Below are positions 1 through 33,638 of a stretch of 33,638 bases of DNA, piece by piece (position 1 is the first letter of the stretch; the number at the start of each line of letters is the position of its first letter). The notes beneath the pieces were generated by a model, which was given only the letters and a program-made list of their open reading frames with translations, was not told the DNA's origin and did not search any database. The translations under genes were made by a program, and so were the position numbers. Location: assembly GCA_018261655.1 (NCBI GenBank), contig JAGTSG010000016.1, positions 1 to 33,638 of the forward strand, in the 5' to 3' direction. The DNA comes from Pseudomonadota bacterium (GTDB lineage Bacteria; Pseudomonadota; Gammaproteobacteria; Steroidobacterales; Steroidobacteraceae).

Positions 1-335
1 CCGTCGTACTTCTCGATGGTCTGCTCGAGGATCGCCTCGGCCTGGTGGCCGGCGGCCGCCATGATCGTGTCGTCATAGTCCAGCGAGATCATCGACAGGA
101 CCACGTCCGACACCAGCGGGTGCGCGGAGCGGATGAACGCCTCGGTGCAGCAGGTGCATTCGAGGCCGTGCAGCCAGATCACGGGCATGCGCGGCTTGGT
201 CTCCATCGCATGCACGATCTGCGGCACGAACGCGGGGCCAAGGCCGAGCGACGTTGCCGTGATGCTGCAGAACTTGAGGAAACTGCGGCGCGATATGCCT
301 CGCCGGCGCATCACGTCATAGAAGGTGTCTGCCAT
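1..335 (-). CDS. hyaA: [NiFe] hydrogenase small subunit, 5' part (runs off left edge)
   Basis: This is the N-terminal 111 residues of the small, electron-transferring subunit of a group 1 membrane-bound uptake [NiFe] hydrogenase (HyaA/HoxK/HupS). The large subunit and cytochrome b would be expected beyond the left edge. Residues 15-21 read SRRSFLK, a textbook twin-arginine motif, followed by a hydrophobic stretch and a cleavage site after HA (residues 42-43), so the mature protein faces the periplasm. Directly after come [10 protein letters not shown] (54-63) and LISLDYDD-like sequence (SMISLDYDD), the diagnostic proximal FeS cluster region. With cleavage after residue 43, C60, C62 and C63 become mature C17, C19 and C20, the numbering of E. 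coli Hyd-1. C19 is the supernumerary cysteine of O2-tolerant enzymes; standard enzymes have Gly there. The ATG at 335 is preceded by GGGAGG at good spacing. The family is certain; O2 tolerance is inferred, since the partner cysteine lies outside the window. Confidence 0.95.
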
Positions 336-532
336 GGGACCTCCCGTTAGGGCCGGAACTCGCGCCGGGATCCACGTGACCCGGAGGGGGGCCACTCGGT
401 CGCGGTGCCGACCTGGGTGCTTTTTATTGCCTCAGGCCCGCGGACCGGCTGTCGCCGCACCCGCGTGCACAAGTCTCGCGCGGACCCGCCTCCGCGCTTG
501 GGGCGATCCTGCGGGGAGGGCTGGGGGGCAGC

Positions 533-570
533 AATACGCGGATTGCCCACGGGAATACGCGGTTCGCGTA
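533..570. promoter_or_regulatory. Candidate operator: phased AATACGCGG repeats plus palindrome
   Basis: AATACGCGG occurs at 533-541 and again at 554-562, exactly 21 bp (two helical turns) apart. The second copy is also the left arm of a perfect inverted repeat TACGCG-GTT-CGCGTA (556-570). Three half-sites on one DNA face, about 200 bp upstream of the hydrogenase start, look like a transcription factor site. The factor is unknown. Confidence 0.4.
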
Positions 571-605
571 GTGGTGGGGCCGAGGGGGAGCGAGCGGGTG
601 ATGAC

Positions 606-630
606 TGGCACTCGACCTGCGGGAGTGCCA
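606..630. terminator. Hairpin downstream of the SARP/STAND regulator gene
   Basis: Perfect 8-bp inverted repeat TGGCACTC / GAGTGCCA with a 9-nt loop, 11 bp past the stop codon of the minus-strand regulator gene. It lacks a T-tract, so it may be a weak or Rho-assisted terminator or an mRNA 3' stabiliser. Confidence 0.4.
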
Positions 631-641
631 GAGAAGGGCGC

Positions 642-3600
642 CTAGGGTTGGCGCGCGCGCGCCTCGGCGAGACCGGGCAACAGCCACCGAAAGCCCATGC
701 CGACAATCTCGGCCTCGAGCCGATCGAGCCGGGCCGGGTCGTCCTCCCCGGTGCCGCCGCGCAGGTCGCCGAGTAAACGGGCCCGGCGGATGATCACGTT
801 GGCCCAGGGCAGCGGTTCGTCGCCCGTGTAGGCCTCCAGGGCCGCCGCATGGCGCCTGGCCTCGGCGAAGTCGCCGGCGCGCAGGCTGAACTCGATCGCG
901 TGACGGTAGAACTCCAGGTAGTTGTGGCTCACGCATCCCCGGGCCAGCAGGTCCTCGCCCTGGCGCAGCAGGGCGCGCGCGCGGTCGCGGTCCCGGCCGT
1001 AGAGTGCCTCCGCGCTCAGGCACCACGGGCCGCAGTAGACCGGGCAGATCTCGAGCGCCAGGGCCGTCGCCTCCCGCAGCATCTCCCCGGCCTCGCGCAC
1101 GTCGCCGAGTTCGGCCTGCGCGATCCCGACGATCGACATCAACTCCGCCTCGAAGCGCCTCGCGCCGAGCTGGCGGGCCAGCTCGAGGCTGCGCAGGCCC
1201 GCCTGCCGGGCGCGTAAGAAGTCGGCGCCATAGATGCTGATGGTCCCCTCGATGTCCCTGGCGAGCAGCTCTGAGCGTACGTCGCCCGTCCGGCTCGCGG
1301 TACGCGTGACCTCCTCCACCTCCCGCAGCGCCTCGTCGAGCCTCCCGCAAAAGGCGCGAGTGGCCGCGAGCATCGGGGCATACGACAGCACGAGACCCAC
1401 TGCACCGTGCCGGCGCGCACGGTCCACGCAGCCGGCGAAGTGCTCTTCCGCGCGCAGCATCCGTCCGCGCTGATACCAGGCATCGCCGAGCCCGCCGAGT
1501 GCGCGGGCCTCGTCGAGCGGCGAGCGCGCTTCCTCGGCGAAGTGGAGCGCCTGCTGGTGCGCCCGCAGGCACTCGTCGAGTTCGCTGCGCGGGAAGTGGA
1601 TGTTGCCGCGCAGCGTCCAGACGCGGACCAGCACGTCCGGCCGGCGCAGGCCTGCAAGGCGGTCCTCGGCCCGGTCGAGCGCCGCGAGCGCCTCGTCGTA
1701 GCGATCGACGATCCTGAGCGCGTCGGCCAGGCCGAGCCAGGCGCGGGCGCCGAGTTCCCGGTCCGGTGCGAGGTCGATGGCCTCGCGGAAGGCGGCGATG
1801 GCGTCGTGCGTGTGCCCCGTCCGGGTCAGGAACTCGCCCAGCACCGCGCAGGCGAGCGCGAGGTCGGCCGGTTGCCGCGCCAGCTCCCGCGCCTTGCGCG
1901 CGTGCTCGAGCGCGCGTTCGTACCGCAACGACTCCGCCTCGGTGGCGGCGGCCGCCAGGAAGGCGGCGGCCGCCGACGGTTCGCCTGCTTCGGCCAGGTG
2001 GCCGGCCTGGACGCCCGGGTCGCGGCCGGCGTACCACTCGGCGGCCTTGCAGTGCAGCTCACGGCGCACCGAGCCAAGCAGCGAGTCGTAAATCGCGTCG
2101 CGGAACAGGGCGTGGGTGAAGAACGCCTCGCGGTCGGTCAGTCCCAGCAGGCCGGCGTCCACCAGCGGATCGAGCGGGCCAGCGGCGTCCCCCAGCAGGA
2201 AACCGACGGCCTCGCGCGGACAGCGCAGCCCGAGTACCGCTGCGGCGAACAGCGCCTCCCGTTCGCGAGGACCGAGCCGGTCGACGCGCGCCAGCACGAG
2301 CGCCCGAACGGACCCCGGCAGCGACCTTTCGCCGGCCACGGCGGCCCGCAGCAGCTGGTCAAGAAACAGGGGATGCCCGTCTGCGCGGCGGACACAGTCG
2401 TCGATCACCTCGTCCGGAAGCCCTTCGTAGCCCCCGGCGAGCTCCCGCGCTTCGTCCTCGGCGAGCGGCGTCAGGTCCAGCGTGGTCACGGGACAGCCCC
2501 GCGCCCGGGCGCGCCAGGCGGGGTTGATCGGGTCCTCGTCGGGCCGGGTGGTCATGACCAGCAGCGCGCGATGGGCGGCGATGGCCGCGGCGAGCTCGCC
2601 GAGCCGGGCTGCCTCGGCGGTGCTGGCCCAATGGACGTCCTCGATCGCCAGGGCCACGGGTTGTCTGGCGCAGGCGGACGCCAGCAGGCCGTGCACGACG
2701 GCGACACGCGCCGTGTCACGCACCCGGGAATCCTGGCCCGCGTCCAGCGATGCGATGTCCTGCGGCAGCGGGGCGTTGACCAGTTCGCTGGCTGCCACGA
2801 CGCTCGCCGCTGGCAGGCGGTCCGAGGCAATGGCGTCCGCCACGGCCCGCGCGCGATCCTGCGGCGTCGCGTCCGCGGCGATTCCCAGCAGACTGCCCGC
2901 CAGGGCGACGAGAGGGCGTCGTGCCTCGACCTGGCCGAAATCGAGCACCTCGACGCGGTGGCAGACCACGCCGCGGGCCGCGGCGCCGTCGAGGAACGCC
3001 TGTAACAGTCGGGTCTTGCCGATGCCCGCCTCGCCGCGGATCAGGATCACGCGGCCGCGGCCGGAGGCGATGCTGCGGTCGAGCAGGGACAGGATGAGCG
3101 ACAGTTCGGCGCGCCGGCCAGCCAGGGGTGCGCGCACGGGCTCGGGACCCGCCGGGAGCAGGCTCTCCAGCGCCCAGGCGATCGGCGGCGACCCGACGGG
3201 ACGCGTCACGGCCTGTTCGCCCAGCGCGCGCCGCGCGTCGCCGGTCACCAAGGTCTGGCCAGGTTGGGCCCGGTCGGCGAGCGTTGCGGCGTCGGTGGCG
3301 GGACGCCCCGACAGCGGGAAGGGGCGACCGGGCCGGTCTGGCAGGAGCTGTCCCTGCGCGATTCCGCAGGCGACGGACAGCGATGCGCAGTCCGGATGCG
3401 CCGCCAGGGACCGGCGGATCTCGCTCGCGGCGCGTACCGCTCGCTCGAGTTCACTGCCGCTCAGGCCCCCGAGGCCGAAAACGGCGGTCACCAGATCGCC
3501 GGACATCCGGTCCATCGTGCCGCCGAGCCGGGCGACAACCTCTTCCGTGGCAAGACGCAGGCGGTCTGCGTACTCGCGGGCCCGCTCCGGGTCGAGGGCG

Positions 3601-4511
3601 GCTTGCCGGTCCCTGAGCCCATGCACGCGCGCCACCAGCACCACCGCCTCGCGCAGCGACCGGTCGGGTGCCACGGCCGTCGCGGACGGCGACGCGACGG
3701 GCCTGTCTGCCGCGGGCTCGGTGTCGCCCGCCGCCGCACCGTCTGCGGCGTCCGTGGCGGAGCCCACGGAGTCGCCTGCGCGACGTCGCCGCATCAATTC
3801 CCGGTACAGGCTCTCGGTCGCCGGTTCCGGCGCCACGTCGAGGTCGCGCCGCAGGGCCATCCGGCACACCTGGTACTGCCTGAGCGCCTCGGTGTACCGC
3901 CCGGCCCGCGCATAGGCCTGCATGAGCTCGCGATGGGCGGGCTCGTCGGCCGGATCGAGGGCCAGCAGGCGCTCGAGGGCGGCGATCTCCCCGGTCCCGT
4001 CGCCGCCCTCCCGGCGCAGCAGCGCGAGGCGGCGCGCCATGCCCGCGACCTCGCGCCGCAGGGCGAGGCGCTCCCGCCGCAACCAGTCGTCGAATGCGCC
4101 GCTGCGTGCGTCGAGCCCGGCCAGCAGCTCGCCGCGCGCGAGATCCATGGCAGCCGCGAGCGACGCGGCGCTGCCCTCCGCATCCAGCTCCCGCAGACGC
4201 AGGCGGTCCACGTCCACCAGGGCAGCATCGAGCCGGACCTGCAGCGCGTCGGCGACGAGCGCCTGCGCGGACTCGCGAGGCAATGCGCGGCGCAGGGCTG
4301 ACAAGGCCTGGCGCAGGCTGGTGCGGGCCAGTTCGGGGTCGGCGTCTTCCCATAGCAGGGCCGCCAGCTGCTCACGTCCATGGGCGACACCCGCGTGCAC
4401 GGCGAGGTAGCCGAGCAAGGCGCGCGCCTTCCGCGCCGTCAGCGCGATGGATCGTCCCGCCGGGTCGCGGAACTCACAACCGCCGAGCAGCCGTGCCTCG
4501 AGAACCGCCAA
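642..4511 (-). CDS. Large SARP-type (BTAD) regulator with cyclase-like, STAND ATPase and TPR domains
   Basis: A 1289-residue signalling regulator. Residues 1 to about 100 form an OmpR/SARP-type winged helix, and about 100-245 a bacterial transcriptional activator (BTAD) TPR domain, as in AfsR/DnrI. Residues about 285-450 resemble a class III nucleotide cyclase, but the metal-binding aspartate of the first strand is missing (VLVARVHG) although SGDLVTAVFG is kept, so this is probably a sensor or scaffold rather than an active cyclase. A P-loop ATPase follows (Walker A GEAGIGKT near residue 490, Walker B ALAIEDVHW near 622). The last ~450 residues are helical TPR-like repeats. There is no C-terminal LuxR helix-turn-helix, so DNA binding must be N-terminal. 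The ATG at 4511 begins MAVLEARLLGG, typical of BTAD proteins. It is divergent from the TTC38-like gene and probably controls it. The signal sensed is unknown. Confidence 0.88.
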   Translation of the reverse strand: MAVLEARLLGGCEFRDPAGRSIALTARKARALLGYLAVHAGVAHGREQLAALLWEDADPELARTSLRQALSALRRALPRESAQALVADALQVRLDAALVDVDRLRLRELDAEGSAASLAAAMDLARGELLAGLDARSGAFDDWLRRERLALRREVAGMARRLALLRREGGDGTGEIAALERLLALDPADEPAHRELMQAYARAGRYTEALRQYQVCRMALRRDLDVAPEPATESLYRELMRRRRAGDSVGSATDAADGAAAGDTEPAADRPVASPSATAVAPDRSLREAVVLVARVHGLRDRQAALDPERAREYADRLRLATEEVVARLGGTMDRMSGDLVTAVFGLGGLSGSELERAVRAASEIRRSLAAHPDCASLSVACGIAQGQLLPDRPGRPFPLSGRPATDAATLADRAQPGQTLVTGDARRALGEQAVTRPVGSPPIAWALESLLPAGPEPVRAPLAGRRAELSLILSLLDRSIASGRGRVILIRGEAGIGKTRLLQAFLDGAAARGVVCHRVEVLDFGQVEARRPLVALAGSLLGIAADATPQDRARAVADAIASDRLPAASVVAASELVNAPLPQDIASLDAGQDSRVRDTARVAVVHGLLASACARQPVALAIEDVHWASTAEAARLGELAAAIAAHRALLVMTTRPDEDPINPAWRARARGCPVTTLDLTPLAEDEARELAGGYEGLPDEVIDDCVRRADGHPLFLDQLLRAAVAGERSLPGSVRALVLARVDRLGPREREALFAAAVLGLRCPREAVGFLLGDAAGPLDPLVDAGLLGLTDREAFFTHALFRDAIYDSLLGSVRRELHCKAAEWYAGRDPGVQAGHLAEAGEPSAAAAFLAAAATEAESLRYERALEHARKARELARQPADLALACAVLGEFLTRTGHTHDAIAAFREAIDLAPDRELGARAWLGLADALRIVDRYDEALAALDRAEDRLAGLRRPDVLVRVWTLRGNIHFPRSELDECLRAHQQALHFAEEARSPLDEARALGGLGDAWYQRGRMLRAEEHFAGCVDRARRHGAVGLVLSYAPMLAATRAFCGRLDEALREVEEVTRTASRTGDVRSELLARDIEGTISIYGADFLRARQAGLRSLELARQLGARRFEAELMSIVGIAQAELGDVREAGEMLREATALALEICPVYCGPWCLSAEALYGRDRDRARALLRQGEDLLARGCVSHNYLEFYRHAIEFSLRAGDFAEARRHAAALEAYTGDEPLPWANVIIRRARLLGDLRGGTGEDDPARLDRLEAEIVGMGFRWLLPGLAEARARQP

Positions 4512-4560
4512 TCGACCCCCCCGGAATCGGCGCGCCGGCTGGCACCGGCGTGGGCGCGAG

Positions 4561-4580
4561 TTTTCACGCTTTTTTCACGC
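4561..4580. promoter_or_regulatory. 11-bp-phased direct repeat, candidate SARP binding site
   Basis: TTTTCACGC occurs at 4561-4569 and 4572-4580, a period of exactly 11 bp. SARP-family activators (DnrI, ActII-ORF4, AfsR) are known to bind short direct repeats with 11-bp or 22-bp phasing next to the -35 region. The site lies between the SARP-type regulator gene and the divergent TTC38-like gene. That the regulator binds here is inference. Confidence 0.5.
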
Positions 4581-4631
4581 GTGTCGAGACGGGTCGCTCA
4601 CGGGCCATGGCGTCCAATGCCGCCCATCGCT

Positions 4632-4652
4632 GGCCGGTCACGGTGACCGGCC
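4632..4652. promoter_or_regulatory. Perfect 21-bp palindrome upstream of the TTC38-like gene
   Basis: GGCCGGTCAC, a single central G, then GTGACCGGCC: two perfect 10-bp arms ending 19 bp before the start codon at 4672. The position fits either an operator near the transcription start or a 5'-leader hairpin close to the ribosome binding site. The bound factor is unknown. Confidence 0.45.
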
Positions 4653-4671
4653 CCGAACCGGAGGACACGAC

Positions 4672-6075
4672 ATGTCGACGAAGGATTCACGCGGCCTGAC
4701 CGTCTCGACGTCCGATGCGGCAGCCCTCGATGGCTACGAGCGCGCCGCGACGCTGACCCACGGCTACTTCGGTAACCCGCTGGCGGTCATCGACGAGGCG
4801 CTGGCCGTGCAGCCGGACTTTGCGCTGGGGCACTGCCTGAAGGCGGCGATCGCCGTGATGTCGTCGGAGCGCGCCGCGCTGCCGATGCTGCGCGACAGCG
4901 TCGAGGCGATCGAGCGTCTCGGCCGCAAGGCCACGGACCGGGAGCGGGCGCACGCCGCCGCCGGCCGCGCCTGGCTCGAGGGCGACTTCGTTCGCTCGGT
5001 CCGCCTCTATGGAGAAATCGCGCTCGAGCACCCGCTCGACCTGCTGGCATTGCAGACCGCCCATGTCGGCGACTTCTACCTCGGCGAGTCGACGATGCTC
5101 AGGGACCGCATCGCGCAGGTCCTGCCCTGCTGGAGCCCGGAGGTGCCCGGGTTCGGCTTCGTCCTCGGCATGTACGCGTTCGGCCTGGAGGAGACGGCCC
5201 TGTACTCGCGTGCCGAGGATGCAGGCCGTCGTGCCCTCGACCTGAACCCGCGCGATCCCTGGGCGGTGCATGCCGTGGCGCACGTGCTCGAGATGCAAGG
5301 CCGCATCCGCGAGGGCATCGACTGGCTGAACTCCACCCGCGGCGACTGGGCCGAGGACTGCGGCTTTGCCTACCACAACTGGTGGCACCTCGCGCTCCAT
5401 CACCTCGAGCTCGACGAGTACGACCGTGCGCTGGAGCTCTATGACCGGGCCATCCACCCGCGGTCCACGCAGGTCGCGCTCGAGCTGGTGGACGCGTCCG
5501 CGCTGCTCTGGCGGCTGACGCTGCGCGGCGTCGACGTCGGCGGTCGCTGGAAGCAGGTGGCCGACGACTGGTCGCAGACGGCCGAGGGCGGTTTCTACGC
5601 CTTCAACGACGTGCATGGCTTGATGGCCTATGCCGCCGCGGGCCGCGACGCCGACGTCGCCAGGGTGCTGGAGATCCTCGCACGACGTGCGGGCGAGCCC
5701 GACACGAACGGCACGATGTCACGCGACGTGGCATTGCCGCTCGCGCGCGCCGTCGCGGCGCTGTCGCAGGGCGATGCCGCCGCTGCGGTCGAGTGCATCG
5801 TCCCGATGCGCACGCGGGCCCATCGCTTCGGCGGCAGCCACGCCCAGCGCGACATCGTTCACCTGACGCTGCTCGAGGCGGCGCATCGCGCGGGCCGGGT
5901 CGGGCTGGAGCGGGCACTCGCGAGCGAACGGACGGAGCTCAAGCCGACGAGTCCCTTCAACTGGAAGCTGACCGCGCGCGCCCTCGAGGCGGCCGGCGAT
6001 GTCCAGGGGGCACGCAAGACGCGAGAACACGCGGACGTTCGCCGCAGGGCGCAGCAGCGCAGCGCGGCAGCCTGA
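4672..6075 (+). CDS. TTC38-like tetratricopeptide repeat protein
   Basis: A 467-residue soluble protein without signal peptide or membrane segments, made of helical repeats. Its overall pattern matches the tetratricopeptide repeat protein 38 (TTC38) family: an early GYFGNPLAVIDEAL segment, RERAHAAAGRAWLEGD, the segment LNPRDPWAVHAVAHVLEMQGR, and FAYHNWWHLALHHLEL near the middle. The biochemical role of bacterial TTC38 homologues is not established; a binding or scaffold function is likely. The ATG at 4672 was chosen because it follows a GAGGA-like ribosome binding site and the conserved repeats begin soon after; the frame is open upstream (from 4447), but that stretch shows no conservation and covers the putative operators. 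The gene is divergent from the SARP-type regulator and is followed after 43 bp by a small exported peptide gene, probably in one transcript. Confidence 0.82.
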   Translation: MSTKDSRGLTVSTSDAAALDGYERAATLTHGYFGNPLAVIDEALAVQPDFALGHCLKAAIAVMSSERAALPMLRDSVEAIERLGRKATDRERAHAAAGRAWLEGDFVRSVRLYGEIALEHPLDLLALQTAHVGDFYLGESTMLRDRIAQVLPCWSPEVPGFGFVLGMYAFGLEETALYSRAEDAGRRALDLNPRDPWAVHAVAHVLEMQGRIREGIDWLNSTRGDWAEDCGFAYHNWWHLALHHLELDEYDRALELYDRAIHPRSTQVALELVDASALLWRLTLRGVDVGGRWKQVADDWSQTAEGGFYAFNDVHGLMAYAAAGRDADVARVLEILARRAGEPDTNGTMSRDVALPLARAVAALSQGDAAAAVECIVPMRTRAHRFGGSHAQRDIVHLTLLEAAHRAGRVGLERALASERTELKPTSPFNWKLTARALEAAGDVQGARKTREHADVRRRAQQRSAAA

Positions 6076-6118
6076 GCGACGACCTATTCGATGACACCAC
6101 CATCAAGAGGAGACGACC

Positions 6119-6331
6119 ATGAGCAACCTGACTTTGGCCTCGCGCCTGGCCCGCGCCGTCGCGGTGCTGGCCTGCGTGCTGGTCCAGTGGTGGCCGGTGG
6201 CCACCTACGCGGGTCCGTCGCCGCCGACGGAGATCGCGTTCTACGGCCCGGACGAGGCGCAGGGCGACAGCTGCCGCCCGTTCCGTCGCCTCGGCACGGT
6301 GACGACCCTGCGGTACGACTGCGCGGCCTGA
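6119..6331 (+). CDS. Small exported peptide with two cysteines
   Basis: A 70-residue product that I do not recognise. Residues 1-31 look like a Sec signal peptide: basic N-region with two arginines, hydrophobic core AVAVLACVLVQWWPVA, then TYAG with likely cleavage after Ala. The mature part would be about 39 residues with only two cysteines, one in GDSCRPF and one in the C-terminal RYDCAA, which could form one disulfide. A strong ribosome binding site (AGAGGAGA) precedes the ATG. It starts 43 bp after the TTC38-like gene in the same direction and a strong hairpin follows, so the two genes probably form an operon. The C-terminal location of a conserved-looking Cys pair suggests a signalling or binding peptide, but this is a guess. 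The opposing frames in this region overlap bioD and are not credible. Confidence 0.6.
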   Translation: MSNLTLASRLARAVAVLACVLVQWWPVATYAGPSPPTEIAFYGPDEAQGDSCRPFRRLGTVTTLRYDCAA

Positions 6332-6376
6332 GGTGCGCGGACCGCGATGGCCGGCTCGACGGGTATGCAAGGGACC

Positions 6377-6408
6377 GGGACGGCCGGGGTACTGACCCCG
6401 GCCGTCCC
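6377..6408. terminator. Strong bidirectional hairpin between convergent transcripts
   Basis: A perfect 13-bp GC-rich stem (GGGACGGCCGGGG / CCCCGGCCGTCCC) with a 6-nt loop, between the small exported peptide gene (plus) and the end of bioD (minus). There is no marked T-tract on either side. By position it ends both the TTC38/peptide transcript and the biotin operon. Confidence 0.7.
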
Positions 6409-6411
6409 GCG

Positions 6412-7098
6412 TCAGGACAGCATTCGCAGGTCGAGCGAGGTCACGGCCGCGTCCACCGCGCCGGCGGCCGCGTAGGGCACGATGCCGAGGCAAGGAGCCG
6501 CCAGTTGCCGCCGCAGCGCCGTCACGTTCGCGTCGCGGCGCGCGAAGTCCGGATCGACCTGGTTGCCGACCCATCCGGCCAGCCGCAGTCTGCGTGCGGC
6601 AATGGCCTCGGCCGTCAGCAACGCGTGGTTCAGGCAGCCGAGCCTGAGGCCCACGACCAGGATCACCTCGAGCCCGAGAGCACCCGGCAGGTCCGCGAAG
6701 GACAGGCCAGGCGCGAGCGGCACGAGGAAGCCACCGGCTCCCTCGACGATCACCGTATCGCTGCCGGCCTGCAGCCTGCGGAACGCCTGCTCGATCGGCT
6801 CGAGCCGGATCTCGATGCCGGCCTCGGCCGCGGCGATGTGCGGCGCGATCGCCGGCTCGAAACAGAACGGGTTGACCGTCTCGTAGGGCCAGGGCCGGGA
6901 TCCCTCCGCCGCCAGTGCCAGCGCGTCGTCATTGCGCAGCCCATCGGGCGTGCGGATGGCGCCCGAGGCCACCGGCTTCATCCCGGCGACGGCCAGGCCC
7001 CGGCCGCGCAGCGCGCGTAACAGCGCGGTGCTGACCCGCGTCTTGCCGACGCCGGTATCGGTGCCGGTGACGAAGAAATCGCGGCGCGCGACGCTCAT
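6412..7098 (-). CDS. bioD: Dethiobiotin synthetase
   Basis: ATP-dependent dethiobiotin synthetase, which closes the ureido ring of 7,8-diaminopelargonate with CO2, the penultimate step of biotin synthesis; cytosolic. The product is 228 residues, normal for the family. FVTGTDTGVGKT at residues 9-20 is the BioD P-loop, KPVASG follows near residue 40, and VEGAGGFLVPL carries the second nucleotide-binding loop. The ATG at 7098 overlaps the bioC stop as ATGA, so it is the last gene of a translationally coupled bioB-F-H-C-D operon. A strong hairpin follows its stop. Confidence 0.96.
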   Translation of the reverse strand: MSVARRDFFVTGTDTGVGKTRVSTALLRALRGRGLAVAGMKPVASGAIRTPDGLRNDDALALAAEGSRPWPYETVNPFCFEPAIAPHIAAAEAGIEIRLEPIEQAFRRLQAGSDTVIVEGAGGFLVPLAPGLSFADLPGALGLEVILVVGLRLGCLNHALLTAEAIAARRLRLAGWVGNQVDPDFARRDANVTALRRQLAAPCLGIVPYAAAGAVDAAVTSLDLRMLS

Positions 7099-7967
7099 GT
7101 CCCGGCGTCCCGGCGGCCGATGGCGGAGGGATCGAAGGTGAACTCGCCGGCGCGCCGGCCCCGTTCGGGCTTGCCGGCGGGTCCCCAGGCCTGGCCGAAG
7201 ACGACCTCGTAGGTCGCGGGCAGCACGCCGCCGCGGCGATGACGCTCGTAGGCGGCCTGCATCGCCAGCAGGCGCCGGCGCCCCGTCAGGCCGCGCGGGC
7301 GCTGTGCGGCGGCGTTGTGGGCGCCGATGGCCTTGAGGTCGCGCATCAGGCCGAATACGTCGGGATAGGTCAGCGTATATCGCTCGACGTCGAGGACCGG
7401 CTCGGCGAGGCCGGCCCGCACCAGGCCATCGCCGACGTCGTGCATGTCCGGGAACTCGCTCACGTGCACCTGGCCGTCGGCCTGGCCCCAGGCGCCGCGG
7501 AGCTCGGACAGCGTATCGGGGCCGAAAGTCGTGAAGTTGAGCAGCCCGCGAGGCCGCAGCACGCGGCGGAACTCGGCGAAGGTCGCGTCGAGGTCGGTGC
7601 ACCACTGCAGCGTCAGGCTGGAGAACAGCAGGTCCACGCTCGCATCGCCAAGCGGCAGGCGCATGGCGTCGCCGCAGACCTGCAGCGTGGACCCGTGCCG
7701 TCGGGCCTCGCGCAGCATCCCCTCGGCGAGGTCGAGCGCGATCACGCGCGAGGAGGGGTAGCGCCCGGCGAGGGCCTGCGCGGCGTGGCCGGTTCCGCAA
7801 CCGACGTCCACGATGACCCCGGGCTCGAGGACCACGTAGTCGAGCCGGGCGAGCAGCTGCCGCCGGACCTCGGCCTGCAGCACCGCCGACTCGTCGTAGG
7901 CCGCCGCCGCGCGATCGAAGGAGCGCCGGATCGCGGCGCGGTCGAGCCCGAACACGCGGGGGCTCAT
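7095..7967 (-). CDS. bioC: Malonyl-ACP O-methyltransferase
   Basis: SAM-dependent methyltransferase that caps the malonyl-ACP carboxyl so that fatty acid synthesis enzymes can build the pimeloyl chain. The product is 290 residues. The N-terminal FDRAAAAYDESAVLQ block is typical of BioC, motif I is DVGCGTG (54-60), and SSLTLQWCTDL and RVLRPRGLLNFTTFG are further hallmark motifs. The start at 7967 overlaps the bioH stop as ATGA, and its own stop overlaps the bioD start in the same way. The BioC-BioH pairing identifies this as the E. coli-type pimelate route. Confidence 0.96.
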   Translation of the reverse strand: MSPRVFGLDRAAIRRSFDRAAAAYDESAVLQAEVRRQLLARLDYVVLEPGVIVDVGCGTGHAAQALAGRYPSSRVIALDLAEGMLREARRHGSTLQVCGDAMRLPLGDASVDLLFSSLTLQWCTDLDATFAEFRRVLRPRGLLNFTTFGPDTLSELRGAWGQADGQVHVSEFPDMHDVGDGLVRAGLAEPVLDVERYTLTYPDVFGLMRDLKAIGAHNAAAQRPRGLTGRRRLLAMQAAYERHRRGGVLPATYEVVFGQAWGPAGKPERGRRAGEFTFDPSAIGRRDAGT

Positions 7968-8743
7968 GCGCGGGCCCGCCGGGCCGGGGCCGGATCGAGG
8001 AACTCGCGGCAGGCGGCCAGGAACGGCTGCGGATGCGAGAGAAAGGGCGCGTGGCTGGCGCCGGCGATCATCGCGAGGCGGGCGCCGGGAACGTGGCCGG
8101 CGAGCCAGGCCGCGGCGGCGGGCGGGGTGAGCCGGTCGTACCCGCCCGCGATGACCAGGGTCGGCACCGCGATGTGACCGACCAGGTCGCGCAGGTCGGC
8201 CTGGCACAGGACGCGCAGGCCGGCCCGCAGCGCCGCGGGTTCCGGCTCGCCGCGGGCGAACACCTGCGCGCGCAGCTGGCGCAGCAGCGCGGGCGCCTGC
8301 TCGTCGCCGCGCGCCTGCAGCGACAGGAAGCGGCGCACCAGTCCCCGGTAGTCGCGCTCCAGCTCGCCGGCGAATTCCCCGACGACGTCGGCATCCAGGC
8401 CGTGCCGCCAGTCCGGCCCGGCAACGAACCTGGGCGTGGTGGCGACCAGCACCAGGCGCCGGATGGACGGATGACCCCCGGCGGCAAGCTTCGCCGCCAC
8501 CATGCCGCCGAGGGACCAGCCGATCACGGTGCACGCGGGCGGCAGGCCGGCGCCGACGCCGGCCGCGAGGTCGTCGAGGTCGGTGAAGGGCGGCTCGAAG
8601 GGCCGGCCGCCGTGCCCCGGCAGGTCCGGGCAGGCGACCTCGTGGCCGTCGGCGGCCAGCGCCGCGGCGAGCGGCGCCATCACGCCGCCGTGCAGCGCCC
8701 AGCCGTGCAGCAGGACGATGGAAGAGGGGTCAGGCCCCACCAC
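7964..8743 (-). CDS. bioH: Pimeloyl-ACP methyl ester carboxylesterase
   Basis: Alpha/beta hydrolase that removes the BioC methyl group once the pimeloyl chain is complete. The oxyanion region is [11 protein letters not shown], the nucleophile elbow GWSLGG, the acid is the Asp in GGYDRLTP, and the catalytic His lies in GASHAPF. I place the start at the GTG at 8743 (GTG-GTG-GGG-CCT-GAC-CCC), which has AGGGGG six to seven bases upstream. It sits in the arm of a repeat element and uses the same sequence as the bioF start. An in-frame ATG at 8773 (259 versus 269 residues) has no ribosome binding site and lies in the loop of that element. The gene overlaps the end of bioF and its stop overlaps the bioC start (ATGA). 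The function is well supported; the start is less certain. Confidence 0.92.
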
Positions 8744-8814
8744 TCTGTCCCCCTTGCACGTGTTCGCCGACATCCGGCGGGTCCGCTGTCGGGGACAGGG
8801 TGGGGTCTGAACCC
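8726..8814. repeat. REP/BIME-like element A at the bioF/bioH junction
   Basis: An imperfect inverted repeat of 89 bp. The left arm begins GGGGTCAGGCCCC (8726-8738) and runs on as ACCACTCTGTCCCCC. The right arm is GGGGACAGGG (8791-8800) then TGGGGTCTGAACCC (8801-8814). About 38 bp of loop separate them. It contains the bioF stop (8730-8732) and the probable bioH start (8741-8743). Read on the minus strand it encodes the last ~27 residues of BioF. Confidence 0.85.
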
Positions 8815-9971
8815 TCCGAAAGCACCTCCGCCAGCGCCTCGACGAGCCCGACGACGTCCGCGTCCTCGTGCGTCGCGCAGAGTGTCACCCGCAGCCGCGA
8901 GCCGCCTTCCGGGACGGTCGGCGGCCGTATGGCCGTGACCAGGAAACCGCGGCCGAGCAGCGCCTCGCTCGCCGCGGTAGCGGCCTGCGGCGTGCCGAGC
9001 AGCACCGGCTGGATGGGCGTGAACGAGTCAGCGAGCGGCAGGCCCGCGTGCCTGGCCAGGTCGCGAAACCGGGTGACGTGGGCGAGCACGCGACGGGCTC
9101 TCCACGGTTCGGTCCGGACGATCCCGAGCGCCGCGCGCGTTGCCTCCGCCACGGCCGGCGGCAGCGCCGTCGTATAGATGTAGGTGCGCGCCCGCTGGAC
9201 CAGCAGGTCGATGAGATCGCGGTCGCCTGCCACGAAGGCGCCGAAGGTGCCGAAGGCCTTGCCGAGGGTGCCGACGAGCACCGGCACGTCCACGGCGCCG
9301 AGGCCGAAGTGCTCGACCGTGCCGCCGCCCGTCGCGCCCAGCACCCCGAGGCCATGCGCGTCGTCCACGACCAGCGTCGCCCGATGCCGCCTGCAGGCCG
9401 AGGCATAGCGCGGCAGCGGGGCGAGATCGCCGTCCATGCTGAACACGCCGTCGGTCAGCACCAGCTTGCGGCCGCGCCCGGCCGGCTCGAGACGTCGTTC
9501 CAGCGCGTCGGAGTCGCCGTGGTTGAAGCGCGAGAAGCGGGCGCCGCAGAGCAGGCCCGCGTCGAGCAGCGAGGCGTGGTTGAGCCGGTCCTCGAGCACG
9601 GTGTCGCCGCGCCCGGCGAGCGCCGCGGCGACGCCGAGGTTCGCCATGTAGCCGGTCGAGAACAGCAGGGCGCGCTCGCGGCCGGTGAACGCCGCGAGTT
9701 CCTCCTCGAGCGCATGGTGTGCGCGCTGGTGGCCCGTGACGAGGTGCGAGGCGCCGCTGCCGGCGCCGAGGCTGCGGGCGGCCGCGGCCATCGCCTCGGC
9801 GACGCGCGGGTCCTGCGCCAGGCCGAGGTAGTCATTCGAGCAGAAGTTCAGCACCTCGCGTCCCCCGACGACGCAGCGGGCGCCGGGCAGGGCCTGCTCG
9901 ACCACGCGACGGCGACGATAGAGGCCGGCGGCGCGCAGCGCGGCGAGGTGTGAGGCGGGGTCAGGCCCCAC
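8730..9971 (-). CDS. bioF: 8-amino-7-oxononanoate synthase
   Basis: PLP-dependent condensation of pimeloyl-ACP with alanine. The product is 413 residues. [11 protein letters not shown] (41-51), [18 protein letters not shown] (203-209) and TLGKAFG with the Schiff-base lysine K238 are all present. The only plausible start is the GTG at 9971, which lies in a repeat element arm and gives Met-Gly-Pro-Asp-Pro at the N-terminus; the next in-frame GTG would remove the N-terminal helix. The C-terminal ~27 residues after LAEVLSE (GSDPTLSP...GGA) are encoded by repeat element A. Without them the protein is about 386 residues, close to the 384 of E. coli BioF. The gene overlaps bioB by 11 bp and bioH by 14 bp (44 bp if bioH starts at 8773). 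Confidence 0.95.
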
Positions 9972-10042
9972 GCTGGCCCCTGATGTTGCTGCAGTGATCG
10001 CTGTCCGGAGCGCTGCGCGGGGGCAGAGTGGGGTCTGACCCC
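9957..10042. repeat. REP/BIME-like element B at the bioB/bioF junction
   Basis: An 86-bp inverted repeat. The left arm is GGGGTCAGGCCCC (9957-9969), then ACGCTGGCCCC. The right arm is GGGGGCAGAG (10019-10028) and TGGGGTCTGACCCC (10029-10042). It contains the bioB stop (9961-9963) and the bioF GTG start (9969-9971), and is translated as the C-terminal tail of BioB. Its architecture and length match element A. Confidence 0.88.
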
Positions 10043-11007
10043 GCCTCCGGCCGGATTCCGAGGCGCGCGAACAGCTGCCGGTCGCGCTCCACGTCAGGGT
10101 TGCCGGTGGTCAGCAGCTTCTCGCCGTAGAAGATCGAGTTGGCGCCGGCCAGGAAGCACAGCGCCTGCATCTCGTCGCTCATCTCCGCGCGCCCGGCGGA
10201 CAGGCGCACGTGCGAGTGCGGCATCAGGATGCGGGCGACGGCGATGCAGCGCACGAAGTCGAGGGGATCGAGGGGCGCGGCGCCCATGAGCGGCGTGCCC
10301 TCGACCTGCACCAGCTGGTTGATCGGCACGCTCTCCGGGTGCTTCTCCATCGTGGCCAGCGTGTGCAGCATCGCGGCGCGGTCGCCCTCGCTCTCGCCCA
10401 TGCCGAGGATGCCGCCGCAGCAGACATTGATCCCTGCCTCGCGCACGGCCGCCAGCGTGTCCAGCCGGTCCTGGAAGGTCCGCGTGGTGATGATCCTGTC
10501 GTAGTACCCGGCCGACGTGTCGATGTTGTGGTTGTAGTAGTCGAGCCCGGCCTCCTTGAGGGCGAGCGCCTGCGCGGGCGTCAGCATGCCGAGGGTGGCA
10601 CAGGTCTCGAGGCCGAGCGCGCTCACGCCGCGCACCATTTCCTCGATGACGCGCAGGTCCCGGTCCTTGGGACCGCGGTAGGCGGCGCCCATGCAGAAGC
10701 GGGTGGCGCCCGCCTCGCGCGCGGCACGCGCCCGCGACACGACGTCCTCGACCGCCATCAGTTCCTCGCGCTCGAGGCCGGTGTCGTGGCGGACGCTCTG
10801 CGGGCAGTACGCGCAGTCCTCGGGACAGGCGCCGGTCTTGATGGACAGCAGCGTCGAGACCTGGACCTCGTTCGGATCGAAGTGGCGGCGGTGCACCGAC
10901 TGCGCCTGGAACACCAGGTCGGCGAAGGGCAGGGCGAACAGGTCGCGCACCTCGTCGAGCGTCCAGTCGCAGCGGACCTCGCCGAGGCGCCCAGCGTTCA
11001 GGGTCAT
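9961..11007 (-). CDS. bioB: Biotin synthase
   Basis: Radical SAM enzyme that inserts sulfur into dethiobiotin. The product is 348 residues. The [4Fe-4S] motif CPEDCAYC (C61, C65, C68) is intact, as are [19 protein letters not shown] and [13 protein letters not shown] for the auxiliary cluster region, YYNHNIDTS and [10 protein letters not shown]. The ATG at 11007 is preceded by AAGGAGCG. It is the first gene of the operon, and its promoter overlaps a BirA operator. The enzyme core ends around [10 protein letters not shown]; the last 26 residues (GSDPTLPP...RGA) come from repeat element B and are unlike the normal BioB tail. Confidence 0.97.
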
Positions 11008-11088
11008 GAGAATTCGCTCCTTCCGGCGCGATTGGCGACGACCGCGCGGCGCGTCGCCGGCGCAAGCTGCCGTGCATGAAGATCGGAA

Positions 11089-11142
11089 AGTATTGGGAGC
11101 GTCTCACTAGCTGTCAACCGGACGGACGACAACAGGTTTACG
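11089..11142 (-). promoter_or_regulatory. bioB sigma70 promoter overlapping a BirA (biotin) operator
   Basis: On the minus strand a consensus -35 TTGACA (plus 11112-11117) is followed after 17 bp by -10 AATACT (plus 11089-11094). The -35 lies inside a bipartite palindrome TGTCAACC (11112-11119) - 15 bp - GGTTTACG (11135-11142). This fits the BirA operator consensus TTGTAAACC-N14-16-GGTTTACAA with two mismatches in the inner 8-mers. Biotinyl-AMP-bound BirA would block RNA polymerase directly. The site lies 105-135 bp upstream of bioB. Confidence 0.85.
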
Positions 11143-11147
11143 GCCTC

Positions 11148-11834
11148 GTGGACCTGGCCCTCGCGCGCCTCTTTCCGCCCCGCTGCCTGCTCTGCCTGGA
11201 TCCGGGCCAGCCGCCGGCTCTCGACCTCTGCCACGAGTGCGAGGCCGACCTCGCCCGCGACCTGCCCTCCTGCACCGGTTGCGCGAGGCCGCTGCCACGA
11301 CCCGATACTTTCCTGTGCGGGGACTGCCTGCGCGCCCCGCGCGCATTCGACGCGGCCTTCGCGGCCTACCGCTACGAGCATCCCCTCGACTGGCTGGTGC
11401 GTCGCATGAAGTACGGAGGCGACATCGCCACCGCGCGCGTGCTGGGCACGCTGCTCGGCCGTCGGCTGGCCGCCGGCCACGCGCTGCACGTCGAGGCGCT
11501 CCTGCCGGTCCCGCTGCACCGCGCGCGGGAGGCAGACCGGGGCTTCAACCAGGCCATCGAGATCGCCCAGGCGGCCGGCCGGGAGCTGTCGCTGCCGGTG
11601 GTCTGCGACGCCAGCCGGCGCCGGCACGCCACGATCGAGCAGGCCGGGCTCGACGCGGACGCGCGTCGCCACAACCTGCGCGGCGCCTTTGAGCTGGTGC
11701 GCCCGCTCGGGCACCGGCGCATCGCGATCGTGGACGACGTCATGACCACGGGCAGCACGGTCGAGGAACTGGCGCGCGTGCTCAAGGCCGGCGGTGCGCA
11801 GTGGGTGGAGGTCTGGGCGGTCGCCCGGGCGTAA
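11148..11834 (+). CDS. comF: ComF family phosphoribosyltransferase-like protein
   Basis: ComF family protein, implicated in natural transformation, where it links to DNA uptake and processing, and often found divergent to bioB in gammaproteobacteria. The N-terminal zinc ribbon has four Cys pairs (CLLC, CHEC, CTGC, CGDC), followed by FAAYRYEHPLDWLVRRMKYGG and the PRPP-binding motif IAIVDDVMTTGST near the end. I favour the GTG at 11148 (228 residues, starting VDLALARLFPPRC). The frame is open to an ATG at 11076, but that start would lie inside the divergent bioB promoter and BirA operator and adds 24 residues of unconserved sequence. Neither start has a good ribosome binding site. Confidence 0.85.
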   Translation: MDLALARLFPPRCLLCLDPGQPPALDLCHECEADLARDLPSCTGCARPLPRPDTFLCGDCLRAPRAFDAAFAAYRYEHPLDWLVRRMKYGGDIATARVLGTLLGRRLAAGHALHVEALLPVPLHRAREADRGFNQAIEIAQAAGRELSLPVVCDASRRRHATIEQAGLDADARRHNLRGAFELVRPLGHRRIAIVDDVMTTGSTVEELARVLKAGGAQWVEVWAVARA

Positions 11835-11837
11835 TGA

Positions 11838-11878
11838 GAGGTCAGACCCCTCCTGGGACAGAGCGGGGGTCTGACCCC
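11838..11878. repeat. REP-like element C between convergent comF and slt
   Basis: GAGGTCAGACCCC (11838-11850) faces GGGGTCTGACCCC (11866-11878) across 15 bp that contain GGGACAGAGC. It is the same repeat family as elements A, B and D but with a shortened loop. It fills the gap between two convergent stop codons and probably acts as a bidirectional terminator. Confidence 0.8.
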
Positions 11879-11880
11879 TC

Positions 11881-13851
11881 CTAATCCAGCGGCTTCACCT
11901 TTACCAGCCACGCCGCCGCGTCCTCCGGCTGGCCATCCTTCAGCCACTCGAACACGACGCTGTGCCACATGATCCGCTGCACGTAGGCGCGGGTCTCGTT
12001 GTAGGGGATGTTCTCCACCCAGACGTCGGCCTCCATCGCATGCCCGGGCAACCAGCGCCGCGCGGCGTTCGGGCCGGCGTTGTAGGCGGCGAGCGCGTAC
12101 AGGACCTGCCCGTCGAATCGCCCGACCAGTTCGGCGAGGTGCGCCGACCCGAGCGGCACGTTGACGTCGGGCTCCATCAGCTCCTTCCGGCCGGGCGATG
12201 GCCGGCGCAACGCCCGCGCCACCTGTCGCGCGGTGCCGGGTAGCAGCTGCATCAGGCCGATCGCGCCCGCGGAGGACACGGCCCAGGACTGGTAGAGGCT
12301 CTCCTGGCGCATGACCGCGTAGATCAGGGTGTCAGGCAGGCCCGAAAGGCGCGCGCCCTCGTCCACCGCGGCGCCAAAAGGCGTCGGGTACAGCAGCCGG
12401 TAGTCGTCGTACACCTGGTGCTGCGCGGCGGTCGAGATCGCCTGGAAGTACCAGCCCCACTGGTGCGCGAGCCCGATCGCGTCGCGCTGCCCGGCGGCAT
12501 CCAGCGCAGTGTAGCCAGCGTTCCACTCGGACTGCGCCAGCGGCACGAGGCCCGCGACGAAGAGTTCCCGCGAGCGCAGGAACGCGGGAGCCGCCTCCAG
12601 CGCGGCGATCCGCACCGGGTCGAACGTGAACGCGCGGTCATGGGGCGCGAAGCGTTCGCCGAGCCGCGCCGCCGACAGCACCGCGAACCAGTTGTCGGAC
12701 GGAACCACCGCGGCGTACAGCTGCCGCGCGCGATCGTTGTCGCCGCCGGCCGCGACGGCGCGCGCCGCCCAGTACCGCCAGCGCGGCGTGTCGCCGAGCG
12801 CGGCGGGCATCGCGGTCACGGCGGCGGCGGCACGGGCCCAGTCGCCGGCCCACAGTGCAGCGCGGACGTGCCACTCGTGGGCCGTCTCATCGAAGTCCGC
12901 GGCGTCGATGCGGGCGAAGTAGTCGAGCGCGCTGCGGTGGCGGCCCCAGGCGAGGCCTAGGGCGAGCTCGCGGGCGAAGCGGCTGGCCAGGGCGGGGCGC
13001 GTGGCCACCAGGGCGTCGAAGCGATCCTTCGCCGCCGGCGGGTCACCCCGGGCCAGCCGCGTCCAGCCGGCGAGCAGAGCCTCGTCCTCGACCGACGTGC
13101 CCGGCGCCCTGATCAGCGCATCGACGGCGTCGCGGGGCGTCTCGATCAGCAGGGCCCACTCGCGCAGCGGGCGGGCGGACTCCTCCGGCAGCGACTTTGC
13201 CAGCCACCGTGCCAGCCCCGGCTCGCCGGCCGCGAGCGCCAGCCGGGCGCGCCGCTCGACGAGTGCAGGGCCGAGCAGGTCGCCGCGGCGCAGCCAGCCG
13301 AACACCGGGTCGCAGGCGTCGTCGGCGCTCGCCGGCGTCAACCACTCCGCGACGGCCGGCTCGGCCAGGCCGTCCGTCGCACCGAGCGCAATGCGCGCCT
13401 GCAGCGACAGGCAGCGCAGCGCCTGGTCAGGCACGCCGACCTGCGCGTAGGCCTCGAGGAAGGCGGCCCACTGCCTGTGCGCGGCGAGGCGCAGGAGCCA
13501 GGGGCGGCGCACGACGCGCGCGACGGGCTCGCCGCCGTGCCGCGCGAGGAACGCCGCGACGCCGACGTCGAGCGGCCGGGCTGCGACCTCCGTCGACTTG
13601 CCGTCTATCGCGGCGCGCAGGCGGGCAGCTTCCACATAGGGATACAGCGGGTACTCGCTGAGCAGGGCACTGTCGCCCCCGGCCGGAGCCGGCGCGCCGG
13701 CCTCGGCCGCGCGCCAGGCGGCGAGGAACGCCTGGCGCTGTGCGTCGAGATCCGTGGCGGCCCGCGCGGGGGCGGGCAGCCAGCACGCGACGAGCAGGGC
13801 GACGGCCGCCAGGGCGCGCCGGGTCGGCCAGGACGGTATCGCTCGCGTCAC
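11881..13851 (-). CDS. slt: Soluble lytic murein transglycosylase
   Basis: Periplasmic peptidoglycan-cleaving enzyme of the Slt70 type, about 656 residues. It has a signal peptide (RRALAAVALLVACWLPAPARA), a long alpha-superhelical U/L domain, and a C-terminal goose-lysozyme-like SLT domain. The catalytic glutamate is in VMRQESLY, followed by SSAGAIGLMQLLPGTA, AYNAGPNAARRW and ENIPYNETRAYVQ. I choose the GTG at 13851, whose GTGA overlaps the stop of the preceding thioredoxin-like gene and which gives a compact signal peptide; an ATG at 13878 would add nine residues and overlap that gene by 31 bp. It is the last gene of the gmk-to-slt string. Confidence 0.93.
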   Translation of the reverse strand: MTRAIPSWPTRRALAAVALLVACWLPAPARAATDLDAQRQAFLAAWRAAEAGAPAPAGGDSALLSEYPLYPYVEAARLRAAIDGKSTEVAARPLDVGVAAFLARHGGEPVARVVRRPWLLRLAAHRQWAAFLEAYAQVGVPDQALRCLSLQARIALGATDGLAEPAVAEWLTPASADDACDPVFGWLRRGDLLGPALVERRARLALAAGEPGLARWLAKSLPEESARPLREWALLIETPRDAVDALIRAPGTSVEDEALLAGWTRLARGDPPAAKDRFDALVATRPALASRFARELALGLAWGRHRSALDYFARIDAADFDETAHEWHVRAALWAGDWARAAAAVTAMPAALGDTPRWRYWAARAVAAGGDNDRARQLYAAVVPSDNWFAVLSAARLGERFAPHDRAFTFDPVRIAALEAAPAFLRSRELFVAGLVPLAQSEWNAGYTALDAAGQRDAIGLAHQWGWYFQAISTAAQHQVYDDYRLLYPTPFGAAVDEGARLSGLPDTLIYAVMRQESLYQSWAVSSAGAIGLMQLLPGTARQVARALRRPSPGRKELMEPDVNVPLGSAHLAELVGRFDGQVLYALAAYNAGPNAARRWLPGHAMEADVWVENIPYNETRAYVQRIMWHSVVFEWLKDGQPEDAAAWLVKVKPLD

Positions 13852-14357
13852 TGCGCAAGTCCCAGGGTCCGCCACCACAGGCCGGGCGCGGTGGAGAAGC
13901 CGAAGTCGCGCGCAGCGACGCGGCCGTCCGCATCGAGCACGTAGTAGGTCGGAAATCCCCGGATGCGATAGTCACGCGCGGTGCCGGTGTCGCCGAGCAG
14001 GACCGGCATGGTCAGGTCGTGCCGCTGCACGTAGTCCGCGACCTCGGCCGTCGACGCGTAGTCGAGGGCGACGAGGACGACCTGGGCCGAGTCGCCGGAC
14101 CAGCGGTCGAACCAGCGCAGCTGCGGCGAGCTCGCCGCGCACACGCCGCACCACGGCGCGAAGAAGTACAGGACGGTGGCCCGGCCCTGCAGCGCATCGA
14201 GGCCCAACGCCCCGCCATGCAACGCCGGCAGCCGGAAGGCCGGCGCAGCGACGCGATCGCCGGCGGGCAGCAGGTCCCGCGTCTGCCAGGCGTAGATCGC
14301 CAGCGCCGGCAGCAGCAGCGCGGTTGCCTGCAGGATCCAGCGCGCGAGCCGCTTCAT
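13848..14357 (-). CDS. TlpA-like membrane-anchored thioredoxin-fold protein
   Basis: A 169-residue protein with an N-terminal signal anchor (ARWILQATALLLPALAIYAW) and a periplasmic thioredoxin/AhpC-TSA fold. The redox motif WCGVC has cysteines at 70 and 73, and the cis-proline region is FPTYYVLDADGR. It is probably a thiol-disulfide reductase of the TlpA/ResA/ScsD group; the substrate is unknown. The ATG at 14357 overlaps the ubiA stop (ATGA); a longer frame to 14435 would lie inside ubiA. It sits between ubiA and slt in a tightly coupled string. Confidence 0.88.
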   Translation of the reverse strand: MKRLARWILQATALLLPALAIYAWQTRDLLPAGDRVAAPAFRLPALHGGALGLDALQGRATVLYFFAPWCGVCAASSPQLRWFDRWSGDSAQVVLVALDYASTAEVADYVQRHDLTMPVLLGDTGTARDYRIRGFPTYYVLDADGRVAARDFGFSTAPGLWWRTLGLAQ

Positions 14358-15313
14358 CGGAACAGGTAGTCGAGTGCCAGCCCGATGAAGACCACCATGC
14401 CGAAGTAATGGTTGTTGTTGAAGGCCTGGAAGCAATGCGCCGGGTCACGGTCGCGGATCAGCCACTGCTCGTACGCGAAGAACGCCGCGCCGATCACCAG
14501 ACCGGCACGGTACCAGCTGCCGAGCCCCGCCTCGTTCCCGGCGAGCACGAGCGCGAAGAGCACCATCGCCTGCATCGCCCCGATGAGGGCGCGGTCGGCG
14601 TCGCCGAAGAGGATCGCCGTGGACTTCAGCCCGATCTTCAGGTCGTCTTCGCGGTCCACCATGGCGTACATGGTGTCGTACACGGCGGACCACAGCACCA
14701 CGGAGACCAGCAGGAGCCACGCGAGCCGCGGCACCGAGCCGGTCAGCTGCGCGAAAGCCATGGGGATGGACCAGGCGAAGGCGAGCCCGAGGTAGAACTG
14801 GGGAATGTGCAGGTAGCGCTTCACGAAGGGATAGGTCACGGCGAGCAGCGCGCCGACGACGGCCATCAGCCGCGCCAGCGGCTCCAGCAGCAGGGCGAGG
14901 CCGGCGGCGACGAGACCGAGCCCGACGAACAGCATCAGCGCCTCGCCGGGGCTGACGCGCCCGGCCGCAAGGGGCCGCTCCGCCGTGCGGCGCACGTGGG
15001 GGTCGAGGTCGCGGTCGGCATAGTCATTGATGACGCAGCCCGCCGAGCGCATGACGAGCACGCCGGCCATGAAGATCAGGAAGGTCGCCGGCTCGGGGCG
15101 GCCGTCGCCGGCGATCCACAATCCCCACAGCGCCGGCCACATGAGCAGCCAGATGCCGATGGGCCGGTGCAGGCGCATCAGCTGCGCGTAGTCGAGGAGC
15201 GTCCGCGCCAGCGTCCGCGCGCCGTCAAGGACCGGCGCCGGGCTGTAGGCGGGCTTGTAGTCCGGGTCGCGGCGCGGGCGCGGCGGCGGCGCGGGTCGGA
15301 ATCCGGCGCTCAC
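14354..15313 (-). CDS. ubiA: 4-hydroxybenzoate polyprenyltransferase
   Basis: Integral membrane prenyltransferase that attaches the polyprenyl tail to 4-hydroxybenzoate in ubiquinone synthesis. The first Asp-rich motif NDYADRDLD is at about residues 96-104 and the second is VDREDDLKIG; RLHRPIGIWLLMWPALWG is the typical first helix. There are about eight or nine hydrophobic segments. The GTG at 15313 (319 residues) overlaps the ubiC stop as GTGA and is preferred over a frame-open start at 15391 that lies inside ubiC. ubiC lies directly upstream, so the two first steps of the pathway are co-transcribed. The N-terminal ~30 residues are Pro/Arg-rich and longer than in E. coli. Confidence 0.96.
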   Translation of the reverse strand: MSAGFRPAPPPRPRRDPDYKPAYSPAPVLDGARTLARTLLDYAQLMRLHRPIGIWLLMWPALWGLWIAGDGRPEPATFLIFMAGVLVMRSAGCVINDYADRDLDPHVRRTAERPLAAGRVSPGEALMLFVGLGLVAAGLALLLEPLARLMAVVGALLAVTYPFVKRYLHIPQFYLGLAFAWSIPMAFAQLTGSVPRLAWLLLVSVVLWSAVYDTMYAMVDREDDLKIGLKSTAILFGDADRALIGAMQAMVLFALVLAGNEAGLGSWYRAGLVIGAAFFAYEQWLIRDRDPAHCFQAFNNNHYFGMVVFIGLALDYLFR

Positions 15314-15873
15314 GACAGCGCGCCCGGCAGGAACACTTCCTGGACGACCAGGCAGTGCGTGGCCAGGCGATAGCGGGCGCGCCGGGCCCACAGGGCGGGC
15401 GGCACGACCGGCAGGTCCCGCGCGGCCCGGGCGAACAGCGCGTCGGAGGGCGTCAGGCGCGCGAACTCGAGCGGGTCGCGCACGGCGCCGCCCAGGCTGG
15501 CGAGCCGCGAGCCGATCGCGTCCCTGCCGAGGAGCGCGAGCCAGGGCTCGGCGGCCAGGGTGGCAGCGGGCACCAGCGTCTGCGCGAAGACGCAGGCCGT
15601 GTCGTCGCAGGTGAGCTCGATCTCGCGGACGAAGGCGGACAGGTCGGTGACGCCGAGCGCGGCCGCGTCGGCCGCCGACAGCACATCGTGGCGCTCGTCC
15701 ACGACGCGCAGGCCGAATTCGCCGCCGCAGTGCCTGCGGACGCGCTCCGTCACCAGGCCTGGCTCCGTCAGCCAGCCCTCCACGGCGGGATCCGGGTGCA
15801 GCGGCGCGAGGGCGCGGGTCCAGCGGATGGCCGGTTCAACGTGCAGCACAGCTTCGAAGGGGCGGGAGGTCAT
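15310..15873 (-). CDS. ubiC: Chorismate pyruvate-lyase
   Basis: Converts chorismate to 4-hydroxybenzoate and pyruvate, the first committed step of ubiquinone synthesis; cytosolic. The product is 187 residues. W..LTEPGLVTERVR in the N-terminal half, the arginine in AFVREIELT (R83, equivalent to R76 in E. coli) and E179 in VQEVFLPGA match the active site. The start overlaps the recG stop (ATGA) and the stop overlaps the ubiA start (GTGA), so the gene is translationally coupled on both sides. Confidence 0.93.
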   Translation of the reverse strand: MTSRPFEAVLHVEPAIRWTRALAPLHPDPAVEGWLTEPGLVTERVRRHCGGEFGLRVVDERHDVLSAADAAALGVTDLSAFVREIELTCDDTACVFAQTLVPAATLAAEPWLALLGRDAIGSRLASLGGAVRDPLEFARLTPSDALFARAARDLPVVPPALWARRARYRLATHCLVVQEVFLPGALS

Positions 15874-17957
15874 ACCTTGCCGTAACGGGTCCCGGCGCCG
15901 ATCCAGCGCCGCTTGAGGGGTGCAATGTTATCCGTATGTCGCTCGAGCATCATCTCCGCCGCGCGATGGACCCTCGGCAGCAGGTCCGCGTCCCGCATCA
16001 GGTCGGCCACCTTCAGCTGCATCAGTCCGGTCTGGCGGGTACCGAGCAGCTCGCCCGGGCCGCGCAGTTCGAGGTCCCGGCGCGCGACCTCGAAGCCGTC
16101 GGTCGTCTCCCGCATGACCTTGAGCCGCTCCCGTGCCGTCTCCGACAGCGGCGCGCGGTACATCAGCACGCAGCTGCTGGCGTGCTCGCCACGGCCGACG
16201 CGCCCGCGCAGCTGGTGCAGCTGCGCAAGCCCCATGCGCTCGGCGTTCTCGATCACCATCAGGCTCGCATTCGGGACGTCCACGCCCACCTCGATGACCG
16301 TCGTCGCGACCAGCAGCCCGATCGCGCCGGCCTTGAAGCGGGCCATGGTCCGCTCCTTCCCGGCGGCAGGCATGCGGCCGTGCACCAGCGCGACCTGGAT
16401 GCCGGGCAGCGCCTCGGCCAGCACGGCCGCGGTGTCCTCCGCCGCCTGGGCCTCGAGCACGTCGGACTCCTCGATCAGCGGGCAGACCCAGTAGGCCTGG
16501 CGGCCCTCGCGCACGGCGGAATGGATGCGCTCCACGACTTCGGCGCGCCGCGAGTCCGGCAGAACGACCGTCGTGACCGGGGTGCGCCCGGGCGGCAGCT
16601 CGTCGATGACCGACACGTCGAGGTCCGCGTAGGCGGTCATGGCGAGCGTGCGCGGGATGGGCGTGGCAGTCATGATCAGCTGGTGCGGGAAGCGGCCCTC
16701 ACAGACGCCCTTTTCCCGCAGCGCCAGCCGCTGGTGGACGCCGAAGCGGTGCTGCTCGTCCACGACAACGAGCGCGAGGCGCGCGAAACGCACGCCCTCC
16801 TGGAAGAGCGCATGCGTGCCGACGACGACCGGCAGCTCGCCGCGCTGGATGCGGCCGAGCGCCAGCTGCCGCGCCTTGCCGGTCAGCTTGCCCGAGAGGA
16901 AGCCCACCTCGGCGCCGAGTGGCTCGAGCCAGCGCTGGAAGTTCTGCCAGTGCTGCTCCGCCAGCAGTTCAGTCGGCGCCATCAGCGCCGCCTGGCAGCC
17001 GGCCTCGACGGCGCGCAGCGCGGCGAGCGCGGCGACCACCGTCTTGCCGGAGCCCACGTCGCCCTGCACGAGCCTCAGCATCGGGTGCGCCTGCTGCATG
17101 TCCGCCCGCAGCTCCGCGCGGACGCGCTGCTGCGCGGCCGTCAGCGAGAACGGCAGCGACGCGAGCAGCCGTTCCTCCAGCTGGCCCGGCACGGTGAGCG
17201 GCCAGGCCGGGTCGCGCCTCAGTTCACGGCGCAGCTGCCGCAGCGACAGCTGGTGGGCCAGCAACTCCTCGAAGGCGAGCCGGCGCTGCGCGGGGTGCCG
17301 TCCTGCGGCCAGCAGGTCCTGCGGCGCGTCGGGCGGCGGACGGTGCACGTACTCGAGCGCGGCGGCGAGTGGCGGCAGGCCGAGGTCGGCGAGCAGCTCG
17401 GGCGGCAACCAGTCGCGCACGCTCTGCGTCGCGGCTTCCTTGAGCGCCTGCGCCGTCAGGACCCGCAGCCGCCCCTGCTGCACGCCCTCGGTCGAGGGAT
17501 AGACGGGCGTCAGCACGTCCTCCACCGCCTGCGCGTCGCCGCGGTCGGCGCGCCGGTATTCCGGATGGACGATCTCGAGACCCATCGGGCCTCGCCGGAC
17601 CTCGCCGAAGCACTTGAGCCGGACGCCGCGCTGCAGCTGCTCCTGCTGCGCGCCGGAGAAGTGGAAGAAGCGCAGCGTCAGGAAGCCCGTGCCGTCGGCA
17701 AGCCGCAGCAGCAGGACGCGCTTCTTGCGGAAGACGACCTCGGCCAGCTGCACCTCGCCCTCGACGACGGCGCGGTCGCCGGGCCTGAGCGAGCCGATGG
17801 GCACGACCCGGGTCCGGTCCTCGTAGCGCAGCGGGAGCAGGAACAGCAGGTCCTGGACGGTCTCGACGCCGAGCCGGCCGAGCTTCTGCGCCAGCGAGAA
17901 GCCGACGCCCTTGAGGGCCGTGACCGGGCGCGACTCGCCGGAGGGGTCAGGCCCCAC
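15870..17957 (-). CDS. recG: ATP-dependent DNA helicase RecG
   Basis: Branch migration helicase for stalled forks and recombination intermediates. It has an N-terminal wedge (TALKGVGFSLAQKLGRLG, then PLRYEDRT), Walker A GDVGSGKTVVA, the DEAH-like VVDEQHRFGV, MTATPIPRTL, and C-terminal LVATTVIEVGVDVPNA and QLRGRVGRG. I choose the GTG at 17957 (695 residues; E. coli has 693), preceded by AGGGGG and five bases. It gives Met-Gly-Pro-Asp-Pro, the same start as bioF. An in-frame ATG at 17999 (709 residues) lies in the repeat loop without a ribosome binding site. Function is certain; the start is probable. Confidence 0.96.
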   Translation of the reverse strand: MGPDPSGESRPVTALKGVGFSLAQKLGRLGVETVQDLLFLLPLRYEDRTRVVPIGSLRPGDRAVVEGEVQLAEVVFRKKRVLLLRLADGTGFLTLRFFHFSGAQQEQLQRGVRLKCFGEVRRGPMGLEIVHPEYRRADRGDAQAVEDVLTPVYPSTEGVQQGRLRVLTAQALKEAATQSVRDWLPPELLADLGLPPLAAALEYVHRPPPDAPQDLLAAGRHPAQRRLAFEELLAHQLSLRQLRRELRRDPAWPLTVPGQLEERLLASLPFSLTAAQQRVRAELRADMQQAHPMLRLVQGDVGSGKTVVAALAALRAVEAGCQAALMAPTELLAEQHWQNFQRWLEPLGAEVGFLSGKLTGKARQLALGRIQRGELPVVVGTHALFQEGVRFARLALVVVDEQHRFGVHQRLALREKGVCEGRFPHQLIMTATPIPRTLAMTAYADLDVSVIDELPPGRTPVTTVVLPDSRRAEVVERIHSAVREGRQAYWVCPLIEESDVLEAQAAEDTAAVLAEALPGIQVALVHGRMPAAGKERTMARFKAGAIGLLVATTVIEVGVDVPNASLMVIENAERMGLAQLHQLRGRVGRGEHASSCVLMYRAPLSETARERLKVMRETTDGFEVARRDLELRGPGELLGTRQTGLMQLKVADLMRDADLLPRVHRAAEMMLERHTDNIAPLKRRWIGAGTRYGKV

Positions 17958-18027
17958 ACTGGCCCCCTGCTGGCGCGAGCTTGGCGTCGGGCGTTGCATC
18001 CGCGCGGGCCAGTGTGGGGCCTGCCCC
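17943..18027. repeat. REP/BIME-like element D at the ridA/recG junction
   Basis: An 85-bp inverted repeat with long arms: GGGGTCAGGCCCC (17943-17955) plus ACACTGGCCCC on the left, and GGGCCAGTGT (18006-18015) plus GGGGCCTGCCCC on the right. The arms match over about 22 bp with one mismatch or gap. It begins just after the ridA stop and holds the probable recG start (17955-17957). Confidence 0.88.
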
Positions 18028-18031
18028 CCCT

Positions 18032-18412
18032 TCAGAGGACAAGGACGCAGTCCACCTCGACTTGCGCGCCCCTTGGCAGCGAAGCGACGCCGATGGTGAC
18101 CCGGGCCGGATAGGGCTCCATGAAATACTCTGCCATGACCGCGTTGACGACCGGGAACTGGCCGAGGTCCACGAGGTAGATCGTCACCCGCACCGCGTCG
18201 TCGAGCGACGCGCCGGCCGCGGCCGCGACGGCCCGGAGGTTCTCGAAGACGCGCCGCGCCTGGGCCTCGAAGTCGCCACCGATGAGCTCGCCGGTGGCCG
18301 GGTCCAGGGGGATCTGCCCGGAGAGGTACACGGTGTCGCCGGCCCGCACGGCTTGTGAATAGGGGCCGATGGCCTTCGGGGCGCGGTCGGTGGCGATGAC
18401 GTGTCGATTCAT
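18032..18412 (-). CDS. ridA: RidA family enamine/imine deaminase
   Basis: A 126-residue trimeric enzyme (YjgF/YER057c/UK114) that hydrolyses reactive 2-aminoacrylate-type enamines produced by PLP enzymes. [44 protein letters not shown] and [13 protein letters not shown] are all typical, including the substrate-binding arginine of PARxxxxV. The ATG at 18412 overlaps the spoT stop (ATGA). RidA lying between spoT and recG is common in gammaproteobacteria. The end of the gene abuts repeat element D. Confidence 0.95.
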
Positions 18413-20559
18413 GCGAGGGTCCTCTCCACGCCCAGCACGTCCGGCATGGTCTTGATCGCGCGGATCACGCGCGCGAGGTGGGCGCGGTCGCGCACCTCGA
18501 CTTCGAGCGTGATCACCGAGGTTTCGTCGCCCTCGGCCGTGACGTTGACGTGGTCGATGTTGGTCTCCTGCGCCGCGATCTGCGCCGCGACCTGGGCCAG
18601 CACGCCCATGCGGTTCGACACGTGGACCTTGATCTCGGAGCTGAAGGTGCGGTTGGGCTGCTTCTCCCAGACCGCGGGAATCCACTTCTCCGGCTGCTTG
18701 CGGAAGCCCGACACGTTCCCGCAGTTGTCGCGGTGGATCACGACGCCGCGCCCGCTCGACAGGTAGGCGACGATCGCGTCGGGCGGCACCGGGAAGCAGC
18801 ACCGGGCATAGGAGACGACGAGGCCCTCCGTGCCCGCGATGGACACCGGCGCCTGCGGTCCCTCCCGCGGCATGTCGGCCTCGCGCGGCAGCAGGCGCCG
18901 CGCGACCAGCGGCGCCGGGCGCTCGCCGAGCCCGATCTTCTCCAGCAGGTCGTGCCCGTCCCTGAGGCCGAGCGCCACGGCCACCTGGTCCAGCCGTCCC
19001 GCGGGCAGCGAGCGCAGCGAGAGCCTGAATTCCTCCAGCGCCTGGTTCAGCAGCCGCGTGCCGAAGTCCACGGCCTCGCCGCGCTTCAGTCCCTTGAGGT
19101 ACTGGCGGATCGCGGCGCGCGCCTTGGCGGAGACCACGAAACTCGCCCAGACCGGGTTCGGCTGCGCGCCCTTCGCGGTGATGATCTCGACCGTCTGCCC
19201 GTTCCTGAGCACGGTGCGCAGCGGCACCAGGCGGCGGTCCACCTTGGCTGCGACGCAGTGGTTGCCGACGACGGTGTGCACGGCATAGGCGAAGTCCACG
19301 CAGGTCCCGCCCCGTGGCAGCCGCATGATGTCGCCCTTCGGCGTGAACACATAGACCTTGTCCGGGAACAGGTCCAGCCTGACGTTCTCGAGGACCTCCT
19401 CCGCCGACGCGTCCTGCAGCTGCGCGACGTTCTTGAGCCACTCGCGGGCGCGCTCCTGGCGGGCGGCGCCCTCGGTCTCGCCGGTCTTGTAGGTCCAGTG
19501 CGCGGCGATGCCGGACTCGGCCATCTCGTGCATCTCGCGGGTGCGGATCTGCATCTCCAGCGGCATGCCGTTCGGCCCGAACAGGGTCGTGTGCAGCGAC
19601 TGGTAGCCGTTCACGCGGGGGATGGCGATGTAGTCCTTGAACCGGCCCGGCATCGGGCGGTACAGGCCGTGCGCCAGCCCCAGCACCCGGTAGCACTCGT
19701 CCACGGTGCCGACGACGACGCGCACGCCGAACACGTCGATGACCTCGCTCAGCGCGACCTTCTTGCGCCGCATCTTGGCGTAGACGCTGAACAGGTGCTT
19801 CTCGCGCGCCTCGACCTCGCCCTCGATGCCGGCGCGCTTGAGCGCCTGCCGCAGGTTGCTGGTGATCTTCGGCAGGAACTCCTTCTGGCTGCCGCGCGAG
19901 CGCTTCAACTCGCGCTCGATCACCCGGTAGCGCTTCGGGTACAGCGCCTTGAACCCCAGCTCCTCGAGCTCGAGCTTGATCGAGTGGATGCCGAGGCGGT
20001 TGGCGATCGGCGCGTAGATGTCGAGCGTCTCGCGTGCCACCAGCCGCCGCTTCGCGGGCGGCATGGCCCCGAGCGTCCGCATGTTGTGCACGCGGTCGGC
20101 CAGCTTGACCATGATCACGCGGATGTCGCGCACCATGGCGAGCAGCATCTTTCGGAAGCTCTCGGCCTGCGCTTCCTGGCGGTTCTTGAACTGGATCTGG
20201 TCGAGCTTGGTGACGCCGTCGACGATGTCGGCGATCTCTTTGCCGAAGCGCTCGGTGATGGCCTCGTTGGAGACGCCGGTGTCCTCGACCACGTCGTGCA
20301 GGATGGCGGCGGCGACGGTGGCGCCGTCCATGCGCAGGTCGGCGAGGATGTCCGCGACCGCGACCGGGTGGGTGATGTAGGGCTCGCCGGAGCGGCGCTT
20401 CTGTCCCTTGTGGGCCTGCTCGGCGGAGTCGTAGGCCTCGCGCACCCGCTCCACCTGGTCAGGGGGCAGGTAGCTCTCGAGCTTGGAGATGAGCTGGGCG
20501 ATCCCGGGAGCACGCCTGCCGCCCGGCAACAGACCCAGCAGGGTGGAGGCGTAGCTCAT
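18409..20559 (-). CDS. spoT: Bifunctional (p)ppGpp synthetase/hydrolase
   Basis: Stringent response enzyme of 716 residues. An HD hydrolase domain comes first ([30 protein letters not shown]), then a RelA/SpoT synthetase domain ([33 protein letters not shown]), a TGS domain ([20 protein letters not shown]) and a C-terminal ACT domain. The hydrolase histidines and the RFKD signature, rather than the EFDD of RelA, fit SpoT. It follows rpoZ after 19 bp. That gap, CCCCGGGGCAGCCCGCCCC, has no clear ribosome binding site. Confidence 0.97.
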
Positions 20560-20578
20560 GGGGCGGGCTGCCCCGGGG

Positions 20579-20872
20579 TCAGTCTCCCAGGCCCAGCTGC
20601 GGCGCGCGGAACTCGGCGGCCAGGTCGAGCGGGTTGTCCGGGATCAGTTCCGGCTCCGGCTCCGGCTCGGGGTCCGGCTCGTCGAGCAGCTCGAGCCCGA
20701 CCTGCCCCGCCGCGATCTCGCGCAATGCCACGACCGTCGGCTTGTCGTTCTCCCAGTCGACCCGGGCCTCGGCGCCGTTGGCGAGCTGGCGCGAGCGCTT
20801 CGCGGCCAGGAGGACGAGGTCGAACAGGTTGTCGACGTTCTGCAGGCAATCTTCGACGGTGATGCGGGCCAT
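20579..20872 (-). CDS. rpoZ: RNA polymerase omega subunit
   Basis: A 97-residue Rpo[31 protein letters not shown] and the following [17 protein letters not shown] are near-invariant in the family. The C-terminal half contains an acidic, low-complexity Glu-Pro repeat ([12 protein letters not shown]) from a short tandem GGCTCC-type DNA repeat, longer than in most homologues. It lies between gmk (85-bp gap) and spoT (19-bp gap), the standard order. Omega assists RNA polymerase assembly and contributes to the ppGpp site. Confidence 0.97.
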
Positions 20873-20957
20873 GGGAAAACCGATGAAAGTCAGCCAAATG
20901 GCCCAACAGGATAGCCGAAAGGCGGGGTCCCGGCCAGCGGCGGCTGGCAGGGCCTCC

Positions 20958-21587
20958 TCAGCCGAGCAGGCCGGCGGCGAACGCCCCCAGCCCGGGCCGG
21001 TCGCTGCGCAGGGCCTCGCCCTGGCCGTGGACGATGGCCGTCAGCGCCTCGAGCGCCTGGGCGAAGTCGTCGTTGACCACGACGTAGCGGAACTCGGCCC
21101 AGTGGGACATCTCCTCGACCGACTCGCGCAGCCGCCGCTCGATGACCTCCGGGCTGTCCGTGCGCCGGTCGCGCAGCCGCTGTTCCAGCACCGCCCGCGA
21201 CGGCGGCAGGATGAAGATGTCGACCGACTCGGAGACACGCTCACGCACCTGCCGTGCGCCCTGCCAGTCGATCTCGAGGATCAGATCCTGCCCGGCCGCG
21301 AGCGCACGGGCGACCTGGGCCCTGCCGGTGCCGTATTGATGACCGAACACCCGGGCGTGCTCGACGAAAGCGTCCTCGCGCAGCATCTGTCCGAAGCGCT
21401 GCTCGTCGATGAAATGGTAGTCGCGGCCGTCGATCTCGCTGGGCCGCCGTGGCCGCGTGGTGAAGGACACCGAAAACGTCAGTGACGGTTCCCGCGCCAT
21501 CAGTGCGCGAACGAGGCTCGTCTTGCCGGCACCCGACGGGGCCGCGACGACAAACAACCGGCCGCGCTTTTCGGATCCTGCCTGCAT
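20958..21587 (-). CDS. gmk: Guanylate kinase
   Basis: GMP to GDP kinase, 209 residues. The P-loop [10 protein letters not shown] is at residues 16-25, followed by [22 protein letters not shown] (GMP-binding site), [19 protein letters not shown] and the lid [14 protein letters not shown]. The ATG at 21587 agrees with the usual start. It is the first gene of the gmk-rpoZ-spoT-ridA-recG-ubiC-ubiA-thioredoxin-slt string. Confidence 0.97.
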
Positions 21588-21792
21588 CGTGGGGTGGTCC
21601 GGAACAGGGCGGCAAGGATGCGCGAGTCGCCGGCCGGTGCCAAGCGGGTCCTGACCGCGTCAGGCAGGGGGCCTGGCGGCTGGGGGCTCGTCACGTTGGG
21701 GGTATCAGGGATTCGAGCGCCGGATCAGTGGACGAAGGCGTTTAGATGGCGGCAATTTCCTTCAAGATTGCTGCAATTGGGCACAGATAGCC

Positions 21793-21885
21793 TCAATATT
21801 TGCGCATCAGCCAGAGCAGCGCGGGGGTGCCGACGATCAGCAGGAAAATCGGGGTAAACAGGAAGATGTGAGTCGCGGAATTCAT
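21793..21885 (-). CDS. 30-residue single-helix membrane peptide
   Basis: This small gene is not a family I can name. The product starts MNSATHIFLFTPIFLLIVGT and ends LLWLMRKY: one transmembrane helix with a positively charged C-terminal end, so probably N-out/C-in. Support for coding is a strong ribosome binding site (AAGGAGGA, about nine bases before the ATG), an AT-rich promoter-like upstream stretch (TAAAAT in the region 21905-21925), and a clean stop. It stands alone in the gap between gmk and the rhomboid gene. Small peptides of this size often stabilise membrane complexes, but no partner is indicated here. Confidence 0.5.
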   Translation of the reverse strand: MNSATHIFLFTPIFLLIVGTPALLWLMRKY

Positions 21886-22002
21886 GTGTGGGGTCCTCCT
21901 TGGAACCCGCGCGTATTTTATTGCGGTGCACCACAACTTCCATTCGGACTCTCCGTGATTCCGTGTGAGCCGAGAACCGCGTCACAAGCGGCGGGTGGGC
22001 GG

Positions 22003-22875
22003 CTACCCGAGGGCGGCCACCCAGGCCAGGGTGAGCAGGCCGAGCGCCGTGGCCCCCGCGAGCCACTGGGGGACCGCCCGGCCCGGTGCGGGCAGGCGCA
22101 ATTGCGCCAGGACGAAGCCGGCCGCGACCCCGGCCACGAAGCCCAGCAGGTGGGCCAGCAGGTCGGTGCGCTCGCCGCTGCTCCCGGTGAAGGCGAGCAG
22201 GGCCACGCCGGCGACCAGCGGCGCGAACCTCTGCATCCAGGTCAGGGCGGCCGCCGCGCGCCGGCGCCAGGTGAACGCGGAGGTCAGGCCGAGCGCGACG
22301 AATACCGCGGTAGACGCGCCGAGGATCGAGTGCCCGGGCGGATGCAGCACCATGTCCACCGCGTTCGCCGCCCCGGCGCCGAGCAGGATCGCGAGCCACG
22401 CGACGCCGACGCCCACGAACTGTGCGGCGGGATACGCGAAGAGCACGCCGAAGGCGAGGTTGGCAAGCAGGTGTCCGAGGTCCGCGTGCAGCGTCAGTGC
22501 GGTGAAGGCGCGCCACCACTCGCCGCGCTCGAGCAGCCCGATCTCGAGCACGCCGCGATCCACCCAGCTGCGCTCGCCGAGCCGGTACAACGCCGCGCCG
22601 GTCACCGCCATCAATACCGCGGCATAGGCGACGACGCCCCAGATCGCGTGTCGGTACCGTGGCCACGACAGGGGCGCGGCCGGGCGTGCGTGGTTCTCGC
22701 GCAGGTAGCGGCCGATCTGGTCCGCGGCGCGACGGTGCTCGGCGGCGTCCACCCACAGCGTGTCGCCGTCTGCTCCCGGTTCGACGACGTGACCGATGCC
22801 CGTCGAGGTGAGCACCAGCGACCACTCGCGGGCAACGGACGCAGGCAGGCGTGAGGCGAGGAGGGCGTGGCTCAA
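22003..22875 (-). CDS. Rhomboid family intramembrane serine protease
   Basis: A 290-residue protein with a soluble N-terminal segment of ~75 residues, then about seven hydrophobic segments. Rhomboid landmarks are WWRAFTALTLHADLGHLLANLAFG (conserved W-R, and HxxxHxxxN-like HADLGHLLAN), the catalytic serine in LGASTAVF (GxS motif), and the catalytic histidine in DLLAHLLGFVAG. It cleaves transmembrane substrates within the inner membrane; substrates are unknown. The start is a TTG at 22875 with a poor ribosome binding site, so the exact N-terminus is uncertain. Confidence 0.88.
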   Translation of the reverse strand: MSHALLASRLPASVAREWSLVLTSTGIGHVVEPGADGDTLWVDAAEHRRAADQIGRYLRENHARPAAPLSWPRYRHAIWGVVAYAAVLMAVTGAALYRLGERSWVDRGVLEIGLLERGEWWRAFTALTLHADLGHLLANLAFGVLFAYPAAQFVGVGVAWLAILLGAGAANAVDMVLHPPGHSILGASTAVFVALGLTSAFTWRRRAAAALTWMQRFAPLVAGVALLAFTGSSGERTDLLAHLLGFVAGVAAGFVLAQLRLPAPGRAVPQWLAGATALGLLTLAWVAALG

Positions 22876-22933
22876 GGGAGCGACCGGTGGCGGCTGGAAG
22901 GTCCGCTATGGGGGCGGCGAGGCGCGAATCAAC

Positions 22934-23815
22934 CTAGAACGGCGCGCCGAAGACCAGGCGGTAGACCGACAGCCCTTCCCCGAAACGGTAGGCCAGCCCG
23001 ACCCGCGGCAGCGGCAGGCCCCACACGCGGACCGGCTCGGTGGTGCCCAGCGTCACGCCGATCTCCACCTGGAAGGGCAGGTCGTTCGAGCCTTCCGCGG
23101 AGCGCACGACCGGCTGCTCGGGCTGGTCGGGATACCACTCGGCGAGCAGGTACACGCCACTGTCCGCCTGCTCGCCCGCCAGGTCGAAGCCGAGCGGACG
23201 CCGTGACTCTGCGCCGGCCTCCACTTTGAGCAGGTCGGCCGTGCCCAGCGATCCGTCGAGGTCCACCCCCGCGTAGACAATGCCGGTGTAGAGCCGGCGC
23301 AGCTGGTCACCGCGTTCCCACTCGCGGTGCAGGTGAAGCGCGGCCGAGTAGAGTGTTGCGTCAGTGGCGCTGGCGGCTTCCCAGGCTCGGCCCGCCTCGA
23401 CATAGGGCAGCAGGTGCCAGTCGCCGCCGAGTTCGAAGTCGAGCTCGATGCCGCCAGCGACGCTCAGGGTGTCGAGCCGCTCCGGGATGCCGGAGTCGAT
23501 CATGTCGCGCGGCTCGAAGTCGTAAAGTCCGATCGTCACCGGTAGCCGCAGGCGGATGCCGGGACGCCCGTCCGCGGGCTCGGACAGGCGCCAGCTGACC
23601 GGCAACCGGTAGATCTGCAGCGTGCGGCCGTTCACGGCGTACACGCCGCTGCCGAGCTGCGTCGCGAACGCGAAATGCACCACGTCGGCCTCGGCTTCAC
23701 GCAATTCGGCGGCGGCCGCCGGCGTGCACGGGACGAGCACGTTGACGACGACGGCGACCGCCGCGACGGAGCGCGACACGAAGCGTCCGCGATGCGCGGT
23801 GCCGCCCGGTGTCAC
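22934..23815 (-). CDS. Probable outer-membrane beta-barrel protein
   Basis: About 293 residues. A signal peptide (SVAAVAVVVNVLVPCTPAAAA) is followed by many short alternating amphipathic strands rich in aromatic residues, ending YRFGEGLSVYRLVFGAPF with a C-terminal Phe, the classic outer-membrane barrel signature. The pattern resembles solitary autotransporter-like barrel domains (Omp_AT), but I am not certain of that family. Start candidates are GTG at 23815 (used here) and GTG at 23779, which gives a shorter signal peptide; an upstream ATG at 23920 gives an implausibly long leader. It is divergent from the small two-helix membrane protein gene. Confidence 0.65.
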   Translation of the reverse strand: MTPGGTAHRGRFVSRSVAAVAVVVNVLVPCTPAAAAELREAEADVVHFAFATQLGSGVYAVNGRTLQIYRLPVSWRLSEPADGRPGIRLRLPVTIGLYDFEPRDMIDSGIPERLDTLSVAGGIELDFELGGDWHLLPYVEAGRAWEAASATDATLYSAALHLHREWERGDQLRRLYTGIVYAGVDLDGSLGTADLLKVEAGAESRRPLGFDLAGEQADSGVYLLAEWYPDQPEQPVVRSAEGSNDLPFQVEIGVTLGTTEPVRVWGLPLPRVGLAYRFGEGLSVYRLVFGAPF

Positions 23816-24010
23816 TCGCGACCGACCCGCGGGCCGGCGACCCGGTGGCCCGGATTGATGTTGCCCAAGCAAGCCCCATGGCCCGGCGTGGTCGAGCCGG
23901 GCGAGCTGCGAGGCTAGCATCGGGGCTGGCCGCCGGGGAGACGGAGCTTTGCCCTCGTCGCCGCATGAGGGGACACTACGAGGGGATTGCCAGGACGGGA
24001 GGCCAGGCCG

Positions 24011-24376
24011 ATGCGAGCCAGGAACGAACCCGACGAAGTCACGCCATTGCCGGCGCCTCCGGCACCGCCGGCGCGCGACGCCAACCCGTGGCCCCTGCCG
24101 GAGCTGGACCGTCCGGCGATTGAGACGCCTTCTCCGCGGCGGCCCCGGCGCCGTGACGGCACGCCGGAGCCGGGGAAGGCGACGCCCCGGATCGCCGTCC
24201 TGGCGGCGTTTGCGTTGCTGGTCCTCGGGCTGGCGGCGGCGCGGATGATGGAGGGCGGGGATGCCGGCGACCTGGCCGAGGCACTGCTGCCGCTGCTGCT
24301 CCTCGTGATCTTCATCGCCTCGCGCTTTCGCCGCCGGCGGAAGCCTCCGGTAGGTGAAAGGCGAAACACGCCTTAG
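24011..24376 (+). CDS. Small membrane protein with proline-rich N-terminus
   Basis: A 121-residue protein of unknown function. Residues 1-60 are hydrophilic, Pro- and Arg-rich and probably disordered. Two hydrophobic helices follow (RIAVLAAFALLVLGLAAARM and ALLPLLLLVIFIASRF), and the protein ends in a basic RRRRK tail, so both ends should be cytoplasmic. The ATG at 24011 has GGGAGG about ten bases upstream. No family was recognised. Confidence 0.55.
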   Translation: MRARNEPDEVTPLPAPPAPPARDANPWPLPELDRPAIETPSPRRPRRRDGTPEPGKATPRIAVLAAFALLVLGLAAARMMEGGDAGDLAEALLPLLLLVIFIASRFRRRRKPPVGERRNTP

Positions 24377-24379
24377 GCG

Positions 24380-24391
24380 GCGCTTAAGCGC
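24380..24391. promoter_or_regulatory. 12-bp perfect palindrome GCGCTTAAGCGC
   Basis: The palindrome lies four bases after the stop of the small membrane protein gene and about 100 bp before the next start. It could be part of a terminator or an operator for the downstream beta-barrel gene. No flanking T-tract was seen. Confidence 0.3.
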
Positions 24392-24490
24392 GACGCGGTT
24401 AGCTGCGTCAACGCCCCCTGCGCGCACGCGTTGAGGGGCAGTGAACGTCCGGCTCCGCCCGTCCCCGGCCGGCCCGCAGGAGGACCCACG

Positions 24491-25519
24491 ATGTCAAAGC
24501 CCTTTACGAGCGCGCACTGCGCGGCCTCGGTCGGCGCCCTGTGCGCGGCGCTGGCCGCGATGCTGGCGCCCGCCCCGGCGCTCGCCGACCGCAGCCCCGG
24601 AACGACCTTCTATGCGGGTGCCGAGTTCGACGACCAGGACAGCCAGCGCATCGACGCGGGACTGTCATTCCTATCGGAAGGCGGCACCGGCGTGGACGTC
24701 GCGGGCTCGTGGACGGACACGGACTGGACGAGCGGCAGTCTCTCGTCGAGCTACCTCTACGGGCTGGTCAGCCACGACTTCGGCCGCTTCGGCGTCGGCG
24801 CGGGCCTGCGCTACATGCGCGACGAGGACCTCACCGAGACGCTCGGCTTCCTCGGCACGGCGTTCGTCGACTTCGAGAGCGCCCGGCTGCTCGCGATTCT
24901 CGAGACGCGCGACACGGACTTCGACGAGGCGTCGTTCACCGCCACCGGCGAGGACATCGGGCTGCCGGAGATCACCAGCGTCTCGGGCACCTCGAAGTGC
25001 AGCGCCGGCAGCCTGGGCTTCGGCCTCGCGCTCGACGCGACGCTGGAGCGCTGGTCGTTCTACGCCTCCGCGATGGGCTACGACTACGACTCGGAGGAGT
25101 GCGCGGTCGAGATCACCTCGATCGACGGCGGGTCGGCCGGCGGGGGCGGCAACGGCGGCGGCATGGGCGCCGGGCCCTACGGCGTGAAAGGGCCGATGGC
25201 GGAGCGGATGGTCGCCGGCGCCGCGGCGCCGCTGGCCGGCTACACCTACACGCTGGTGCCGCGCGAGGCGGCGCTGCTGGAGTCGAGCTTCATGGCCGGC
25301 GCGGGCTTCGCGCTGGGCTCGCGCAGCACGATCGGGCTCGAGTTCTACCACGAGTCCGAGGAGTTCGCGCCGGTGGAGACCGACACCCTGCTCGGCTACT
25401 ACAGCTTCGACCTGAGCGAGTCGTTCGCGATGGAATTCCGCGTCGGCATCAGCGCCACGGACGGCTACGACGACGCGACCTTCGTGGGCCTGCGGTTCTA
25501 CGCTTCGCCGGGCGACTGA
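24491..25519 (+). CDS. Exported beta-rich protein, probable outer-membrane barrel
   Basis: A 342-residue protein with a clear signal peptide (AASVGALCAALAAMLAPAPALA, cleaved before DRSPG). The rest consists of repeated amphipathic strands such as SSSYLYGLVSHDFGRFGVGA, TIGLEFYHESEEF and AMEFRVGISATDG, ending in FVGLRFYASPGD. It looks like a barrel of about 10-14 strands. A glycine-rich, low-complexity insert (GGSAGGGGNGGGMGAG) sits near residues 212-230, probably an extracellular loop. It has two cysteines in the mature part (TSKCSAG, SEECAVE), possibly a disulfide. The ATG at 24491 follows AGGAGGA. No specific family was recognised. Confidence 0.7.
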   Translation: MSKPFTSAHCAASVGALCAALAAMLAPAPALADRSPGTTFYAGAEFDDQDSQRIDAGLSFLSEGGTGVDVAGSWTDTDWTSGSLSSSYLYGLVSHDFGRFGVGAGLRYMRDEDLTETLGFLGTAFVDFESARLLAILETRDTDFDEASFTATGEDIGLPEITSVSGTSKCSAGSLGFGLALDATLERWSFYASAMGYDYDSEECAVEITSIDGGSAGGGGNGGGMGAGPYGVKGPMAERMVAGAAAPLAGYTYTLVPREAALLESSFMAGAGFALGSRSTIGLEFYHESEEFAPVETDTLLGYYSFDLSESFAMEFRVGISATDGYDDATFVGLRFYASPGD

Positions 25520-25536
25520 GGAGACACGCCACCGCT

Positions 25537-26406
<870 letters not shown>

Positions 26407-26513
26407 CGTGTCCCCGTCGTGAACGCGGACGCGGTCCTCACTTCGCCCGCGCCGGTCGTGTAAGCTTTCGCGCCAGAATAACAGATGCATCGCGCGCCGA
26501 CGCGGGAGGACCC

Positions 26514-27257
26514 TTGCGCATCGAGTACGCCGACGTCAGCGACGTCGGGCACCGGGACGACAACCAGGACCGCGCGGCCGTCGTCGCCAACGAGCACTCG
26601 GCGTTGCTGATCGCGATGGACGGCATGGGCGGGCACGCCGACGGGGCGCGTGCCGCCGAGATCGGCCGGCACGTGCTGCTCAACGCCTTCGCAGCGGAGT
26701 CCCATCCGGTCTTCGACCCGCTCGGCTTCCTGCACCTGTCGCTCGGCCGGGCGCACGAGGCCGTCGTGGCGGCGGGCAAGGGCATGTCGCTCGAGCAGCG
26801 GCCGCGGGCGACCTGTGCGGTGTGCCTGGTGCAGGACGGCGCCGCCTGGTGGGCCCACCTCGGCGACAGCCGCGTGTACCACATCCGTCACGGTGCGGTG
26901 GTGGAGCGTACGCGCGACCACACCCACGTCGAGCAGCTGCTGCGCGACGGCATGATCCGGGAAGACGAGGTCCACGGCCATCCGATGCGCAACTACGTGG
27001 ACTGCTGCATCGGCGGCGAGCCGGGGCAGCCGGAGATGAGCCTCTCGCGGCGCCGGCCGCTCAGCCCGGGCGACATCGTACTCGTCTGCTCGGACGGCGT
27101 GTGGGCCAGCCTGCGCGATGCCGACATCGGCGCGTTCTGGCAGCCCGACGGGCCGCCGCTCGCCGAGGCGCTCTCGGCGCTGGTCGACAGGGCGGTTGCG
27201 GCCTCCGCGCCGCACAGCGACAACGCGACCGCCGCCGCGCTGCGCTGGCTCGGCTGA
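26514..27257 (+). CDS. PP2C family protein phosphatase
   Basis: A 247-residue metal-dependent Ser/Thr phosphatase (Stp1/PrpC type). RDDNQDR (14-20), MDGMGGH (35-41), [17 protein letters not shown] and [10 protein letters not shown] carry the metal-binding aspartates in normal order. The start is a TTG at 26514 with a strong GGGAGGA ribosome binding site. It is divergent from yicC and is followed by rph after 19 bp, an arrangement frequent in gammaproteobacteria. No cognate kinase gene lies in the window. Confidence 0.92.
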
Positions 27258-27276
27258 GGCAGACCGAGGTAACCCC

Positions 27277-28005
27277 ATGAGACCGAGCGGCCGCACGCCC
27301 GACGAGCTTCGCCCGGTCCGCTTCACGCGCGGCTTCACCGCCCATGCCGAGGGTTCGGTGCTGGTCGAGTTCGGCGACACGCGGGTGCTGTGCACCGCCA
27401 GCGTGGAGAACGGCGTGCCCGCTTTCCTGCGCAATTCCGGCCAGGGCTGGGTCACGGCGGAGTACGGCATGCTGCCGCGCGCGACGCACACGCGGACGCC
27501 GCGAGAGGCCGCGCGCGGCCGGCAGAGCGGCCGGACGCAGGAGATCCAGCGGCTCATCGGCCGCTCGCTGCGCGCCTGCATCGACCTGCGCGCGCTCGGC
27601 GAGCGCACCGTGACCATCGACTGCGACGTCCTGCAGGCCGATGGCGGCACGCGCACTGCGGCGATCACCGGCAGCTTCGTCGCGCTCGCGGACGCGGTCG
27701 ACGCGCTGGTGCGTCGCCGGCTGATCGCCTCGAGCCCGATCCACGGCCAGGTCGCCGCGGTGTCGGTGGGCATCGTGGGCGGCGTGCCGGTGCTCGACCT
27801 CGACTATGCGGAGGACTCGGAGGCCGAGACCGACATGAACGTGGTCATGAACTCCGGCGGCGGCTTCATCGAGGTGCAGGGCACGGCCGAGGGCCATGCC
27901 TTCCGGCGCGAGGAACTCGACGGCCTGCTCGACCTCGCGGCCGCGGGCATCGCGAGGCTCTGCGCGCTGCAGCTCGAGTCGCTCGGCGGCGGCCGGAGGG
28001 CCTGA
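27277..28005 (+). CDS. rph: Ribonuclease PH
   Basis: Phosphorolytic 3'-5' exoribonuclease for tRNA 3' maturation, 242 residues and full length, unlike the frameshifted E. coli K-12 allele. [67 protein letters not shown] and [18 protein letters not shown] are hallmark motifs. The ATG at 27277 lies 19 bp after the phosphatase stop, and rdgB follows eight bases after its stop. Confidence 0.97.
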
Positions 28006-28012
28006 GGCTGCC

Positions 28013-28603
28013 GTGCGCCGGGTGGTCCTGGCCAGCGGCAACGCCGGCAAGCTGCGCGAGATGCAGGCGCTGCTCGCCGGCTGCGGGTTCGAGGTCCTGC
28101 CCCAGTCAGCCTTCGGCATCGAGTCGCCGCACGAGGATGGCGCCAGCTTCGTGGACAACGCCCTGATCAAGGCCCGCCACGCGGCGCGGCTGAGCGGCCT
28201 GCCGGCGATCGCCGACGACTCGGGCCTCGACGTGGACGCGCTCGGCGGCCGGCCCGGCATTCATTCCGCGCGCTTCGCCGGCGCGGGCTGCAACGACGAG
28301 GACAACAACCGCAAGCTGCTCCGCGAACTCGCCGCCGTGCCGGCCGGGCGGCGCAGGGCGCGCTACCACTGTGCGATGGTGTTCGTCCGCGGCGCCGACG
28401 ACCCCGCGCCGGTCGTGCGCGAGGGGCTCTGGGAGGGCGAGATCGGCTTCGAGCGCCGCGGCGGCGGCGGTTTCGGTTACGACCCGCTGTTCGTCGTGGC
28501 GGGCGACGGCCGCACGGCCGGGGAGATGCCTGCGGACGAGAAGAACCGGGTGAGCCACCGGGCTCAGGCGCTCAACGCGCTGGTGGAGGCGCTGAAGGGC
28601 TGA
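28013..28603 (+). CDS. rdgB: dITP/XTP pyrophosphatase
   Basis: House-cleaning enzyme that hydrolyses non-canonical purine NTPs (dITP, XTP). The product is 196 residues (E. coli 197). LASGNAGKLREM, SFVDNALIKARHAA, IADDSGLDVDAL, GRPGIHSARFAG, GGFGYDPLF and KNRVSHRAQAL are present. The start is a GTG at 28013 with GAGG upstream. It is the third gene of the PP2C-rph-rdgB set, and a repeat hairpin follows the stop. Confidence 0.96.
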   Translation: MRRVVLASGNAGKLREMQALLAGCGFEVLPQSAFGIESPHEDGASFVDNALIKARHAARLSGLPAIADDSGLDVDALGGRPGIHSARFAGAGCNDEDNNRKLLRELAAVPAGRRRARYHCAMVFVRGADDPAPVVREGLWEGEIGFERRGGGGFGYDPLFVVAGDGRTAGEMPADEKNRVSHRAQALNALVEALKG

Positions 28604-28604
28604 G

Positions 28605-28660
28605 AGGTGCCCGGTACAGACCTGTGTCTCCATCCGGGGACAGGTCTGTACCGGGTACCT
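28605..28660. repeat. REP-like element E between rdgB and the M48 gene
   Basis: Inverted repeat with 21-bp arms (28605-28625 and 28640-28660) and one mismatch. The core is CCGGTACAGACCTGT against ACAGGTCTGTACCGGG, with a 14-nt loop. This second sequence family differs from elements A-D but shares the GGGGACAGG motif. It probably acts as terminator for both convergent genes. Confidence 0.8.
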
Positions 28661-28666
28661 CCTGAC

Positions 28667-29973
28667 TCAGCCGTCGCCCACGAACTTGATCGGCTCGCCG
28701 GCAACGGGCTGCTTGCTTGGGTACAGGCCGTTGATCAGCTTGTGCTGCTCGAGCGCGTACTTCGGCATCGGTGAGCGGGCGGCGATCTGCTCGATGCTCA
28801 TCCCGGCCGGCGCGGGCACGACGCGCAGCCGGTACGGTTCGGCCAGCCGGAACTCGTTGGAGCGCAGCGCGCGGAAGGTCTTCGCGGCCGACATGAACAG
28901 CACGTCCGCCTGCGGCGCCGGTTCGTCGGCGCGGCTCGCGCCGCGGATCACCCACATCAGGTTGTTGAAGGCGATGACGACGTAACGGACGTTGTCCGAC
29001 GTGCCGTACGGCGACCTGTCGCCGCGGACGATCGCGGTGTAGGCCTTGAGTCCGTTGATCTCCAGCTCCTCGGCGCGGTCGAGGCGCCGGTCGCCGAGCG
29101 CCCGCAGCACGAAGTCGCGGGGGTGGGTCACGCCCGGCGGCGGCGGCTGCGCGTTCATGACCATCATGCTGTTCTTGTCGGGCGCGGCGGCCAGCAGCTG
29201 CTGCGGGTCGTTCTGCACGACCCAGCCTTGCGGGAAGGCGATCGTGAGCTGGAAGTCCGCGTGGTAGAAGCGGTTGTCGCGCACCATTCCCTGGCGGCGG
29301 CTCGACCCGAATGCCAGCCCGTTGATCGCCCGCAGGTAGCGGTCGCGCTCTTCCGCCTGGCCGGTCGCCGTGCCTTCCACCTTGCCGGCCGAGGACACGG
29401 CCTCGCGGAAGCGGGTGTCGTTGTCGGGGTGGGAAGCGAAGACGCCGTGGTAGATGCGCGGGTCGCGGCCCTCGGCCCGCGCCCGGTCGCGCTCGAACTG
29501 TTCCTGGTCCTTGAGGATGGACACGACCTCGATCATGGCCTCCGGCTTGTAGGCGGTCTTGGCGAGGTAGCGCGCGCCGAGGCTGTCTGCCTCGAGCTCC
29601 GCCTCACGGCCGTAGCCGCTGATGACCGCGGCGCCGGCGATGTTGGTCAGCTCGCCGAGCGCCGGCTGGCCGGTGAAGATGACCGCGGCCGCGCTCAGCA
29701 CGCCGTGAATTTCCACTCGAGATTGGGCCGCTCGCTGACCCTGGCGAGCTTCTCTCCGACCTGCTGGACATACTGCTGCAGCGCGTAGTCGTCGTAGACC
29801 CCCATCGTCTGGGTGATCTGCACGTGCATCTGCTTGCCGAGCTTGATCTCGCTGTCTTCCGACATGAAGGCCATGTCGGAGCCGCCGCTCACCGGGTTGG
29901 CGGCGCAGCCCGAGAGCAGGGCGAAGCCGACGGCGATCGCGGCGAGGCTCGAAGTCATCCAGCTGGGCATCAT
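28667..29973 (-). pseudogene. M48 family metalloprotease lipoprotein, internal deletion and frameshift
   Basis: The first frame (29973 to about 29695) gives a lipoprotein signal with lipobox LSGCAANP, then SEDSEIKLGKQMHVQI, YVQQVGEKLARVSERPNLEWKFT, typical of periplasmic M48 (BepA/YggG-like) proteases, and then stops. The second frame resumes at GVLSAAAVIFTGQPALGELTNIAGAAVISGYGREAELEADSLGARYL and runs to 28667. The usual stretch between these blocks (VLDS...NAFALPGG...HEIGH..ARH), about 65-75 residues including the catalytic HExxH zinc motif, is absent. Only the third zinc ligand region (EAELEAD) remains. The junction is near 29700-29712. As sequenced it cannot make an active protease. It is either a true pseudogene or an assembly deletion. 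Confidence 0.85.
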
Positions 29974-30006
29974 CGGTTCCTCGGGTCGGGGCCGCCCCGG
30001 TCACTG

Positions 30007-30036
30007 CTTATAGCCGCGGCCGGCGGCCGCGCTCAA
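30007..30036 (-). promoter_or_regulatory. Putative sigma70 promoter of the M48 gene with palindromic spacer
   Basis: On the minus strand TTGAGC (plus 30031-30036), an 18-bp spacer, then TATAAG (plus 30007-30012), 34 bp upstream of the start. The spacer holds a perfect palindrome GCGGCC-GGC-GGCCGC (30016-30030), a plausible repressor or MerR-type activator site. Confidence 0.5.
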
Positions 30037-30093
30037 GCGCGGGCCACCCTGTATGACGCTGGCCGGAGCGAAAAGTTGACCCGTGGTGAGTCG

Positions 30094-30140
30094 TACCCGG
30101 TGAAGATCGGTCCCCAGCGGGGACAGGTCCGCACCGGGTA
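30094..30140. repeat. REP-like element F between the M48 gene and rpmE
   Basis: TACCCGGTGAAGATCGGTCCCC (30094-30115) faces GGGGACAGGTCC (30119-30130) and GCACCGGGTA (30131-30140). The arms are imperfect and belong to the same family as element E (ACAGGTC.G.ACCGGGTA). Confidence 0.7.
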
Positions 30141-30149
30141 GGTCTGAAA

Positions 30150-30176
30150 AGGCAAAGGGCGCCTCGCGGCGCCCTT
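30150..30176 (-). terminator. Rho-independent terminator of rpmE
   Basis: A 9-bp stem AAGGGCGCC / GGCGCCCTT with loop TCGC (30155-30176). On the minus strand it is followed by TTTGCCTTTT. It lies 26 bp after the rpmE stop. Confidence 0.8.
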
Positions 30177-30201
30177 CGTGGCATCAGTCGTTGTCGAGGC
30201 G

Positions 30202-30408
30202 TCAGGCCGACAGGCCGTACTTCTTCCGGAACTTGTCCACACGGCCGCCGCTGTCGACGATCTTCTGCTTGCCGGTGTAGAACGGGTGGCAGTTCGAGCA
30301 GACCTCGACCTGCAGGTCCTCGCCGAGCGTCGAACGCGTCTGGAAGCTGTTGCCGCAAGTGCAGGTGACGGTGATCAACTGGTACTTGGGGTGGATGTCC
30401 GACTTCAT
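30202..30408 (-). CDS. rpmE: 50S ribosomal protein L31
   Basis: A 68-residue L31 of the zinc-containing type: [20 protein letters not shown] and [30 protein letters not shown]16, C18, C37 and C40 form the zinc site, so this is the C+ paralogue used when zinc is plentiful. It has a proper terminator downstream and a sigma70-like promoter upstream at 30461-30489. Confidence 0.98.
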
Positions 30409-30460
30409 GGTCGTTGCCGCCGCGTCGCCCCCGTCGGGGCTCTTTGGAAAAAGGGCGCGC

Positions 30461-30489
30461 AGTCTAGCGAGCTATGCGTTCCGGCACAA
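30461..30489 (-). promoter_or_regulatory. Putative rpmE promoter
   Basis: On the minus strand TTGTGC (plus 30484-30489), 17-bp spacer, TAGACT (plus 30461-30466). The predicted ~45-nt leader includes a small GCCCC/GGGGC hairpin (30427-30440), which might serve autoregulation; that part is speculative. Confidence 0.45.
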
Positions 30490-30594
30490 GTTGGAGCGGC
30501 GAAACGCGCGATGCCTGGCGCCGCGGGCGCCCGTCGCGCCGGCGCAGAGGGCCGTCGGGAAGGCTAAGTGGCAGAAATCATGTGGGTTTTTTCC

Positions 30595-30627
30595 TTATCC
30601 ACAAAACCTGTGGATAACTCTGTGGAC
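30595..30627. promoter_or_regulatory. Inverted pair of perfect DnaA boxes plus a third weak box
   Basis: TTATCCACA (30595-30603), a 5-bp spacer, then TGTGGATAA (30609-30617). Both match the E. coli consensus DnaA box exactly, in opposite orientation. TGTGGACGG (30621-30629) is a weaker third copy. An AT-rich stretch follows 30 bp later. This could be a replication-origin-like site, a DnaA titration site or a DnaA-regulated promoter. Confidence 0.7.
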
Positions 30628-30628
30628 G

Positions 30629-30651
30629 GCGCGCCGACCCGGGATTCGAAC
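30629..30651 (-). other. tRNA 3'-end-like fragment
   Basis: On the minus strand GTTCGAATCCCGGGTCGGCG has the T-loop TTCGAAT followed by tRNA-like 3' sequence. The 5' half of the T-stem does not pair and no anticodon or D arm is present, so it is not a functional tRNA. It may be an attachment-site remnant of an integrated element. Confidence 0.35.
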
Positions 30652-30654
30652 GGC

Positions 30655-30735
30655 GGACAAAATCGCTTAAATGTCACTTTGATTAAAATTTGACCAGGCA
30701 ATTTTAGCCTAATATTTCATAGGCTTAGACGCCCC
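30655..30735. other. AT-rich non-coding tract
   Basis: An ~80-bp stretch rich in A and T runs (for example GATTAAAATTTG, CAATTTTAGCC, AATATTTCAT), in strong contrast with the GC-rich surroundings. It holds an inverted repeat AGCCTA (30706-30711) / TAGGCT (30720-30725). No gene is seen between rpmE and 30826. Next to the DnaA boxes it could be an unwinding element, or it may be leftover foreign DNA. Confidence 0.5.
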
Positions 30736-30826
30736 TAGTTAACGCAGGGTGGCAACAATGTCGTCAAAGTGCCGGTCTTGCAGGAGGCCGCCCCGGACTG
30801 TGAACAAACACCCCGGGCCGGCCGCG

Positions 30827-31093
30827 TCAGGCCCCGATCGGGAACTCCTCCCCGGAGCCCGGATCGCGCGCGTGCAGGATGCGGTCCAGGCGGATCCGCA
30901 GTCGCGCCCCGTAAGTATCGGATGCGACTAGGAACTCTCCGTCCGGGACCGTCTCGAGGTCCTTCGGCAGCAGCAATTCCAGGCGCGCGACGCCGTCCTC
31001 GTCCACCCAGTTCAGCAGCAGCCGGCGACGATGCAGGATCCAGATCTCGTACAGGTCGTGCAGGTCGCAGTCGATGATGCGGTAGCCGTTCAC
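30827..31093 (-). CDS. Rof-like (Rho-binding antiterminator family) protein
   Basis: An 88-residue product starting at a GTG (31093) whose GTGA overlaps the hemW stop. The start YRIIDCDLHDLYEIWILHRR resembles the Rof/YaeO pattern (Y.PI.CD.YD.LE.AC), and the rest is strand-rich (LLNWVDEDGVARLELL, ARLRIRLDRILHARD), consistent with the small Sm-like barrel of Rof, which binds Rho and inhibits termination. The family call rests on overall pattern, not on a search. A longer frame to 31306 overlaps hemW and is not credible. Confidence 0.65.
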   Translation of the reverse strand: MNGYRIIDCDLHDLYEIWILHRRRLLLNWVDEDGVARLELLLPKDLETVPDGEFLVASDTYGARLRIRLDRILHARDPGSGEEFPIGA

Positions 31094-32238
31094 GCGGCCC
31101 GTTCCGGCAGGAAGGCCGCCTGCACGTCGTTCAGGAACCTGAAGCCGAGCGGCGTGGCGCGCAGGCGTCCCCCCGCGGCGTCCACGAGTCCGCGCGTCTG
31201 CAGCGAGGTGATGGCCGGCTCGAGGACGCGGGCGGACAGGCCCGTCGCTTCCTCGAAGGAGGCGAGGGTCGAGCCTTCCGCCAGCCGCAGGGCATTGAGG
31301 GCCCACTCGAAGGGAAGCTCGTCCTCCACGACGCGCCGCCGCGCGGCCGCCGCACCGCCGGCCGCCCTCGCCATGTAGTCACGGGGCATCCGCGGTTTCT
31401 CGGTACGCCAGACGACGCCTCCCGGCGCGGTCAGCTTGCCATGCGCCCCGGCGCCGAGTCCGAGGTAGTCGCCGAAGGTCCAGTACGCGAGGTTGTGCCG
31501 GCAGCGCCGGCCCGGGCGGGCGTAGGCCGACACCTCGTATTGCCGCAGACCGGCCGCTTCCAGTTCCGACTGGCAGGCGAGCTGCATGTCGAGCGCCACG
31601 TCATCGTCAGGCAAAGGGGGCGGGCGGTGGAAGAAGGGGGTCCCGGCCTCGAGCGTGAGCTGATAGTGCGACAGGTGCGCGGGCCCGAGCGACAGCGCGG
31701 TGCGCAGGTCGGCCAGCGCGCCCTCGACGTCCTGGCCGGGCAAGGCGTACATCAGGTCGAGATTGAAGTTGTCGATGCCCGCCCGCTCGAGGTCGCGTAC
31801 CGCTGCCTCGGTGTCCTGCGGCGCGTGGATGCGGCCGAGCGCCTGCAGCCTCGGCGCCGAAAACGACTGCGCGCCCAGCGACACGCGGTTGACGCCCGCG
31901 CGCGCATAGTCCTCGAAGCGCCCGCGCTCGACCGTCCCGGGGTTGGCCTCGAGGGTGACCTCGGCGTCGCGGCCCAGGGGCAGCGCCGCGGCGATGCCGG
32001 CGAGGATGCGCGCGATGGCGGCGGCGCTGAACAGGCTCGGCGTGCCGCCGCCAAAGAACACGGACCCCACTTCGCGGCCGGCCGCCAGGTCGAGGTCCCC
32101 GGCCAGGTCGTCGAGCAGGGCCGCGACATAGGCGTCCTCCGGCAATTCCGCCGGTGCCGCGTGCGAGTTGAAGTCGCAGTAGGGGCACTTCCGGACGCAC
32201 CAGGGAAGGTGGACGTACACGGCAAGGGGGCGCGGCAT
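31090..32238 (-). CDS. hemW: Radical SAM heme chaperone HemW
   Basis: A 382-residue protein of the HemN/HemW family. The radical SAM motif is CVRKCPYCDFNSH (C14, C18, C21), followed by FFGGGTPSLF, EANPGT, VNRVSLGAQSF, NFNLDLMYALPGQ and HLSHYQLTLEAGTPF. The absence of the HemN-specific N-terminal region and the 382-residue length identify HemW, a heme-binding chaperone, rather than coproporphyrinogen dehydrogenase. The ATG at 32238 is the conserved start (MPRPLAVYVHLPWC). It is co-transcribed with the Rof-like gene and divergent from gltA. Confidence 0.93.
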   Translation of the reverse strand: MPRPLAVYVHLPWCVRKCPYCDFNSHAAPAELPEDAYVAALLDDLAGDLDLAAGREVGSVFFGGGTPSLFSAAAIARILAGIAAALPLGRDAEVTLEANPGTVERGRFEDYARAGVNRVSLGAQSFSAPRLQALGRIHAPQDTEAAVRDLERAGIDNFNLDLMYALPGQDVEGALADLRTALSLGPAHLSHYQLTLEAGTPFFHRPPPLPDDDVALDMQLACQSELEAAGLRQYEVSAYARPGRRCRHNLAYWTFGDYLGLGAGAHGKLTAPGGVVWRTEKPRMPRDYMARAAGGAAAARRRVVEDELPFEWALNALRLAEGSTLASFEEATGLSARVLEPAITSLQTRGLVDAAGGRLRATPLGFRFLNDVQAAFLPERAA

Positions 32239-32346
32239 GGGGGCATTCTACCCGTGGAAAACCGCGTTGATTCCCGCAGTGCACCATGACAGTCTCGGCG
32301 ACCATCGGCGGCGTTGGCCGCGGAACAGCAAACGGGCGGAAACACC

Positions 32347-33638
32347 ATGGGTAACAAGAAGTTCCAGCTGACCAACCTCGCTACCGGCAAGGCCTGCGAG
32401 CTCGAGGCCCTGTCCGGTTCGGTCGGGCCCGACGTCGTGAACATCGCCCCGCTCTACAAGGAGCACGGCGTGTTCACCTTCGATCCCGGGTTCATGGCCA
32501 CGGCCTCCTGCGAGAGCCACATCACCTACATCGACGGCGATGCCGGCGTGCTGCTCTACCGGGGCTACCCGATCGAGCAGCTGGCCCAGCACAGTTCGCA
32601 CCTCGAGGTCGCCTACCTGCTGATGTACGGCGAGCTGCCGACCGCGGCGCAGTTCAAGGGCTTCCACGACTCGATCCGGCGGCACACGATGCTGAACGAG
32701 TCGCTGCTCAACATGTACCGCGGCTTCCACCACAACGCGCACCCGATGGCGCAGGTGTCGGCCATCGTCGCGTCCATGGCGGCCTTCTATCACGACACGA
32801 CGGATATCTACGACGCGCGCCACCGCGAGATCTTCGCGCACCGGATCATCGCCAAGATCCCGACCATCGCGGCCGCGGCCTACAAGCACTCGCTTGGCCA
32901 GCCCTTCGTCTACCCGCGCAACGACCTCGACTACACCGCCAACATGCTGAACATGTTCTTCGCGGTGCCGTGCGAGCCGTATTCGGTGGACCCGCTGCAC
33001 GCCAAGGCGATGGACCTGCTGTTCATCCTGCACGCCGACCACGAGCAGAACGCCAGCACCTCGACGGTCCGGCTGGCGAGCAGCACCGGCTGCAACCCCT
33101 ACGCGGCGATTTCCGCCGGCGTGTCGGCCCTGTGGGGCCCGGCGCACGGCGGCGCGAACGAGGCCGTGCTGGAGATGCTGGCCGAGATCGGCGACGTCAA
33201 GAACGTGCCGGGGTTCCTCAAGCGGGTGAAGGACAAGGACGGCGGGGTCAGGCTGATGGGCTTCGGCCACCGCGTCTACAAGAACTTCGACCCGCGCGCC
33301 AAGATCATCCGCGAGATGTGCCACAAGGTGCTCGGCCAGCTCGGCGACGCGGACGACCCGATGTTCGAGCTCGCGCTCAAGCTCGAGGAGATCGCGCTTG
33401 CCGACGAGTACTTCGTGTCGCGCAAGCTGTACCCGAACGTGGACTTCTACTCGGGCATCATCTACCGCGCGCTGGGCATCCCGCGCTCGATGTTCACGGT
33501 GATGTTCGCGCTGGCGCGGACCGCCGGCTGGGTGTCGCACTGGCTGGAGATGATCGCCGACCCGGCGATGAAGATCGGCCGTCCGCGGCAGCTCTATCGC
33601 GGCCCGACGCAGCGCGACTACGTGCCGCTGGTGAAGCG
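32347..33638 (+). CDS. gltA: Citrate synthase (type II), cut just before its stop
   Basis: Condenses oxaloacetate and acetyl-CoA at the entry of the TCA cycle. 430 complete codons are present; the last visible residues are RDYVPLVK, very near the normal C-terminus, so only a codon or two is missing. The catalytic residues are the histidines in [10 protein letters not shown] and [14 protein letters not shown] and the aspartate in [30 protein letters not shown]-like N-terminal sequence and [10 protein letters not shown] identify the hexameric, NADH-sensitive gram-negative type. The ATG at 32347 starts [10 protein letters not shown]. The 108-bp gap to hemW must contain its promoter; no strong consensus was seen. 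Confidence 0.98.

Follow-up and report, generated by a model that had tools for sequence, protein, structure and literature searches.

At one locus of a Steroidobacteraceae genome, a gene for a large regulator stands back-to-back with a gene for a TPR protein, behind which lies a gene for a small exported peptide. This layout raises the question of what the regulator controls, and whether the peptide is the signal that it reads. The window, by which we mean the whole 33,638-nucleotide stretch that was analyzed, is one contig of a 2.2-Mb genome that is 75% complete. The regulator gene occupies 642-4511 on the minus strand, the TTC38-like gene 4672-6075 on the plus strand, and the peptide gene 6119-6331, also on the plus strand; a hairpin follows. 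The three open reading frames can be read directly at the places where an earlier sequence-only reading had put them. That reading had also ended the unit with a strong 13-bp hairpin. A hairpin is indeed present at 6376-6409 (no strand assigned; RNA fold z = -5.0), but its perfect stem is 15 bp long, with a 4-nt loop, and it sits between two convergent genes, the peptide gene and bioD, which ends at 6412. It lacks a T-run and is probably a terminator for the peptide gene, bioD, or both. A search of the window against Rfam matched no RNA element.

The regulator (1289 aa, with a TTG start) is composed of a SARP part (residues 1-245), a cyclase-like part (282-455), an AAA_16 part (463-651), and TPRs from residue ~855. 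Its Pfam matches are BTAD, AAA_16, and TPRs, with Trans_reg_C (3.1e-5) just under the cut-off. An N-terminal OmpR-like winged helix (Trans_reg_C) followed by BTAD (residues 1-240; 3792-4511, minus strand) makes up the SARP domain, as indicated by the Pfam match to BTAD (1.1e-18), a sequence match to EmbR (2fez, 1.1e-7), and fold matches to AfsR (8k60/8hvr) and EmbR. When residues 1-470 were modelled (mean pLDDT 82.7), the first part resembled AfsR on its promoter as well as EmbR. Between the SARP domain and the AAA_16/STAND ATPase domain (2559-3125, minus strand; Pfam AAA_16 2.4e-16; Walker A GEAGIGKT), the model holds a class III nucleotide cyclase domain (3147-3668, minus strand), which Foldseek and VIA-align matched to Rv1625c, CyaB, and CyaC at Z ~20-23. 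The sequence-only reading had described this domain as lacking its catalytic metal ligands. Active class III cyclases carry two metal-binding Asp residues; the first is replaced by Arg here, but the second is retained in the window's copy (GD in MSGDLVTAVFG), and both are lost in Steroidobacter-type relatives. Judged by these residues, the domain is degenerate and catalytically broken. The best NCBIfam match of the regulator, to a TOMM kinase/cyclase fusion, was partial, spanned the cyclase-ATPase-TPR region, and fell far under the cut-off. No LuxR/GerE model was among the Pfam matches, and hence the C-terminal LuxR helix-turn-helix is absent. The combination of a SARP domain, a cyclase-like domain, and an AAA ATPase, with no LuxR helix-turn-helix, has PimR as its prototype. 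Usage of PimR-type SARP-LAL regulators includes control of an antibiotic or secondary metabolite cluster; the neighbors of this locus are instead a hydrogenase small subunit gene and biotin genes. We therefore limit our claim to a PimR-like architecture and site, and do not call the protein an antibiotic SARP.

The partner gene (4672-6075) encodes a TPR protein of 467 aa, assigned by Pfam TPR models, sequence comparison, and a structure model. The label "TTC38-like" is the provisional one of the sequence-only reading; the only models that match are those of TPRs. In the structure model (mean pLDDT 92.6), the helices form a solenoid of TPR type; this fold and the protein's length are both as would be expected for TTC38/StaR-like proteins. 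Comparison with solved structures returned generic TPR matches only. Among 18 TTC38-like sequences, the residues that never vary are H200, H204, E207, HNWWH (235-239), FND-H (311-315), and GGS-AQRD (387-394), a set that suggests that these proteins hold a ligand pocket and are not just scaffolds.

We searched for the TTC38-like gene in 217 genomes of the family and for the regulator in a 140-genome sample. A TTC38 homologue of some kind is present in 39 of the 217, and close homologues (55-100% identity) in 13. The regulator lies divergently beside the close homologue in 13 of 13, and each of the 12 regulator-carrying genomes in the 140-genome sample belongs to these 13. The sequence-only reading had named rare co-occurrence as grounds for abandoning its proposal; the opposite is the case. 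Outside the family, the pair was found in one MAG labelled Burkholderiales (L033). Ten of the family genomes represent a single GTDB genus, so the 14 loci come nowhere near 14 independent events. Most of the remaining TTC38 homologues (43-59% identity) lack the regulator, and the unit is therefore real but clade-limited; it is also patchy, since only one of the six genomes in the window's genus, the window's own, carries it. We conclude that the pairing of the SARP/STAND regulator with the TTC38-like gene is genuine and conserved.

What joins the two genes is visible in the DNA between them. The intergenic region holds a direct repeat, TTTTCACGC, in two copies at 11-bp spacing, which form the start of a predicted SARP-type operator at 4562-4602 (plus strand): TTTCACG at 4562-4568, TTTCACG at 4573-4579, a degenerate CGAGACG at 4585-4591, and GCTCACG at 4596-4602. 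This operator had escaped the sequence-only reading. The pattern TTTCACG-N4-TTTCACG-N18-TCACG occurs in all 14 divergon intergenic regions, its first base varying in two, and the loci that carry it span four genera and the one MAG outside the family. Markov resampling of the intergenic regions produced the box in 0 of 70,000 cases, and with two mismatches allowed, 0.02 double repeats are expected in the window. The exact 14-base double repeat occurs 17 times in the 217 genomes, compared with 0 for the reversed control, and 11 of these 17 occurrences lie in a regulator-TTC38 intergenic region. Three exact sites that are box-like (L143-L145) have no clear promoter placement and no conserved third repeat; these look like chance and were set aside.

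By the published rules for SARP sites, direct repeats follow each other in steps of 11 or 22 bp, and 8 bp separate the 3' repeat from the -10 element (PMC10936776; PMC7040171). The box fits these rules closely. Its first step is 11 bp, the step from the second to the last repeat is 23 bp as opposed to 22 in the rule, and in most relatives the last repeat ends 8-9 bp ahead of TACAAA or TATAAA. Alignment of the 14 intergenic regions puts this -10-like element at 4612-4618 (plus strand) in the window, where the sequence is a weak GTCCAAT; a sigma-70 promoter scan of 300-7200 gave no match.

The same intergenic position permits other assignments of the box. Lying between both promoters, it could serve either gene, and OmpR-type wings can bind direct repeats too, so the box might belong to another regulator, such as an OmpR-type response regulator, with the SARP a bystander under its control. 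We consider this unlikely. Genomes with the exact box nearly all have this SARP, and presence of the SARP predicts the box. Moreover, at L037 a diverged SARP beside TTC38 is accompanied by an 11-bp repeat with different letters (TTTTGAC), as expected if site and regulator changed together. The operator is also nearer to the regulator's start codon (51 bp) than to that of the TTC38-like gene (110 bp), as might be the case for a regulator that represses TTC38 or acts mainly on its own promoter. However, the conserved -10-like element beyond the last repeat faces TTC38, the geometry is that of a SARP activator, and a second operon, described below, has a box of the same orientation ahead of it; repression or autoregulation as the main role is therefore quite improbable.

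That second operon comprises two genes for exported TPR proteins. A box lies ~90-115 bp upstream of it (first box base to start codon) in G134, G122, G114, G074, G105, and G140, and in weaker form in G060, all seven being Steroidobacter-type genomes. Orthologues of the exported-TPR genes in G044, G085, G003, G095, G107, and G111 are box-free upstream, showing that the site does not just come with the gene. With boxes ahead of both TTC38 and the exported-TPR operon, a small regulon becomes visible, whose output seems to be a TPR-protein or envelope function. The window's own genome (75% complete) yielded no second box target; its homologue of the exported-TPR protein is distant (29%). Five Steroidobacter-type genomes (L196, L237-L240) share one more conserved box, which seems to be non-coding.

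The peptide gene is probably real, given its coding-type composition (GC of 0.66/0.60/0.96 by codon position, as expected for a gene in GC-rich DNA), a Shine-Dalgarno sequence (AGGAG, 6108-6112), and a signal sequence. Read directly, the 70-aa product has a Sec-type signal, MSNLTLASRLARAVAVLACVLVQWWPVATYA|GPSPP (signal 6119-6211), and a mature part of 39 residues with two Cys (6212-6328). Searches of Pfam, NCBIfam, and PHROGs gave no credible match. G107, which belongs to another genus, encodes a peptide of 72 aa in the corresponding slot downstream of TTC38; CRPxxRLG and the second Cys are common to the two mature parts, which align with a Z of 5.6 (0 of 2000 shuffles as good). A tandem copy in G107 (114 bp, 73% identical) now codes for the signal part only. 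Peptide homologues are absent downstream of TTC38 in G111 and in ten Steroidobacter-type loci, that is, in 11 of the 13 family divergons, and a profile search of the 217 family genomes returned the window, G107, and chance-level fragments only. The best short profile matches that were inspected (L128, L129, L131, and L135-L137) were discarded because they are not small exported frames. L033 has an exported two-Cys frame in the same slot, which we rejected as a homologue (shuffled-score Z of -0.0 and -1.1).

These counts bear directly on the proposal that the exported peptide is an extracellular signal read by the TPR-ATPase regulator in a peptide quorum or self-sensing loop. In its favor are the peptide's place within the operon, its signal sequence, its third-position GC (0.96), and the G107 homologue at the same place. 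A secreted signalling peptide should be conserved with its regulator across genomes, and this one accompanies the regulator in 2 of 13 family divergons, the window and G107. The sequence-only reading had itself named poor conservation of the small frame behind TTC38-like genes as grounds against its proposal, and poor conservation is largely what the counts show. Since regulator, box, and TTC38 persist without it in the other 11, the peptide cannot be the regulator's general input. The domains found in the regulator include no membrane segment, so the peptide would have to be imported, and the tandem copy in G107 kept the signal sequence rather than the mature part. We regard the signal proposal as very improbable. 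Of the signalling unit first envisaged, the two large genes hold together, by their pairing and common operator, and the peptide does not hold as the defining third part: it is a rare add-on, and more likely an accessory output than a signal. Compatible with this, the peptide could be an effector that is secreted or stays in the envelope. Exported proteins are also what the other operon with a box encodes, and the L033 slot is filled by an unrelated small exported protein, as if the slot collected exported cargo; two homologues are known in all, neither with an assigned function, and we regard the effector role as possible and somewhat short of probable. Bolder still is the idea of a peptide-linked SARP circuit outside Actinobacteria: a PimR-type SARP switch would drive the two-Cys peptide (CRPxxRLG...C) as a signal or effector peculiar to this lineage, and a TTC38/exported-TPR envelope system would be the circuit's output. 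We think this improbable.

The reading that we favor, and consider likely, is a PimR-type large SARP activator with a divergent target operon, in which the SARP domain would act on the repeats at 4562-4602 to activate the TTC38-like gene, with the peptide as accessory output. The architecture, the pairing, the box with its placement, and the second target site are observed; binding, activation, an input signal, and co-transcription we infer as follows. An intracellular cue would act on the ATPase-TPR part of the regulator, which, together with the broken cyclase domain, may serve as a module for signal input and ATP-controlled oligomerization. SARP domains would then occupy TTTCACG-N4-TTTCACG and GCTCACG as paired subunits and recruit RNA polymerase, the last repeat lying 8-9 bp upstream of the -10 position. 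The TTC38-like gene would be transcribed and, in the window's genome, the downstream exported peptide gene with it; in Steroidobacter-type relatives, the exported-TPR operon would respond through the same box.

Comparison with known systems places the regulator nearest to PimR. EmbR of Mycobacterium tuberculosis shares the SARP-type winged helix and BTAD but has no ATPase, and it has a C-terminal FHA domain. AfsR shares SARP, ATPase, and TPR parts, the fold, and a site of direct repeats whose 3' copy lies 8 bp from the -10; its published description, however, names NOD and TPR domains alone, without a cyclase domain (PMC10936776), and its targets differ. PimR and the other Streptomyces SARP-LAL regulators (SanG, PteR, FilR) share the N-terminal SARP, the middle guanylate-cyclase-like region, the AAA ATPase, and the lack of a LuxR helix-turn-helix; PimR binds direct heptamers with 4-nt spacers in a divergent intergenic region (PMC3367932, PMC5930380), an arrangement that the predicted operator shares. 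In contrast, the window's regulator is proteobacterial, its heptamer is TTTCACG rather than CGGCAAG, and its spacing is 11+12+11. The SARP-LAL target is a pathway regulator in an antibiotic cluster, whereas here it would be a TTC38-like gene and exported TPR proteins.

Large SARPs have been studied almost solely as Streptomyces antibiotic switches. A literature search on TTC38, StaR, and proteobacterial SARP-LAL found nothing relevant, and a survey questioned whether SARP hits from proteobacteria are typical ones, since BTAD is missing from most (PMC7040171). The proteobacterial SARP described here has every part of the architecture and is strictly paired with one partner gene; its operator can be predicted precisely, and a second target is in view. 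What makes the finding valuable, as read from sequence, is that a PimR-type SARP switch of a proteobacterium now comes with a defined predicted operator and part of a regulon. Partner gene, predicted operator, and second target together make this regulon directly testable in a cultured relative, and the TTC38-like family is placed in a regulatory context, with a set of conserved residues as a starting point for experiments.

The unit is flanked in the window by minus-strand genes: hydA (3-395), which encodes a TAT-signal hydrogenase small subunit and is truncated by the contig end, and, on the other side, bioD, bioC, bioH and bioF (6412-9971). The TTC38-like family, represented in the window by the product of 4672-6075, shares invariant motifs of His, Asp, Glu and Arg that resemble a pocket for a metal or another ligand. 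We note that the TTC38-like gene of genome G003 (L038:6001-7389) has one stop codon within the match; its regulator and predicted SARP operator (box) are intact.

In G107, a genome of another genus, a tandem duplication within the peptide gene takes in its ribosome-binding region and signal sequence (L101:7448-7561 and 7812-7925), and the second copy is a signal-only frame of 32 amino acids. Palindromes of type GGGGACGCGTCCCC are repeated around the G107 unit (L101:7405-7450, 7968-8004 and the regulator-TTC38 intergenic region), and are perhaps REP-like or a small mobile element. At L033, a locus from a Burkholderiales-labelled MAG outside the family, the slot 3' of TTC38 (L033:7515-7784) holds a small exported protein, unrelated to the window peptide, with two cysteines 15 residues apart; an alpha/beta hydrolase follows downstream.

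Hwanghaeella grinnelliae (L037) carries a diverged SARP gene 5' of TTC38. The intergenic region there contains a direct repeat with an 11-bp step whose letters differ (TTTTGAC), a hint that the site and its regulator diverge in step. Five Steroidobacter-type genomes share an additional conserved site, TTTCACG-N4-CTTCACG-N18-TCACG (L196, L237-L240). This site is apparently non-coding, a short frame nearby possibly encodes a membrane protein, and the site marks a candidate third member of the regulon.
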